A DNA stretch of 64,000 nucleotides. It comes from an uncultured Lachnospiraceae bacterium (GTDB taxonomy: Bacteria > Bacillota > Clostridia > Lachnospirales > Lachnospiraceae). The notes under the pieces are model-generated. The model saw nothing but the letters and a program-made list of their open reading frames with translations. It searched no databases and was not told the origin of the DNA. Position numbers and translations under genes: made by a program. This document shows, one piece after another, positions 1 to 64,000 of this stretch (positions are counted from its first letter, which is position 1; the number at the start of each line of letters is the position of its first letter). The stretch covers positions 1 to 64,000 of the forward strand of contig CALWLA010000003.1 in the NCBI GenBank assembly GCA_944381405.1, read 5' to 3'.

Positions 1-258
1 TATGGCAGCACGCAGATCCTTAAGGACATCGATCTCTGCATCATGGACGGCGAGATCGTTTCCATCCTGGGTCCCTCAGGCTGCGGAAAGACGACGCTTC
101 TCAATCTGATCCTGGGACTTACGGAGGTAACGGAGGGAAGCCTTCAGAAACGCCGGGCGTTTTGGAAGAAGAAAAGACGAAAGGGAAAAGGCGGCGGAAG
201 GCGCCGCCTTGGAAAAAGAGGAAAACAGGATGAACAAGATCAAGACAGTGATTTTTGA
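1..258 (+). pseudogene. Truncated ABC transporter ATPase (5' cut by window edge)
   Basis: The frame is open from base 1 and enters inside an ABC ATPase: an A-loop-like tyrosine, then the Walker A motif GPSGCGKTT and [15 protein letters not shown]. After that serine the frame turns into a Lys/Arg-rich stretch that matches nothing expected. The Q-loop, LSGGQ signature, Walker B and H-loop are all missing, so the protein could not hydrolyse ATP. It lies directly upstream of phnX, so it was probably the ATPase of a phosphonate importer, but that is context only. An internal deletion joining the 5' part to sequence just before phnX is the simplest reading; the beginning lies outside the window. 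Confidence 0.6.
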
Positions 259-997
259 CTGGGCAGGCACCACGGTGGATTACGGATGCTTTGCACCGGT
301 GCAGGCCTTTGCGGAGGCCTTCAGGGCTTATGGAATCAACCCCACCATCCAGGAGATCCGGGAGCCCATGGGGATGCTGAAGATCGACCATATCCGCACC
401 ATGCTGTCCATGTCCCGGATCCGGGAGCTGTGGAACAAGCTCCAGGGGCGGGACTGGACTGAGGAGGATGTGCGGGAGGTATATCTGCTGAGCGAGCGGA
501 AGCTTCTGGAGATCCTGCCCCGGTTTACGGAGCTGAAGCCCTATGTGCAGGAGACCGTGGCAGAGCTGAGAAACCGAGGCATCCGCATCGGCTCCACCAC
601 CGGCTATACGGATGAAATGATGGAGATCGTGGTTCCGGCGGCGGCAAAAAACGGCTATCAGCCGGATTACTGGATCAGCCCTGACGGCACCAACGGGGTG
701 GGACGGCCTTATCCCTATATGATCTTCCGGAACATGGAATATCTGAAGAGTGCTTCCGTAACGGAAGTCATGAAGGCCGGGGACACGGTATCCGATATTA
801 AGGAAGGAAAGGCCGCAGGGGTCTTTACGGTGGGAATCCTGGAGGGAAGCTCGGAGCTGGCCCTTTCTCAGGAAGAATATGAAGCCCTTTCGCCGGAAGA
901 GCGGGAAAACCGAAAGGAAGCCGTCAGAAAGAGATATCTGGAAGCCGGCGCTGACGCGGTGGTGGAAGACATCCGGGGGATCCTGAATTATCTGTGA
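230..997 (+). CDS. phnX: Phosphonoacetaldehyde hydrolase (phosphonatase)
   Basis: A 255-residue HAD-superfamily enzyme that cleaves the C-P bond of phosphonoacetaldehyde to acetaldehyde and phosphate, the second step of 2-aminoethylphosphonate use. Residues 8-15 read IFDWAGTT, with nucleophile Asp10 and the Ala12 typical of phosphonatases in place of the usual second Asp. MGMLKIDHI carries Lys51, the Schiff-base lysine position. The C-terminal [14 protein letters not shown] is HAD motif IV. The ATG at 230 follows an AGAGGA ribosome site; an in-frame TTG at 209 is less likely. No phnW transaminase is seen in the window. Its place just before pst fits phosphate scavenging. Confidence 0.92.
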
Positions 998-1034
998 TGT
1001 AAGATATAGATGTAAGATATAGATGTAAGATATA
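996..1034 (+). repeat. 13-bp tandem repeat, three copies
   Basis: Three perfect head-to-tail copies of GATGTAAGATATA begin inside the phnX stop codon and end 39 bases later. They lie before the terminator. No function is evident; slipped-strand expansion is the likely origin. Confidence 0.85.
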
Positions 1035-1072
1035 TAAGAAGAAAACCTCTGCCTGACATGGGCGGAGCTCAG

Positions 1073-1109
1073 AAAAATGCTTCGGGCGGCTGCCTGAGGC
1101 ATTTTCTTT
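1073..1109 (+). terminator. Rho-independent terminator after phnX
   Basis: A hairpin of about 15 pairs (arms AAAATGCTTCGGGC and GCCTGAGGCATTTT, loop GGCT) is followed by a T-rich TTTTCTTT. It separates phnX from the pst promoter region. Confidence 0.85.
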
Positions 1110-1192
1110 ACATAGATTTTACAAAATGGGGTATGATTTTACTTTCATTTTACAAGAAACCTGATTCTGATTTTACAAAGCTCCTTTATGAT
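1107..1192 (+). promoter_or_regulatory. Pho-box-like array and -10 element of the pst operon
   Basis: TTTACA or TTTACT hexamers start at 1107, 1118, 1138, 1149 and 1172, so several copies are 11 bp apart (one helical turn) and others are roughly two turns apart. This matches the direct-repeat layout of PhoP boxes in Gram-positive Pho regulons (TT-A-ACA hexamers with about 5 bp between). A TATGAT -10 candidate lies at 1187-1192 with no good -35, as expected for an activator-dependent promoter. The first box overlaps the T-run of the preceding terminator. Confidence 0.72.
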
Positions 1193-1259
1193 TATGCACG
1201 AAGTTCAGAAAAGAAATCAAATAACCGTCATAAGACGGTTCATGAGGAGGAAAATGATT

Positions 1260-2189
1260 ATGAAGAAGAGAATTGGTACAATGGCAGTACTTGGTCTGGC
1301 GGCTATGTCCCTGGCAGCCTGCGGCAGCAGCGCAGAGGAGACCACCGCAGCAGCAACCACCACGGCAGCTGCAGCTGAGGCAGAGACCGAGGCAGAAACT
1401 GAGGCAGAGACCGAGGCTGAGACCGAGGCTGAGACTGAGGCTGCAGCAGAGGAGCTTTCCGGCTCCGTTGCAACGGATGGATCCACCTCCATGGAGTCCG
1501 TGATCGGTATCCTGGGAGAGTCCTTCATGCAGCTTTATCCGGATGTGACCTTCACCTACAACCCCACCGGTTCCGGTTCAGGCATCACCGCTGTTCAGGA
1601 AGGCCGTTGCGATATCGGACTTTCCAGCCGTGCGCTTAAGGATGAAGAGACTGCGTCCGGTCTGAAGGGCGAGACCGTTGCGCTTGACGGTATCGCAATG
1701 ATCGTAAACAACGAGAACCCGGTAGCGGATCTCAGCATTGAGCAGATCGCTCAGATCTACACCGGAGAGATCACCAACTGGAGCGAGGTTGGCGGAAACG
1801 ACGAAGAGATCGTTCTGATCGGCCGTGAGGCTGGTTCAGGTACCAGAGACGGATTTGAGTCCATCACCGGAACCGAGGACGCCTGCCAGTACCGTCAGGA
1901 GCTTACTTCCACCGGCGACGTGATCACCACCGTATCCCAGAACCCGGCAGCCATCGGATATGCATCTCTGGCTTCCGTATCAGATCAGGTAAAGGCCATC
2001 ACCGTTGAGGGAGTTGAGGCTACCGAGGACACCGTAAGAGACGGCAGCTACAAGATCCAGAGACCCTTCGTACTGGTAACCAAGGACGGCGAGGCGCTTT
2101 CCACCCAGGCACAGGCATTCTATGATTACGCAATGTCTTCAGATGTTGCAGACCTGATCGCACAGGCAGGAGCCGTTGCTATCCACTAA
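1260..2189 (+). CDS. pstS: Phosphate ABC transporter substrate-binding lipoprotein PstS
   Basis: A 309-residue secreted lipoprotein that binds orthophosphate for the Pst importer. The signal peptide starts MKKRIGTMAVLG and ends in the lipobox LAAC (Cys19 region). A low-complexity Ala/Thr then repeated Glu-Thr-Glu-Ala linker tethers the binding domain. GSVATDGSTSMESVI and GREAGSGTRDGFESI are the two phosphate-binding loops characteristic of PstS. The ATG at 1260 is chosen because AGGAGG sits nine bases upstream and a proper signal peptide follows; upstream in-frame starts would bury the signal sequence. First gene of pstSCAB-phoU. Confidence 0.96.
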   Translation: MKKRIGTMAVLGLAAMSLAACGSSAEETTAAATTTAAAAEAETEAETEAETEAETEAETEAAAEELSGSVATDGSTSMESVIGILGESFMQLYPDVTFTYNPTGSGSGITAVQEGRCDIGLSSRALKDEETASGLKGETVALDGIAMIVNNENPVADLSIEQIAQIYTGEITNWSEVGGNDEEIVLIGREAGSGTRDGFESITGTEDACQYRQELTSTGDVITTVSQNPAAIGYASLASVSDQVKAITVEGVEATEDTVRDGSYKIQRPFVLVTKDGEALSTQAQAFYDYAMSSDVADLIAQAGAVAIH

Positions 2190-2221
2190 ACAGCTAACGA
2201 AGCAAAGAAAAGAAAAAAACT

Positions 2222-3088
2222 ATGAACAGGCACAAGATTGAAACAGTCGTACACGGCATCTTCCTGGTTATGGGATTGGTGACCATCGCCTGCGTACTTA
2301 TGATCACGGTATACCTCATCATTGCAGGTATACCGGCCATCAGGGAGATCGGCCTCATCGATTTCCTCTTCGGTACGGAGTGGGCATCCACCGCTTCTGA
2401 CCCGAAATACGGTATCCTTCCTTTTATACTCACCAGTATTTACGGTACGGCAGGCGCAATGGTCATCGGAGTTCCGGTAGGATTTATGACCGCGGTATTT
2501 ACAGCAAAGATAGCGCCGTTCAAAGTGAGGACCATCATCGAGGAGGCTGTCAGTCTCCTCGCTGGCATTCCATCGGTTGTTTACGGTCTGGTAGGTATGC
2601 TGGTACTGGTTCCGGGTATCAGAGAACTGTTTGATATTCCCGACGGCGCGAGCCTGCTGGCTGCCATCATCGTTCTGGCTATCATGACGCTTCCCTCCAT
2701 TATAAGCGTATCTCTGACAGCCCTTGAGGCGGTTCCCAAGGAGTACGAGGAGGCATCCCTGGCCCTTGGCGCTACGGAGGTAGAGACCTATTTCAAAGTG
2801 TCCGTCCCTGCCGCAAAGAGCGGTATCGCGGCGGCAGTGGTGCTGGGCGTGGGACGTGCCATCGGCGAAGCCATGGCAGTCATGATGGTATCGGGAAATG
2901 CGCCCAATATGCCGGACTCTATTTTCCAGAGCGTAAGGTTCCTTACAACGGCGGTAGCAAGTGAAATGTCATATTCATCTGGTCTGCAGAGAGAAGCGCT
3001 GTTCTCCATAGCGCTGGTGCTGTTCCTGTTTATCATGATGATCAATGCGGCGTTGAACTTCCTTATGAAGCATGACAAGGAGAATTGA
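2222..3088 (+). CDS. pstC: Phosphate ABC transporter permease PstC
   Basis: A 288-residue inner-membrane permease with about six transmembrane segments. The cytoplasmic coupling loop EYEEASLALGATEVETYFKV carries the EAA-type motif that contacts PstB. LLAGIPSVVYGLVGM is the conserved Pst permease stretch, shared with PstA. The gene begins 32 bases after pstS behind an A-rich leader with a weak ribosome site, and its 3' end leads directly into pstA. With PstA it forms the membrane channel of the high-affinity phosphate importer. Confidence 0.95.
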   Translation: MNRHKIETVVHGIFLVMGLVTIACVLMITVYLIIAGIPAIREIGLIDFLFGTEWASTASDPKYGILPFILTSIYGTAGAMVIGVPVGFMTAVFTAKIAPFKVRTIIEEAVSLLAGIPSVVYGLVGMLVLVPGIRELFDIPDGASLLAAIIVLAIMTLPSIISVSLTALEAVPKEYEEASLALGATEVETYFKVSVPAAKSGIAAAVVLGVGRAIGEAMAVMMVSGNAPNMPDSIFQSVRFLTTAVASEMSYSSGLQREALFSIALVLFLFIMMINAALNFLMKHDKEN

Positions 3089-3089
3089 T

Positions 3090-4007
3090 ATGGCTGCAGA
3101 TGAAAAAAAGACAATTGAATCCGGCGGCAGCGAAAAGGGCGCCGGCATGATCAAAAAGCCTCTTTCCGTACAGAGAAAGGCTTACATCAACATCATGACA
3201 GCCCTCATGTGGTTCTGCTCTGTCATCACCTGCGGACTGGTGGTGTTTATCCTGGCGTATGTGCTGATCAAAGGAATTCCCAATATCACCTGGAATTTCG
3301 TTTCCACGGCCCCCAGCTACATGACGGGAAATATCGGTATCCTGCCGGATATCCTCAACACGGTCTATATCGTGCTGGCATCCCTGGTCATCGTGCTGCC
3401 TTTGGGCGTAGGCGCTGCGGTTTATCTGACGGAATATGCCACCAATAAAAGGCTTGCGGGCATTATCGAGTATGCAGCCGAGACTCTGTCAGGTATCCCT
3501 TCGATCATCTATGGCCTTGTGGGCATGCTGTTTTTCTGCCAGTTCCTTGGCCTTCAGACCTCTTTGCTGGCAGGCGCCCTGACCCTGGTGATCATGAACC
3601 TGCCCACTATCATGCGGACCGCCCAGGAGAGCCTTAAGACCGTACCCCAGAGCTATCGGGAAGGCGCTTTCGGACTGGGCGCAGGAAAGTGGAGAGTCAT
3701 CCGGACCGTGGTGCTGCCCAACTGTATCGACGGAATCATCACCGGATGTATCCTGGCAACAGGCCGTATCCTGGGTGAATCCGCAGCCCTCCTTTTCACG
3801 GCAGGCTTTGCCCATGCGGTGAACGACGTGATCAAGGGACTCCAGAGCGCAGGAGCGACCCTTACGGTAGCCCTTTATGTATATGCAAAGGAGCAGGGCG
3901 AATTTGAAGTTGCCTTCGGTATTGCGGCCATTCTGGTAGCACTTACCTTAATTCTGAATGTGGCAGCCCGTCTCGTGGGTGTGTATTTTAAGAAGAAGAG
4001 AGCTTAA
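3090..4007 (+). CDS. pstA: Phosphate ABC transporter permease PstA
   Basis: A 305-residue permease partner of PstC. A 40-residue hydrophilic N-terminus precedes six predicted membrane segments. It has [14 protein letters not shown], the PstA/PstC family stretch, and the coupling loop [17 protein letters not shown]. The start at 3090 has AAGGAG six to seven bases upstream; an ATG at 3072 overlaps the end of pstC and lacks such a site. The stop is one base before the pstB start, so the two are surely co-transcribed and probably translationally coupled. Confidence 0.95.
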
Positions 4008-4008
4008 G

Positions 4009-4770
4009 ATGGAAAATAACAATATCATTTCAGTAAAAGACATGTGCCTGTGGTACGGACAGTCCCAGGCCCTGAAAAATATCAGCATGGATATTCCGGA
4101 GCATGCCATCACTGCGCTGATCGGACCTTCCGGATGTGGTAAATCCACATTCTTAAAGTCCCTCAACCGTATGAACGATCTGATCCCCAACGTGAAGATC
4201 ACGGGAAGCCTGCAGTACAGAGGTACGGAGATCTATGATCCCGCTACGGACGTCAACGAGCTGCGCCATCAGATCGGCATGGTGTTCCAGAAGCCCAATC
4301 CCTTTCCTATGAGCATCTACGACAACATCGCTTATGGTCCCAGGGTGCATGGCATCAAGAGCAAGGCGAAGCTGGACGATATCGTGGAGAAAAGCCTCCG
4401 GGGCGCAGCCCTCTGGGATGAGATCCATGACCGCCTGAAAAAGTCTGCTCTGGGCCTTTCCGGCGGACAGCAGCAGCGTCTCTGCATCGCGAGGGCCCTG
4501 GCGGTGGAGCCGGAGATCCTGCTGATGGACGAGCCCACATCTGCGCTGGACCCCATTTCCACCACCAAGATCGAGGACCTGGCAGCGGAGCTGAAAAAGG
4601 ATTACACCATCATCATCGTAACCCATAACATGCAGCAGGCTGCACGTATCTCTGACAAGACCGCTTTCTTCCTTCTGGGTGAAATGGTGGAATATGGAGA
4701 TACGGAGCAGATCTTCTCCAACCCGCAGGATAAGAAGACGGAGGATTACATCTCCGGTAGATTTGGCTAA
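4009..4770 (+). CDS. pstB: Phosphate ABC transporter ATPase PstB
   Basis: A complete 253-residue ABC ATPase: Walker [10 protein letters not shown], the PstB-specific NRMNDLIPN after it, Q-loop [15 protein letters not shown], signature LSGGQQQR, Walker [14 protein letters not shown] and H-loop THNM. It powers phosphate import through PstC-PstA. The start follows the pstA stop by one base. All motifs are intact, in contrast to the ABC fragment at the window start. Confidence 0.97.
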
Positions 4771-4814
4771 TTGGGCATTCTAGTCTAAGGCAAGGAAGGA
4801 AACGTTTTTTAACT

Positions 4815-5471
4815 ATGAGAAATCAGTATGAAGAACAGCTTCGTCAGCTGAATGAAAGCCTGACGGAAATGGGTGATCTCTGCGAGGCGGCTATCGGAAA
4901 GGTGAACGAGGCCTTAAAGGCCGGCCATCAGGCAGTCGTCAGCGAGATTTATGATCTGGAAATGGAAGTTGACGAGAAGGAGCGGGAGATCGAAAGCCTT
5001 TGCCTGAAGCTGATCTTGCAGCAGCAGCCCGTGGCAAGGGATCTGAGGCAGATCTCCTCAGCCCTTAAGATGATCTCCGACATGGAGCGCATCGGCGACC
5101 AGTGCTCGGATATCACCGACATCATCAAGTTCCTAGAAAAACACGGCGAGATGGAGCTGGAGACCCATGTGCATCTTGAGGCCATGGCCAATGCCGCCAG
5201 AGCCATGGTCACAAAAGCGGTATCCGCATATGTCAATCAGGATCTGGAGCTGGCCCGGGAGGTCATGGCCTCCGACGACAAGGTGGACGGCCTTTTCGAC
5301 GAGGTCAAGAATGAGCTCATCGCCCTCATCGCCCAGCATCCGGACGAGGGAGAGGCATGTCTGGATCTCCTGATGGTGGCAAAGTATCTGGAGCGCATCG
5401 GCGACCATACCACCAACATCGCGGAGTGGGTGGAATTTGCCATCACCGGAACAAGACCGGAGACCGACTAA
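4815..5471 (+). CDS. phoU: Phosphate transport regulator PhoU
   Basis: A 218-residue all-helical protein with two tandem PhoU three-helix repeats. Each carries the acidic metal-binding motif of the family: SDMERIGDQCSDI near residue 90 and AKYLERIGDHTTNIAEW near residue 195. PhoU links Pst transport to the PhoR sensor and limits phosphate uptake. It lies 44 bases after pstB and closes the operon before a strong terminator. No phoPR genes are visible nearby. Confidence 0.95.
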   Translation: MRNQYEEQLRQLNESLTEMGDLCEAAIGKVNEALKAGHQAVVSEIYDLEMEVDEKEREIESLCLKLILQQQPVARDLRQISSALKMISDMERIGDQCSDITDIIKFLEKHGEMELETHVHLEAMANAARAMVTKAVSAYVNQDLELAREVMASDDKVDGLFDEVKNELIALIAQHPDEGEACLDLLMVAKYLERIGDHTTNIAEWVEFAITGTRPETD

Positions 5472-5489
5472 GAAACAAGCATAGCGAGG

Positions 5490-5524
5490 GACAGGACCTG
5501 GCAGAGAGCAGGTCCTGTCTTTTT
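5490..5524 (+). terminator. Terminator of pstSCAB-phoU
   Basis: Ten-pair stem (arms GACAGGACCT and AGGTCCTGTC, ten-base loop) followed by five T. It closes the operon 19 bases after phoU. Confidence 0.92.
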
Positions 5525-5556
5525 GATTCCTGGCGGCGGGTTGGGCGCGGTTGGCC

Positions 5557-5612
5557 GGGAGCAGGTATGTGGGGAGCAGGTTTGTCAGGAGTAGGTATGC
5601 CAGGAGCGGCCG
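5557..5612 (+). repeat. 15-bp imperfect tandem repeat
   Basis: About three and a half units of the form (G/A)GGAGCAGGTATGTG occur at 5557, 5572, 5587 and 5602 with two to four differences between copies. They lie in the G-rich gap between phoU and the next promoter. No reading frame or regulatory role is evident. Confidence 0.7.
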
Positions 5613-5649
5613 GGCCGGAACAAATTGTGAAATAAATGACGAAAATCAT

Positions 5650-5678
5650 TTGCCGGAAGCCGGAGAAAATCGTATAAT
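5650..5678 (+). promoter_or_regulatory. SigA-type promoter for the fucO remnant and arsM
   Basis: TTGCCG, 17 bases, then TATAAT. It lies 36 bases upstream of the 5714 start, with a purine-rich AAAGGAG ribosome site in between. It should drive both the fucO remnant and arsM. Confidence 0.65.
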
Positions 5679-5713
5679 ATCAAGAAAAGGAAGTACGAAA
5701 GGAGCAGATCAAA

Positions 5714-6067
5714 ATGGCAAACAGAATCGTACTCAATAACATTTCCTATCATGGAAAGGGCGCGATCAAGGAGATCGTAAACGAGGCGAAGGCCAGAGGC
5801 TTTCAGCATATCTTCGTCTGCACGGATCCGGATCTTTTAAAGTTCGGCGTGACGAAGAAGGTGACGGATCTTCTGGATGAGGCGGGCATCGATGCGGTCA
5901 AGCAGCTGTCCAAGGACGTTGGCATTCCGGAGAACCTGGCAGGCAAGATCAAGGAAGAGGATCTGGACCAGCTGGCAAAGGACGCCCTGGCAGACGCATG
6001 CTGCCCCGGCAACCCTAGAGACACCAATCTGGAGGATCTGAAGGCCCTCTACAGAAAGGTCATGTAA
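5714..6067 (+). pseudogene. Lactaldehyde reductase FucO with its centre deleted
   Basis: A 117-residue open frame made of the two ends of an iron-dependent alcohol dehydrogenase of the FucO type, normally about 380 residues. Residues 1-58 match the N-terminal nucleotide-binding part (MANRIVLNNISYHGKGAIKE onward to LLDEAG). From about residue 60 the C-terminal tail follows in frame (DAVKQLSKDVGIP, then PGNPRDTNLEDLKALY). The glycine-rich NAD loop and all iron-binding histidines are missing, so it cannot be the enzyme. The frame is kept and promoter and ribosome site look intact. It ends on the base before arsM begins, so it may now serve mainly as a leader cistron. Confidence 0.8.
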
Positions 6068-6850
6068 ATGCAAAAGGATATTCACGATATCCACGACCAG
6101 GTCAGAAATGACTACCGGCAGATCCTGCAACATCCGGAGGCTTCCCTTCTGACAGGAAATGCGGAAGCGGATACGGTTTCCGCCTCGGTGGGCTATACCC
6201 CGGAGGAACTGGCTTCGGTGCCGCCGGAGGCCAATCTGGGCCTTGGCTGCGGCAATCCCCTGCGGGCCGCGGAGCTTCAGCCGGGAGAGGTGGTGATCGA
6301 CCTTGGCAGCGGCCCTGGACTGGACTGCTTTCTGGCAGGACGGCAGGTAGGGCCCAAAGGCAGAGTGGTAGGCGTGGATATGACGCCGGAAATGCTCAGC
6401 ACTGCGAGAGAGACCGCCAAAAGGCACCGGATCCGGAATGTGGAATTCCGGCTGGGGGAGATCGAGAATCTGCCTGCGGCGGATAACTTTGCGGATGTAT
6501 GCATTTCCAACTGCGTCATCAACATGTCTCCGGTAAAGGGCCGGGTCTATCGGGAGATCTTCCGGGTGCTGAAGCCCGGGGGAAGGATCTCCATCTGCGA
6601 CATCGTTATCATGAAGGAGTTGCCCAAGGAGCTGCAGGAGGATCCCAGCATGCATTCCTGCTGAGTCAGCGGCGCCTCTTCAGTTGAAGAGCTGACCCGT
6701 CTGATCGAGGCGGCAGGGTTTCAGGAGGTTTCCGTAAAGGAAAAGCCTGTTTCCAGGGAATATGAGGAGAAATGGGGCAGGACCCTCTCCGTGGGAAACT
6801 ACATCATGTCCTCTGCGATCACCGCGCGAAAACCGAAGGCCGAAGCATAA
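6068..6850 (+). CDS. arsM: Arsenite S-adenosylmethyltransferase, probable selenoprotein (UGA recoded)
   Basis: A 260-residue SAM-dependent methyltransferase if the in-frame TGA at 6662-6664 is read as selenocysteine 199. Motif I is VIDLGSGPGLDCFLAG, with the Cys expected of ArsM; VVGVDMTPEML follows. Upstream of the TGA the protein reads PSMHSC and downstream VSGASSVEELTRLIEAAGF, so the TGA falls on the catalytic cysteine of the usual C-(I/V)-SGA motif. The C-terminus continues to a typical end (NYIMSSAITARKP) and stops at TAA 6848-6850. A SECIS-like hairpin lies right after the TGA. The product should methylate trivalent arsenic. The alternative, a 198-residue truncation, would lose the arsenic-binding site. 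Confidence 0.85.
6662..6696 (+). promoter_or_regulatory. Bacterial SECIS-like element at the arsM UGA
   Basis: Directly after the TGA, GTCAG (6665-6669) pairs with CTGAC (6692-6696). After a six-base bulge, CTCTTC (6676-6681) pairs with GAAGAG (6686-6691), leaving the loop AGTT. The loop starts 17 bases past the TGA and has G at its second position; both agree with the published bacterial SECIS consensus (G in the first two loop bases, loop about 16-37 bases from the UGA). It would recruit SelB with Sec-tRNA. The selAB genes are not in this window. Confidence 0.8.
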
Positions 6851-6895
6851 GACCGAGGGTCGCAGCGGGATAAGATAAAGAAATAAATCATCAAA

Positions 6896-6933
6896 AAACA
6901 GCCGGTCTGTCCGAAAGGACGGGACGGCTGTTT
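6896..6933 (+). terminator. Terminator after arsM
   Basis: Hairpin with arms AAACAGCCG and CGGCTGTTT extended by a G-U-rich inner stem and a GAAA loop; a short T-rich tail follows. Confidence 0.8.
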
Positions 6934-6955
6934 CTGTACTCCGGAAAGTGCAAAA

Positions 6956-7055
6956 TACTAAAAAAAATATTTACTAAAATTAAACAAACCGGTTGCATTT
7001 ATGCAGGGAATATGTATAATGTGAGTGTTTGATTTATTATATCCAAAGTTTAGTA
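6956..7055 (+). promoter_or_regulatory. Promoter and repeated TACTAAA motifs before the XRE-cupin gene
   Basis: TTGCAT (6993-6998), 16 bases, TATAAT (7015-7020) form a promoter. TACTAAA occurs at 6956 and 6972 in direct orientation and as its reverse complement TTTAGTA at 7049, bracketing the promoter. These are plausible operator half-sites for the adjacent regulator, but no footprint can be read from sequence alone. Confidence 0.45.
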
Positions 7056-7114
7056 TTGGAAAACGGAAACGCCATGCAGCGGAAACGTCCGGAAGCAAGA
7101 AAAAGGAGGCGGGC

Positions 7115-7648
7115 ATGGACATCGGAAAAAAACTGAAGGAGCTTCGGCTCTGCAACGATCTGACCCTGGAGGAGCTGGCCTCCAGAAGCGAGCTGACAAA
7201 GGGATTTTTATCCCAGGTGGAGCGGAATCTCACCAGCCCCAGCATCTCGACCTTGGAGGACATCCTGGAGGCCCTGGGCAGCAGCCTGTCGGAGTTTTTC
7301 AAGGAGGACCAGGAGGAAAAGATCGTTTTTCAGACCCAGGATTTCTTTGTGGATGAAAAGGAGGGCTACACCATCGAATGGGTGATCCCCAACGCCCAGA
7401 AAAACGAGATGGAGCCGGTGCTCCTGACCCTGCATCCCCAGCAGAAGAGCTGGGTGATGGACAGCCATAACGGAGAGGAGTTCGGCTATGTGCTGAAGGG
7501 GACCGTGGTGCTGATGCGGGAAAACAAAAAGTACCGGCTGAAGGCCCGGGAGACCTTTTATATCAGCGGGAAAAGCAGCCATTATCTGTACAACCCCGGC
7601 AGCACCGACGCGAAGATCCTGTGGGTGACGACGCCCCCCATGTTTTAA
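7115..7648 (+). CDS. XRE-family regulator with C-terminal cupin domain
   Basis: 177 residues. Residues 1-60 form an XRE helix-turn-helix ([20 protein letters not shown], then [20 protein letters not shown]). Residues 100-175 form a cupin barrel ([20 protein letters not shown] and [12 protein letters not shown]). This architecture is that of PuuR-type regulators that sense small metabolites. The gene stands just ahead of potABCD in the same direction, so control of polyamine uptake is the natural inference. The start has AAGGAGG six bases upstream; an earlier in-frame start overlaps the promoter region. Confidence 0.85.
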
Positions 7649-7721
7649 GAAACGGGTCTTGGGGCAGGCATGCCTCAGAGGACCAGGATCGATCATCATT
7701 AGGAAGGAAAAGGATATAGGG

Positions 7722-9305
7722 ATGGAAGAGAAGAAAAAGCTGATCGAATTCCGGAACATCGTCAAGGAATTCGACGGACAGATTGTCCTGAAGGGCATCA
7801 ACCTGGATATTTATGAAAATGAATTTGTGACCCTTCTGGGGCCCTCCGGCTGCGGAAAGACCACGCTGCTGCGGATCCTGGGCGGTTTTATCGAATGCAC
7901 CGAGGGAACCGTTACCTTTGACGGAGAGGATATCAGCAAGGTGCCCCCCTATAAGCGGGAGCTGAATACGGTGTTCCAGAAATACGCCCTGTTCCCCCAT
8001 ATGAGCGTATACCAGAACATTGCCTACGGCCTTAAGATCAAAAAGATGAGCAAGGACGTCATCGAGCAGAAGGTCATGAAGATGCTCAGGCTCATCGGTC
8101 TGGAGGGCTATGAAAACAAGAACGTCACCCTGCTTTCCGGCGGCCAGCAGCAGCGGGTGGCCATCGCAAGAGCCCTGGTGAACGAGCCTCAGGTACTGCT
8201 TCTGGACGAGCCCCTTGGCGCCCTGGATCTGAAGCTCCGGAAGGAGATGCAGTACGAGCTGAAGCGGATCCAGCAGGAGGTGGGCATCACCTTCATCTTC
8301 GTTACCCACGACCAGGAGGAGGCCCTGACCATGTCCGACAAGATCGTGGTGATGAAGGACGGAGAGATCCAGCAGGTAGGCACGCCGGAGGATATTTACA
8401 ACGAGCCTGCAAACCGTTATGTGGCGGATTTCATCGGAGAAAGCAACATCATCCCCGGCAGGATGATCGAGGACAAAAAGGTGCAGTTCGACGACAAGCT
8501 CTTCGACTGCGTGGATTTTGGCTTTAAGGAGAACGAGCCGGTGGACGTGGTGATTCGTCCGGAGGACCTGAACATCGTTCCGGTCTCCCAGGGAAAGCTG
8601 ACGGGAACCGTGGAGAGCGTGCTGTTCAAGGGCGTCCATTACGAGCTGGTGGTGGAGACGGTGCCGGGCACCAGCGTGACGGTGAACATGCGGATCCTTG
8701 CCAACAACGAGGTGTCCTCGGAAAACGGCAGGGAAAAGATCAGCGCCAACGATTTCTTCGTGGACATCGAGGACATGAAGGATCTGGACGACAAGGAGAT
8801 CATCGCCCGGGCGGATGCCCAGGCCTGGGATCCGGAAACGGACGAATACATTTCCATCAGCAGGATCCAGTACGACCTGAAGCCGGAGATCGGCCAGTAT
8901 CCCGTGACCTTCCAGACGGCGGCGGGAACGGAGATCAAAAAGACCATCTTCGTGGTAGACCAGCCCTTTGTGAAAAACGAGCGGGCGAATGAGGCGGTCA
9001 GCGCCTTCAACTTCTTTAAGACGGTGGACGAGATCGAGGAGTCCGTGGCCCTGGATACGGATCTGAAGACCTGGGCCAACGCCCAGGGCTGGAAGCTGTC
9101 CAACGAAGAGGAATCGGTGGACATCAGCGTAGACTATGATTTTGATCCCGCGGAGGTAAAGGCCGGAGGCGTTTACCGCATCACCTTCTCCACCACGGGA
9201 CGGGAATTCAAGGTAAAGACCACGGATTACATAGAGGAGGGACAGGAAGTCGGCCTGACCTTCGATCCGGAGGATATCCATGTGATGGAAAAGATGGTGT
9301 TCTAA
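7722..9305 (+). CDS. potA: Spermidine/putrescine importer ATPase PotA, long form
   Basis: A 527-residue ABC ATPase against about 350-380 for usual PotA. The N-terminal 240 residues are canonical: Walker [10 protein letters not shown] (40-48), Q-loop [11 protein letters not shown], signature LSGGQQQR (138-145), Walker [13 protein letters not shown]-loop THDQ. TOBE sequence follows (VIRPEDLNI near 277), but between about 341 and 503 there are two tandem modules of roughly 77 residues that resemble each other, each with a W-x-x-x-x-x-(E/D) then YD-x-x-P-x-x-(G)-x-Y-x-(V/I)-TF pattern like a small beta-sandwich. TOBE-like FDPEDIHVM then ends the protein. potB starts on the next base. Confidence 0.93.
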
Positions 9306-10151
9306 ATGAAGAGATTTCCACAGCTTGCCATTCCCTATATCGTCTGGAGCGCCCTGATGCTGCTTCTGCCAATGCTGCTGATCGCGCTCTATTCGGTGAC
9401 AAACCAGGGTAACAGCATCGTTTCCTTTACCTTTACCCTGGAGCAGTACCATAAATTCTTTACGGATCCCGACTTCCTGCTGATTTTATGGAGATCGCTC
9501 ACCATTGCGGTGAAAACCACCATCATCTGCGTGCTGCTGGGGTATCCGGTGGCCTATTTCATCGCCAACAGCAGCGAAAAAATGCAGAATGTTCTGATCT
9601 TTGCCATTACCATCCCAACCTGGATCAATATGCTGGTGCGGACCTATGCCTGGATCGGGCTTTTGTCCGATGGCGGCATCTTCCAGAGCCTCCTTTCCCT
9701 TCTGGGCTTCCCGGATGTGGAGCTGATGTACACCGAAGGGGCGGTGATGCTGGGCATGGTATATAACTTCATTCCCTTTATGATCCTTCAGGTCAACACC
9801 TCTCTCAGCAAGATGGACAAGTCCCTGCTGGAGGCCAGCGCGGACCTGGGAGCAGACGGGGTGCAGACCTTTCTGCGGGTGACGCTGCCCCTTTCTCTGC
9901 CGGGGGTCGTCAGCGGCATTACCCTGGTGTTCCTGCCTGCGGTAAGCTCCTTCTTTATTCCCAAGCTTCTGGGAGGCGGACAGTTCTTCCTCATCGGTAA
10001 CGTCATCGAGAACCAGTTCATCACCGTAGGAGAATGGAATTTCGGCAGCGCCATTTCCATGATCATGGCGGTGATCATGATGCTGAGCATGTATCTGGTA
10101 AGACGGCTTGACAAGGACGACAGCGCGGAAAGGCGGGTGACAGGCGTATGA
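9306..10151 (+). CDS. potB: Spermidine/putrescine ABC permease PotB
   Basis: A 281-residue permease with about six membrane segments. The coupling loop reads SLLEASADLGADGVQTFLRVTLPLS in part, the EAA motif that docks on PotA. MLVRTYAWIGLL is typical of PotB. It starts on the base after the potA stop and overlaps potC by four bases (ATGA), indicating translational coupling. With PotC it forms the polyamine channel. Confidence 0.94.
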   Translation: MKRFPQLAIPYIVWSALMLLLPMLLIALYSVTNQGNSIVSFTFTLEQYHKFFTDPDFLLILWRSLTIAVKTTIICVLLGYPVAYFIANSSEKMQNVLIFAITIPTWINMLVRTYAWIGLLSDGGIFQSLLSLLGFPDVELMYTEGAVMLGMVYNFIPFMILQVNTSLSKMDKSLLEASADLGADGVQTFLRVTLPLSLPGVVSGITLVFLPAVSSFFIPKLLGGGQFFLIGNVIENQFITVGEWNFGSAISMIMAVIMMLSMYLVRRLDKDDSAERRVTGV

Positions 10152-10966
10152 AAAAGAACAAAAGAATATTCGGCAAGATCCTGATGGGGCTGATGATCCT
10201 GTTCTTTTATCTGCCCATCGTCTTTATGATCGTCTTCTCCTTTAACGAGAGCAAATCCCTGACCCACTTTACGGGCTTCAGCCTTCAGTGGTATGAGCGG
10301 ATGTTCCGGAACCGGGAGATGATGGATTCCCTTTATACCACCATCCTGGTGGCATGCATCGCCACGGTGGTGTCCACGATCCTGGGGACCATCAGCGCCA
10401 TCGGCCTTTCCAAGTCAAAAAAGGTGGTCCACGATCTGGTGATGCAGGTGAACGATTTTCCGCTGATGAATCCGGAGATCGTCACCGCCATCGGGCTGAT
10501 GCTTTTATTTATTACCTTTCATATCGAACGAGGCTTTATGACCATGTTGCTGGCCCATATCGCCTTTTGCACGCCATATGTGATCCTGAGCGTCATGCCC
10601 AAGATCCGCTCTCTGGATCCCAATCTGGCGGATGCGGCGATGGATCTGGGGGCAACCCCCTGGAAGGCCCTGACCTCGGTCATCGTGCCCCAGATCATGC
10701 CGGGTATTTTTTCCGGCGCGCTGATCGCCTTCACCATGTCCTTTGACGATTTCATCATTTCCTATTTCGTCACGGGACGGGGCGTGAAAAACCTGAGCAT
10801 CATGGTATACACCATGAGCAAGCGGGTGAACCCCAGCATCAACGCCATCTCGACGCTGGTGGTACTGCTGATCACAGTGGTACTGGTGCTGGTAAACGTA
10901 GTGCCTATCCTGCGGGAACGGCAGGTAAAAGCCAGAAAAGCGAAGGCCCTGGCGGAAAATAAATAA
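10148..10966 (+). CDS. potC: Spermidine/putrescine ABC permease PotC
   Basis: A 272-residue permease with six predicted membrane helices. The EAA-type loop is NLADAAMDLGATPWKALTSV, followed by the PotC-typical stretch AFTMSFDDFIISYFVTG. The start codon overlaps the potB stop. The C-terminus is short and Lys-rich, on the cytoplasmic side. Confidence 0.94.
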   Translation: MKKNKRIFGKILMGLMILFFYLPIVFMIVFSFNESKSLTHFTGFSLQWYERMFRNREMMDSLYTTILVACIATVVSTILGTISAIGLSKSKKVVHDLVMQVNDFPLMNPEIVTAIGLMLLFITFHIERGFMTMLLAHIAFCTPYVILSVMPKIRSLDPNLADAAMDLGATPWKALTSVIVPQIMPGIFSGALIAFTMSFDDFIISYFVTGRGVKNLSIMVYTMSKRVNPSINAISTLVVLLITVVLVLVNVVPILRERQVKARKAKALAENK

Positions 10967-11016
10967 ATATAGAAGAAAGACGCCGTCCCCGGGGCGGCAA
11001 GGGAGGAAGAAAAAGG

Positions 11017-12108
11017 ATGAAAAAAGCTATGAGAACTGCTGCGGCAGCAGCACTGGTACTTGGAAGCGCATGGATGCTGGCAGGCTGCGGCGGCAGCGAG
11101 TCGGAGGGGGCCTATGCAGGGCAGACCCTTCATATCTATAACTGGGGCGAGTACACGGGAGAAAATCAGATCGCTGATTTTGAAGCCCTGACAGGTGCGA
11201 GAGTGGTGATGGACAACTTTGAGTCCAACGAGCAGATGTATATCAAGGTGGCAAACGGAGATTCCTTCGATATCCTGGTGCCCAGCGACTATATGATCGA
11301 GCGGCTGATCCAGGAGAATCTTCTGCAGAAACTGGACCAGGGCAAGCTGACCTGTCTGGACAAGCTGACCGACGGCGTAAAGGGGCTGCCCTATGACCCC
11401 AACAACGAATACTCCATTCCTTATTTCTGGGGAACGGTAGGCATCGTTTACGACAAGAACAAGGTCAGCGAAGAGGACCTTGAGGCTGAGGGCTTCAATA
11501 TCTTTCTGGATGAAAAATATAAGGGAGACATCTACCTTTACGATTCCGAGCGGGATTCCTTTATGATGGCCTTGAAGGCCCTGGGGTATTCCATGAACAC
11601 CAAGGACGAGGCGGAGCTGCAGGAAGCCTATGACTGGCTGGTGCAGTGTGTGGAGACCATGGAGCCGGAGATCGTAACGGATGAGATCATCGACAACATG
11701 GCGCAGGGCAGAAAGGCTCTGGGACTGATCTATTCCGGCGACGCCGCCTATGTGATGAGCGAGAACGAGGACATGGGCTTTTTCATGCCGGAAAGCGGCA
11801 CCAACCTCTGGTCCGACGCCATGGTGATTCCGAAAAACGCGGAGCATGTGGACCTGGCCCATGAGTTCATCAACTTCGTATCCGATTATGAGGGCGCTAT
11901 GGACAATTCCGTAACGGTGGGCTATACCTCCCCCAACGCAGAGGTGATGGAGGAGCTGTCCTCCGAGGGCGGCGATTACTATGGCATCAACGCCTACATC
12001 CCCAGGACCGGCAACCCCAACGACGAGGTATTCGTCTATGACGAGGCTACCAGAAAGGTGATTTCCGAGCTCTGGAGCAAGGTAAAGGTGGCGGCGTCCA
12101 ACGCCTGA
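11017..12108 (+). CDS. potD: Spermidine/putrescine-binding lipoprotein PotD, copy 1
   Basis: A 363-residue extracellular lipoprotein. The signal peptide ends in LAGC (Cys near residue 24). The mature protein starts with YAGQTLHIYNWGEYTG, the standard PotD beginning, and continues with PSDYMIERLI and YFWGTVGIVYDKNKV of the polyamine-binding cleft. It begins 51 bases after potC behind AGGAAG. It delivers polyamine to PotBC. A closely similar second copy follows. Confidence 0.94.
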   Translation: MKKAMRTAAAAALVLGSAWMLAGCGGSESEGAYAGQTLHIYNWGEYTGENQIADFEALTGARVVMDNFESNEQMYIKVANGDSFDILVPSDYMIERLIQENLLQKLDQGKLTCLDKLTDGVKGLPYDPNNEYSIPYFWGTVGIVYDKNKVSEEDLEAEGFNIFLDEKYKGDIYLYDSERDSFMMALKALGYSMNTKDEAELQEAYDWLVQCVETMEPEIVTDEIIDNMAQGRKALGLIYSGDAAYVMSENEDMGFFMPESGTNLWSDAMVIPKNAEHVDLAHEFINFVSDYEGAMDNSVTVGYTSPNAEVMEELSSEGGDYYGINAYIPRTGNPNDEVFVYDEATRKVISELWSKVKVAASNA

Positions 12109-12160
12109 TCCGGATAAAAAGAAAGGCCTTCGGGCTGTTCAAAGAGAAAGAGGATAAAAA

Positions 12161-13291
12161 ATGAAACAAGAACGAGAACTTCCGGCAAAATCAAGAGGCC
12201 GCAAAGGAGCTTTCGGGGCGGCTCTGCTGATGGCGGCGGCCGCAGGAGGGCTGCTGCTGACTGGCTGCGGCAGCGCTTCCGCTGACAAGCCCTACGCGGG
12301 GCAGACCCTGTACATCTACAACTGGGGCGAATACACCGGGGACAACCTGATCCCGGACTTTGAGGATATGACCGGGGCCAAGGTGGTGATCGACAGCTTC
12401 GACTCCAACGAGCAGATGTACATCAAGGTGGCAAACGGAGACAGCTACGATCTGCTGGTGCCCAGCGACTACATGATCGAGCGGCTGATCAAGGAAGACC
12501 GGCTCCAGAAGCTGGACCACAGCAAGCTGACCTGCATGGATCTCCTGGACGACGGAGCCAAGGATCTGGCCTACGATCCGGGGAACGAATATTCCGTCCC
12601 CTATTTCTGGGGCACCGTGGGCATCGTTTATGACAAAAACAAGGTCAGCGAGGAGGAGCTTGCAGAAAAGGGCTTCAATATTTTCCTGGACGAAAAATAT
12701 AAGGGAGATATCTACCTCTACGATTCCGAACGGGATTCCTTTATGATGGCCCTGAAGGCCCTGGGGTACTCCATGAACACCAAGGACGAGGCGGAGCTTC
12801 AGGAGGCCTATGAGTGGCTTCTGCAGTGTGTGGAGACCATGGAGCCGGAGATCGTGCTGGACGAGATCATCGACAACATGGCGCAGGGTCGGAAGGCGCT
12901 GGGGCTGGTGTATTCCGGCGACGCCACCTATGTGATGGCGGAAAACGAGGACATGGGTTATTTCATGCCGGAAACCGGCACCAATCTCTGGACGGACGCC
13001 ATGGTGATCCCGAAAAACGCGGAGCATGTGGACCTGGCCTATGAATTCATCAACTACACCTCCGGCTACGACGGGGCCCTGGACAATGCTCTGGGCATCG
13101 GCTATACGCCGCCGAACATAGAGGTGATGGAGGAGCTGTCCGCCGAAGGCGGGGAGTATGAGGGCATCAACGCCTTCATCCCTCGCAGCGACAACCCCAA
13201 CGACGAGGTATTCACCTATGACGAGGAGACCCGGAAGGTGATCGCGGATCTCTGGAGCAAGGTAAAGCTGGCGGCGGCGAACGCGGAATAA
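12161..13291 (+). CDS. Spermidine/putrescine-binding lipoprotein PotD, copy 2
   Basis: A 376-residue paralogue of the preceding PotD with its own longer, Arg/Lys-rich signal peptide and lipobox LTGC. Most of the mature sequence is near-identical (for example KVSEE followed by the same INGFNIF-type block, and ALKALGYSMNTKDEAELQEA). Differences cluster at the N-terminus and in a few binding-cleft and surface residues. Tandem duplication of the binding protein with one permease set is the simplest reading; the two copies may differ in affinity or polyamine preference. Confidence 0.92.
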   Translation: MKQERELPAKSRGRKGAFGAALLMAAAAGGLLLTGCGSASADKPYAGQTLYIYNWGEYTGDNLIPDFEDMTGAKVVIDSFDSNEQMYIKVANGDSYDLLVPSDYMIERLIKEDRLQKLDHSKLTCMDLLDDGAKDLAYDPGNEYSVPYFWGTVGIVYDKNKVSEEELAEKGFNIFLDEKYKGDIYLYDSERDSFMMALKALGYSMNTKDEAELQEAYEWLLQCVETMEPEIVLDEIIDNMAQGRKALGLVYSGDATYVMAENEDMGYFMPETGTNLWTDAMVIPKNAEHVDLAYEFINYTSGYDGALDNALGIGYTPPNIEVMEELSAEGGEYEGINAFIPRSDNPNDEVFTYDEETRKVIADLWSKVKLAAANAE

Positions 13292-13344
13292 AAGAAAAAA
13301 GCTTTTTGCCGGGATAGAACCGGCAGAAGGAGGAAAGACCTGCG

Positions 13345-14610
13345 ATGAACATCAATGAACAACTGCTTGGGTTTATTCAGAAGAGCCCCTGCTGCTTCCA
13401 GGCAGCGGAGGCGTTACGGGAAAGGCTGCTTTCAGAGGGCTTTCAGGAGCTTTCTGAAAAGGAAAGATGGCGCCTTACGCCGGGAAACTATTTTGTGCTG
13501 CGGAATCATTCTGCCCTGATCGCTTTTACCATTCCGGAGGAAGGAACCGGAAAACGGGCCTTCCATATGGCGGCCAGCCATTCCGATTCCCCTTCCTTCA
13601 AGATCAAGGAAAACCCGGAGATGGTGGTGGAAGGGCATTATGTGAAGCTGAATGTGGAAAAGTACGGCGGCATGCTCTGCGCCCCCTGGTTTGACAGGCC
13701 CCTTTCCGTAGCGGGAAGGCTCTTTCTGCGGGGAGAACAGGGCATCGAGGAGCGGCTTGTGGACCTCGGCAGGGATGCGCTGATGATCCCCAATGTGGCC
13801 ATTCACATGAACCGGAAGGCAAACGAAGGCTATGCCTATGATCCCCAGGTGGATATGCTGCCCCTTTTTGCCCTGGGAGGGGAAAAAGGCGGCTTCTGGA
13901 AGCTTACGGCAGAGGCTGCTGGGGTTTCAGAGGAGGATATCCTGGGACACGACCTCTTTTTGTATAATAGGACGCCGGGAATCATCTGGGGACCGGAGGA
14001 AGAATTCGTTTCTGCCCCCAGGCTGGACGATCTGCAGTGCGCTTTCGGCACTCTGGAGGGCTTCCTTCGGGGCGGAAGGAAGGAGCAGATCAGCCTGTGC
14101 TGCGTGCTGGATAACGAAGAGGTGGGAAGCGCCACCCGGCAGGGCGCTGGCTCTACCTTCCTGTACGACACCCTGCAGCGCATCGCCGGGGCCCTGGGCT
14201 GGGATTATGAGGATTACCTCACGGCCCTTGCCCAAAGCTTTCTGGTTTCCGCAGACAACGCCCATGCAGTGCATCCCAATCACAAGGAGCTGACGGACCC
14301 CACCAACCGGCCCTACATCGGCGGCGGCATCGTGATCAAATACAACGCCCAGCAGAAGTACTGCACCGACGGCTATTCTGCGGCTTATTTCAGAACGCTC
14401 TGCGAGAAAGCCGGCGTGGCCTGCCAGACCTTTGCCAACCGGTCAGACATGCCGGGAGGCTCCACCCTGGGGAACATTTCCAATACCCGGGTAGCGGTGA
14501 ACAGCGTGGATATCGGACTTCCCCAGCTGGCCATGCATTCCCCCTATGAAACTGCGGGGACAGCGGATACGGAAGCCCTGGTAAAGGCCATGGAGGTGTT
14601 CTTTGCATAA
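13345..14610 (+). CDS. apeB: M18 family aminopeptidase
   Basis: A 421-residue zinc aminopeptidase. Metal and catalytic motifs of the M18 family are present: HMAASHSDSPSFKIK near residue 80 (first zinc histidine), APRLDDLQCAFG, and VLDNEEVGSATRQG with the general-base glutamate pair. SDMPGGSTLGNI and AMHSPYETAG near the C-terminus carry the last ligand. It is probably a cytoplasmic peptidase for acidic or neutral N-terminal residues. The stop overlaps the start of mutY by eight bases. Confidence 0.93.
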   Translation: MNINEQLLGFIQKSPCCFQAAEALRERLLSEGFQELSEKERWRLTPGNYFVLRNHSALIAFTIPEEGTGKRAFHMAASHSDSPSFKIKENPEMVVEGHYVKLNVEKYGGMLCAPWFDRPLSVAGRLFLRGEQGIEERLVDLGRDALMIPNVAIHMNRKANEGYAYDPQVDMLPLFALGGEKGGFWKLTAEAAGVSEEDILGHDLFLYNRTPGIIWGPEEEFVSAPRLDDLQCAFGTLEGFLRGGRKEQISLCCVLDNEEVGSATRQGAGSTFLYDTLQRIAGALGWDYEDYLTALAQSFLVSADNAHAVHPNHKELTDPTNRPYIGGGIVIKYNAQQKYCTDGYSAAYFRTLCEKAGVACQTFANRSDMPGGSTLGNISNTRVAVNSVDIGLPQLAMHSPYETAGTADTEALVKAMEVFFA

Positions 14611-15787
14611 GGAAAAAACAGAAGGAGCGGCGGAGCTGCAGGAGCAGGGAGGGAGGAAGGCCCGTGAGGAAGCGCTTTCAGCCCTCCCTGGCTGTCTGTG
14701 CCTTTGGTTTGAAAAACACAAGCGGCAGCTGCCCTGGCGGGATACCGGCGATCCTTACGACGTATGGATCTCTGAGATCATGTTGCAGCAGACCCGGGTG
14801 GAGGCGGTAAAGGGATATTTCCTGCGGTTTCGGGAGGCCCTTCCGGATATTGCGGCTTTGGCGGCCTGCCCGGAGGACCGGCTTTTAAAGCTGTGGGAGG
14901 GCCTTGGCTACTACAGCCGGGCCAGGAACCTGAAAAAATGCGCCGGGATCCTGATGGAGGAATACGGCGGAAGGCTTCCGGCGGATCATGGCGCGCTTTT
15001 GAAGCTGCCTGGCATCGGCCCTTATACTGCCGGAGCCATCGCCTCCATCGCCTTTGGCCTTCCTGTGCCTGCGGTGGACGGAAACGTGCTGCGGGTCCGG
15101 GCCAGAATCGCCGGGGATGTGGGAGATATCGCCCTGCCGGAGACGAAAAAGCAGGCGGAGGCGGATCTCAAAGAGGTGCTACAGGCCTATGAAAAAGAGG
15201 GCGGAAACGCCGGAACCTTCAATCAGGCGCTGATGGAGCTGGGGGCCATCGTCTGCGTGCCCAACGGACCGCCTCTTTGCGAAAGATGCCCGGCAGCAGG
15301 GCTCTGCGCCGCAAGGCGGGAGGGAACCATCGGACAGCTGCCGGTCAAATCCGGGAAAAAGCCCAGGAGGATCGAGGAAAAGACCGTGGTGATCCTGCAG
15401 GACGGAGACCGGTTCCTGATTCAAAAAAGACCCACAAAGGGCCTTCTGGCAGGGCTTTATGAATTCCCCTCCCTGCCGGGCTTCCTTTCGGCGGAAGAGG
15501 TGCTGGCAAAGGTAGAGGGCCTGGGATTGGAGCCGGTACGCATCACGGCGCTGCCTACGGCAAAGCATATCTTCACCCATGTGGAATGGCGGATGCAGGG
15601 CTATCTTGTAAAGCTGGCGGCGGAAAGCCGGGTGGAGGAAACGCTCCTTTCCCAGAAAGAACGGGACAGCTGGATCAAGCCCCACCGTTTCGTGACCCGG
15701 GAGGAAACGGAAAGCACCTATGCGTTGCCTTCGGCCTTTGCGGCCTATGCAAAGGTGCTGCAGGTGCGGCAGGGCATGCAGAAATAA
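14603..15787 (+). CDS. mutY: A/G-specific adenine glycosylase MutY
   Basis: 394 residues; it removes adenine mispaired with 8-oxoguanine. The catalytic segment is WISEIMLQQTRVEAV with the general-acid Glu. The helix-hairpin-helix reads LPGIGPYTAGAIASIAFG, followed by PAVDGNVLRV with the catalytic Asp. A [4Fe-4S] ligand set CVPNGPPLCERCPAAGLC has spacing C-X7-C-X2-C-X5-C. The C-terminal NUDIX-like 8-oxoG recognition domain starts near residue 255. No ATG exists near the expected N-terminus; TTG at 14603 is chosen because GGAGGTG lies five to six bases upstream and overlaps the end of apeB. Confidence 0.93.
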   Translation: MHKEKTEGAAELQEQGGRKAREEALSALPGCLCLWFEKHKRQLPWRDTGDPYDVWISEIMLQQTRVEAVKGYFLRFREALPDIAALAACPEDRLLKLWEGLGYYSRARNLKKCAGILMEEYGGRLPADHGALLKLPGIGPYTAGAIASIAFGLPVPAVDGNVLRVRARIAGDVGDIALPETKKQAEADLKEVLQAYEKEGGNAGTFNQALMELGAIVCVPNGPPLCERCPAAGLCAARREGTIGQLPVKSGKKPRRIEEKTVVILQDGDRFLIQKRPTKGLLAGLYEFPSLPGFLSAEEVLAKVEGLGLEPVRITALPTAKHIFTHVEWRMQGYLVKLAAESRVEETLLSQKERDSWIKPHRFVTREETESTYALPSAFAAYAKVLQVRQGMQK

Positions 15788-15838
15788 GGCGCTTGCAATT
15801 TTGATTAGCGATTTGATTATTACAAAAAAGAGGATTGT

Positions 15839-17206
15839 ATGGAAAAGCTTTTTAAATTAAAAGAACATGGCACAGACGTAAAGACCGAAGTCATTGCCGG
15901 TGTGACCACCTTTATGACGATGGCATACATTCTGGCCGTAAACCCCAACATGCTCAGCGCAACGGGAATGGATGCGGGAGCAGTATTTACGGCCACAGCG
16001 TTGTCGTCGGCCATCGCGTCGTTTATCATGGCCTTTGCGGCCAATCTTCCATTCGTGCTTTCTGCAGGAATGGGACTTAATGCCTACTTTGCCTATACGG
16101 TATGTATCGGCATGGGCCTTAGCTGGGAGATCGCCCTTACGGCAGTATTTGTGGAGGGCATCGTTTTTATCATCCTGTCCCTTACGAATGTCAGAGAGGC
16201 GATCTTCAACGCGATCCCCTCCACCCTTAAGATCGCGGTTTCCGTGGGCATCGGCCTTTTCATCTGTTTTATCGGCCTTCAGAACGCGCATCTCATCGTG
16301 CTGAACGAGTCCACAAAGGTGGCTGTATTCTCCCTTTCCGGAAGCCTCAAGAGCGGCAGCTTCAGCTCCGAGGGCATCACGGTATTGCTGGCATTTATCG
16401 GCATTTTGATCACGGCGATTCTTTTGATCAAGCAGGTAAAGGGCAACATCCTGATCGGCATCCTGATCACCTGGATCCTGGGCATTCTGTGCCAGGTCGC
16501 AGGCATTTATGTGCCCAATCCCGAGGCAGGCTTTTACGACCTTTATCCCACGGCCATCTTCTCCATGCCCGCAAGCGTAGCGCCTACCTTTATGAAGCTG
16601 GATTTCGGCTATATCGCCCAGAACTTCCTGAACTTCATCGTGATCATGTTCGCCTTCCTGTTCGTGGACATTTTTGATACCCTGGGAACGCTGATCGGCT
16701 GCGCCTCCAAGGCGGATATGCTGGATAAAGACGGAAAGCTTCCGGGCATCAAGGGAGCGCTCTTTGCGGACGCTATCGGAACCACCGTAGGCGCATGCCT
16801 CGGAACCTCCACGGTAACTACCTTTGTAGAGTCTTCCTCTGGTATCGCAGAAGGCGGACGGACCGGGCTTACCTCTGTGGTAGCAGGGGGACTGTTCCTG
16901 GTGGCCCTGTTCTTCTCTCCGGTATTTCTGGCGATTCCCTCCTATGCGACGGCTCCGGCCCTTGTGGTGGTAGGTTTCCTGATGATGCAGCAGGTCACCA
17001 AGATCGATTTCAGCGATCTCACAGAGGCGATCCCCGCATATATCGCGATCTTTGCAATGCCCTTTATGTACAGCATTTCCGAGGGCATCGCGCTGAGCAT
17101 CATCTCCTATGTGGTCATTCATGCGGCTACGGGCAAGGCGAAGAAAATCACGCCGCTGATGTACGTGCTGGCATTCCTGTTCGTATTGAAGTATATCTTC
17201 ATTTAA
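15839..17206 (+). CDS. NCS2-family purine permease (guanine/hypoxanthine type)
   Basis: A 455-residue membrane protein with 12-14 predicted segments, of the AzgA/PbuG branch. N-terminal KTEVIAGVTTFMTMAYILAV and AVFTATALSSAIAS are branch signatures. FVDIFDTLGTLIGC and GTSTVTTFVESSSGIAEGGR hold the substrate-binding residues. It probably imports guanine or hypoxanthine by proton symport. The start follows AGAGGA. It converges with a phosphoribosyltransferase and a second permease, making a purine salvage cluster. Confidence 0.93.
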   Translation: MEKLFKLKEHGTDVKTEVIAGVTTFMTMAYILAVNPNMLSATGMDAGAVFTATALSSAIASFIMAFAANLPFVLSAGMGLNAYFAYTVCIGMGLSWEIALTAVFVEGIVFIILSLTNVREAIFNAIPSTLKIAVSVGIGLFICFIGLQNAHLIVLNESTKVAVFSLSGSLKSGSFSSEGITVLLAFIGILITAILLIKQVKGNILIGILITWILGILCQVAGIYVPNPEAGFYDLYPTAIFSMPASVAPTFMKLDFGYIAQNFLNFIVIMFAFLFVDIFDTLGTLIGCASKADMLDKDGKLPGIKGALFADAIGTTVGACLGTSTVTTFVESSSGIAEGGRTGLTSVVAGGLFLVALFFSPVFLAIPSYATAPALVVVGFLMMQQVTKIDFSDLTEAIPAYIAIFAMPFMYSISEGIALSIISYVVIHAATGKAKKITPLMYVLAFLFVLKYIFI

Positions 17207-17241
17207 GGGAGTATGCGCTGATAAAGGAAAAATAATATCTC

Positions 17242-17293
17242 AAAGACAAAAAAGACCGGGTTTGGGAACTTATCCTAAACCCGGTTTGTCTTT
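17242..17293. terminator. Bidirectional terminator between convergent genes
   Basis: Stem ACCGGGTTTGGGA with TCCTAAACCCGGT, flanked by AAAGACAAA and TTTGTCTTT that give T-rich tails on both strands. It sits between the plus-strand permease and the minus-strand phosphoribosyltransferase. Confidence 0.85.
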
Positions 17294-17341
17294 CGTCTTA
17301 GGCGGGCATGACACCCGCCTTTTTCGTTGGAAAAATACCGC

Positions 17342-17890
17342 TTACTCTCCCAGGGGGAACAGGGGCAGCTTTTCCAGGAAGATGATGTCCTTCCTGTCTG
17401 CCGCGTCGCCCTCCGCCAGTATGGCTGCCTTGGCGCAGATCTCCGCGCCGGCCTTTTCCACCAGGCGCTCGATGGCCTGAAGAGATTCTCCGGTAGAGAT
17501 CACATCGTCCACGATGGCTACCTTCTTTCCGGAAAGCAGCATCGCATCCTTGCCGTCTAGGCACAGGGTCTGCTTTTTCTGGGTGGTGATGGAGACCACT
17601 TCGTCCGTCAGGGGATGCTCCATATAGGGCTTAACGCTCTTTCTTGCCACGATGTAGTAGGGTAATTCCAGAAGCCGGCTCAGCTCCTGTACCAGGGGAA
17701 TGCCCTTGGCTTCTGCGGTAACAAGATAGTCCACCTTGGGAAGGCGCTCTGCGAGAAGCGGAGCCGTTTTTGTTACCAGCTCGCAGTCTCCTAAGATCAC
17801 AAAGCTGGCAATGGCAAGCTTGTCGGAGATCTGGATGATGGGAAGGTTCCGGGTGATTCCTGCAACCTCAAGGGTGTAATAATTTTCCAT
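17342..17890 (-). CDS. Purine phosphoribosyltransferase family protein
   Basis: A 182-residue type I phosphoribosyltransferase. The PRPP-binding motif is VAIVDDVISTGES near residue 125, and YLVTAEAKGIPLVQELSR resembles the adenine/xanthine phosphoribosyltransferase family. It would convert a free purine base plus PRPP to the nucleotide. It lies 34 bases downstream of a permease on the same strand, so the pair likely imports and traps the same base. The exact base (adenine or xanthine) cannot be told from the sequence alone. Confidence 0.85.
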   Translation of the reverse strand: MENYYTLEVAGITRNLPIIQISDKLAIASFVILGDCELVTKTAPLLAERLPKVDYLVTAEAKGIPLVQELSRLLELPYYIVARKSVKPYMEHPLTDEVVSITTQKKQTLCLDGKDAMLLSGKKVAIVDDVISTGESLQAIERLVEKAGAEICAKAAILAEGDAADRKDIIFLEKLPLFPLGE

Positions 17891-17924
17891 AAAGATACCT
17901 CGCTGATGAAATTTTGATCAAGGA

Positions 17925-19019
17925 TTAAAGGGCTAAGCCGGTAGCGGCCAGCACGAGCTTCAGAACGATGCCTGCCAGCATACCGAAGAAGGGATCCAGC
18001 ACAGCGGTAACCGCCATGGTGACGGCTGCGATCACGGTGCCGCCGGGCTCGCCGGTGGTAAAGGCAGTTGCGCCGTCTCCGGGAATGGTGACGAAAGCGC
18101 CTAAGATAAATAGGAAACCGGCGATGGACTGTCCGGGCACAAACTTGCCGATCTTCGGCAGAAAACCGAAAAACAGGATGATGGCCATGATGCTCATCAT
18201 GATGACGCCGGAAAGGGTGGGATGGGGCGCTGCGCCGGTGGCGGAAATGATGGCTTCCACAGGGCCGCCGCCGAACAGGGAGCTCACCGCGTCAGCCAGT
18301 CCGGAATAGACCGTCAGGTGGTCTACATTCAGATTGCCGCCGCCCATGCCGCTGGTGATGTTGCCGAAGGCGATATTTGCCCCGATGGTCAGGCAGGCCA
18401 GAGACAGGGCGCCCCGCACCACGGCGGGATTGACCACGGGCTTTTCGATCTTAACACGGCACATCTGTTCCGGCTTCGTATCCTTTCCAAGCTCCTGACC
18501 GGCAAGCTTGGCCGCAGCGCTGGAAATGATCAGGGATCCCACGATGGTATAGACCAGGGCGTTGGCGGGATCCAGATACTCCGCTAAAAGATAGATGATG
18601 ATGGCGGATGCCATGGAGACCCAGCCTGCCAGCGGATTCTCGTTGATCATGCCGAAGGCGGTCTTGACCAGCACAAAACCGACGCCTGCCATCATGGCAT
18701 GGACGATGGCGTCCCCTGCAAAGGCAGTGATGGCGGAAAGAGAACCGGTGATGCCCAGCACCACCATGATCAGACCGCCGAACATGACCATGGACAGCCG
18801 TTCGCTGCGGTTTTTCCCAAGGCTTCCCGCCATGACGATGGTTTCCGCCTGGAAGGAAATAGGTGCTACGGAATTCAATGCGCCGCAGGCTACCGCGCCG
18901 ATGGCAAAGCCGATGGCGGTAGGTACGGAGGCAAAGCCGTAGGAGAGGGCAAGAAGGCCCTGGGGAATACCGTTTAGGACGACGCCGATGGCCGCCAGGA
19001 TGTCTTGAATGTACTCCAC
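17925..19019 (-). CDS. NCS2-like purine/xanthine permease
   Basis: A 364-residue hydrophobic protein with about ten predicted membrane segments. It is shorter than most NCS2 permeases (about 430-450) but shows no sign of breakage. SFQAETIVMAGSLGKNRSER near residue 55 and AIISATGAAPHPTLSG near 255 look like substrate-site stretches of the family. AGGAGG stands upstream of the start codon, read from the minus strand. Co-directional with the phosphoribosyltransferase downstream. Substrate is inferred only from that neighbour. Confidence 0.75.
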   Translation of the reverse strand: MEYIQDILAAIGVVLNGIPQGLLALSYGFASVPTAIGFAIGAVACGALNSVAPISFQAETIVMAGSLGKNRSERLSMVMFGGLIMVVLGITGSLSAITAFAGDAIVHAMMAGVGFVLVKTAFGMINENPLAGWVSMASAIIIYLLAEYLDPANALVYTIVGSLIISSAAAKLAGQELGKDTKPEQMCRVKIEKPVVNPAVVRGALSLACLTIGANIAFGNITSGMGGGNLNVDHLTVYSGLADAVSSLFGGGPVEAIISATGAAPHPTLSGVIMMSIMAIILFFGFLPKIGKFVPGQSIAGFLFILGAFVTIPGDGATAFTTGEPGGTVIAAVTMAVTAVLDPFFGMLAGIVLKLVLAATGLAL

Positions 19020-19068
19020 GATAAAAATTCCTCCTGATAACTGATAAAATTTTTCAATACCTTCTTAA

Positions 19069-19095
19069 ATTATAAAGAAAAAAAATAATAAATCA
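19069..19095 (-). promoter_or_regulatory. Possible promoter for the minus-strand purine operon
   Basis: On the minus strand TTGATT lies 15 bases before TATAAT in a T-rich stretch about 50 bases ahead of the permease start. The spacer is short, so this is tentative. No purine-riboswitch architecture was recognised between here and the gene. Confidence 0.35.
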
Positions 19096-19157
19096 ATAGA
19101 AACAGGCGGTTAACAAAGGTTACAGAATGGAGCGGCCCCGCGTCCAACGGCGGATAG

Positions 19158-19219
19158 GTGACAATCATTTGACAAAAACTTGACAGGAACTATACAAAAA
19201 CAGAGGATTGTTTTTTACA
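19158..19219 (+). promoter_or_regulatory. Second Pho-box-like array, upstream of a metallophosphatase
   Basis: GTGACA (19158), TTGACA (19169), TTGACA (19180) and TATACA (19191) are exactly 11 bp apart, and TTTACA follows at 19214, 23 bp further. The last interval equals the 23 bp seen before the final box of the pst array. The array precedes a secreted phosphatase, which strengthens a Pho-regulon reading. Confidence 0.7.
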
Positions 19220-19338
19220 ATCGGCTCTTAAGATGAAACCTGTGGAAGGACTTCCTTCATAATTATTGAGTGTGCGAAAATCTGCGGGGAAATATGAGAA
19301 GTATGAAAAAGCGCAGGATACGCAAGAGAGGAGAACTT

Positions 19339-20901
19339 ATGAGAAAGAAAAAAGTGATTTCATGTCTTCTGGCAGGAGCGATGCTTCTGGGGGCGCAGCA
19401 GGTCTGGGCAGCAACAGTGCATTACAACGATTCCAGCATCACCGGCGGCAGCGAAGCCTGGAACGCCTATAAGGACAGCTGGAACACCCTGGCAAACGAT
19501 TACACCTATGTATCCCTGACGCCGGGAGCGGCGGCCACGGAGGTGAACTTCGCCTGGTATAACGAGGGGACCGTAGGCTCTCCCATCGTTTATTTTGGAA
19601 CCGACAGAAACAACCTGACGGAATACCAGGGAACCTCCAACAACGTGGATGCGAGCCTTACCGGGGGAAAGAACTACTGCTATAACTATGTGACGGTTCC
19701 GGGCCTTGCACCCAATACCACCTATTACTATGCGGTCAGCAAAAGCGGCGTGATGTCTCCAGTAGAAACCTACCGCACCGGCAGCTTCGACAATGTCAAT
19801 ATCCTGTATTTCGGCGATCCCCAGATCGGCGCCTCTAAGGGACAGCCCCAGGGCGAGGGCGCGCTGGCTGAGGGAACCGGTGTGGAAAACACCGCGGCAA
19901 GAAACGACGGATTTGCCTGGGACCGCACCCTGGACATCGCTATGGAGCAGAATCCCAATATCAACTTTGCCATTTCCGCAGGAGATCAGGTGAATAACAC
20001 CGGAAAGGCGAAGGAGGAAGAGTACGCCGCTTACCTGTCTGCAAGCGCCTTAAAGAGCCTGCCGGTAGCTACCACCATCGGAAACCACGATTCTCTCAAT
20101 GCGGATTATTCCTATCATTTCAACAACCCCAACCCCACCAATCTGGGCATGACCCAGGCGGGAGGCGATTACTACTACAGCTACGGACCGGGCCTCTTTA
20201 TCGTCCTCAACACCAATAACTACAACGTGGCTGAGCATGCGGAGAGCATCCGTCAGGCAGTGGAATCCAATCCCGACGCCCAGTGGCGGGTGGTGACCAT
20301 CCATCAGGATATTTACGGTTCCGGCCTGGACCATTCCGACACCGACGGCATGATCTTAAGGACCCAGCTGACCCCGATCTTCGATCAGTACGACATCGAC
20401 GTGGTGCTGCAGGGACATGATCATACCTACAGCCGTTCCAAACTCCTTTACGGCGACGGCCAGACCCACAATTCCTATGAATTCAGACTGAACGAGGCAG
20501 GGGACGACTACGACTGGGACAACGCCTACAATACCGTTACCGGAGAAAAGATCGGTCTCTATCCCGCTGAGGGCGATGCGGCAGGACAGGCGGCTCTGGC
20601 AGGCTTTGCCCAGGATAACCACTGCTACACCATTGAGGAAAGCGGCGCTTCCAGCGTTACCAATCCCCAGGGCACGCTGTATATGACCGCGAACTCCGCT
20701 TCCGGCTCCAAGTACTATGAGCTCATCAATACCCAGCAGGATTATATCGCAAACAGAAGCCAGAACTGGCTGCCCAGCTACTCTGTGATCAACATGTCTT
20801 CCAATGCGTTCAGCATCACCACTTATCAGATCACGGACAACGGCGCTGTGGAGACCATCGACGATACCTTCACCATCTATAAGACTGCTGGAAGAAATTA
20901 A
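19339..20901 (+). CDS. Secreted purple-acid-phosphatase-like metallophosphoesterase
   Basis: 520 residues with a Sec signal peptide (MRKKKVISCLLAGAMLLG, cleavage after VWA near residue 24). Residues 40-155 form a fibronectin-III-like N-terminal domain as in purple acid phosphatases (VPGLAPNTTYYYAVS). The metallophosphoesterase domain follows: ILYFGDPQIG, SAGDQVNNTG, TIGNHDS, VTIHQDIYG and VLQGHDHTYSR supply the dimetal ligands. It would release phosphate from organic esters outside the cell. The ATG at 19339 has AGGAG eight bases upstream. The Pho-box-like array suggests induction by phosphate starvation. Confidence 0.9.
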   Translation: MRKKKVISCLLAGAMLLGAQQVWAATVHYNDSSITGGSEAWNAYKDSWNTLANDYTYVSLTPGAAATEVNFAWYNEGTVGSPIVYFGTDRNNLTEYQGTSNNVDASLTGGKNYCYNYVTVPGLAPNTTYYYAVSKSGVMSPVETYRTGSFDNVNILYFGDPQIGASKGQPQGEGALAEGTGVENTAARNDGFAWDRTLDIAMEQNPNINFAISAGDQVNNTGKAKEEEYAAYLSASALKSLPVATTIGNHDSLNADYSYHFNNPNPTNLGMTQAGGDYYYSYGPGLFIVLNTNNYNVAEHAESIRQAVESNPDAQWRVVTIHQDIYGSGLDHSDTDGMILRTQLTPIFDQYDIDVVLQGHDHTYSRSKLLYGDGQTHNSYEFRLNEAGDDYDWDNAYNTVTGEKIGLYPAEGDAAGQAALAGFAQDNHCYTIEESGASSVTNPQGTLYMTANSASGSKYYELINTQQDYIANRSQNWLPSYSVINMSSNAFSITTYQITDNGAVETIDDTFTIYKTAGRN

Positions 20902-20912
20902 GCGAAAACGGA

Positions 20913-22109
20913 ATGATGAAATTTTTGAATGAACTGAAAACCCACAGCGTAAAATACATGATCCTGGCGGTGCTCCTCCTGTTCTGCACCGCCGGGGTCA
21001 TCCGGCTCAATCAGATCACCAAGGTGGAGATCGTGAACCGGACAGGACAGACCTTTGAAACCGGCGTGGTGACCCAGATCCTGCAGGACAATATCCAGGA
21101 AGACGGCACCCGGGTCGGGCAGCAGACTGTGGTGGTGGAGATGACCAGCGGCGAAAAGAAGGGAGAGTCCCTGACTACTACCAGCAGCGCCGGGTTCCTG
21201 TTCGGCGCGCCCTGTACGGTGGGCATGCGGGTCATCGTTATGCAGAGCATCGCAGGTGAAACGGTGATCACCAGCGTGTACTCCATGGACAGGGGCATGG
21301 TCATTGTCGGATTTGCCCTTTTGTATATCGCAGCCCTGTGCCTTGTGGGAGGCATGAAGGGCGTCCGGGGCGCGGCAGGCCTGATCTTTACCTTTGTGGC
21401 GATCCTGTTCGTATATCTGCCCCTGGTGTATCTGGGATACTCGCCCTTCTGGGTGTCGGTATTTATCTGTGCCATTACCACCCTGGTCACCATGTATTTC
21501 ATCGGCGGAACCACCAGAAAGACCCTCTGCGCCACCCTCGGCACCCTGGCAGGGGTGGTGATCGCAGGTGTTACCGCCACCATTTTCTCCAAGCTTTCCG
21601 GCATTACGGGCTGGAACGTATCCGACATCGAAAGCCTGATGACCCTCAACCAGATCAACGGCATTCAGGTGGGCGGTCTGCTGTTTTCGGGTCTGCTGAT
21701 CAGCGCCCTTGGGGCGGTGATGGATGTGGCCATGTCTATTTCCAGCGCCATGCAGGAGTTCTGCGATCAGAATCCGAAGATCTCCAGGCTCGAGTTGATG
21801 CGGGCCGGCATGCGGGTGGGCCGGGATATGATGGGCACCGACTCCAACACCCTGATTTTGGCTTTTGCAGGCACCAGCCTGTCCATGCTGGTGCTGGACT
21901 ATGCCTATGACCTGCCCTTTCTGCAGATCATCAATTCCAACAACATCGGCATCGCTGTCATGCAGGGCCTGTCCGGAAGCTTCGGCATCGTGCTGAGCGT
22001 CCCGGCCACGGTGGTCATGGCGGCATATATCTACAAAGCGGAGCTGCGCCGCAGAGCGCAGGAGCGGGAAGCCGCACCGGCAGAGGCGGCTTTGGAAAAG
22101 AGCGCCTGA
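20913..22109 (+). CDS. YibE/F family membrane protein
   Basis: 398 residues. An N-terminal membrane anchor is followed by an extracytoplasmic beta-rich stretch (about 35-120: TGVVTQIL, TSGEKKGESLTTT), then seven or so membrane segments (from about 130) ending in a short basic cytoplasmic tail. The layout and stretches such as GALMDVAMSISSAM-type sequence near residue 270 fit the YibE/F family, whose biochemical function is not established. It starts 11 bases after the phosphatase and probably shares its transcript. Confidence 0.8.
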   Translation: MMKFLNELKTHSVKYMILAVLLLFCTAGVIRLNQITKVEIVNRTGQTFETGVVTQILQDNIQEDGTRVGQQTVVVEMTSGEKKGESLTTTSSAGFLFGAPCTVGMRVIVMQSIAGETVITSVYSMDRGMVIVGFALLYIAALCLVGGMKGVRGAAGLIFTFVAILFVYLPLVYLGYSPFWVSVFICAITTLVTMYFIGGTTRKTLCATLGTLAGVVIAGVTATIFSKLSGITGWNVSDIESLMTLNQINGIQVGGLLFSGLLISALGAVMDVAMSISSAMQEFCDQNPKISRLELMRAGMRVGRDMMGTDSNTLILAFAGTSLSMLVLDYAYDLPFLQIINSNNIGIAVMQGLSGSFGIVLSVPATVVMAAYIYKAELRRRAQEREAAPAEAALEKSA

Positions 22110-22168
22110 TAGGAAAACAAGGAAAGGTTTGGCTGCGGTTTGCCGTTTGCCGTTGGCAGTTGTTCTTG

Positions 22169-22206
22169 TACCCTCTTTACCGGGAAACCGGTAAGGAGGG
22201 TATTTT
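22169..22206 (+). terminator. Terminator after the yibE/F-like gene
   Basis: A 15-pair stem (TACCCTCTTTACCGG with CCGGTAAGGAGGGTA) closed by a GAAA tetraloop and followed by TTTT. Confidence 0.93.
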
Positions 22207-22356
22207 CAACTTTTGAATCCAGATCCGTTTCCTAAGAAAAACGTAAGGGATAAAAATCTGAGGGATGATATAATAGAGGAAAATCTGCGCATGTATATGC
22301 ACAGAGCTTGAAAAGAAGCCTTGGATATTTGAAAAGATAGACGGCGAGGGAACGAC

Positions 22357-22809
22357 ATGTATTTACGGGAATACCGGCCGGAGGATTGCCGGGAGATCAT
22401 AGAGCTGTTTTATCAAACGGTGCATACCGTCAATGCGGCAGATTATACAGAGGAACAGTTGGATGCCTGGGCGGATGGAAAGGCTGACCCGGAGGTCTGG
22501 AATCGGTCTTTGCAGGCGCATGACAGCATCGTCGCCATGGAGGGAGACCGCATCGTCGGTTTTGGAGACATTGACCGGACCGGATATCTGGATCGTTTAT
22601 ATGTACATGCGGAGTATCAGGGAAAGGGAATCGCTACGGCGATCTGTGACTGGTTGGAACAGACGGCAACGGGACGGATCACGACCCATGCCTCCATTAC
22701 AGCGAGGCCTTTTTTGGAAAAGCGCGGTTACCGGGTGGTCCGGGAACAGCAGGTAGAGAGGCACGGAATTCTCCTGACGAATTTTGTGATGGAAAAGGAG
22801 GGGAAGTAA
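22357..22809 (+). CDS. GNAT-family N-acetyltransferase
   Basis: 150 residues with a GNAT fold: N-terminal YLREYRPEDCREIIELF, acetyl-CoA loop EYQGKGIATAICDWLE near residue 90, and RPFLEKRGYRVVREQQVE near the end. The substrate is unknown. The stop is the base before the next start (RhuM remnant), so the two look like one transcript. A TATAAT lies at 22269 but without a good -35. Confidence 0.87.
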   Translation: MYLREYRPEDCREIIELFYQTVHTVNAADYTEEQLDAWADGKADPEVWNRSLQAHDSIVAMEGDRIVGFGDIDRTGYLDRLYVHAEYQGKGIATAICDWLEQTATGRITTHASITARPFLEKRGYRVVREQQVERHGILLTNFVMEKEGK

Positions 22810-23381
22810 ATGAAAAAAGAAAACGAAATTGTTATATTTCAGGCCGAGGATAAAAGCATGTCTATTCCTGTAATGGTTGCCAATGAAACAACGTGGATTA
22901 ACAGAAACCAGATGGCAGAGCTTTTCGGAAGGGATATCAAAACGATTGGCAAGCATATCAATAATGCTCTAAAAGAGGATCTTTTGGGAGACGTTTCAGT
23001 TGTCGCAAAATTTGCGACAACTGCTTCAGATGGAAAATCATATCTTGTTGAGCACTATAATCTTGACGTTGTTATTTCCGTCGGCTACCGTGTAAAATCA
23101 AAAAGAGGCATCGAATTCCGCCGTTGGGCCAACTCCGTTTTAAAGGAATACATCATCAAAGGCTATGCTGTAAACCACAACCGGATGAACCAACTGAACG
23201 AAGTCATCAGGGTCATGAAACGGGTGGAGGGCAGTCTGGATACAAAACAGGTGCTGACAGTGGTGGAGCGGTACAGCCAGGCCTTGGATCTGCTGGTTGC
23301 TTAACCATTATGATCGCAGAATCAAAACCGGAGGAAAAGGAAATGATGATCAGCGTCATCATGAACTGCATTACAGGATGA
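22810..23381 (+). pseudogene. RhuM/Fic-type gene with internal deletion
   Basis: The first 164 residues match the N-terminal part of RhuM-family proteins (IPVMVANETTWINRNQMAELF, RVKSKRGIEFRRWANSVLKEY, DTKQVLTVVERYSQALDLL). The frame then stops at a TAA (23302-23304). Shifting frame just there recovers the usual extreme C-terminus, TIMIAESKPEEKEMMIS through CIT, ending at 23381. The Fic-like core with its HxFxDGNKR motif, about 140 residues, is absent. The lesion is therefore an out-of-frame internal deletion rather than simple truncation. Confidence 0.75.
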
Positions 23382-24058
23382 TAAGAGAGATTGAAAACAC
23401 GCTTTTTCAGCTGCAGGATGAGAAATACCGCACATTCCAAGCAAAGCTGATGCCGACGGTGGCGGCGGAAACGGTGATCGGCGTCCGGACGCCGGAACTG
23501 AGAAAATTCGCAAAACAACTGGCGAAACAGGAGGATATCGCGGACTTTCTGCAGGCGCTTCCTCACCGGTATTTTGAAGAAAATCAGCTTCATGGGTTTA
23601 TCGTTTCGGAAATAAAGGACTTTGGCCTTTGCATTACAGAGGTATGCCGCTTCCTTCCCTATGTGGATAATTGGGCGACCTGCGACCAGATGTCGCCAAA
23701 AATCTTTAAAAAGCACAGACCGGAGCTTTTGACCTATATCAGAGATTGGATAGCGTCGGATAAAACCTATACCGTCAGATTTGGCATCGGTATGCTGATG
23801 ACGCATTTTCTGGATGAGGACTTCGAGACAGAGTATCCGGAAATGGTGGCAGCCATCAGATCAGAGGAATATTATGTCAACATGATGATCGCCTGGTACT
23901 TTGCTACGGCTCTGGCAAAGCAGTACGACAGCATCCTTCCCTACCTCGAAAACCGCAGGCTGGAGCCCTGGACCCATAACAAGACGATCCAAAAAGCAGT
24001 GGAGAGCTATCGGATTACGGCGGAACAGAAAGCATACCTGAAAAAATTGAAGAGATAG
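23378..24058 (+). CDS. AlkD-like DNA alkylation repair protein
   Basis: A 226-residue helical-repeat protein. IGVRTPELRKFAKQLAKQ, CRFLPYVDNWATCDQMSPK and FGIGMLMTHFLDEDF are typical of the AlkD/HEAT-like DNA glycosylase family that excises 3- and 7-alkylpurines. VDNWATCD holds the conserved Trp-Asp region of the active cleft. The ATG overlaps the RhuM remnant's terminal TGA (ATGA). The start preceding it in frame would read through RhuM sequence and is rejected. Confidence 0.85.
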   Translation: MIREIENTLFQLQDEKYRTFQAKLMPTVAAETVIGVRTPELRKFAKQLAKQEDIADFLQALPHRYFEENQLHGFIVSEIKDFGLCITEVCRFLPYVDNWATCDQMSPKIFKKHRPELLTYIRDWIASDKTYTVRFGIGMLMTHFLDEDFETEYPEMVAAIRSEEYYVNMMIAWYFATALAKQYDSILPYLENRRLEPWTHNKTIQKAVESYRITAEQKAYLKKLKR

Positions 24059-24112
24059 AGAGCTTCCTATGGGAGGCAAAGGTAAGGAAGAAGGAACAAT
24101 CAAAAAACACGA

Positions 24113-24140
24113 TTGATTTTCAACATTTTTAGCATATAAT
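24113..24140 (+). promoter_or_regulatory. Promoter before the phosphatase remnant
   Basis: TTGATT, 16 bases, TATAAT, followed by an AAGGAG ribosome site at 24148. It may originally have driven the low-molecular-weight phosphatase gene now at 25232. Confidence 0.55.
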
Positions 24141-24163
24141 CAACAATAAGGAGAACTGCGAAT

Positions 24164-24298
24164 ATGATAAAAATACTGAGTGTATGTCACGGCAGTATCT
24201 CTAAAAGTCCAGTAAAATCAATAGCGCTACGGAACAGAAAGTCGCGATACCACTACTACACCATTAAAAAACTTGATACGACAGTAAAAAGTGATTGA
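24164..24298 (+). pseudogene. 5' remnant of a low-molecular-weight phosphatase gene
   Basis: A 44-codon frame whose first 16 residues, MIKILSVCHGSISKSP, mirror the start of the intact phosphatase at 25232 (MIKILFVCHGNICRST); the DNA is also near-identical for the first 15 or so bases. The P-loop arginine is replaced by Lys. The remaining 28 residues are basic and match nothing recognised. Together with the intact gene it flanks the YhcG remnant, as if an insertion or recombination split a duplicated 5' end. Confidence 0.5.
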
Positions 24299-24329
24299 GA
24301 ATGATTTTTAGAAAAAATGGGGTGATACC

Positions 24330-25209
24330 ATGGAGAGATATTTGATGCAATATCATGCGGCTATTACTGAAATAAAAAGCATCATTGCTTCTGGACAAGA
24401 AGCAGCTTATAGTGCTTCCAATAAGGCAATGCTTTTTACTTATTGGAATATCGGTAAACGAATAGTAGAGCAGGAATTGAGCGGTGGTGAACGTGCAGAG
24501 TACGGCAGTAATTTGATTTCCGTACTGGCGGAAGAGTTGACAAAAGAATTTGGAAAAAATTATTCCAAAAGAAATTTGCACTATTACATCAAATTTTATC
24601 AATGTTTTCCGGACGAACAGATTGTGAACGCATGCGTTCACAATCTTAACTGGACGCATATCAGGAGCCTTCTTCGTGTTTCAGATGAAAATGCGCGCTA
24701 GTGGTATTTGAAAGAGGCTGTTGATGAGAACTGGAGCGCGCGAACTTTAGATCGTAATATCAGTACACAGTATTATTACCGGCTTCTCCAAACTCCCCAA
24801 AAAGCGGCTGTAATTGAAGAGATGAAGCAGAAAACAGAGCAATTTCAGAAGAGCCAATTTGAACTGATCAAAAGTCCGGTAATTGCAGAATTCCTTGGCT
24901 TTAAAAATGAGGATTCCTATTTGGAAGGGGATTTAGAATCTGCCATACTTTCACATATCAGAGATTTTCTGATGGAATTGGGCAGGGGATTTGCTTTTGT
25001 CGCCCGTCAACAGCATATTGTGCTCAGAAACAGATGAAGATATTGCCAGATATTCGGTTCTTCATGATAATGAGCGATTGTTTATGTCAAAATATTTGAC
25101 TTATTTACCTACGAAAGAGCAACTCAAAGCGGAAATTGATCGACAAAAAGATATTTTTTTTATGCAACATCCAACTTTACAGAGGACCGAAAAGGAAGTA
25201 GATGAGTAG
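24330..25209 (+). pseudogene. YhcG/DUF1016-type PDDEXK nuclease remnant
   Basis: Three blocks of one protein: residues from 24330 (KAMLFTYWNIGKRIVEQEL, WTHIRSLLRVSDENAR) end at an amber TAG (24699-24701); the same frame continues at 24708 (SARTLDRNISTQYYYRLL through RGFAFVARQQHI); then a frame change gives VLCSETDEDIARYSVL-like C-terminal sequence to 25209. Between the last two blocks the PDDEXK catalytic core (the YYxDLVFYN and DLK region) is missing. So there is one nonsense change plus one internal deletion. Intact members are nuclease-like proteins of uncertain role, often near defence genes. Confidence 0.75.
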
Positions 25210-25231
25210 CAATTGAATAGGAGGACTTTTT

Positions 25232-25705
25232 ATGATAAAAATACTGTTTGTCTGTCACGGCAACATCTGCCGTTCCACTATGGCCGAATTTTTATTCCGG
25301 GATCTTGTGGAGAAAAAGGGCTTTGGCGGCCGGTTCTATATCGAATCTGCGGCCACCAGCACGGAAGAGATCGGCAGCCCGGTGCATCCGGGGACCCGGC
25401 GGGTGCTGAACCGCCTTGGAATCGACTGTTCCGGAAAACGGGCTCGGCAGATGACCCGGAAGGATTATGATCATTTTGACCTTCTTATCGGTATGGACCA
25501 CGCCAATATCCGGAACATGACCCGCATCGCAGGGGGAGACCCGGAGCATAAGATCAGCTTGATGCTGGACCACGCGGGCCGGGCAGGGGAAGAGGTGGCA
25601 GATCCCTGGTATACGGGAGATTTTGAAACTACCTATCGGGATGTGATGGCAGGCTGCGAGGGCCTCCTTTCTGAGCTTACAGGGCAGACAAAAGATCATG
25701 ACTGA
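25232..25705 (+). CDS. Low-molecular-weight protein-tyrosine phosphatase
   Basis: 157 residues with the P-loop CHGNICRS at positions 8-15 (nucleophile Cys8, Arg14; CX5R) and the general-acid motif DPWYTGDFETTY near residue 128. It removes phosphate from protein tyrosine (or arginine) residues, or from small substrates. The start has an AGGAGG ribosome site. It overlaps the following glycosyltransferase by eight bases, which suggests a surface-polysaccharide connection. Confidence 0.92.
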   Translation: MIKILFVCHGNICRSTMAEFLFRDLVEKKGFGGRFYIESAATSTEEIGSPVHPGTRRVLNRLGIDCSGKRARQMTRKDYDHFDLLIGMDHANIRNMTRIAGGDPEHKISLMLDHAGRAGEEVADPWYTGDFETTYRDVMAGCEGLLSELTGQTKDHD

Positions 25706-26705
25706 AACAAGAGGACCTGAGAAAAGAGAAGCGGAAACAAAGGGCCCCCTGGTATCCGTGATCGTTCCGGTATATAACCGGGGAGAAACCGTTGGCCGCT
25801 GTCTGGACAGCATTTTGAGCCAGACCTGGCGGAATCTGGAGATCATCCTGATCAATGACGGCAGCACTGACAATACCTGGTCCGTGCTGCAGCGCTATGG
25901 ACAGCAGGACGAAAGAATCATGCTGATCAATAAGCCCAATACAGGGGTCTCCGACAGCAGGAACTTCGGCATGGAATCCGCCCATGGGGAGTATATCCAG
26001 TTTGTGGATTCCGATGACTGGCTTCCGGAAAACGCCACGGAGGAATATGTCCGGGGGATCCGGGAAAACGGCAGCGATCTGGTGATTGCGGATTATTACC
26101 GGATCCGGGGCAGGCGGATCCTGCAGAGCGGCGACATCAAGGAAGCCGGAACCTTTACCCGGACGGAATTTGCGGAAAAAATGATGCTGAACGCAGGCGA
26201 TTTTTATTATGGCGTTGTCTGGAACAAGCTGTTCCGCCGGGATCTCATTGAGGAGCACAGGCTCAGCTTTGACCAGAAGCTGGCCTGGTGCGAGGACTTT
26301 CTCTTCAACCTGGAGTATCTCCGGTATGCGAAGACCATCACGGTGCTGAAAAAGCCACTGTATTTCTATGTCAAGACCAAGGGCAGCCTGGTAAACACCA
26401 TGACCACGCCAGCCAACGTGATTCGCACAAAGCTGACCCTGTTCGAGTATTACAAGGATCTGTACCAGAGCCTGGATCTTTACGAGAAAAACCGCCTGAA
26501 GATCCAGCTGTTCCTGATCCAGGCGGCGACGGATAAAAAACGGCCCGTGGACCGGGAGACCTATGGAATGGTGTCTGAAAAATATCTGCAGGGACCGGAT
26601 CAGAAAACAAAAAGGAAGCATGAAAAAAAGAAGACAAAAAAAGAAAAAAGAGCTTCTGCCGTGAAAAACCTGAAACAAAAAAAGAAACGGGAAGGAGATG
26701 TGTAA
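25698..26705 (+). CDS. Family 2 glycosyltransferase
   Basis: 335 residues. The GT-A fold reads VSVIVPVYNRGETVGRCLDS, then ILINDGSTDNTW, and FVDSDDWLPEN with the metal-binding DxD. EDFLFNLEYLRYAK near residue 198 holds the catalytic region typical of the SpsA-like branch. The last 40 residues are nearly all Lys/Arg/Glu and probably unstructured. It presumably adds a sugar to a cell-surface glycan. Overlaps the phosphatase upstream and runs up to the ZIP gene downstream. Confidence 0.9.
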   Translation: MTETRGPEKREAETKGPLVSVIVPVYNRGETVGRCLDSILSQTWRNLEIILINDGSTDNTWSVLQRYGQQDERIMLINKPNTGVSDSRNFGMESAHGEYIQFVDSDDWLPENATEEYVRGIRENGSDLVIADYYRIRGRRILQSGDIKEAGTFTRTEFAEKMMLNAGDFYYGVVWNKLFRRDLIEEHRLSFDQKLAWCEDFLFNLEYLRYAKTITVLKKPLYFYVKTKGSLVNTMTTPANVIRTKLTLFEYYKDLYQSLDLYEKNRLKIQLFLIQAATDKKRPVDRETYGMVSEKYLQGPDQKTKRKHEKKKTKKEKRASAVKNLKQKKKREGDV

Positions 26706-26709
26706 TGCC

Positions 26710-27486
26710 ATGCAGTCAACAATGATCGGAATCCTGATTCCATTTTTGGGAACGACCCTGGGAGCGGCCTGCGTTTATTTTATGAAGGGAGAAATGAAGC
26801 CGGCGCTTCAGAAAGCCCTCCTTGGCTTTGCCTCAGGCGTCATGATCGCAGCTTCCGTCTGGTCCCTGCTGATCCCGGCAATGGACATGTCAGAGGGAAT
26901 GGGCAAGCTGGCCTTTCTGCCTGCGGCAGCAGGCTTTTTGCTGGGCATCTTTTTCCTACTGCTGTTGGACCATATCATTCCCCATATGCACATCGACCGG
27001 CAGGAGGAAGGCCCTCATGCGAACCTGAAAAAGAACACCATGCTGGTGCTGGCAGTGACCCTGCACAACATCCCGGAGGGCATGGCGGTAGGCGTTGTAT
27101 TTGCCGGATGGCTTTCCGGAAGCACGGAAATGTCCATGGCAGGCGCTTTTGCCCTGGCTCTTGGTATCGCTATCCAGAACTTCCCGGAGGGGGCCATCAT
27201 CTCCATGCCGCTGCTGTCTGAAGGACATTCGAAGCACCGGGCTTTTGGACTGGGGCTTTTGTCGGGAATCGTGGAGCCCATAGGAGCCGTCCTTACCATC
27301 CTGCTGTCCGGATTTATCGTGCCTTTACTGCCTTACCTGCTGGCCTTTGCCGCAGGAGCCATGTGCTATGTGGTGGTGGAGGAACTGATTCCGGAATCCA
27401 ACGAAGGGGCTCACAGCAACATCGGCACCATCGGTTTTGCCCTGGGCTTTGTGCTGATGATGATCCTGGATGTGGCCCTGGGATAA
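26710..27486 (+). CDS. ZIP-family divalent metal transporter
   Basis: A 258-residue membrane protein with eight predicted segments. The metal site lies in TLHNIPEGMAVGV (segment IV) and IAIQNFPEGAIIS (segment V), the HNxPEG and QNxPEG pair of bacterial ZupT/GufA-type ZIP proteins. A His-containing loop (DHIIPHMHIDRQ) precedes it. It imports zinc or a related metal. Start choice is uncertain: 26710 gives the usual N-terminus (MQSTMIGILIP); ATG 26698 adds four residues but touches the GGAG site. Confidence 0.9.
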   Translation: MQSTMIGILIPFLGTTLGAACVYFMKGEMKPALQKALLGFASGVMIAASVWSLLIPAMDMSEGMGKLAFLPAAAGFLLGIFFLLLLDHIIPHMHIDRQEEGPHANLKKNTMLVLAVTLHNIPEGMAVGVVFAGWLSGSTEMSMAGAFALALGIAIQNFPEGAIISMPLLSEGHSKHRAFGLGLLSGIVEPIGAVLTILLSGFIVPLLPYLLAFAAGAMCYVVVEELIPESNEGAHSNIGTIGFALGFVLMMILDVALG

Positions 27487-27523
27487 ATCATATAGAAAGT
27501 TTGATAAACATACGGAGGGGAAC

Positions 27524-28052
27524 ATGGATTTTTATGAAGCAATCAACCGCCGCCATATTGTTCGTGAATGGAAACAGGAGGACGTTTCAGAAGAGGCGGT
27601 GAAAAGAATCATTTCGGCTGGCCTGAAGGCACCGACAAACGATCATATGCGGAGCTGGGAGTTTATCCTGCTGCATGACCGGAAGGAAGATGTATGCATA
27701 CGCTATGCCGCGGCAGTATTCCATGCTGCTGGATGCCCCCTATGTGATCATTCCGCTGTTCAAGGCCGCGGCAGATATTTTTCATGCTGAAACGGTGAAT
27801 CGTCTGAATTCTTTTGCATCTATCTGGTGCGTGATCGAAAATATGTTTCTTGCAGCAACGGCAGAAGGGCTTGCCTGCTCCATGCGGATCCCTGTGGGAG
27901 AGGAGTGGAAACATACGGCTTCCGTGCTGGAGGTGCCGGAGGGATACATCGTGCCTTGTTACATAGGCGTTGGTTATGCTGCGGAAAAAGCGTCCGAGCT
28001 GGAACAGAACACTTTTACGGTGGAAGAAAAGCTGCACTTGGGAAAATGGTAA
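27524..28052 (+). pseudogene. Nitroreductase-family gene with out-of-frame internal deletion
   Basis: The frame from 27524 reads as a nitroreductase (MDFYEAINRRHIVREWKQED, LKAPTNDHMRSWEFILLHDR) and then loses sense after about residue 57. A second frame ending at 28052 resumes the family at KMYAYAMPRQYSMLLDAPYV and continues to an ordinary end. About 30 codons seem to be missing at the junction, near AAGGAAGATG, which is a plausible short-repeat deletion point. FMN-binding residues on both halves are kept, so a single repair would restore it. Confidence 0.75.
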
Positions 28053-28102
28053 AGAGGAACCGCTGAAGAAAAAGGATCCATCACAATATCTTTTATAAAA
28101 AA

Positions 28103-28150
28103 ATCCCTGTCTGATCCTGGAAAATCCATCCGTCAGACAGGGATCCTTTT
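28103..28150. terminator. Bidirectional terminator between nitroreductase remnant and ferredoxin
   Basis: Stem ATCCCTGTCTGA with TCAGACAGGGAT; TCCTTTT follows on the plus strand and a run of seven T on the minus strand. Confidence 0.85.
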
Positions 28151-28165
28151 ATGCTGTTTTTAAAA

Positions 28166-28336
28166 TCAAGCCTGCTCGATAGCGCCGGTGGGGCAGGTAG
28201 CCTCGCAGCTTCCGCAATCCACGCAGGTGTCTGCATCGATCACATACTTGCCGTCTCCCTCAGAGATAGCGCCAACCGGGCAGCCGTCTACGCAGCTTCC
28301 GCACATTACACAAGCGTCAGTAATTTTGTATGCCAT
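28166..28336 (-). CDS. 2[4Fe-4S] ferredoxin
   Basis: A 56-residue clostridial-type ferredoxin with two CxxCxxCxxxCP motifs: CVMCGSCVDGCP and CVDCGSCEATCP. It carries low-potential electrons in anaerobic metabolism. The minus-strand start MAYKITDACV follows a GGAGGG ribosome site. It is a single-gene unit between the bidirectional terminator and an upstream gap with no gene. Confidence 0.96.
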   Translation of the reverse strand: MAYKITDACVMCGSCVDGCPVGAISEGDGKYVIDADTCVDCGSCEATCPTGAIEQA

Positions 28337-28519
28337 GGTATTTCCCTCCTTATGTGGTAAATCATACACTAATGATGCCATTATCATACACTATTGACAA
28401 AAAATAATCAAGCTTGTACGAGGATAAGTGCATATCCGGCAGCGGTGATGAAATTTCCTTGAAAATATCCTGGATATGAGCTAAAGTAAGAGCCAAAGCG
28501 GAGAAAGGGGAAGCAGACC

Positions 28520-29029
28520 ATGAAAAAAATATTGATCGTCATTGACATGCAGAACGACTTCATCACCGGCAGCCTTGGCACCAAGGAGGCGGAAGCCATC
28601 GTGGAAAAGGTAAAGGCCAAGTGCGAAAAAGCAAAGGCCGCCGGGGAGGAGATCATCTTCACCCAAGACACCCATGGGGAGGACTATCTGGAGACCCAGG
28701 AGGGCAGGAAGCTTCCGGTGGTCCATTGCGTAGAGAACACGGAGGGTTGGGAGATTTGCCCGGAGCTTCTGCCCTATGCGGAGCTATGCGTGGAAAAACC
28801 CACCTTCGGCTCAGTGATGCTGCCCGCCATGTGTGAGGACTATGACGAGATCGAGCTGGTGGGGCTCTGCACGGACATCTGCGTGATCTCCAACGCCATG
28901 CTGCTGAAGGCCTATTATCCGGAGAAAAAGATCAGCGTGGATCCGTCCTGCTGCGCGGGGGTGACCCCGGAAAGCCATGAAAATGCGCTTAAGGCCATGC
29001 AGATGTGCCAGATCGACATGGAGGCTTAA
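28520..29029 (+). CDS. Isochorismatase-family cysteine hydrolase (nicotinamidase-like)
   Basis: 169 residues. The catalytic Asp9 is in LIVIDMQNDFITGSLG. TQDTHGEDYLETQEGRKLPV and HCVENTEGWEI match metal/substrate segments, and ELVGLCTDICVISNAML carries the nucleophilic Cys. Such enzymes hydrolyse nicotinamide or related amides. The sequence fits the small nicotinamidase-like branch, but substrate is not certain. RBS GAAAGGGG upstream. Confidence 0.87.
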   Translation: MKKILIVIDMQNDFITGSLGTKEAEAIVEKVKAKCEKAKAAGEEIIFTQDTHGEDYLETQEGRKLPVVHCVENTEGWEICPELLPYAELCVEKPTFGSVMLPAMCEDYDEIELVGLCTDICVISNAMLLKAYYPEKKISVDPSCCAGVTPESHENALKAMQMCQIDMEA

Positions 29030-29080
29030 GCTTTTGCGGCGCAGGCTTGGAAAGCATAGGAAGGGAAGAGAGAAAACGCG

Positions 29081-30073
29081 ATGATTCGAATGGGATTTAT
29101 CGGCGCGGGCGGAATCGCGCAGGAAATGGCGAAAACGGTAAGAGGCATGATCGAGGCGGGCAATCAGGAGATCTGCCTTTCCGCAGTGGCTGCCAGAGAC
29201 CCGGAGCGGGCCGGGAAATTTGCAAAGACCTACGGCTTCCAGGAAGCCTATGGCTCCTATGAGGAGATGCTCGCCGGCGGAGGAGTGGATCTTATATATA
29301 TCGCTACGCCTCACTCCCATCATTACGAGCACATTAAGCTTTGTTTGAAATACGGAAAACATGTGCTTTGCGAAAAGGCTTTTACGGCAAATGCCTCCAT
29401 GGCGGAGGAGGTCCTCGCCCAGGCAGAGCGGCAGGGAATCTTGCTTACGGAGGCCATCTGGACCAGGTATATGCCTTCCAGGGAGATGATCAGCCGGAAG
29501 CTCAAGGAAGGGGCGGTGGGAACGCCGGTGACGCTTACCGCTAATCTGTCCTATCTGATCCAGCAGAATCAGAGAATCACGGATCCGGCCCTTTGCGGCG
29601 GCGCGTTGCTGGACGTGGGAATTTATACCCTGAACTTTGCGGATATGGTCTTTGGGGATGACATCCTGAAAATGGACAGCAGCGTCATGTATTTTCCCAC
29701 CGGTGTGGATAAAAAGGAAAGCATCACGCTGCATTACCGGGACGGCCGCATGGCGGTGCTTCAGGCTGGAACGGACGGGCTCAGCGACCGGCAGGGTATC
29801 ATTTACGGGGAGGAAGGCTACCTGGTGGTGGAAAACATCAACAACCCCCAGTCCCTGACGGTGTACCGGGACAGAGGCAGCCGGGAACCTGTGGAGCGCA
29901 TTTCGGTTCCAAAGCAGATCACCGGCTACGAATATGAGGTGGAATCCTGCATCCGGGCCATCAAGGAGGGCAGAACGGAATGCCCGGAGATGCCCCATCG
30001 GGACACCCTTCGGATGCTCAGACAGATGGACAGCCTCCGGCAGGCATGGGGCATCCGGTATCCCTTTGAATAA
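29081..30073 (+). CDS. Gfo/Idh/MocA-family oxidoreductase
   Basis: 330 residues: N-terminal Rossmann domain beginning MIRMGFIGAGGIAQEMAKTV, then IYIATPHSHHYEHIKLCLKYG and LCEKAFTANASMAEE (variant of the EKP motif, Lys kept). The C-terminal alpha/beta domain has GGALLDVGIYTLNFADMVFG with the conserved D-x-G-x-Y. It probably oxidises or reduces a sugar or cyclitol with NAD(P). No sugar operon around it shows the substrate. Confidence 0.88.
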   Translation: MIRMGFIGAGGIAQEMAKTVRGMIEAGNQEICLSAVAARDPERAGKFAKTYGFQEAYGSYEEMLAGGGVDLIYIATPHSHHYEHIKLCLKYGKHVLCEKAFTANASMAEEVLAQAERQGILLTEAIWTRYMPSREMISRKLKEGAVGTPVTLTANLSYLIQQNQRITDPALCGGALLDVGIYTLNFADMVFGDDILKMDSSVMYFPTGVDKKESITLHYRDGRMAVLQAGTDGLSDRQGIIYGEEGYLVVENINNPQSLTVYRDRGSREPVERISVPKQITGYEYEVESCIRAIKEGRTECPEMPHRDTLRMLRQMDSLRQAWGIRYPFE

Positions 30074-30099
30074 AATATAAAGAATGGAGGAAAACGACG

Positions 30100-30654
30100 A
30101 TGGCAAAGGTATATGCATTTTTGGCGGACGGTTCGGAGGAAGTGGAGTGCCTGGCGGCGGTGGATGTATTGCGCCGGGCAGGCATCGAAACGGTGCTGGT
30201 ATCCGTGAAGGAGGAAAAGGAGATCTCCGGTTCCCACGGAGTCAGGATCACCTGTGACAGAACGATCGGGGAAACGGAGCTTGGGGACGCAGATGTGCTG
30301 TTTCTGCCCGGGGGCATGCCGGGTACCCTGCATCTTGCGGAATGCGGAAAGCTGATGGAGGCAGTGAAGGCCCAGAATGCAGCGGGGAAACGGCTTGCGG
30401 CGATCTGTGCGGCTCCCTCTGTTTTTGGCATGCTGGGACTTCTGCAGGGGAAAAAGGCCACCTGCTTCCCGGGCTTTGAGGATAAACTGGCCGGGGCGGA
30501 GTATACCAGGACCGGCGTGGTGACGGACGGAAATATCACCACTGCCAGAGGTCTGGGCTATGCGCTGGATCTCGGCCTGGAGCTTGCAGGCCTTCTGATC
30601 TCCAGAGAAAAGGCTGGGGAGCTGAAGGCACAGATTCAGTATGACCAGTTCTGA
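30100..30654 (+). CDS. DJ-1/PfpI-family protein
   Basis: 184 residues of the DJ-1 (YajL/ThiJ) family. FLADGSEEVECLAAVDVLRR at the start holds the conserved Glu, and AAICAAPSVFGMLG near residue 105 holds the nucleophile-elbow Cys. Members act as glyoxalase, chaperone or deglycase; which is not settled. It overlaps yaaA by 14 bases, and both are tied to oxidative or carbonyl stress in other bacteria. Confidence 0.9.
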   Translation: MAKVYAFLADGSEEVECLAAVDVLRRAGIETVLVSVKEEKEISGSHGVRITCDRTIGETELGDADVLFLPGGMPGTLHLAECGKLMEAVKAQNAAGKRLAAICAAPSVFGMLGLLQGKKATCFPGFEDKLAGAEYTRTGVVTDGNITTARGLGYALDLGLELAGLLISREKAGELKAQIQYDQF

Positions 30655-31420
30655 TCTGCGCATCATTCTGTCTCCAGCGAAAAAAATGGTGACGGACAGG
30701 GATACCTTTCCCGTGGATGGGCTTCCGGAGTTTCTTGCGGACGCAAGGCGGCTTTGGGCGCATATCCGCGGGCTTTCCTATGCAGAGGCAAAGGCCCTCT
30801 GGAACTGCAGCGACAGCCTGGCAGAGCTCAACCGGGAGCGGTTTATACATATGGATCTGGATCAGGGGCTGACCCCGGCCCTGATCGCCTATGAAGGGAT
30901 CCAGTACCAGTATCTGTCCCCCAAAACCCTGGAGGAGGACGCTCTTTCCTGGCTGTCGGAGCATCTTTATATCCTGTCCGGTTTTTATGGGATCCTGCGG
31001 CCCTTTGAGGGAGTGGCGCCCTACCGGCTGGAGATGCAGGCGGCCCTGGAGCTTGAGGGCAGCCGGAATCTATATGAATTCTGGGGAGACCGGATCTACC
31101 GCAGCCTTCTTTGGGACCGCCGGGAAAACACGGTAATTTTAAACCTGGCCTCCAGGGAATATGCAAAGGCGGTGGAGCCGTATCTGAAGCCGGAGGACCG
31201 GTTTGTGACCTGCGTCTTTGCAGAGGAACAGGATGGGAAGCTGCGGCAGAAGGCGACCCTTGCCAAAATGGCCCGGGGCGAGATGACCCGCTGGCTGGCT
31301 CAGGAGCAGGCGGACAGCCTGGAAACGGTAAAGTCCTTTACAGGTCTTGGCTTTGCCTTTTCTGAGGCCCGTTCCGACGGGCAGACGCTGGTATTCCTCC
31401 GCCCGGCAGGGAGATCCTGA
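30641..31420 (+). CDS. yaaA: Peroxide stress protein YaaA
   Basis: 259 residues of the YaaA (DUF328) family: starts LRIILSPAKKM, contains YEGIQYQYLSP, ILSGFYGILRPFEGVAPYRLEM and VILNLASREYAKAV, all family landmarks. In E. coli YaaA lowers free iron and protects from hydrogen peroxide and binds DNA. It overlaps the DJ-1-family gene. Confidence 0.92.
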   Translation: MTSSDLRIILSPAKKMVTDRDTFPVDGLPEFLADARRLWAHIRGLSYAEAKALWNCSDSLAELNRERFIHMDLDQGLTPALIAYEGIQYQYLSPKTLEEDALSWLSEHLYILSGFYGILRPFEGVAPYRLEMQAALELEGSRNLYEFWGDRIYRSLLWDRRENTVILNLASREYAKAVEPYLKPEDRFVTCVFAEEQDGKLRQKATLAKMARGEMTRWLAQEQADSLETVKSFTGLGFAFSEARSDGQTLVFLRPAGRS

Positions 31421-31493
31421 AGGACAGGGGAAAAAGGGAAAAGGAATTGCGAAAAACACGATAGGATAAAACGAAGCAAAACCGAGGTGGAGT

Positions 31494-32708
31494 ATGATAA
31501 GGGTAACAGATGCGCAGGTATATCTGACAAAGGGAAAGGGCAGGACCCTGAAGGCCGGCGGCATGTGGGTCTATGACAATGAGATCCAAAGAGTCGAGGG
31601 AGACTTTGAAAACGGAGACATCCTGGAGATTCACGATTTCGACGGCTATTTTATGGGCTATGGATTCATCAATCTGAACTCCAAGATCCGGGTGCGGCTC
31701 CTTTCCAAATGGAAGGAGGACGTGCCCTGTGAAGCGCTTTTGGAAAAACGGATCCGGAATGCCTGGGAATACCGGAAAAACGTGGTGGATACGGAGGCCT
31801 GCCGTCTGATCTTCGGGGAGGCGGACTGGCTGCCGGGCCTTGTGGTGGACAAGTTTGCCGACGTGCTGGTGGTGGAATCCCTGGCCCTTGGCATCGACCG
31901 GATGAAGCCGGAGATCCTGGCGATCCTGAAACGGGTGCTCCTGGAGGATGGAATCGCGATCCGGGGCGTCTATGAACGCAGCGATGCCCGGGTCCGGCTG
32001 AAGGAGGGCATGGAGCCCAGCAAGGGCTTTCTGGGAGAGCCCTTCGATACCAATGTGGAGATCCGGGAAAACGGCGTCCGGTATATCGTGGACGTGGCAG
32101 AGGGGCAGAAGACGGGATTTTTCCTGGACCAGAAATACAACCGGGCGGCTATCCGCAGGCTCTGTCCGGGAAAGAGGGTGCTGGACTGCTTCACCCATAC
32201 CGGCACCTTTGCCCTCAACGCAGCTCAGGCCGGTGCGGCAGAGGTGACTGCCGTGGATATTTCCGAAACGGCCATCGACCAGGCTAGGAAAAATGCAGAG
32301 CTCAACGGTCTTTCCGGTGTGATGCGGTTTTGCTGCCAGGATGTGTTTGATCTTCTGCCCAGACTGGAGGCCGCCGGGGAGCGGTTCGACGTGGTGATTT
32401 TGGATCCCCCGGCCTTTACCAAGTCCAAAGAGACGGTCAAACAGGCGGTGAAGGGATATCGGGACATCAATATGCGGGGCCTCAGGCTCGTGAAAAACGG
32501 GGGCTTTTTCGTTACCTGCTCCTGTTCCCATTTTCTGACGCCGGAGCTGATGGCGAAGACCATCCGGGAAGCGGCCAACGGTGCGGGACACCGGCGGCTC
32601 CGGCAGGTGGAATTCCGGCAGCAGGCGCCGGATCATCCGATCCTGTGGGCTGCGGATGAATCTTATTATCTGAAGTTTTATATTTTTCAGGTCTGCGATG
32701 AGCTGTAA
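31494..32708 (+). CDS. Class I SAM-dependent rRNA methyltransferase (RlmI-like)
   Basis: 404 residues. N-terminal PUA domain (about 1-75, GGMWVYDNEIQRVEGDFENG), central EEHD-like segment, then a Rossmann methyltransferase: motif I VLDCFTHTGTFALNAAQAGA, VTAVDISETAI, and motif IV VVILDPPAFTKSK. This is the RlmI/YccW arrangement, which makes m5C in 23S rRNA; the exact target nucleotide is inferred only by family. AGGTGG upstream of the ATG. Confidence 0.9.
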   Translation: MIRVTDAQVYLTKGKGRTLKAGGMWVYDNEIQRVEGDFENGDILEIHDFDGYFMGYGFINLNSKIRVRLLSKWKEDVPCEALLEKRIRNAWEYRKNVVDTEACRLIFGEADWLPGLVVDKFADVLVVESLALGIDRMKPEILAILKRVLLEDGIAIRGVYERSDARVRLKEGMEPSKGFLGEPFDTNVEIRENGVRYIVDVAEGQKTGFFLDQKYNRAAIRRLCPGKRVLDCFTHTGTFALNAAQAGAAEVTAVDISETAIDQARKNAELNGLSGVMRFCCQDVFDLLPRLEAAGERFDVVILDPPAFTKSKETVKQAVKGYRDINMRGLRLVKNGGFFVTCSCSHFLTPELMAKTIREAANGAGHRRLRQVEFRQQAPDHPILWAADESYYLKFYIFQVCDEL

Positions 32709-32725
32709 GGAGGTATAACAGGCTG

Positions 32726-33280
32726 ATGGAAGATAGAAAAGAAGCGATCAGAAAGGAAGCGGACAGGCTGCTTCCGGAGCAGATGTATTTCTGCAGGGGG
32801 AGTCTGGAGGACCTGGAGGAGATCAATGAGATCGAGCATATCTGTTTTCCGGAAAACGAGGCCTGCTCCCGGGAGCATTTCGTAAAGCGGCTCACCGTTG
32901 CGCCGGAGCATTTCCTTTTAATTAAGGAAAGAACAGCTGCGGGGCAGGAGCGCATCGTAGGCTTCGTCAACGACATCGCCACGGATCAGAAGACCATTTC
33001 CGACGAGATGTTCACGAACATCGTGGAGCACAGGCCGGAGGGCGCTTATCTCATGATCCTGGGCCTGGATGTGCGGCCGGAATACCGGCACCGGGGGTAT
33101 GCGGGGATGCTGCTGCGGCAGCTGATCGAAAATGCCAGGCAGGAGGGCCGCCGGGGCGTGGGCCTTACCTGTCACGATTTCCTGATCCCCTATTACAGCA
33201 GATTCGGGTTTCGGGATCTGGGGGTATCGGCTTCCGTCTGGGGCGGGGAAACCTGGTATGATATGCGGATCGATTTTTGA
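32726..33280 (+). CDS. GNAT-family N-acetyltransferase
   Basis: 184 residues; motif A of the acetyl-CoA site reads LGLDVRPEYRHRGYAGMLLRQL near residue 115, followed by GVGLTCHDFLIPYYSRFGF. IVGFVNDIATDQ before it is the strand carrying the substrate side. Resembles arylalkylamine-type N-acetyltransferases in length and layout; no substrate evidence. Confidence 0.87.
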   Translation: MEDRKEAIRKEADRLLPEQMYFCRGSLEDLEEINEIEHICFPENEACSREHFVKRLTVAPEHFLLIKERTAAGQERIVGFVNDIATDQKTISDEMFTNIVEHRPEGAYLMILGLDVRPEYRHRGYAGMLLRQLIENARQEGRRGVGLTCHDFLIPYYSRFGFRDLGVSASVWGGETWYDMRIDF

Positions 33281-33303
33281 TAAAAGGGGATGACGATGGA
33301 AAC

Positions 33304-34656
33304 ATGGAACTGATGACAACGAAGCTTGACAGCGATAATATACGGGGCCTGGTGCTGGGGCTTGCCCTTCCCAGCATGCTGGCCCAGTTTGTAAGCGTGC
33401 TGTACAGCATCGTAGACAGGATGTATATCGGAAATATTCCGGAGATCGGGGAGGTGGCGCTGGCAGGCGTAGGAATCTGCGGGCCCATCGTGACCATGAT
33501 CTCGGCCTTTGCCTCCCTTGTGGGCATCGGGGGAGGCCCGTTGGTCAGCATCCGGCTGGGAGCCGGAAAGAAACGCCAGGCCCAGAGGATCATGTCCAAC
33601 TGCTTCCTGCTGCTGAGCGGTATCGCGGTGATCGTGATGCTGCTGGCTTTTTTGTTCAAGGACCAGCTGCTGTGGCAGTTTGGCGCATCTGAGGCCACCT
33701 TCCCCTATGCGGACGAATATATGACCGCCTATCTTACGGGAACGGTTTTTGCCCTGCTGTCCACCGGCATGAATCAGTTCATCATCTGTCAGGGCTATTC
33801 CAAGACGGCTATGTTTTCCGTGCTGCTGGGGGCTGCCCTGAACATCGTCCTGGACCCGATCTTTATTTTCCTTCTGGGAATGGACGTTGCAGGGGCGGCG
33901 ATCGCCACGGTGCTTTCCCAGCTGGCAAGCTGTATTTTTGTGCTGGGCTTTCTGTTCAGCAAAAAACCAGAGCTTCGGATCCAGCTGGTAAAACCGCATT
34001 TTCGAATCATGCGGAACGTCTGCCTGGTAGGGATGACCCCCTTTCTGATCATCGCCTTTGACAACGTAATGCTGATCGCTCTGAACGCCATGATCACAAA
34101 GTACGGCGGCGGGCAGCAGGGAGATATGCTGCTGACCTGCAACACGATTCTCCAGTCCTTCATGCTGATCATCACCATGCCCCTTGGCGGCATTACCGGC
34201 GGGACCCAGACGATCTTGGGCTATAATTACGGCGCAAGGCGGCCGGACAAGATCCGGGAGGCGCAGAAATGGATCCTGGCCCTGAGTTTTCTGTTCTGTC
34301 TCATCATGTTCTGCCTGGCCCAGACGGTGTCCCAGTACTTCATCATGATCTTCACAAGGGACCCGGAATATGTGGAAATGACAAAGGCCATCATCCGCCT
34401 GTATACCCTGGGGATCCTTTTCTTGGCGCCTCAGTATGTGATCGTAGACGGCTTTACCGGAATGGGGGTCTATCAGTACGCCTTTGTGCTGTCGGCCTGG
34501 CGGAAGCTGATCTATTTCGCCTGCGTCTTTCTGCTTCCGGCGCTTTTCGGCGTTTCCAAGATCTTTTACTGCGAGCCGGTTTCAGATGTTCTGGGACCTC
34601 TGGTATCCATCCTGCTTTATGCCACTCTGGGACGGAAGCTGCTGAAACGGCTGTGA
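33304..34656 (+). CDS. MATE-family efflux transporter
   Basis: A 450-residue, 12-segment membrane protein with the internal two-fold symmetry of MATE pumps. LGLALPSMLAQFVSVLYSIVDRM and IGGGPLVSIRLGAGKKRQAQ in the first half have counterparts ITMPLGGITGGTQTILGYNYG in the second. It exports cationic compounds with Na+ or H+ influx. Start at 33304 chosen for the normal N-terminus; the open frame reaches back to 33277. Confidence 0.88.
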   Translation: MELMTTKLDSDNIRGLVLGLALPSMLAQFVSVLYSIVDRMYIGNIPEIGEVALAGVGICGPIVTMISAFASLVGIGGGPLVSIRLGAGKKRQAQRIMSNCFLLLSGIAVIVMLLAFLFKDQLLWQFGASEATFPYADEYMTAYLTGTVFALLSTGMNQFIICQGYSKTAMFSVLLGAALNIVLDPIFIFLLGMDVAGAAIATVLSQLASCIFVLGFLFSKKPELRIQLVKPHFRIMRNVCLVGMTPFLIIAFDNVMLIALNAMITKYGGGQQGDMLLTCNTILQSFMLIITMPLGGITGGTQTILGYNYGARRPDKIREAQKWILALSFLFCLIMFCLAQTVSQYFIMIFTRDPEYVEMTKAIIRLYTLGILFLAPQYVIVDGFTGMGVYQYAFVLSAWRKLIYFACVFLLPALFGVSKIFYCEPVSDVLGPLVSILLYATLGRKLLKRL

Positions 34657-34701
34657 ACGGTTAAAAAAATTACAGAATTGAAATATAATTCCCTGCATGA
34701 A

Positions 34702-34767
34702 AAAACTGTCCAGGAAAGAATGAACGTCTGGGAAAAGGCGTACATTTGAAACCCTGGGCAGTTTTTT
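34702..34767 (+). terminator. Terminator-like hairpin after the MATE gene
   Basis: Arms AAAACTGTCCAGG and CCCTGGGCAGTTTT with one mismatch enclose a long 35-40 base loop; six T follow. The rest of the 380-base gap to the V-ATPase promoter is AT-rich with no supported gene. Confidence 0.65.
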
Positions 34768-34976
34768 GTTAAAAAAAAGTCAATTTGAGTCGGCGGAAAA
34801 TTTCATATTTGATAAAAAAATGTCAAACCAGAGGGAGGAAAGTGATCGCTGATTAGTTTTAAGGGAGAGGAGGGAGCCGCCAGGGAACTGGGAAGAACGA
34901 AGAAAAAATGGGAAAAAGCCGGGAATTGGATTGTTCAAAATGACGATACTTTGGGCTACGCGAAAAAATTTGCACG

Positions 34977-35005
34977 TTGAAAAATACAAGGAAACCCGAT
35001 ATAAT
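34977..35005 (+). promoter_or_regulatory. Promoter of the V-ATPase operon
   Basis: TTGAAA, exactly 17 bases, TATAAT; the first start codon lies 35 bases further behind GGGGAGGG. Confidence 0.82.
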
Positions 35006-35039
35006 TGTTTGTACCAACACTGTATAGGGGAGGGCAACT

Positions 35040-35351
35040 ATGGCAAAAGAGATTATCGATGCGATCAAGGAAGCAGAGATAGCCGGCCAGGAATCGCTTG
35101 AAAAAGCCAAGGCCGAAGCCGAAAAGCTTGTCAAGGATGCGAAAGCGCTTGCGCAGGACGCCGCAAAGGCAAAGATCAACGAAGCGCTGACCGTGTCCAG
35201 ACAGAAAGCTGCAGAGGCTGAGGAAAAGGCTCACCAGGCGGTGACAGCAGCCGAGGCCTCCGCGGAAGAGGAGATCGGTGCGCTCAGAGCGTCCGTAGCC
35301 TCAAAGGCGGAGACGGCGGTTAAGGCAGTTGTGGATTCTCTGCTCGACTGA
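35040..35351 (+). CDS. V-type ATP synthase subunit G/H-like stalk protein
   Basis: A 103-residue, almost wholly helical protein rich in Ala, Glu and Lys with heptad patterns (AEAEKLVKDAKALAQDAAKAK). It fits the peripheral stalk subunit that pairs with subunit E (called G, H or NtpF in different systems). It leads the V-ATPase operon, as ntpF does in Enterococcus hirae. Confidence 0.8.
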   Translation: MAKEIIDAIKEAEIAGQESLEKAKAEAEKLVKDAKALAQDAAKAKINEALTVSRQKAAEAEEKAHQAVTAAEASAEEEIGALRASVASKAETAVKAVVDSLLD

Positions 35352-35432
35352 CCTTGCAGCAGACAGGAACGGGCTCTGCCTGTTCCATAATCCAAGTTTC
35401 ACAGAAAAAAGAAAGGAGAGGAGGAAACTGGT

Positions 35433-37936
<2,504 letters not shown>

Positions 37937-37986
37937 CTTAAGCGCGGTTAACAAGTACTGAGAAGGATAAAAGGAAGGAGAAAAAG

Positions 37987-38580
37987 ATGAGCGGACTTGA
38001 TAAAATCATCGGTCATATCAGGTCAGAGGCTGAGGACGAGGTAAAAGCCGTTCTCGAAAAGGCGAAGGCTGAAGCTGAAAACCTGAAAAAGGATGCCGAG
38101 GCAAAGGCCGCGGCAGAATGTGACCGGATCGCAAAAAAATCAGAAGCAGAAGTCCGGAGCATCCTTGAAAGAGGCGAATCCTCGGCAGAGCTTAGGAAAA
38201 AACAGCTGCTTTTGGGCAAAAAGCAGGAGCTGATCAACGAGACCATCGCAAAGGCCAGAGAAGGCCTGCTTGCCATGGACGACGCGGCTTACTTCGGCGC
38301 GATCAGAAAGCTGTTTGCCAAAAACGTACTGGGCAGAGAGGGCGAGATCGCTTTCAATGAGAAGGATCTGGCAAGACTGCCGAAGGACCTGATCGGGGAG
38401 CTTCAGAAGGCAGCCGCAGAAAAAGGCGGCAGCATCCGCCTTGCAGAAAAGCCTGCTGACATTGACGGCGGCTTTATTCTGAGCTACGGCGGCATTGAAG
38501 AGAACTGTTCATTCCAGGCCCTGATCGACGACGGCATGGAGATTCTGCAGGACAAGGTACAGAAGGTCCTGTTCGCGTAA
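37987..38580 (+). CDS. V-type ATP synthase subunit E
   Basis: 197 residues: a long N-terminal helix (DEVKAVLEKAKAEAENLKKD) that pairs with subunit G/H in the peripheral stalk, and a C-terminal globular head (GGFILSYGGIEENCSFQALI) that binds the A3B3 crown. Good GGAGAA ribosome site. Confidence 0.92.
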   Translation: MSGLDKIIGHIRSEAEDEVKAVLEKAKAEAENLKKDAEAKAAAECDRIAKKSEAEVRSILERGESSAELRKKQLLLGKKQELINETIAKAREGLLAMDDAAYFGAIRKLFAKNVLGREGEIAFNEKDLARLPKDLIGELQKAAAEKGGSIRLAEKPADIDGGFILSYGGIEENCSFQALIDDGMEILQDKVQKVLFA

Positions 38581-38587
38581 AACAGCA

Positions 38588-38620
38588 GGCCGCGAAGCCC
38601 TGAAAAAGGGCTTTGCGGTC
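38588..38620 (+). other. Intercistronic hairpin between subunits E and C
   Basis: About 13 pairs (GGCCGCGAAGCCC with GGGCTTTGCGGTC) and a TGAAAAA loop, with no T-run after it. Inside an operon it more likely tunes mRNA processing or stability than ends transcription. Confidence 0.7.
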
Positions 38621-38641
38621 CTCAGATAAAGGAGTAAGTTA

Positions 38642-39628
38642 ATGACAGGAGCTTATATAGATAAAGACTATGTATATGCTGTGGCGCGAATCCGCGGGGC
38701 AGAGCTTAAGCTTCTGAACCAGACAGTTATGGATCAGCTGATCGCTGCAAGGGATGCAGATGAATGCGTCCGCCTCCTTGCAGAAAAGGGCTGGGGAGAC
38801 GAAGGAAACACCGGCGACGCTTCCGAAGGCATGCTTTCCCGGGAAAGGGAAAAGATGTGGGAGCTGATCGACGAGCTGGTTCCGGAGAAATCCATTTTCA
38901 ACGTATTCCGGCTTTCCGCAGATTACAACAATCTGAAGGCAGCCATCAAGGAATCCGTGATGGAGTATGAATACCCGGGCATTTACATCAGCGAATCCAC
39001 CATCGATCCGGAACTGATCAGAAAAGCAGTCAAGGAGCGGGACTACGGTGCCCTTCCTGACAGCATGGTAGAGGTAGCGCGGGAGGCTCACGAGGCATTC
39101 CTGCATACGGGAGACGGGCAGATCTGTGATATCATGGTAGATCGCGCCTGCCTCAGCGCCATTCTGGAATCCGGAAAGCAGAGCAAGGACGAATCCCTTG
39201 AGATGTACGCGGAGCTTACAGCTGCCAGCGCTGATATCAAGGTCGCAGTGCGGGGCGCACAGACGGGAAAGGACAGAGAGTTCCTCCAGAAGGCCCTTTG
39301 CGAATGCGATACCCTGGACATCAATGCGCTGACCAACGCGGCACTGCAGGGGCAGGATGCGATCTGTACCTATCTGGCGACAACGGATTATGCGGATGCA
39401 GTGGAGGAACTGAAAAAGTCTCCCACGGCATTCGAGCGCTGGTGCGATAACCTCGTGATCCGGCGTATGAAGCCGCAGCTTTATAACGCGTTTGGTCTTG
39501 GACCCATCGCAGCGTATATTCTGGCAAGAGAAAACGAAATCAAATCCGTCAGGATCATCCTCACGGGCAAGCAGAATGGCTTCTCTGAGGAAACCATAAG
39601 GGAAAGGGTGCGTGAGACATATGTATAA
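38642..39628 (+). CDS. V-type ATP synthase subunit C
   Basis: A 328-residue helical protein, the socket joining the central shaft to the K ring. YVYAVARIRGAELKLLNQTV at the N-terminus and ENEIKSVRIILTGKQNGFSEE near the end are family landmarks. Its 3' end overlaps the subunit F start by eight bases. Confidence 0.92.
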   Translation: MTGAYIDKDYVYAVARIRGAELKLLNQTVMDQLIAARDADECVRLLAEKGWGDEGNTGDASEGMLSREREKMWELIDELVPEKSIFNVFRLSADYNNLKAAIKESVMEYEYPGIYISESTIDPELIRKAVKERDYGALPDSMVEVAREAHEAFLHTGDGQICDIMVDRACLSAILESGKQSKDESLEMYAELTAASADIKVAVRGAQTGKDREFLQKALCECDTLDINALTNAALQGQDAICTYLATTDYADAVEELKKSPTAFERWCDNLVIRRMKPQLYNAFGLGPIAAYILARENEIKSVRIILTGKQNGFSEETIRERVRETYV

Positions 39629-39941
39629 GATTGCAGTAATGGGCGACCGTGACAGCATATATGGCTTCGCAGCAGTGGGCCTTGAGCCCTTCCCCATCAC
39701 GGATGCTGACGAGGCGGCGTCAAAGCTTCGGGAGCTGGCAGACGGCAACTATGCCGTGATCTACATCACCGAGGCGCTTGCGGCGAAGCTGGAAAAGGAA
39801 ATCAACCACTATTCTGAAAGAATGCTTCCGGCCATTATCCTGATACCGGGCATTTCCGGCAATACGGGAAAGGGCATCCAGGCGGTAAAACGTTCTGTGG
39901 AGCAGGCAGTCGGTTCAGATATCATATTCGGCAACGAGTAA
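39621..39941 (+). CDS. V-type ATP synthase subunit F
   Basis: 106 residues: YKIAVMGDRDSIYGFAAVGL, YAVIYITEALAAKLEKEI and ILIPGISGNTGKGI match the small Rossmann-like subunit F on the central shaft. ATG 39621 is preferred over GTG 39612 because it gives the usual N-terminus. A small GC-rich hairpin (GCCGCGTATGCGGC) lies in the 57-base gap before subunit A. Confidence 0.92.
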   Translation: MYKIAVMGDRDSIYGFAAVGLEPFPITDADEAASKLRELADGNYAVIYITEALAAKLEKEINHYSERMLPAIILIPGISGNTGKGIQAVKRSVEQAVGSDIIFGNE

Positions 39942-39998
39942 GCAAGGGGCCGCGTATGCGGCGCGCTGCTCGGACTTCTTAAAGGAGATCAAACAGAA

Positions 39999-41771
39999 AT
40001 GAGTAAAGGTGTAATCAAAAAAGTAGCCGGACCTCTGGTTATCGCCAAGGGAATGCGCGACGCCAACATGTATGACGTGGTGCGCGTTTCCGACGAGCAC
40101 CTGATCGGCGAGATCATCGAGATGCACGGGGATCTGGCTTCCGTTCAGGTATATGAGGAGACCTCCGGCCTCGGACCGGGCGCTCCGGTTGTATCTACCG
40201 GCGTTCCGCTGTCCGTAGAGCTGGGACCGGGTCTGATCAGCAGTATCTACGACGGTATCCAGAGACCGCTGGAGAAGATCAGAGAGGCAACCAACTCCAA
40301 CCTTCTGCACAGAGGCGTTGAGGTTCCGTCTCTGGACAGAGAGAAAAAATGGCATTTCGTTCCCGCCGTTGCAGATGGCGCAGAGGTTGAGGCCGGCGAC
40401 ATCATCGGAACGGTACAGGAGACGGATGTCGTTGTTCATAAGATCATGGTTCCCAACGGACTGAAGGGTACCATCAAGGGCATCAAGGAAGGCGACTACA
40501 CGGTAACCGAGGACATCGCCTCCATCGCAGGAGAGAAGGGCGAGACCAAGATCCAGCTGATGCAGAAGTGGCCGGTTCGTACCGGAAGACCCTATGCAAG
40601 AAAGCTGTCTCCGGATATGCCTCTGATCACCGGACAGAGAGTTATCGATACCTTCTTCCCCATCGCTAAGGGCGGTACCGCAGCAGTTCCCGGACCCTTC
40701 GGTTCCGGTAAGACTGTCGTTCAGCACCAGCTTGCAAAGTGGGCAGATGCTGACATTGTGGTTTACATCGGCTGCGGCGAGCGCGGAAACGAGATGACGG
40801 ACGTTCTGAACGAGTTCCCGGAGTTGAAGGACCCCCGCACCGGAAAGTCCCTGATGGAAAGAACCGTGCTGATCGCAAATACCTCCGATATGCCGGTTGC
40901 GGCTCGAGAGGCTTCCATTTATACAGGAATTACGATTGCGGAGTATTTCCGCGACATGGGATATTCAGTAGCGCTGATGGCAGACTCCACCTCCAGATGG
41001 GCAGAGGCCCTGCGTGAGATGTCCGGACGTCTTGAGGAGATGCCCGGTGAGGAAGGTTACCCGGCATACCTGGGATCCCGTCTGGCTCAGTTCTATGAGA
41101 GAGCCGGCCGCGTGATTTCCCTTGGTAAGGACGGCAGAGAGGGTGCCCTTTCCGTTATCGGTGCAGTATCCCCTGCAGGCGGCGATATCTCCGAGCCCGT
41201 AACCCAGGCGACCCTGCGTATCGTTAAGGTGTTCTGGTCCCTGGATTCTTCCCTGGCCTATAAGCGTCACTTCCCGGCCATCAACTGGCTGAGCTCCTAT
41301 TCCAACTACCTGGATGATATGGAGAACTGGTTCAACACCAACACGGCTGACGACTGGACGCAGCTGCGCACGGCTATGATGGGACTTCTGCAGGATGAGG
41401 CAGAGCTGAACGAGATCGTACAGCTCGTCGGTATGGATGCGCTTTCCGCTCCTGACCGTCTGAAGCTGGAGGCAGCCCGCTCCATCCGTGAGGACTATCT
41501 GCACCAGAACGCTTTCAATGACGTAGATACCTATACCTCCATGCCGAAGCAGCACATGATGATGCAGCTGATCCTTTCCTACTACGACGAGGCAAAGGCT
41601 GCCCTGGCTGAGGGCGCAGGCGTTGAGGAGCTGGTTTCCCTTCCCTGCCGCGAGGCCATCGGCCGTTTCAAGTATGTGGAAGAGGACGGCATTCAGGCGG
41701 AGTACGACAGAATCATTGCAGAGCTGAAGAAGGAATGCGCGGATGCGGTTGCAAGAAAGGAGGACTTCTAA
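39999..41771 (+). CDS. V-type ATP synthase catalytic subunit A
   Basis: 590 residues. Walker [12 protein letters not shown] near residue 232, catalytic [13 protein letters not shown], Walker B-type [18 protein letters not shown], and the non-homologous insert of A subunits between about 115 and 190. Three copies alternate with B in the ATPase head. Subunit B begins on the next base. Confidence 0.97.
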
Positions 41772-43151
41772 ATGCCTAAGGAGTATAGGACAATACAGGA
41801 GGTTGCAGGTCCTCTGATGCTTGTAAAGGGCGTTGAAGGCGTAACCTACGATGAGCTCGGCGAGATCGAGCTGGTAAACGGCGAAAGACGCCGTTGTAAG
41901 GTACTTGAGATAGATGAAGGAAATGCGCTGGTACAGCTGTTCGAGGCATCTACCGGTATCAACCTGGATTCTTCCAAGGTAAGATTCTTCGGAAGGACCA
42001 TGGAGCTGGGCGTGTCCGAGGATATGCTGGGACGTATCTTCGATGGTCTGGGCAGACCTATCGACGGCGGTCCGGAGATCCTTCCGGAAAAGCGTATGGA
42101 CATCAACGGCCTGCCCATCAACCCGGCAGCCAGAAACTACCCGGAGGAGTTCATTCAGACCGGTGTATCCGCCATCGACGGACTGAACACCCTGGTCCGC
42201 GGCCAGAAGCTGCCGATCTTCTCCTGTTCCGGTCTTCCCCATGCCAACCTTGCGGCACAGATCGCAAGACAGGCTAAGGTGCGCGGAACCACAGAGCCTT
42301 TCGCGGTTGTATTCGCAGCCATGGGTATCACCTTCGAGGAGGCAAGCTTCTTCATGAACTCCTTCCGTGAGACCGGCGCTATCGACCGTGCGGTTATGTT
42401 CCTGAACCTGGCAAACGACCCGGCAGTAGAGCGTATCTCCACCCCGAAGATGGCCCTGACCGCTGCAGAGTACCTTGCATTCGATAAGGGCATGCACGTT
42501 CTGGTCATCCTGACGGATATTACGAACTATGCGGACTCTCTGCGTGAGATCTCCGCAGCCCGTAAGGAGGTTCCGGGACGCCGTGGTTATCCGGGTTACA
42601 TGTATACGGACCTTGCTACCATGTACGAGCGTGCAGGACGTCAGATCGGTAAGAACGGTTCCATCACCATGATGCCGATCCTGACCATGCCGGAGGATGA
42701 TAAGACCCATCCCATTCCGGACCTGACCGGATATATTACCGAGGGACAGATCATTCTTTCCCGTGAGCTTTACAGAAAGGCCATCGCGCCGCCCATCGAC
42801 GTTCTTCCCTCCCTGTCCCGTCTGAAGGATAAGGGTATCGGTAAGGGCAAGACCAGAGAGGACCATGCGGATACCATGAACCAGCTCTTTGCAGCTTATT
42901 CAAGAGGTAAGGACGCAAAGGAACTCATGGTCGTACTCGGTGAAGCAGCTCTGACCGATATGGACAAGCTCTATGCGAAGTTTGCAGACGAGTTCGAAAA
43001 GCAGTATGTATCCCAGGGCTACAATGCCAACCGTGATATCGAGGAAACTCTGGAGATCGGCTGGAAGCTTCTCGGCATCCTTCCGAAGTCAGAGCTTAAG
43101 CGTATCAAGGACGCTTACATCGAGCAGTATTACAGACCTTACGAGGACTGA
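41772..43151 (+). CDS. V-type ATP synthase subunit B
   Basis: 459 residues, the non-catalytic partner of [25 protein letters not shown] takes the place of a canonical P-loop, and [19 protein letters not shown] and [22 protein letters not shown] are highly conserved B-subunit stretches. Starts immediately after A. Confidence 0.97.
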
Positions 43152-43165
43152 TAAAACAGCCTGAC

Positions 43166-43195
43166 GGGGCGGCGGAAGGATCCTTCCACCGCCCC
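43166..43195 (+). other. Intercistronic hairpin between subunits B and D
   Basis: A near-perfect palindrome (GGGGCGGCGGAAGGA with TCCTTCCACCGCCCC, one mismatch) and no T-run, 14 bases after subunit B. Probably an mRNA-stabilising or processing element within the operon. Confidence 0.7.
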
Positions 43196-43244
43196 GGGGA
43201 GGCAGACTCCATAAACAGGCTTTCAAGTTGGAAAGGAAGCAGAA

Positions 43245-43937
43245 ATGGCACAGACACAGGTCAATCCCACAAGAATGGAGCTGACGCGGCTCAAGAACAA
43301 GCTTCGTACGGCGCAGCGTGGACATAAGCTGCTGAAGGACAAGCGCGACGAGCTGATGCGGCAGTTTCTGGATCTTGTGCGGGTGAACAAGTCCCTTCGG
43401 GAAAAGGTCGAAGCGAGCATCAAGGACTGCAACCGCAACTTCGTTCTGGCAAAGGCCGGAATGAACGCGGAGGGTCTGAATGTGGCTTTGATGGCCCCGA
43501 AGCAGGAGGTCTATCTTGAGTCCTCCAAGAAGAATGTCATGTCGGTGGAAGTTCCGGAATTTACCTATAAGACCAGGACCTCCGATACCAATGACATTTA
43601 TTCCTATGGTTTTGCCTTTACGTCTTCCGATCTCGATGGAGCGGTCAAGAGCATTGCCGATATCCTGCCGGATATGCTGAGGCTTGCGGAATGTGAAAAA
43701 TCCTGCCAGCTGATGGCGACGGAGATCGAAAAGACCAGACGCCGTGTAAACGCGCTGGAGCATGTCATGATTCCCCAGACCCAGGAAAGCATCCGGTATA
43801 TCACCATGAAGCTGGACGAGGCAGAGCGAAGCACTCAGACCAGACTGATGAAGGTAAAGGACATGATGCTGGAGCAGGCCCACAGCTATTCCGAAAAAGA
43901 AGATACCATGGCGGAGCATCATATCGAAATCGAGTAA
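43245..43937 (+). CDS. V-type ATP synthase subunit D
   Basis: 230 residues forming the antiparallel coiled-coil central shaft: NPTRMELTRLKNKLRTAQRG and LLKDKRDELMRQFLDLVR at the N-terminus, RRRVNALEH-type sequence (TRRRVNALEHVMIPQ) near residue 165 at the C-terminal helix. Last gene of the operon, before a terminator. Confidence 0.95.
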   Translation: MAQTQVNPTRMELTRLKNKLRTAQRGHKLLKDKRDELMRQFLDLVRVNKSLREKVEASIKDCNRNFVLAKAGMNAEGLNVALMAPKQEVYLESSKKNVMSVEVPEFTYKTRTSDTNDIYSYGFAFTSSDLDGAVKSIADILPDMLRLAECEKSCQLMATEIEKTRRRVNALEHVMIPQTQESIRYITMKLDEAERSTQTRLMKVKDMMLEQAHSYSEKEDTMAEHHIEIE

Positions 43938-44012
43938 ACCGTACCGGAAAAGACGGAGGCTTAGAGTAAAGCCAGAAATACAGGCTGCAGACCCCAGGGC
44001 CCGCAGCCGGAA

Positions 44013-44042
44013 GAAAAGCAGGCGCAGGACGCCTGCTTTTTT
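44013..44042 (+). terminator. Terminator of the V-ATPase operon
   Basis: Stem AGCAGGCG/CGCCTGCT with a short loop and six T. Confidence 0.88.
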
Positions 44043-44044
44043 GC

Positions 44045-44117
44045 TTGCCCAAAAGAACAGAAAAGCTTATAATGGAACACAGAGAAAAAAGAAAACGGCC
44101 CTGGCCGTTTTTTCGTA
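44045..44117 (+). promoter_or_regulatory. Promoter followed at once by a terminator hairpin
   Basis: TTGCCC (44045-44050), 17 bases, TATAAT (44068-44073) form a promoter candidate. About 20 bases past the -10 lies AAACGGCC-CT-GGCCGTTT with a T-run, a complete intrinsic terminator, 20 bases before the next gene. Either an attenuator-like arrangement or a second terminator of the upstream operon with a chance TATAAT. Confidence 0.5.
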
Positions 44118-44136
44118 AGTCGGAGGAAGCAAAACA

Positions 44137-45057
44137 ATGAAAGAAACAGCATTGGTCATCATGGCGGCGGGAATCGGTTCCCGCTACGGCGCAGGCATCA
44201 AACAGCTGGCAAAGGTAGGCCCGGGGGGAGAGATCATCATGGATTACAGCATCCATGATGCGCTTAAGGCGGGCTTTGACAAGGTGATCTTTATCATCCG
44301 CAAGGATATCGAGGCGGAATTCAAGGAGGTCATCGGAAACCGGATCGAGAAGGTGGCAAAGGTACAGTACGCCTATCAGGACCTCAAGGATCTTCCTGCA
44401 GGCTACAGCCTTCCGGAAGGCCGTACAAAGCCCTGGGGAACCGCGCAGGCGGTACTGGCGGCCCGGGACATTATCGACTGTCCCTTTGTGGTCATCAACG
44501 CGGACGATTTCTACGGAGCAGACGGTTTCCGCAAGGTACACGATTATCTGGTAAACGACATGCAGGAGGCAGGCGATAAGCTGGATCTCTGCATGGCAGG
44601 CTTTATCCTGGGCAACACCCTTTCTGAAAACGGAACCGTTGCGAGAGGCGTCTGCAAGGAGGACGCCCAGCATCACCTGCTGTCCGTAACGGAAACCTAC
44701 GAGGTGGCTAAGCGGGACGGCAAGGTGACCGGCAAGGTCAAGGGAGAGGACGTGACCCTTTCTGAAAACGACGTGGTATCCATGAACATGTGGGGACTCC
44801 CGGCATCCATGATCAAGGTGCTGGAGGACCGGTTCCCGGCATTCCTGGATAAGGTGCCGGAGGGAGACCTGAAGGCAGAGTACCTTCTGCCCATGCTGAT
44901 CGACGAGCTGATCCAGGAAGGAAGGGCGTCTGTCACCGTGCTGCCGACCCACGACAAATGGTACGGCATGACCTATCAGGAGGACCGCGCTTATGTGGAG
45001 CAGGCCATCCGGGATATGGTAGAAAAGGGTATTTACAAGGAGAAGCTGTTTGAGTAA
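44137..45057 (+). CDS. Sugar-nucleotide-type nucleotidyltransferase
   Basis: 306 residues. The nucleotide loop reads LVIMAAGIGSRYGAGIKQLAKV, a variant of the G-x-G-x-R-x7-K signature, and VVINADDFYGADGF holds the metal-binding Asp. CGLP-like and ESLTVTEKAD-type landmarks of hexose-1-phosphate uridylyltransferases are not seen, so the sugar substrate is open. It overlaps the DUF5711-like gene by eight bases. Confidence 0.85.
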   Translation: MKETALVIMAAGIGSRYGAGIKQLAKVGPGGEIIMDYSIHDALKAGFDKVIFIIRKDIEAEFKEVIGNRIEKVAKVQYAYQDLKDLPAGYSLPEGRTKPWGTAQAVLAARDIIDCPFVVINADDFYGADGFRKVHDYLVNDMQEAGDKLDLCMAGFILGNTLSENGTVARGVCKEDAQHHLLSVTETYEVAKRDGKVTGKVKGEDVTLSENDVVSMNMWGLPASMIKVLEDRFPAFLDKVPEGDLKAEYLLPMLIDELIQEGRASVTVLPTHDKWYGMTYQEDRAYVEQAIRDMVEKGIYKEKLFE

Positions 45058-46294
45058 CCGAAATATCTACCGGGAAAATCAGAAAAACAGGCTGAAACGG
45101 CAGATCGTGGGGGAAGCGGCCCAAAACGCTCCGGAATATGACTATGGCAGTCGTTTTCCTGCCAGGAAGGTCCTTCCGGCGGCGGCCATTGTGCTCTTCC
45201 TCCTGTTTGCTGTGGGATGGTTTTACCTGACCAACAGGCATTATGAAAGCCTGGATGTGCTGTGGGAAAACCAGATCTCAGCAGAGAGCGGACAGACGGA
45301 TACCTTCCGGGGCTATGAACGCTTTGCAAAGGGCATCATCCGCTATTCCAAGGACGGCGCAGCCTATATCGACCATGACGGAAAAACGGTCTGGGAGCGC
45401 AGCTATCAGATGCAGAATCCCATCGTTTCCGTAAGCGGGGATTATGCGGCCATTGCGGATCGGGGCGCCCAGAGCATATACATTTTCAGCGACTCAGCCA
45501 ACACCGGAGTGGCTGCAACGGTACTGCCGGTAACGCGGATCACCGTTTCCGAGGGGGGCATCGTCTACGCCACCCTGCGGGATGAGGAGGCGGATTATAT
45601 CACTGCCTTCCGGCAGGATGGAAGCGGAATCGATCTGAGCATCAAGTCCATCATCACAGGGGACGGTTATCCCCTGGACATCGACATTTCCCCGGATGGA
45701 ACGGAGCTCATCACCTCCTATGTGGCCATCGAGAACGGACAGGCGGTGCCGAAGGTGATCTTCCGCAATTTCGGCGAGGTCGGCAAGGCCGATGCCAGAC
45801 GTGTGGTGGGCGGCTTTACGGCAGAATTTGCAGGGCATATCGTGGGCCGGGTCCATTTTTCCAGCAACGAGTATTCCCAGGCCTTTTATGACGGCGGCAT
45901 CGCCTTCTTTTCCACAAAGGTGCTGACCAGTCCTGAGCTTTTGAAAAATGAAGTTTTTGAAGAAACGATCAATTCCATCGCCTATTCGGATAAATATGTG
46001 GCGGTGGTGCTGAATACCAACGAGGGAGAGCTGCCCTACAGGCTTCTGGTATACAAGGCGGATGGTACGAAGCTTTCGGATACGGCTTTCAGCTTCCCTT
46101 ATACGGAGCTGGCCATCGACGGAAATGAGATCCTCCTTTATAACGACCAGGCCTGCCGGGTCTACACACCTCAGGGCAATGAGCGGATCGCCGCAGATTT
46201 TCCGGTACAGGTTTCCATCATGGCAAAGGAGGGCCTGCCGGGAGAGTATCTGCTGTGCGGAAGCGGACGGTTGATGAAGGTAAGGAAGCAGTAA
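45050..46294 (+). CDS. DUF5711-like membrane-anchored beta-propeller protein
   Basis: 414 residues: a 45-residue basic cytoplasmic N-terminus, one membrane segment (LPAAAIVLFLLFAVGWFYL, about 43-62), then an extracytoplasmic domain of repeated beta-strand blocks (GDYAAIADRGAQSIYIF, SDKYVAVVLNTNEGEL, DGNEILLYNDQACRVY) that look like propeller blades. No catalytic motif. Family name recalled from clostridial genomes; function unknown. TTG start with AAGGAG seven bases ahead. Confidence 0.75.
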   Translation: MSNRNIYRENQKNRLKRQIVGEAAQNAPEYDYGSRFPARKVLPAAAIVLFLLFAVGWFYLTNRHYESLDVLWENQISAESGQTDTFRGYERFAKGIIRYSKDGAAYIDHDGKTVWERSYQMQNPIVSVSGDYAAIADRGAQSIYIFSDSANTGVAATVLPVTRITVSEGGIVYATLRDEEADYITAFRQDGSGIDLSIKSIITGDGYPLDIDISPDGTELITSYVAIENGQAVPKVIFRNFGEVGKADARRVVGGFTAEFAGHIVGRVHFSSNEYSQAFYDGGIAFFSTKVLTSPELLKNEVFEETINSIAYSDKYVAVVLNTNEGELPYRLLVYKADGTKLSDTAFSFPYTELAIDGNEILLYNDQACRVYTPQGNERIAADFPVQVSIMAKEGLPGEYLLCGSGRLMKVRKQ

Positions 46295-46338
46295 AACCAG
46301 GGAAAAACATCTGATAAAGAAAACAGGCGGTGCAAGCG

Positions 46339-47286
46339 ATGAAATACTGTATAGGAATCGACGTAGGCGGAACCACGATCAAAACCGGAATCTTTGAAGC
46401 AGAGGGACGGCTCCTGAAAAAATGGGAGATCCCTACCCGGAAGGGGGACGGGGGAACCCAGTTTCTGAAGGACGCGGCGGCAAGCATCCGGGAGGCCCTG
46501 CAGGAGCTTTCCATTCCCATGGAAGATGTGCTGGGCGCAGGCATGGGGGTCCCGGGACCGGTGGTGGCCAACGGCTATGTGGAGGTCTGCGTCAATCTCG
46601 GTCTGCATAAGTGCTATCCGGCCAAGCTGCTTTCAGAGGAGCTTTCCGGCATGAAGGTGGTGCTTGGAAACGACGCCAACGTGGCGGCTCTGGGAGAAAT
46701 GTGGCAGGGGGCAGGCAAGGGCCATGGCTCCCTTTGCATGGTGACTTTGGGGACAGGCGTAGGCGGCGGAATCGTCTGCGAAGGAAAGATCATTCCCGGC
46801 GTCCATGGATCCGGCGGCGAGATCGGCCATGTCCGGGTAGAGGACGGAGAGCCGGAGCCCTGCAACTGCGGCGGCCATGGCTGTCTGGAGCAGTATGCCT
46901 CCGCTACGGGGATCGTCCGGGTGGCAAAACGGAAGCTTGCAGAAACCCTCAGGGATTCCGCGATGCGGGCGTTCGGAGAGCAGCTTACGGCAAAGGACGT
47001 CTGCGACTGTGCCAAGGCAGGGGATGCTGTGGCGCTGGAATCCATCCGCTATTCCATGCGGAAGCTGTCCGGAGTGCTGGCCCATGTGGCCATGACCACG
47101 GACCCCAAGCTCTTTGTGATCGGCGGCGGCGTTTCCAAGGCGGGAACGTTCCTGACGGATATGATCGAGGAAAATCTGCGGGATTATACCCGGCTGATCG
47201 ATGATCCGGACAGACGGGTGGTTCTGGCGGAGCTGGGGAACGACGCAGGCATCTACGGAGGCGCCAAGATGGTGCTGGAGGCCTAA
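46339..47286 (+). CDS. ROK-family sugar kinase (glucokinase-like)
   Basis: 315 residues. ATP phosphate loop CIGIDVGGTTIKTGIFE at the start, GVPGPVV, the sugar-site LGNDANVAALGE, VTLGTGVGGGIV, and the ROK zinc signature CNCGGHGCLEQYAS near residue 178. It phosphorylates glucose or a related hexose. Full-length for the family. The ATG at 46339 follows AGGCGG. Confidence 0.92.
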   Translation: MKYCIGIDVGGTTIKTGIFEAEGRLLKKWEIPTRKGDGGTQFLKDAAASIREALQELSIPMEDVLGAGMGVPGPVVANGYVEVCVNLGLHKCYPAKLLSEELSGMKVVLGNDANVAALGEMWQGAGKGHGSLCMVTLGTGVGGGIVCEGKIIPGVHGSGGEIGHVRVEDGEPEPCNCGGHGCLEQYASATGIVRVAKRKLAETLRDSAMRAFGEQLTAKDVCDCAKAGDAVALESIRYSMRKLSGVLAHVAMTTDPKLFVIGGGVSKAGTFLTDMIEENLRDYTRLIDDPDRRVVLAELGNDAGIYGGAKMVLEA

Positions 47287-47372
47287 GCAGGAAGCTTCTG
47301 ACTACCCTGTTGATTGGGACTGATCACCAACACGTTTTGTCCGATAACCCACGTTTTGCCCTATAATCCTGA

Positions 47373-47424
47373 AAAAAATCAGCCATTCTGTCTTGCCGGA
47401 TCCGGCGGGCAGGATGGCTGTTTT
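47373..47424. terminator. Bidirectional terminator between convergent genes
   Basis: Long stem with arms CAGCCAT...TTGCCGG and its complement ending ATGGCTG; A-run before and TTTT after give tails for both directions. Separates the ROK kinase from the minus-strand histidine kinase. Confidence 0.82.
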
Positions 47425-47461
47425 AGATGGTGTGCCTGGCAGCATGCATTTTTCCAGAGGA

Positions 47462-48874
47462 TCAAAGCTCCTCCCGTTTTGCAGGAGGCAGGGAAAAGAT
47501 GAATTCCGATCCTACCTTTTCGGTGGAGATCACGTCGATATTTTCTCCGTGGGCCTGGATGATCTCCCTGACGATGGAGAGGCCCAGGCCGGTGCCCTTT
47601 TTATCCTTGCCCCGGGAAACATCGCTTTTGTAAAAGCGGTCCCAGATCTTTTTCAGATTTTCCTTCGGGATGCCGCAGCCGGTATCCTTGACGGAAACGA
47701 AGATCTTTTTCTGCCGCAGGGCCGTCCGGATAAAAATGGTGGAATCCGGATCGGAGAACTTGATGGCGTTGTCGATCAAATTGTACAGCACCTGCTGGAT
47801 CTTGCCGTAGTCGGCGTAAACCATTTCCGTTTCATCCGCAAAGGTCAGCTCGAAGTTGAGGTTTTTCTCCTGGCAGATTCCCTCGTTGGCGGCGCAGATG
47901 TCCTTGATGGTCCGGTTGATGTCAAAGTTGGTCCGGTTCAGGAATCCCTTGGAGTCCAGGGTATTCAGGGTCAGCATGCCCTCCGTCAGCTTGTTCAGCC
48001 GCTCCGTTTCAGAAATGACCCGGTGCAGATACTTGTCGTACATTTCCGGGGGAATGGTCCCGTCCAGGATCGCCTCCAGGTAGCCCTTGATGGAGGTGAG
48101 AGGGGAGCGGAAATCGTGGGAAACGTTGGCGATGAAGCTTTTCTGATAATCCTCCAGCTTGGAAAGCTCGTCGGACATATAGTTCAGGGTATTTGCCAGA
48201 TAACCCATCTCGTCATGGACGTTGTCGATGTCGATATGATACCCTAGGTTGCCGCCGGCATATTCCTTGGCCCCTACGGTGATCTTTTTCAGCGGCAGAT
48301 ACACCGTAATGGTGAAGACCACCAGGATGATCAGGGACAGGAGAAAAATAATGCCGCAGGTGATGTAGAGGATGTTCAGGAACTTGTCCGTGGAGGCCAT
48401 GATCTCCCGAAGGGGTCGGTGCAGCACGATATAGCCCGTGGTCCGGTAGCCCTGGTTGATCGGGGCGGAAACCGTCAGCACGTCTTCAGAAAAGGTATCG
48501 TAAAAATCACCGATGACATAGGTGTTGGTGGTGGAAGCAGGGGAAAAGCCCTCCACGGCCTGGCCCCGGAGACGGTTTCCATCGCTGTCCAGAATGATCT
48601 GGCCGTCGCTGTCCATCACCCAGATATGGCAGGAAAGAAAACCGGCCACAAGGCGGAGCTGGTCGTAGACATTTTCCTCGATATCCTCGATGGAATTGAA
48701 GCTGTCCGTATAGGTGTCCGCCATCAGGACGGCCTCGTCGTAAAGGATTCCGGCGCTCTGACGGGTCAGGTAGTCATAGGTCATGCGGGCGGAAAAGACC
48801 GCGATGACGGCAAAGCCGATAAGGCCGAAGATCAGATAACCGAAAATAAATTTCAGATAAAGGGACTTTTTCAT
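47462..48874 (-). CDS. Membrane sensor histidine kinase (orphan)
   Basis: 470 residues: membrane segment 8-28, an extracytoplasmic sensor region to about 165, second membrane segment about 168-193, HAMP linker, HisKA with phosphorylated His253 in ANVSHDFRSPLTSIKGYLE, and a HATPase domain with N-box NLIDNAIKFSDPDS, G1 VKDTGCGIPKENL and G2 GTGLGLSIVREI. The signal is unknown. No response regulator gene lies next to it, which is unusual for this class; the upstream 150 bases lead straight into a divergent gene. Confidence 0.92.
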   Translation of the reverse strand: MKKSLYLKFIFGYLIFGLIGFAVIAVFSARMTYDYLTRQSAGILYDEAVLMADTYTDSFNSIEDIEENVYDQLRLVAGFLSCHIWVMDSDGQIILDSDGNRLRGQAVEGFSPASTTNTYVIGDFYDTFSEDVLTVSAPINQGYRTTGYIVLHRPLREIMASTDKFLNILYITCGIIFLLSLIILVVFTITVYLPLKKITVGAKEYAGGNLGYHIDIDNVHDEMGYLANTLNYMSDELSKLEDYQKSFIANVSHDFRSPLTSIKGYLEAILDGTIPPEMYDKYLHRVISETERLNKLTEGMLTLNTLDSKGFLNRTNFDINRTIKDICAANEGICQEKNLNFELTFADETEMVYADYGKIQQVLYNLIDNAIKFSDPDSTIFIRTALRQKKIFVSVKDTGCGIPKENLKKIWDRFYKSDVSRGKDKKGTGLGLSIVREIIQAHGENIDVISTEKVGSEFIFSLPPAKREEL

Positions 48875-49025
48875 TTCTTCACACTTTGTTTACTTTTGGA
48901 AATTATGATAGAATAACAACGTTTTTATGATATTTGAATGGTCTGCCTGCCTCCTATCATAATACTTTCGGCGTGAGATGACAATCGGAATCCGAAGGCT
49001 GCGGGGGAGGGGAGAGGAACATGCG

Positions 49026-50420
49026 ATGGAAGAAAAACAGGAAAATAAAAAGAAAAGCTTCATCAGCGAAAAGATCGTGGGAAGAGACCTGACCCTGCGG
49101 CATGCGGCCAAATATCTGGGTCTTGCGGTGGTCTGCGGCCTGGTTTTCGGCATCTGCGGCGCAGTGGCCTTTAACAGCCTGGGGACCCACCTGCAGAAGC
49201 GGACGGAGGCGATGGCCCTCGGGAACAGTCAGGAGCCGGAAAGCCAGTCAGAGAGCCCGGAGGCCCCTGTTTCAGCGGAGAGCCAGGAGGGCCAGGAGCC
49301 TGCAGCGGCGGAAGGAACAGCGGGAGCAGCGCCGGAGGAGCCTGCGGAGACCACAGCCGGAAACGAGGCGGCAAGCCCGGAACCATCCGGAGAAACGGAT
49401 ACCGCCGGATCCATCCAAGAGGCGGTGCGCCGGGAGCTTGAAAACAGGACGCCGACGCCGGAGGAAGGCAGAAAGCTTTTTGCAGGCCTGCAGGAGGTGG
49501 TTGCGGAGGCAGACAGCCGGGTGGTATCGGTCCAGGCAGTGGAGCGGGACACAAGCTGGTTCAACGACCCTATCGAGACAGCCTATAACGCTTCCGGGCT
49601 GATTCTTTCCATCCGGGAGCAGGAGATCCTGATTCTTACTACGGAGGATGCGGTCCGGAATGCGGACAACCTGCGGGTGACCTTTGCGGACGGCGCGGAG
49701 CAGGAGGCTTATCTGAAGCAAAGCTCCAGGCTGGACGGCGTGGCGCTGCTGTCCGTTCCAAAGGAGGGGCTTGGCAGCGAATTTTTATCCAGCCTCTCTC
49801 CCATTGCCTACGGCAGCGCAGGGACGCTTCAGACCGGAGATCTGATCTTCCTCATCGGATCCCCTCTGGGGACCGCCCACTCCGTGAGCATGGGGCTGAT
49901 CGGCTATGTCAATGAAAAGGAACAGACGGCGGACGGCACCCAGGCCATGTTTTATACAGGGGTTCCGGCAGATGCGGAAAAAGGGACCTTTGCGGTGGAC
50001 CTGAAGGGAGAACTGATCGGCGTGGTAAGGCCCGCCCCTGGAGAGAGCCAGACCGGCAGCACGGGCATCATCAGCACCGCCTATCTGCGAGAGGTCCTGC
50101 GCCGCCTGGGAGAAGGAAAACAGATTCCCTATCTGGGCATCCGGGGCAGGAACGTGACGCCGGAAATGAAGTTTGAGGATATTCCTGCGGGCGTCTACGT
50201 TACGGAGGTGGAGCAGGACAGCCCGGCCTATGGAGCCGGGATCAAAAACGGCGATATCCTGATCCGGCTCAACGACACGGAGCTTTCAGACCTGAACGCC
50301 TATGAGTCTGCCGTCCGGGGCCTGGAGACCGGAGACTCTGCAGCCCTTACGGTGATGCGCAGTTCCACCAATGGAGAATACGGGGAGCTGACCTTCAACA
50401 TCACTGCGGGAGCCCGCTGA
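49026..50420 (+). CDS. HtrA-like membrane protein without a catalytic triad, with PDZ domain
   Basis: 464 residues: membrane anchor about 31-50, a Ser/Glu/Ala-rich linker to about 130, a trypsin-like domain about 155-355 and a PDZ domain about 365-460 (YLGIRGRNVTPEM, GVYVTEVEQDSPAYGAGIKNGDI). The fold is recognisable (ASGLILSI, IGSPLG), but where HtrA has TNNHVV this has TTEDAV, and where it has GNSGG this has DAEKG (316-320). His and Ser of the triad are thus absent, so it is probably a non-proteolytic sensor or scaffold. Start 49026 follows AGAGGA. Confidence 0.82.
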   Translation: MEEKQENKKKSFISEKIVGRDLTLRHAAKYLGLAVVCGLVFGICGAVAFNSLGTHLQKRTEAMALGNSQEPESQSESPEAPVSAESQEGQEPAAAEGTAGAAPEEPAETTAGNEAASPEPSGETDTAGSIQEAVRRELENRTPTPEEGRKLFAGLQEVVAEADSRVVSVQAVERDTSWFNDPIETAYNASGLILSIREQEILILTTEDAVRNADNLRVTFADGAEQEAYLKQSSRLDGVALLSVPKEGLGSEFLSSLSPIAYGSAGTLQTGDLIFLIGSPLGTAHSVSMGLIGYVNEKEQTADGTQAMFYTGVPADAEKGTFAVDLKGELIGVVRPAPGESQTGSTGIISTAYLREVLRRLGEGKQIPYLGIRGRNVTPEMKFEDIPAGVYVTEVEQDSPAYGAGIKNGDILIRLNDTELSDLNAYESAVRGLETGDSAALTVMRSSTNGEYGELTFNITAGAR

Positions 50421-50467
50421 TGCCGCCTGGTTTTGCCGGAAAAAAGAACTATGAGAATGGAGATCTT

Positions 50468-51418
50468 ATGAAATATATCGAAACCCTGAGAGACGGGATG
50501 CACGTCAAAGAGGTGTATCTCTGCAAAACAAAAACCATTGCCCTGACCAAAAACGGCAAGGAGTACGGAAATGTGGTCCTGCAGGACAAAACCGGTCAGC
50601 TGGAGGCCAAGATCTGGGATCTCAACAACCCTGGCATCGGTGAGTTCTCTCCCATGGAATACGTCTATGCGGAAGGAAACATCACGGTATTTAACAATGC
50701 TAACCAGTTGAATATCCTCCGGATCCGCAGGGCCTCCGAGGGAGAGTATAGCCCGGAGGACTATTTCCCGGTCAGCACAAAGAACATCGGGGAGATGTAT
50801 CAGGAGCTGAAAAAGCTGATTCTGAGCATGCAGAACCAGCACCTTCAGAAGCTGTGCAAGGCATTTTTTGTGGAGGATCAGGACTTTGCCAAGGCCTTCT
50901 GCCGCCACAGCGCAGCCAAGTCCGTGCATCACGGATTTATCGGGGGACTGCTGGAGCACACCCTGAGCGTGGCTCAGATCTGCGATATGAGCGCAAAGCA
51001 TTACCCCTTCCTGAACCGGGATCTGCTGCTGGCGGGAGCCATGCTGCACGATATCGGAAAGGTCCGGGAGCTGTCGGCCTTTCCGGCAAACGATTATACC
51101 GACGAAGGCCAGCTTCTGGGACATATCATGATCGGCGCCCAGATGGCAGAGGACAAGATCCGGGACATCGAGGGCTTTCCGGCAAAGCTGCACAGCGAGG
51201 TGCTACATCTGATCCTGTCCCATCACGGAGAGCTGGAGTTCGGTTCCCCGAAAAAACCGGCGCTGATGGAGGCGCTGGTGCTGAGCTTTGCGGACAATAT
51301 GGATGCGAAGATCGAAACCATGTACGAGGCCCTTACCTCAAAGCCGGCCCAGAATGAAGACGGCTGGGTGGGATTCAACCGGCTGCTGGATTCCAATATC
51401 CGAAAGACGAGCTGTTAA
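50468..51418 (+). CDS. yhaM: 3'-5' exoribonuclease YhaM family protein
   Basis: 316 residues: N-terminal OB-fold (VVLQDKTGQLEAKIWDL, about 40-100) and an HD domain with FIGGLLEHTLSVAQICDM, MLHDIGKVREL and LILSHHGELEFGS supplying the metal ligands. YhaM trims RNA and single-stranded DNA from the 3' end in Gram-positive bacteria. ATG 50468 with GGAGAT upstream; runs into rlmD two bases later. Confidence 0.9.
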   Translation: MKYIETLRDGMHVKEVYLCKTKTIALTKNGKEYGNVVLQDKTGQLEAKIWDLNNPGIGEFSPMEYVYAEGNITVFNNANQLNILRIRRASEGEYSPEDYFPVSTKNIGEMYQELKKLILSMQNQHLQKLCKAFFVEDQDFAKAFCRHSAAKSVHHGFIGGLLEHTLSVAQICDMSAKHYPFLNRDLLLAGAMLHDIGKVRELSAFPANDYTDEGQLLGHIMIGAQMAEDKIRDIEGFPAKLHSEVLHLILSHHGELEFGSPKKPALMEALVLSFADNMDAKIETMYEALTSKPAQNEDGWVGFNRLLDSNIRKTSC

Positions 51419-51420
51419 AG

Positions 51421-53025
51421 ATGAAAAAGAACGATACATTTACGATAGAGATCACGGACCTGAGCGAAGAAGGCATGGGGATCGGAAAACAGGAAGGCTT
51501 CGTCTGGTTTGTAAAGGACGCCATCCCGGGAGATCAGGTCCAGGCGGCAGCCACCAAGATAAAGAAAAACTATGGCTTTGCCCGGCTTGTGCAGATTCTG
51601 AAACCCTCTGAAAGCCGCCGTAAGGCGGCCTGCCCTGTGGCCAGGCAATGCGGCGGCTGTCAGCTGCAGAATATGGAATATCAGGCGCAGCTTGATTTTA
51701 AGACTGAAAAGGTGCTTTCCCACTTAAAGCGCATCGGGGGCTTCGATCTGGAAGCGGTGCAGGTGGAACCCATTATAGGGGCAGAACAGGAGCTGGGTTA
51801 TCGGAACAAGGCCCAGTTTCCCATCGGCAGAGACCGGGAAGGAAAACCCGTGGCAGGATTTTATGCAGGCAGGACCCATCACATCGTGGCGTGTGAGGAC
51901 TGCCTGCTTGGCTGTGGGGAAAACGCCCCGCTGCTGCGCTGCATCCTGGAATGGATGGAGCGGTTCGACCTGGAGCCCTATGAGGAGAGCGCCGGAAAGG
52001 GACTCTTACGCCATGTGCTCCTGCGAAAGGGATTTTATACCGGAGAGCTGATGGTCTGCCTGGTGATCAACGCAGAAAAACTGCCCCACGAAAAGGAACT
52101 GGTGGAGTCCCTGCTGGCGCTGCAGTTTCCCAAAGCGGAACATATGCCGCAAGCCTCGGAGACGGGTGATCCGGCGCAGCACCACGGGACAGCGGGCAGG
52201 ATCGCTTCCATCTCTTATAATGTCAACCGGGAAAAGACCAACGTGATCCTTGGGAAAAAGCTGGTGAGCCTCTACGGCCCGGACTATATCGAAGACCAGA
52301 TCCGCAGGCTGCTTCCGGACGGAAAGGGCGGTTTCCTGCCGGAGCCGGAGGGTGCGCCCATCTGTTTTCGGATCTCGCCTCTGTCCTTTTACCAGGTCAA
52401 CCCGGCCCAGATGGAACGGCTGTACAGCACGGCTCTGGAATACGCGGGGCTTACAGGACAGGAAACGGTCTGGGATGTCTATTGCGGTATCGGAACCATT
52501 TCTCTGTTCCTGGCAAGAAGCGCCAGAAAGGTCTACGGCGTGGAGATCGTGCCGGAGGCCATAGAAAATGCCCGGGAAAATGCGGAACGGAACGGTATCC
52601 GCAACGCGGAGTTTTTTACCGGCAAGGCAGAGGAGGTGCTGCCCCGCTGGTACGAGGAGCAGCAGGTAGCGGCCCGGCAGGCAGGCCATGCGCCGGAGAA
52701 GATCGATGTGATCGTGGTGGATCCCCCCAGAAAGGGCTGCGACGAACGATGCCTGGAAACCATCTTGAAGATGGCTCCTGAGCGGGTGGTATATGTGTCC
52801 TGCGATTCATCCACCCTGGCCCGGGACCTTAAGTACCTCTGCGCAAATGGCTATGAGCTTAAGCGGGTGCGGCCCTGCGACATGTTCCCGCAAACGGTAC
52901 ATTGCGAGACTGTGTGCCTCTTGAGCAACACCCAAAGTAAGAAGAAAGAGTCCTATATTACGCTTGATGTGGAGATGGCAGATTACTATCGCATCAAGAA
53001 CGAAGGGAAGAATTCTAACACCTAA
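51421..53025 (+). CDS. rlmD: 23S rRNA (uracil-5-)-methyltransferase RlmD-type
   Basis: 534 residues. TRAM RNA-binding domain about 1-62; iron-sulfur cysteines CPVARQCGGC (71-80); Rossmann domain with VWDVYCGIGTISLFLA; VVDPPRKGCDE; and catalytic Cys in VVYVSCDSSTLARDL. After the conserved MFPQTVHCETVCLLS the last 33 residues (starting NTQSKKKESYITL) do not look like a normal RlmD tail and are AT-richer. The 3' end of this gene is a known integration site of some conjugative elements, so the tail may be supplied by integrated DNA. Confidence 0.9.
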   Translation: MKKNDTFTIEITDLSEEGMGIGKQEGFVWFVKDAIPGDQVQAAATKIKKNYGFARLVQILKPSESRRKAACPVARQCGGCQLQNMEYQAQLDFKTEKVLSHLKRIGGFDLEAVQVEPIIGAEQELGYRNKAQFPIGRDREGKPVAGFYAGRTHHIVACEDCLLGCGENAPLLRCILEWMERFDLEPYEESAGKGLLRHVLLRKGFYTGELMVCLVINAEKLPHEKELVESLLALQFPKAEHMPQASETGDPAQHHGTAGRIASISYNVNREKTNVILGKKLVSLYGPDYIEDQIRRLLPDGKGGFLPEPEGAPICFRISPLSFYQVNPAQMERLYSTALEYAGLTGQETVWDVYCGIGTISLFLARSARKVYGVEIVPEAIENARENAERNGIRNAEFFTGKAEEVLPRWYEEQQVAARQAGHAPEKIDVIVVDPPRKGCDERCLETILKMAPERVVYVSCDSSTLARDLKYLCANGYELKRVRPCDMFPQTVHCETVCLLSNTQSKKKESYITLDVEMADYYRIKNEGKNSNT

Positions 53026-53062
53026 AGTTCAGCCTTACAATCGAATAGGAATTTGAATAGAT

Positions 53063-53107
53063 AAGCTGCAGATGCGGACATGATCCGAGATCTGCAGCTT
53101 GTTTTGT
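53063..53107 (+). terminator. Terminator after rlmD
   Basis: Eleven-pair stem AAGCTGCAGAT/ATCTGCAGCTT with a 16-base loop and a T-rich GTTTTGTTT. Confidence 0.85.
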
Positions 53108-53147
53108 TTCAAGCCAAAATAGTCGATTGAAAAAGGAGGACAAACAC

Positions 53148-53480
53148 ATGGCAAGCAAGAACGAAAGAGAACTGAAGGTTTGTGCGCTGAGCGGGCACAA
53201 CTACAAGCCTGTTCCGTCGATTCGTTTGATGGGGCAGTGGCTGGAGGCTGCTGGGTTCCATATTGGAGATCCGGTATTGGTCAGATGCGAGGATGGCAAG
53301 CTCATCATTAGCCTGGACGCTGCAAGAGCGGAGATGATCGAGGCAGAAAAGGCGTTTGTGGAGAAGGAAACCAGAAAACTGCATGAAAGATTCCTGAAGG
53401 AGAAGAAGGCTCTTCATGCTCAGTTTGTCGCAGAGCGGCAGGCAGAATATGCTAAGGGACAGGGAAAAGACTATGTTTGA
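53148..53480 (+). CDS. SymE-family type I toxin-like protein
   Basis: 110 residues. Residues 20-60 (PVPSIRLMGQWLEAAGFHIG and then DPVLVRCEDGKLII) are the SymE core, an AbrB-like swapped-hairpin fold; E. coli SymE is an SOS-induced endoribonuclease-like toxin silenced by the antisense RNA SymR. The C-terminal 50 residues form a charged coiled helix not found in short SymE. ATG 53148 has AAGGAGG nine bases ahead. Whether an antisense RNA exists cannot be seen. Confidence 0.75.
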   Translation: MASKNERELKVCALSGHNYKPVPSIRLMGQWLEAAGFHIGDPVLVRCEDGKLIISLDAARAEMIEAEKAFVEKETRKLHERFLKEKKALHAQFVAERQAEYAKGQGKDYV

Positions 53481-53751
53481 TGCAGCTGATTTCTCCGCTC
53501 TGGATCCTAAGTACTTCTCCATCATCTTCACAGATGCCTTTGATGTAACGGTTATGAGCCGGAATACCGGTCATTATTGGTTTATCCATAATCCTGAGTA
53601 TCCGACACCGGGAACATGCATCTTATTCCACAAGCATAAGGCATCACATCCATATCACCAGCACGGTCGTGCGAATAGTTTGAGGCAGGCTGTCCGGAGC
53701 ATACAGAGCCACGACAGGTGGCAGATGCAGGGCAGACCATCTAAGAGATAA
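53473..53751 (+). CDS. Small unknown protein coupled to the SymE-like gene
   Basis: 92 residues, start overlapping the SymE-like stop by eight bases. Sequence is Asp/Phe/His-rich (DAADFSALDPKYFSIIFTDAF, HYWFIHN, HKHKASHPYHQHG). No family recognised. The overlap suggests co-translation; partner, immunity or unrelated phage-type protein are all possible. Confidence 0.6.
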   Translation: MFDAADFSALDPKYFSIIFTDAFDVTVMSRNTGHYWFIHNPEYPTPGTCILFHKHKASHPYHQHGRANSLRQAVRSIQSHDRWQMQGRPSKR

Positions 53752-53835
53752 AATCGAATATAGAGGCACACAGCAAAGCAGCGGTACCGGAGCGGATCCA
53801 GTATCGCTGCTTCTTTCATCTGTGTCGGTTTAGAA

Positions 53836-54414
53836 TCATTCGGCGTTAAAGAGATCCTTCGCAAGCTTCTGAGCTGCTTTAATTTCAGAATATGCCTGCG
53901 TCTTCTTGATGCCGTACTCAGAGAGCAGTGCATCAAGGATTTCGCCTTTGGTACATTCCTGCTTCAGTAGATCGAGGATGCGACCGTAGCGCGGATTCAT
54001 CTCTCTGACCTGATGGATCAGATCATCAATGATAAGGCCGAGCAGAGTCGTGTTCTCCAAAGATTCTGTCTGAGCAGGGTCGTAGCCGTTGCCGTCTTCC
54101 GACATCATATCTTCCAGCATCTTGTCGTAGGAGAGGATGTTCGGATCCTTCTTCAGGTCAGCAATGTAAGTGCGAACATCGCTCCAGAAGAGCTTCATGG
54201 TGCCGGGAAACTGTTCTGCAGTGACCGGTGTGAAGGCGACTAAAACGGCGATGCCGCTGAAGTGCCAGGTTTCAAGGTTCTCGCGATGATAGTTCATCGC
54301 TTTCACTTCGTCCCAGTTATGGACCAGGAACGGAGCAAGGTACTGTCCTTCCGGTACGGGAAGGTTGTTGTACGAGCGCTTATCGCTGTACTTGGTGAGT
54401 TCGTTATCGACCAT
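53836..54414 (-). CDS. Unknown protein of the accessory region
   Basis: 192 residues. The N-terminal part (YNNLPVPEGQYLAPFLVHNW, ENLETWHFSGIAVLVAF) is mixed; residues from about 120 are helical (LIIDDLIHQVREMNPRYGRI) and the last 45 (CTKGEILDALLSEYGIKKTQ) resemble a DNA-binding helix-turn-helix. No catalytic motif recognised. GGAGG ribosome site on the minus strand. Confidence 0.65.
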   Translation of the reverse strand: MVDNELTKYSDKRSYNNLPVPEGQYLAPFLVHNWDEVKAMNYHRENLETWHFSGIAVLVAFTPVTAEQFPGTMKLFWSDVRTYIADLKKDPNILSYDKMLEDMMSEDGNGYDPAQTESLENTTLLGLIIDDLIHQVREMNPRYGRILDLLKQECTKGEILDALLSEYGIKKTQAYSEIKAAQKLAKDLFNAE

Positions 54415-54440
54415 AATGCTTTTCCTCCGTAGATTTGCGC

Positions 54441-54507
54441 GGAGGAATCCGCATTATGGCGATATGAAATTGTCCCTATCAGGTGGCCAGTCATTTCGGA
54501 TTCCTCC
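54441..54507. repeat. Inverted repeat in the intergenic region
   Basis: GGAGGAATCCG (54441-54451) and CGGATTCCTCC (54497-54507) are perfect reverse complements with 45 bases between. They lie upstream of the minus-strand unknown gene and could form a leader structure. The remaining 300 bases to 54836 hold two minus-strand terminators and two near-identical ACTCACC-G/T-AGTCGGA copies (54652, 54763) but no supported gene. Confidence 0.6.
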
Positions 54508-54675
54508 TAGTTTGCATGGCCAGCCTGTTCTACATGGGCTGACGTGTTTTACATGGTGGCTTCAGTGAGACGGTAGAACCATCTTCAGCGCTAAAGAAGC
54601 AATCTCACCGGAGCTAAGCCCATCATAATCGCTTTCTTTTTATTTGGAAAAACTCACCGAGTCGGATTGAGCACA

Positions 54676-54700
54676 ACAAAAAAACCCGCATTTCTGCGGT
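54676..54700 (-). terminator. Minus-strand terminator-like hairpin
   Basis: On the minus strand CCGCA-GAAA-TGCGG is followed by G and seven T. It lies 135 bases beyond the metallopeptidase gene's own terminator, so it may end a separate small RNA. Confidence 0.6.
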
Positions 54701-54789
54701 GTTCAGCGGATCTGCTTATATAGAATTCAGTACCAGAAGAGGGATTTTGTGGACGAATCGCGACTCACCTAGTCGGAAATATTTTTGAA

Positions 54790-54829
54790 AAAGAAAAAAG
54801 CCGCGTATCCCAGAGATGGAATAGCGGCT
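54790..54829 (-). terminator. Terminator of the ImmA/IrrE-type gene
   Basis: On the minus strand AGCCGC and GCGGCT enclose a 19-base loop and are followed by six T, seven bases after the gene's stop. Confidence 0.8.
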
Positions 54830-54836
54830 GAAAGTT

Positions 54837-56717
54837 CTATAGACGTTGCTTTGTGCCAAGAGTTTCGTATCCTCTGGCAGCAAGGAAATCATTGCAGTCT
54901 GATAAAGGATGCCCGGAGAGACCGGTAATGCAGAAACGTAAGGCTCTATCTTCTGGAGTATCTTTGAAGTTTCTGCCGGCAAGATAGAGCATCTTGTCGA
55001 CTGTTTCTATATCGAGGGATAGGCCTACACCTATGGCGACGATTGTTCTGACTGTCGGATCGTTCTTTAGGCCCTTTTCTGCCTTTCGGTAGTTCTCTTC
55101 TCCGAGTTCAGTCAGAGTACAGAAGTGAGCTTTGCTGATACCTTTGATGTTGATGACTTCAAAGATATATTCCCAACAGTTCTTGTTTGCAGTAGAGAGC
55201 AAATGTATTTTCTCGTTTTCCTCAAAGTTCTTATTTCTGCGCTGAAGATCCTCCGACAACTGTAAGACTGCAGTATTATGATCAGCATCATATTTGGATA
55301 TGTCCTGTTCATCATTTTCGCGATGGAATATGATCTCAGGAAGAACTTCTTTTGCGGATGCACGACGTATCCGCTGCCAGCCAAAGGACAAGGTGCATTC
55401 ATCGAGATTGTCCCAGGCATACTCGGTAAGAGTTGCCTTTCCGGTTTCATCAGCGGCGATATACTTTTCGTCGTTGATGACAACATATCCATCAACATAT
55501 TTGAATCTGCCGGAGTCAATGAGCTTGCGGAAATCGCCATTGGTGCTGTACTCATAGAAAACGTCTTCGAGGCTGACGTAGGAATGCCATTCTTTTTCGT
55601 TTATGGCTTGCAGTACAGACTTTGCTTCAGGATAACCGGTCTCTGTCATGCGAATGAGGGCAGACTGCCTTGATACACCATAGAAGCGTGCGAGATCATC
55701 GGCGATGCAGGTGAGCACTGCCAATTTCAGCGGCGTATCTTCATAGTTGTATTGTTGATACAGCTCATCAACCTTAGTCTTGAATGTCTCGATCGGCATA
55801 AGGATACGGGGAGCCAGATTGTTGGCTTGCCATTCCATGCGCTGTTCATCGGTCCATTCTTCACTTTCGTTGGGGTATACCATGTCAGCAGGGCAGCGGC
55901 AGGCAATGAATCTTTCATTCCGGAGAATGGATTTTATCGCTGCATATAGTCTGTGACGATGCCAATGATAGACTTCGTGCGCGATGGTGTTGTTTACACA
56001 GCCGCTATTACGCTGCCAGTAGGTATAGGCGTCGATCAGTATTGTGCCTCTGGGCACTTCTTCTTCCTTCTCTGAAGTTTTGAAGAGATCGTATATTTTT
56101 ACTTTACCTGGAGAAAAGCAGATTTGGCCGAATATGCTGAAGTCGTCGGTGATCCGATATCCCTGTACAACATTCAGATGAAGTTTCTCTTTAGCGATAT
56201 CTTCAATTGGAACGCGCATCGGCTCAGCCAAGGCTTCCGGATAATACTTTTCCAGAAAAACCGTAGCTTCTTTATCAAGATCCTTACGAGCAATAATAGG
56301 AACTATGCTCTTGGAAGCTGCAATACCATTCCCGGATGGCTTTGAATCCCTGCTCCAGGGCTTTACGGATGAAATCTTCAGAGAATCCAGCTTATCTGTG
56401 ATGACGGCTTCGCAGGACGCGATCAACCATTGTGATGTTTCTCCGGACATTTCTCCGCGATATTCATCAAATTGCTGAAGTTCTATGGTACAGCTGAGTA
56501 TGGCATCGAAGAACAGAGAATCTTCATCGATACGGATATGAGTGGCATATTCCAGAAGCATATCAAGCAGCAGAGCAGTATCGGGATATTTGATGCGTGC
56601 CATGCTGAGATTCAGTGCTGTTGGATGTAGTGCTATATAATTATTTACCGATTCCCAGATGGGACGGTAACAGATTTTGTATATGAATTCTTCAATCTCA
56701 TTCTGAGCCTTGCTCAT
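54837..56717 (-). CDS. Large ImmA/IrrE-family metallopeptidase with C-terminal HTH-like domain
   Basis: 626 residues. The zinc motif is HEVYHWHRH near residue 247, preceded by GTILIDAYTYWQRNSGCVNN; downstream EEWTDEQRMEWQANNLAPRILMP gives the third ligand Glu and the usual cell-size region. The last 80 residues (SKAHFCTLTELGEENYRKAE and VGLSLDIETVDKMLYLAG) resemble an XRE-type helix-turn-helix. ImmA/IrrE proteases typically cleave repressors of mobile elements or stress genes. ATG 56717 with AGAGGT upstream; an extended frame to 56891 crosses the promoter and is rejected. Divergent from an XRE regulator. Confidence 0.82.
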   Translation of the reverse strand: MSKAQNEIEEFIYKICYRPIWESVNNYIALHPTALNLSMARIKYPDTALLLDMLLEYATHIRIDEDSLFFDAILSCTIELQQFDEYRGEMSGETSQWLIASCEAVITDKLDSLKISSVKPWSRDSKPSGNGIAASKSIVPIIARKDLDKEATVFLEKYYPEALAEPMRVPIEDIAKEKLHLNVVQGYRITDDFSIFGQICFSPGKVKIYDLFKTSEKEEEVPRGTILIDAYTYWQRNSGCVNNTIAHEVYHWHRHRLYAAIKSILRNERFIACRCPADMVYPNESEEWTDEQRMEWQANNLAPRILMPIETFKTKVDELYQQYNYEDTPLKLAVLTCIADDLARFYGVSRQSALIRMTETGYPEAKSVLQAINEKEWHSYVSLEDVFYEYSTNGDFRKLIDSGRFKYVDGYVVINDEKYIAADETGKATLTEYAWDNLDECTLSFGWQRIRRASAKEVLPEIIFHRENDEQDISKYDADHNTAVLQLSEDLQRRNKNFEENEKIHLLSTANKNCWEYIFEVINIKGISKAHFCTLTELGEENYRKAEKGLKNDPTVRTIVAIGVGLSLDIETVDKMLYLAGRNFKDTPEDRALRFCITGLSGHPLSDCNDFLAARGYETLGTKQRL

Positions 56718-56771
56718 GGATAAGTACCTCTTTTCGAAGGAATGTCCTCTGGACACAATAATACATGATGC

Positions 56772-56800
56772 ATTATAGCATGAAAACGGAGAGAATTCAA
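56772..56800 (-). promoter_or_regulatory. Promoter of the ImmA/IrrE-type gene
   Basis: On the minus strand TTGAAT, 17 bases, TATAAT, 55 bases before the start. Confidence 0.72.
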
Positions 56801-56841
56801 TTAAAAGCGGTGGGTATTCCTGCGTATATGGAGTTTTTCGC

Positions 56842-56870
56842 TTGTGATTTCGCTGGGCTGGTGGTATAAT
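56842..56870 (+). promoter_or_regulatory. Promoter of the XRE-TcmP-radical SAM operon
   Basis: TTGTGA, 17 bases, TATAAT. Start of the XRE gene lies 70 bases further. Together with the minus-strand promoter it forms a compact divergent control region. Confidence 0.72.
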
Positions 56871-56940
56871 CGAAACTGTATTAGTGTGCACAGTTACCTG
56901 ATGATATATGAGTTCTGAGAATGGAACCGAGAGGATTGCT

Positions 56941-57177
56941 ATGGAAGTAAGTTACAAGAAGCTTTGGAAACTGCTTATAGACAAAGATATGAAGAAGAAA
57001 GACCTTCAGGCACAGGCCGGAATCAGCTGGACTTCTGTCACAAAATTGTCCAAGGGCGAAAACGTGAGTATGGAAGTCCTTATGAAAGTGTGCAAAGCGC
57101 TTGAATGCAACATCGGCGACATCATGGATCTGATTCCGGAAGAAGGTGATAAGAATGTCGAGCTCAAAGAAGAATGA
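56941..57177 (+). CDS. Small XRE-type transcriptional regulator
   Basis: 78 residues, a bare helix-turn-helix (LWKLLIDKDMKKKDLQAQAG, ISWTSVTKLSKGENVSMEVL, CKALECNIGDIMDLIPEE). Members often control toxin, phage or restriction genes. Start at 56941 follows GAGAGGA; the frame is open upstream but lacks such a site. Overlaps tcmP by 23 bases, so it probably autoregulates the operon. Confidence 0.87.
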   Translation: MEVSYKKLWKLLIDKDMKKKDLQAQAGISWTSVTKLSKGENVSMEVLMKVCKALECNIGDIMDLIPEEGDKNVELKEE

Positions 57178-58288
57178 TGTGATTAGCGTTGCTCCGCCAC
57201 ACAGCATTAAGAAATTTGAATTGATCTCGGAGTATGTGAAAGCATGGATCAACATTCTTATGCTGAACAAGAAATGTCGCGGAATAGTCTATATCGACTG
57301 CATGTCAAATAGTGGCGTATATAAGGATGATGAAGGGAATGAGATAAAAGGTACGCCGCTTCTGGTATCTGAGATCATTGCGGAAGCTATGACCAGATAC
57401 ACAGATAAGCAAGCCTACATATATTTTAATGATCTGGACGAAAGAAAGATTGATTTGCTGGAAACTAGGCTACCAAAGAAGGCCAGCAATCTCACTATCT
57501 ACACAGAGTCGATGGATGCTAACGTATTACTTCGTAAGATTGGAAGCCAGTTTTCGACGATGTTTAGTGATATGCATTTTCTACTCGTTTACGATCCTTA
57601 TGATGCACATATTGAATGGGATGCTATGATGCCATTTCTTAAAAACTGGGGTGAAATCATCATCAATCATATGGTATCCGATACAATCCGGGCGGCAAAG
57701 ATGGCAAAGAAGCCAGAAGTCATTGAAAAATATGAGGAAACCTATCAGACGACGATTGATGAGCTGATTTCCTTCGGCAGTGACAGAGAAGCTTTTGAGA
57801 AGAAGATAGAGCAGATAATACTGGACCTTAGTGGCAGAAAAAACGGGCGGTATTATGTAGCTGCATTTCCGTTCTTCAACAGCAATAACTCTGTTGTGTA
57901 TAACTTGATTCATTGTACTGGGCATCAGACAGGATTTGATCTTTTCAAATCAACAGCTTGGAAGGTCTTTGATGACCAGTCGTCTGGCAAGCATGTCAAT
58001 AATAGCGGGGAATATGATCAGCTGACATTCGATACGCTTACGGGAGAAATTGTCTCAGGACGAACAGTAGATGATACATGCTATACAGTTCGAGATATAG
58101 CAGCATATCTACAAAAGAAGTTTAAGGGAAGGCAGGATGTACCTAAGGATGAGGTAAAAGCCTATTTGTTTGAGCATCCGGTTTTTCCTGTACGTGATTA
58201 CAGTAATAAAACATATGCTGCGTTGAAACAGTACTATGGTGCTGTGATTCACAGATCAACAATAACATTTTCAGATAGGAGTTATTGA
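57155..58288 (+). CDS. tcmP: Three-Cys-motif partner protein TcmP
   Basis: 377 residues. Starts with the family's SVAPPHSIKKFELISEYVKAW and includes YIDCMSNSGVYKDDEG (47-61), TPLLVSEIIAEA, YFNDLDERK (90-98) and VYDPYDAHIEW (145-155). The order matches a Rossmann methyltransferase: a D-x-F-A-G-x-G loop, acidic ribose residue, then a DPPY-like motif. Here the loop is changed to D-C-M-S-N-S-G. TcmP proteins regularly neighbour a radical SAM protein, as here two bases downstream; their function is unknown. Start 57155 has AGAAGGTG upstream. Confidence 0.85.
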   Translation: MSSSKKNDVISVAPPHSIKKFELISEYVKAWINILMLNKKCRGIVYIDCMSNSGVYKDDEGNEIKGTPLLVSEIIAEAMTRYTDKQAYIYFNDLDERKIDLLETRLPKKASNLTIYTESMDANVLLRKIGSQFSTMFSDMHFLLVYDPYDAHIEWDAMMPFLKNWGEIIINHMVSDTIRAAKMAKKPEVIEKYEETYQTTIDELISFGSDREAFEKKIEQIILDLSGRKNGRYYVAAFPFFNSNNSVVYNLIHCTGHQTGFDLFKSTAWKVFDDQSSGKHVNNSGEYDQLTFDTLTGEIVSGRTVDDTCYTVRDIAAYLQKKFKGRQDVPKDEVKAYLFEHPVFPVRDYSNKTYAALKQYYGAVIHRSTITFSDRSY

Positions 58289-58290
58289 TT

Positions 58291-59067
58291 ATGCCGCAAG
58301 TGGAAGGCTACATACAAAGAAAATCTATGCTCTACAAAACCGGTGTGGAGTATGGAGATTATACACTGAATTTCGTGCAGGGATGTGCGCATGGCTGCCG
58401 GTATCCTTGCTATGCCTTCTTGATGAAAAAAAGATTTGGGCAGGTCAAGACATATGAGGATTGGCTGAAACCGTATCTTGTTTCAAACACTTTGGAGATT
58501 CTGGACAAGGAGATTCCCCGGCTGAAAGATAAGATCAAGTCTGTACAGCTTTGCTTTACTACGGATCCGTTTATGGTGGGATATCCGGAAATTGAAAAAA
58601 TGAGTTTGGATGTGATCAAGAAACTGAACGCAGCAGGCATTAAGTGTACAGTGCTTACGAAGGGCATTCTTCCGGTCAGCCTTGCAGAATGTTCTAAGGA
58701 AAACGAATACGGAATCACTCTTATTTCTCTGGATGAGGAATACAGAGAGCGGATGGAGCCAGGCTCTGCACCATATAAAGACCGTTTGAAGGCATTGAAG
58801 AAGCTACACGACAAAGGTTGTAAGACATGGGTTAGCATCGAGCCGTATCCTACGCCGAATCTGATAGAACAGGACTTGATGGAGATCCTAAAATCAGTCA
58901 GCTTTGTAGACAAGATTATTTTCGGAAGAACCAATTACTGTAAGGATGTAACGACTGGATATCCGGAACACAAGCAGTTCTATAACGAGAAGGCAAAAGA
59001 AGTGATTGATTTCTGTGAGAAGAAGGGGATCGCTTATCACATAAAAGATAAAACCATTACGGATTAG
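58291..59067 (+). CDS. Radical SAM protein paired with TcmP
   Basis: 258 residues. GCAHGCRYPCYAF places Cys32, Cys36 and Cys40, a CX3CX3C cluster, against the usual CX3CX2C. The rest of a radical SAM barrel is present (VQLCFTTDPFMVGYPEIEK, GIKCTVLTKGILPVSLAE, GITLISLDEEYRERMEPGS, TWVSIEPYPTPN), similar to spore-photoproduct-lyase-like and Gp37/Gp68 proteins. It should bind [4Fe-4S] and SAM; the substrate, perhaps DNA or RNA, is unknown. AGGAG upstream; ends 90 bases before the Mod gene. Confidence 0.85.
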   Translation: MPQVEGYIQRKSMLYKTGVEYGDYTLNFVQGCAHGCRYPCYAFLMKKRFGQVKTYEDWLKPYLVSNTLEILDKEIPRLKDKIKSVQLCFTTDPFMVGYPEIEKMSLDVIKKLNAAGIKCTVLTKGILPVSLAECSKENEYGITLISLDEEYRERMEPGSAPYKDRLKALKKLHDKGCKTWVSIEPYPTPNLIEQDLMEILKSVSFVDKIIFGRTNYCKDVTTGYPEHKQFYNEKAKEVIDFCEKKGIAYHIKDKTITD

Positions 59068-59157
59068 AGTCCGTATTATGGGACAGCATATTCGATAGAA
59101 TTAAGATGCCGGAGTATAAATTTCCGGCAAAGTAGACAAACAGTAGGAGGAAATGGC

Positions 59158-61245
59158 ATGGCTGCAATACATGATTTACTTGCACAAGTGCAGGATGAGG
59201 CGCTTAGAGCCAGACTGGAGCAGGAGATAAACAGACTGTCAAAGACAAAGAAATTCGGGTTGGTGTTTGAAGAACATCTGCCGGAGTGTACGCCGCTCTA
59301 TGATATACCGGTAAAACGTGGCTCGACTGTGGCAAAAAAGACGGGTGCAGTCAGTGAAATGTATGAGGTTAGTGCCATCAAGGATGGTATAGCTACTTGC
59401 TATCACAAAGTGACGGCACAGATGGAAGAAATACCTGTAGATGAGCTGGTTTCAGTTGCCCAGTTTGGTGAGCCTATCTATCCGTACTTAAAACCAATCG
59501 ATAGTGTGTGCAATGCTCCTGATAGTGATTTGTGGCATACGCTGATTGAGGCTGATAACTATCATGCTCTTCAGCTTCTGGAATATCTTTATGCTGGCAA
59601 AGTGGACTGCATTTATATTGATCCGCCATATAATACAGGTGCTAAAGACTGGAAATATAACAATGATTATGTTGATGGAGTAGATGCATATAGACATAGC
59701 AAATGGCTGTCTATGATGCAGAAGAGATTAAAAATTGCCAAGAATTTATTAAATCCAAAATGCTCTGTATTAATTGTCACAATTGATGAAAAAGAATACT
59801 TACACCTAGGGTGCCTGTTAGAAGAAATGTTTCCTGAAGCGAATATGCAGATGATTACATCTGTAATTAGCCGAAATGGTACAAGTAGGGAAAATGAATT
59901 TTCTAGAGTTGAGGAATATATTTATATTCTTCGATTTGGCCAAATGGGTGTGACACGTACAAACGACAATATGCTCTCTGAGGATGGCAAGGGCGTTATA
60001 AGTAGAGTTTGGTTTAATTTTATGCGCACCAGTACTCCACGTAGCAAAACAAAAGGCCAGTTTTTCCCTATTTTCATCGACACGAAAGAAGAGAAAATTG
60101 TAGGGATTGGAAATGCTTTATCGCCATCAGAAAAAGCTGAGGATGTGGTTGCACCCGAAGGACAAGTGGCTGTGCTACCTATTCGAGACGATAACACTGA
60201 AGCTACATGGGGAGCTATTCCAGAGACTACAAAGCAGTTATTGGCTGAAGGATATTTGAGGGTAGGATCATTTGATAAAAAAACTAACCGATGGAGTATT
60301 CAGTATGTTCGTCAAGGTGATCAGAAGAGAATTAAGTCAGGCGAAATAGTAGTAGAAGGGAAAGCGAAAGACGGCTCATTAATTCTTTCGCCAGTCGATG
60401 CATCACAAAGAATTGTCTTTCCTAAAACTGTTTGGAATAGAAAATCGCATGATGCTACTGAGCACGGGACAAGGTTACTAAAACCGCTGTTTATCAATAC
60501 TCGGTTTTCATATCCTAAATCACTATATGCTGTTGCTGATACATTGAGATTTTTTGTGAAAAATAATAAAACGGCATTAATTGTAGATTTTTTTGCTGGA
60601 TCAGGTACTACATTGCATGCAGTTAACTTGTTGAACGCAGAGGATGACGGGCAAAGACGTTGCATAATGGTCACAAATAATGAGGTCTCTGAAGATGAGG
60701 CGAAGTCTTTAAAGAATAAAGGCTACAATCCAGGGGATGATGCCTGGGAAGCATTGGGAATTGCGAGGTATGTCACATGGCCGCGTACAGTATGTTCAAT
60801 TGAAGGCCACAATATAAATGGGAAGCCCTTGGAAGGAACATATATAACCACAGAAGAATCTATGGCCGATGGTTTCAAGGCTAATGCGGCTTATTTTAAG
60901 CTGGGGTTCTTAGATAAAACATCCATAGCATTAGGCCGTCAGTTGGCAGAACTATTACCGGTACTCTGGTTGAAAGCTGGAGCATATGGTGTTTGTCCGA
61001 GATTACAGGATGAAAAATTATCTATGATGATACTGCCGGATAATAGATTTGCAATTCTTATGAATGAAAAACATTTTCAGGAATTTGATGCGCAAGTGCA
61101 AAAGCATCCTGAAATCCAGACAATATATATTGTAACCGATTCTGAAGCTGGATATCGTGAGATGATTGCAGGCTACGGCGAAAAGGATACTTATCAGCTG
61201 TATCGTGATTATTTAGATAACTTCAGAATTAACACAGGGAGGTAG
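59158..61245 (+). CDS. Type III-like site-specific DNA adenine methyltransferase (Mod)
   Basis: 695 residues. Beta-class order: catalytic DPPYNTG (155-161) precedes the SAM loop VDFFAGSGTTLHAVN (about 475-489). The middle region, about 200-460, is the target-recognition part. The first 130 residues (LLAQVQDEALRARLEQEINR, coiled) form an extra N-terminal domain. It would methylate N6 of adenine in a non-palindromic site and protect host DNA. The last 90 residues (MMILPDNRFAILMNEKHFQE) are a separate alpha/beta piece. Stop is three bases before res. Confidence 0.9.
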   Translation: MAAIHDLLAQVQDEALRARLEQEINRLSKTKKFGLVFEEHLPECTPLYDIPVKRGSTVAKKTGAVSEMYEVSAIKDGIATCYHKVTAQMEEIPVDELVSVAQFGEPIYPYLKPIDSVCNAPDSDLWHTLIEADNYHALQLLEYLYAGKVDCIYIDPPYNTGAKDWKYNNDYVDGVDAYRHSKWLSMMQKRLKIAKNLLNPKCSVLIVTIDEKEYLHLGCLLEEMFPEANMQMITSVISRNGTSRENEFSRVEEYIYILRFGQMGVTRTNDNMLSEDGKGVISRVWFNFMRTSTPRSKTKGQFFPIFIDTKEEKIVGIGNALSPSEKAEDVVAPEGQVAVLPIRDDNTEATWGAIPETTKQLLAEGYLRVGSFDKKTNRWSIQYVRQGDQKRIKSGEIVVEGKAKDGSLILSPVDASQRIVFPKTVWNRKSHDATEHGTRLLKPLFINTRFSYPKSLYAVADTLRFFVKNNKTALIVDFFAGSGTTLHAVNLLNAEDDGQRRCIMVTNNEVSEDEAKSLKNKGYNPGDDAWEALGIARYVTWPRTVCSIEGHNINGKPLEGTYITTEESMADGFKANAAYFKLGFLDKTSIALGRQLAELLPVLWLKAGAYGVCPRLQDEKLSMMILPDNRFAILMNEKHFQEFDAQVQKHPEIQTIYIVTDSEAGYREMIAGYGEKDTYQLYRDYLDNFRINTGR

Positions 61246-61248
61246 GCC

Positions 61249-64000
61249 ATGAAAGCAGAATTATTTCCATTTCAGAAAAGAGCTTTAAGCGAGCTCAGAA
61301 TGAAATCAGCGGAAGCTGTGTATCGATATGGTCGCTCTCACTCCAAGCAGGTTGTTTCTTTTACGGCTCCTACAGGTGCGGGAAAAACAATCATTATGGC
61401 GGCCTTGATCGAAAGTATTTTCTTTGGGGATGAGGTATATCCGGAGCAGCCGGAAGCAATCATCGTATGGCTTTCTGATTCCCCGCAGTTAAATGAGCAG
61501 TCAAAAGATAAGATTGACTTGAAAGCCGATAAGATCCGTTTAGGACAGTGTGTAACTGTGCAGGACGATTCCTTTGACCAGGAGATGTTTGATGATGGGC
61601 ATATCTATTTTCTGAACACACAGAAGCTGGGGAAGAGTTCAAATCTTACAAAGCACACGGATAACCGCCAGTATACAATCTGGGAAACGTTGGCAAACAC
61701 GGCACGTGACAAGAGCGACCGTCTGTATTTCATCATTGACGAAGCACATCGAGGCATGCAGGGGCGTGAAGCGGGACGTGCTACAACCATCATGCAGAAG
61801 TTTCTTAAAGGAAGTCCGTCAGATGGCATTGAAGCTATGCCGGTGGTTATCGGTATGTCTGCTACATCAGCACGGTTTAACGCATTGGTACAGGGCATTG
61901 CATCCGATACACAGTACGTTGTGGTTACAACGGATGAGGTCAGAGCTTCTGGACTCTTGAAGGATCGAATCGTCATCTCCTATCCGGAAGAAAACTCCGG
62001 GAACAAAGATATGGCTGTGCTTCAAGCGGCAGCGGATGAATGGAAGGATAAATGGGATCATTGGTACCAGTATTGTTATGAGCAACACTATGCTTATGTG
62101 AATCCAATTTTGGTTATCCAGGTTCAGAATGCGACATCGTCCTCGATATCTGCGACTGATCTTGATGATTGCGTCCAGAAGATTGAGGAACGAACAGGAA
62201 TCCGTTTCCAGGAAGGCGAAGTGGTTCATACCTTTGGAGACGCAAATAACGTGATCCGGATCAATGGTTTGAATGTACCATATGTGGCTCCTTCAGCGAT
62301 TGTAGAAGATAAGCGAATCAGAGTTGTTTTCTTCAAAGAGAGTTTGTCTACCGGCTGGGATTGCCCGAGAGCAGAAACGATGATGTCTTTCCGACATGCT
62401 ACGGATGCAACATATATTGCTCAGCTCCTTGGCCGTATGATTCGTACACCGATGCAGATGCATATTCAGGTGGATGAGACATTGAATGATGTACATCTGT
62501 ATTTGCCGTATTTCAATTCTGATACCGTAAAGGAAGTTGTGGAAGAATTGCAGAATGCCGAAGGCGGCGATATTCCGGCAGATATCTATGGGGAGTCTCT
62601 CGATACCAGAGTAATGGATACATTGTCTGTTAGACCGCGAAGCTCAGCTAGCGGTGGAACAAGACATACACCTGCCTATCCGGGACAGATGTCAATGTTT
62701 GATTTGCCAGGTGGAACACAGCCTATGGAACTGCATGATGGCGGTGCTACTCCGTATGGCAGTGGCGGACAGACTGGAACTGCTTCCGGCGTTCGCGAAG
62801 CGTCATCCTTCAGCACAGGTACAAGGGGTACACAACAGGAAAACCCGCAGCAAGTTCAACCTGCACAGAATGCGGATCGGCCGAGTGCAGCAGTACCTTC
62901 GTCAGGGGCATCACAAGCAGCTCCGGAAGGTCAAACAGCACAATCAGAGCCGGAATATGTTCAGGAGTCTTTCATTGACACCTTAGATCGAGAGGGTGTC
63001 GTAAAAGCAATCAATGATTCCGGACTTCTTTCATACGATGTAAGGAACGTCAGAATCAATAACTATTTGAATTCGCTGTACAGTTTGGCAAGACTTCTCA
63101 GACAGTCCGGGAAATACCAGGATGCCACAGATGATGTTCTGGAAGAAATCGTAAAGATGATCCGTGAGTATGTGGGTGATCTGAAGAGAGATGGAAAATA
63201 TGACGATATGGCAAAGAAGATCATGGAATTTCAGATGAAATCCCAGGTCTTTGATGTGTTTGGAGAAACTGTAGACGATAACATTGTCCATATGTTCATA
63301 TCTACAACGGATATTGATATTGACCGGCAGTTCCGCCATGCTGAAACAAAGCTGGGGAATGAGGGCGTAGGCAATAAGTATGGACATTATTATTACGATG
63401 AGGATGATCCGAATGCATATAAGATCGATGTAATCTTGTATGCCTCTAATGATGACTGCTATGCACGCCTCCTGGCTTACGCAGAGAAGGCATTCCATAA
63501 GATGAATGATAATTATCGTCGGAAGATTGTCGGCCTGGGTGATCGTTTTATTAAACAGTATGATGCAATTGTCTCCAATGGAGATGTTGTCAGTAAGCAT
63601 AACTTCCGCCTGCCTGAGACCATCAGCTTACCACATGAAGTGAATGGCAAGGATTATGATGATCATCTTTTCGTAGACGACTCCGGAAAAGCACGTATCA
63701 ATCTGAATACTTGGGAAGAAGGTGTTCTTGTGGAGGAACAAAGTCAGGCAGATTATGTTTGCTGGCTGAGAAATCCTCCGAGAAAGCCTTGGTCCCTCTG
63801 CATTCCGTATGAGATGGGCGGAGAGCAGAAGCCGGCGTATCCGGATTTCGTGATCATCCGTAAAGACAGCGATGATGAGTATGTTGTGGATATTCTGGAA
63901 CCGCACGATCCTACAAGAATTGACAACCTTGGAAAGGCCAGAGGATTTGCAGAATATGCAAGGCAGAATCCGGGTGTAGGACGCATTCAGCTGATCCGAA
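61249..64000 (+). CDS. Type III-like restriction helicase-nuclease (Res), 3' end outside window
   Basis: At least 917 residues, cut by the window end. Superfamily 2 helicase: Walker A TAPTGAGKT (39-47), FIIDEAHRGMQG, VVIGMSATSARF, STGWDCPRAETMMSF and LLGRMIRTPM. A Gly/Ser/Gln/Pro-rich linker of about 110 residues follows near 465-575. Near 864-880 PDFVIIRKDSDDEYVVDILEPH is placed like a PD-(D/E)xK nuclease, but the lysine is not in the usual spot. It would translocate and cut unmethylated DNA with Mod. Start follows GGGAGGT and touches the mod stop. Confidence 0.88.
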   Translation, partial: MKAELFPFQKRALSELRMKSAEAVYRYGRSHSKQVVSFTAPTGAGKTIIMAALIESIFFGDEVYPEQPEAIIVWLSDSPQLNEQSKDKIDLKADKIRLGQCVTVQDDSFDQEMFDDGHIYFLNTQKLGKSSNLTKHTDNRQYTIWETLANTARDKSDRLYFIIDEAHRGMQGREAGRATTIMQKFLKGSPSDGIEAMPVVIGMSATSARFNALVQGIASDTQYVVVTTDEVRASGLLKDRIVISYPEENSGNKDMAVLQAAADEWKDKWDHWYQYCYEQHYAYVNPILVIQVQNATSSSISATDLDDCVQKIEERTGIRFQEGEVVHTFGDANNVIRINGLNVPYVAPSAIVEDKRIRVVFFKESLSTGWDCPRAETMMSFRHATDATYIAQLLGRMIRTPMQMHIQVDETLNDVHLYLPYFNSDTVKEVVEELQNAEGGDIPADIYGESLDTRVMDTLSVRPRSSASGGTRHTPAYPGQMSMFDLPGGTQPMELHDGGATPYGSGGQTGTASGVREASSFSTGTRGTQQENPQQVQPAQNADRPSAAVPSSGASQAAPEGQTAQSEPEYVQESFIDTLDREGVVKAINDSGLLSYDVRNVRINNYLNSLYSLARLLRQSGKYQDATDDVLEEIVKMIREYVGDLKRDGKYDDMAKKIMEFQMKSQVFDVFGETVDDNIVHMFISTTDIDIDRQFRHAETKLGNEGVGNKYGHYYYDEDDPNAYKIDVILYASNDDCYARLLAYAEKAFHKMNDNYRRKIVGLGDRFIKQYDAIVSNGDVVSKHNFRLPETISLPHEVNGKDYDDHLFVDDSGKARINLNTWEEGVLVEEQSQADYVCWLRNPPRKPWSLCIPYEMGGEQKPAYPDFVIIRKDSDDEYVVDILEPHDPTRIDNLGKARGFAEYARQNPGVGRIQLIR

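Follow-up and report, generated by a model that had tools for sequence, protein, structure and literature searches.

An arsM gene of an uncultured Lachnospiraceae bacterium very probably encodes a selenium-containing arsenic methyltransferase

The window analysed in this study, meaning the whole 64,000-nt stretch of DNA from an uncultured Lachnospiraceae bacterium, carries on its forward strand an arsM gene at 6068-6850 (start ATG at 6068, stop TAA at 6848-6850) whose 260-residue product would be a selenoprotein form of arsenite methyltransferase with selenocysteine (Sec) at residue 199. The TGA of codon 199, at 6662-6664, is the sole in-frame stop and is followed by 61 sense codons. Translated through the TGA, the protein reaches 302 bits with the arsenite methyltransferase model NF008823 (cut-off 263), and a phmmer alignment to CmArsM pairs its residues 61, 149 and 199 with positions 72, 174 and 224. 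All three arsenic-ligand positions of CmArsM are kept, as Cys61 (codon 6248-6250), Cys149 (codon 6512-6514) and, in place of Cys224, Sec199; the codon immediately 5' of Sec199 (6659-6661, also on the forward strand) encodes Cys198, giving a Cys-Sec pair. A sequence-only reading that preceded this analysis had put the TGA at the arsenic-binding cysteine of ArsM and proposed an alignment to ArsM proteins as a check of the pairing, and the alignment bears this out, with the TGA exactly at the third arsenic-binding position. The fourth conserved cysteine (CmArsM Cys44) is not kept, the window protein having Asp35 there in the alignment, and no Cys occurs within the 45 residues N-terminal of Cys61. 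The criterion for ArsM in PMC5552862 is at least three of four conserved cysteines, and the window protein has three of the four if Sec is counted as Cys.

An AlphaFold model of the window protein, built with Cys in place of Sec and from 38 aligned sequences, had a mean pLDDT of 90.5 and a pTM of 0.90. When this model was used in a Foldseek search, the 13 best rows were all ArsM or human AS3MT structures, with TM-scores by query length of 0.60-0.71. CmArsM and human AS3MT (4fr0, 6cx6, 8xt7) share the fold and the three arsenic-ligand positions with the window protein, but they have Cys where it has Sec, retain the N-terminal Cys44/Cys32, have longer chains and are only about 30% identical to it.

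None of the genes adjoining the window arsM is an ars gene. Directly upstream, at 5714-6067, is a 117-residue frame left over from an iron-containing alcohol dehydrogenase (lactaldehyde reductase-like) by internal deletion: one part corresponds to residues 13-71 and the other to residues 333-394 of an intact 394-residue protein encoded in the same place at L101, a locus from the same genus. Genes that we take to be pst and phoU also lie upstream, and downstream are a PuuR-like regulator (82.8 bits, below the cut-off of 211) and what are presumably pot transporter genes. No conserved neighbourhood of the window arsM was found among the clade members examined, and ars neighbours were present in those members only at L021/L130, which are one locus. 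At L021 (Faecalicatena contorta ET52) an ArsP_1 permease gene is directly upstream and arsR is further up. At another locus, L024, arsR is directly upstream and ArsP_1 more distant, and the Paraclostridium plasmid CP124691.1 carries an arsR - metallophosphoesterase - acr3 - arsM(TGA) cluster.

Codon 199 was compared across 150 homologous loci, defined as tblastn matches at 1e-20 covering residue 199, and was a Cys codon in 124 and TGA in 26, with no other codon found. Because L130 and L021 are one locus, there are 25 distinct TGA loci, the window included. The loci were the best 80 of 553 relatives among genome contigs, those from genus, family and order searches, and samples at class and phylum level in which at most 30 loci were fetched per search; at phylum level the count covers the matches with a fetched locus, and no TGA was listed inside the others. 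The one viral-contig relative (L194), a Cys form, was added to this set. A separate search of plasmids gave 427 records with a relative, the best at 53% identity. The position of Cys61 holds a Cys in every one of the 26 Sec loci and in all but one of the 124 Cys loci (123), and that of Cys149 in all 150. Two same-genus genomes carry arsM with the TGA, at 88% and 69% identity to the window gene. Between the window and the closer of these (L101), differences at codon positions 1, 2 and 3 number 12, 11 and 70 over the 198 codons before the TGA, and 5, 3 and 19 over 58 codons after it. This pattern indicates that the DNA 3' of the TGA is still evolving as coding sequence, and the earlier claim that the frame runs on for 61 codons as ArsM holds, given both the open frame and this conservation.

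The source genome, which is 99.4% complete and comprises 2.0 Mb in 41 contigs, encodes machinery for selenocysteine insertion. Genes for selB, selA and tRNA-Sec are adjacent on contig C1, which also carries selD farther along, and all of them score above their curated cut-offs. All four genes that the sequence-only reading had proposed to look for (selA, selB, selC and selD) were thus found, among them selB and selC, whose absence it would have taken as a refutation. The tRNA-Sec model also passed its cut-off in 5 of the 14 control genomes, which makes a hit to it unspecific when taken alone, and the selB-selA-tRNA-Sec cluster carries more weight. In a search of 70 genomes, selA was over cut-off in all 18 of the TGA-arsM genomes of the search set. 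The search also took in 15 of the 22 other genomes of the window's genus, which have no close ArsM, and selA was over cut-off in 2 of these 15 (one-sided Fisher p 0.012). Of the eight Sec loci of the contig collection, the search covered L021, through an identical locus in genome G379, where selA is present; G379 belongs to the same family as the source genome, in keeping with an origin in Lachnospiraceae, the family of Faecalicatena. Within the window's genus selA is patchy: of 18 genomes searched, 5 have it over cut-off, and TGA-arsM is present in 3 of those 5. The selD gene of the source genome (L018:1501-2424; G000:C1:53320-54243) has one in-frame TGA in the context GECGG-U, and from this sequence its product, selenophosphate synthetase, looks itself like a selenoprotein.

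A putative SECIS apical hairpin with a 6-bp stem lies on the forward strand at 6676-6691, its loop AGTT at 6682-6685, and the predicted fold reaches over 6665-6705. Folding of 6660-6705 recovered the AGTT-loop hairpin that had been noted right after the TGA, with 17 nt from TGA to loop, G second in the loop and -16.3 kcal/mol. The bSECIS rule quoted in PMC13188914 specifies a loop of 3-9 nt with G within its first two positions, a stem of 4-16 bp, a spacing of 16-37 nt and an MFE of at most -7.5, and the window hairpin (4-nt loop AGUU, 6 bp, 17 nt, -16.3 kcal/mol) lies within it on every point. The earlier statement that spacing and loop G match bacterial SECIS rules was therefore correct as far as it went; however, judged on the window sequence by itself the hairpin does not reach significance, as 22 of 200 shuffled sequences were as stable (z -1.4) and comparison with synonymous recoding gave p = 0.24, the latter partly because the encoded motif GASSVEEL itself favours a hairpin. 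Since the window hairpin is weak singly, only the comparison across loci counts as support. All 26 Sec loci have a qualifying hairpin, compared with 65 of the 123 Cys loci long enough to be assessed (the remaining one of the 124 was too short), and p < 0.05 against synonymous recoding was reached in 7 of 26 and 9 of 123, respectively. Among distinct Sec genes with ASSVEE/ASSVED, all 18 form the inner five pairs, versus 7 of the 22 Cys genes whose motif is comparable, and at L022 a T-A pair has become C-G through two synonymous changes, which amounts to one compensatory change. When all 25 distinct Sec sequences are taken together, 18 of them pair at these five positions and seven place a qualifying hairpin elsewhere. 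A search of the genome with Rfam SECIS_1 gave no match, and neither did the control genomes, so this search is uninformative; an Rfam scan of the 64,000-nt window found no family.

The lack of N-terminal cysteines extends beyond the window. In the 45 residues before Cys61 there is no Cys in 14 of 26 Sec loci, including the whole window clade (eight loci, of which seven are distinct), whereas 123 of 124 Cys loci have at least two, the exception (L073) being truncated by a contig end. With L073 left out, the difference (14/26 versus 0/123) gives a Fisher p of 6e-13 for loci that are related to one another. Nine of the 26 Sec loci, but only 2 of the 124 Cys loci, have a Cys directly before residue 199, as in the window clade; for a Cys two residues before it the counts are 11 of 26 and 8 of 124. 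The proposition that every Sec-ArsM has a nearby resolving Cys was true for the first 11 Sec loci and was dropped when the larger set gave only 20 of 26. In a tree of the 150 rows, made by a quick method with the trait columns omitted, 25 Sec rows group on a single branch (SH-aLRT 92, not starred), and the Pelotomaculum row L077 falls among the Cys rows, which implies that the Sec state has changed at least twice. The Pelotomaculum Sec-ArsM (L077:5001-5795) keeps an N-terminal CC and has SCU; judged from its sequence it is apparently a separate Cys/Sec change. N-terminal Cys loss maps onto the tree as two changes, one of them forced by well-supported branches, and a test of independent pairs for Sec versus N-terminal Cys loss gave p = 1. 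The loss within the Sec branch thus appears to rest on one or two evolutionary events, and because the loci are related, the idea that Sec lets the N-terminal Cys go was rejected as an established rule.

In human AS3MT, Cys32 and Cys61 are required for the first methylation step and Cys156 and Cys206 for both, and the rat enzyme needs neither Cys32 nor Cys61, according to PMC3877260 and the work cited there. It is possible, though doubtful, that this branch of Sec-ArsM could dispense with the N-terminal Cys relay because its third arsenic ligand is Sec, with redox handled by Cys198-Sec199 or by Sec199 and Cys61. The vicinal Cys-Sec pair resembles the C-terminal GCUG of mammalian thioredoxin reductase. 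A 2018 paper reportedly describes an ArsM requiring only two conserved cysteines, so N-terminal Cys loss is not unique to Sec forms.

Sec-ArsM has its counterpoints in the window, where the hairpin is not significant singly, no ars gene adjoins and the N-terminal Cys is absent. If the TGA were a true stop, the gene would encode a truncated 198-residue ArsM or be a decaying pseudogene, and both the weakness of the hairpin on its own and the internally deleted remnant just upstream would fit. However, this is very unlikely, given that 26 of the 150 loci have TGA at this codon and all others have a Cys codon there, that the 58 compared codons after it show coding conservation, that no second in-frame stop is present and that the genome has the Sec machinery. 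A sequencing or assembly error with TGC or TGT as the true codon would involve a single base, but it is scarcely credible because the same TGA is present in other genomes, two of them from the same genus, and in three finished plasmids.

The selenoprotein could also be a methyltransferase whose main substrate is something other than inorganic arsenite; it might act only on methylarsenite, say, or on another metalloid. This would suit a gene without ars genes beside it and a protein without the N-terminal Cys, given that human AS3MT needs its N-terminal Cys for the first and not the second methylation step (PMC3877260), but all three arsenic-ligand positions are kept, the score is above the arsenite methyltransferase cut-off and relatives have ars neighbours, and we consider it rather improbable. 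The window gene very probably encodes a selenium-containing arsenic methyltransferase, as the sequence-only reading proposed, and there is good reason to expect that it is a working selenoprotein form of ArsM. The open frame, the homology, the pairing of Sec with Cys, the Sec machinery, the hairpin as compared across loci, the coding conservation 3' of the TGA and the absence of N-terminal Cys are computed results; Sec insertion in the source organism, arsenic as the substrate there and a redox role of the Cys-Sec pair are inferred.

Sec-ArsM is an already catalogued selenoprotein family that appears in several selenoproteome catalogues. PMC13188914 cites Fomenko et al. (2007) for it. The catalogues list it as NF008823/PRK11873 with UxxG and the example WP_011987699.1 (PMC13188914), with 8 sequences (PMC2398784), in a table row with 39 and 41 (PMC5029168), and in PMC9312934. 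The window protein is like the catalogued form in scoring over the cut-off of the family model, in its U-x-x-G (U-VSG) and in having no second domain. Among the Sec loci compared here, the window clade has no N-terminal Cys and has the Cys-Sec pair, whereas a CGU clade retains the N-terminal CC. This branch feature, N-terminal Cys loss with Cys-Sec, may be unreported, as no paper on it was found in the literature searched. The fusion selenoproteins ArsM_AhpD_UU, ArsM_DUF2284_UU and MTase_UXPK_star (NCBIfam) have a related ArsM domain (about 150-165 bits); the window protein was rejected as a member of each, as it lies far below the cut-offs (in that order, 165 bits versus 510, 150.6 versus 575 and 156.6 versus 460) and has no second domain. 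Haft and Tolstoy (2025) is the work cited for these fused selenoproteins.

Sec-ArsM genes on Paraclostridium plasmids (CP124691.1, NZ_CP079738.1, NZ_CP094934.1) have Sec at the same codon and the hairpin-coding motif U-VTGASSVEEL, but their products are about 53% identical to the window protein, keep an N-terminal SCCG and have CGU, not SCU. The gene directly upstream of arsM is acr3 in two of these three records and a metallophosphoesterase gene in the third. All four Paraclostridium arsM genes examined have the in-frame TGA (one P. benzoelyticum locus and three P. bifermentans plasmids). On the P. bifermentans plasmids (L195, L196, L197) arsM is annotated at full length as arsenite methyltransferase despite the TGA, so the expectation that conventional gene calling would split or truncate such a gene does not always hold. 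Anaerobic arsenite methylation by Paraclostridium strains has been described (PMC9213503, PMC11653729, PMC12124457), two of these papers having an operon with the same gene set as the plasmid cluster (PMC11653729, PMC12124457). Words containing 'selen' are limited to Selenomonadales in PMC9213503 and to one reference title in PMC11653729, and PMC12124457 has none; no paper that brings together Paraclostridium, arsM and selenocysteine was found in the literature searched.

In the mechanism proposed here, SelB and selenocysteyl-tRNA would insert selenocysteine at UGA199 under the direction of the hairpin immediately 3' of it; trivalent arsenic would be bound by Cys61, Cys149 and the Sec199 selenolate and would be methylated with S-adenosylmethionine. 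More tentatively, a selenenylsulfide of Sec199 with Cys198 or Cys61 might substitute for the lost N-terminal Cys relay. The source organism is one more anaerobe whose arsenic methylation probably requires selenium, and it suggests a connection, open to experiment, by which the availability of selenium would bear on how toxic arsenic is and what becomes of it where oxygen is absent. A Sec clade that has lost its N-terminal Cys offers a natural experiment on the role of the Cys relay, and if the relay reading is true, some anaerobes of gut and soil, including Paraclostridium, would depend on selenium supply to methylate arsenic.
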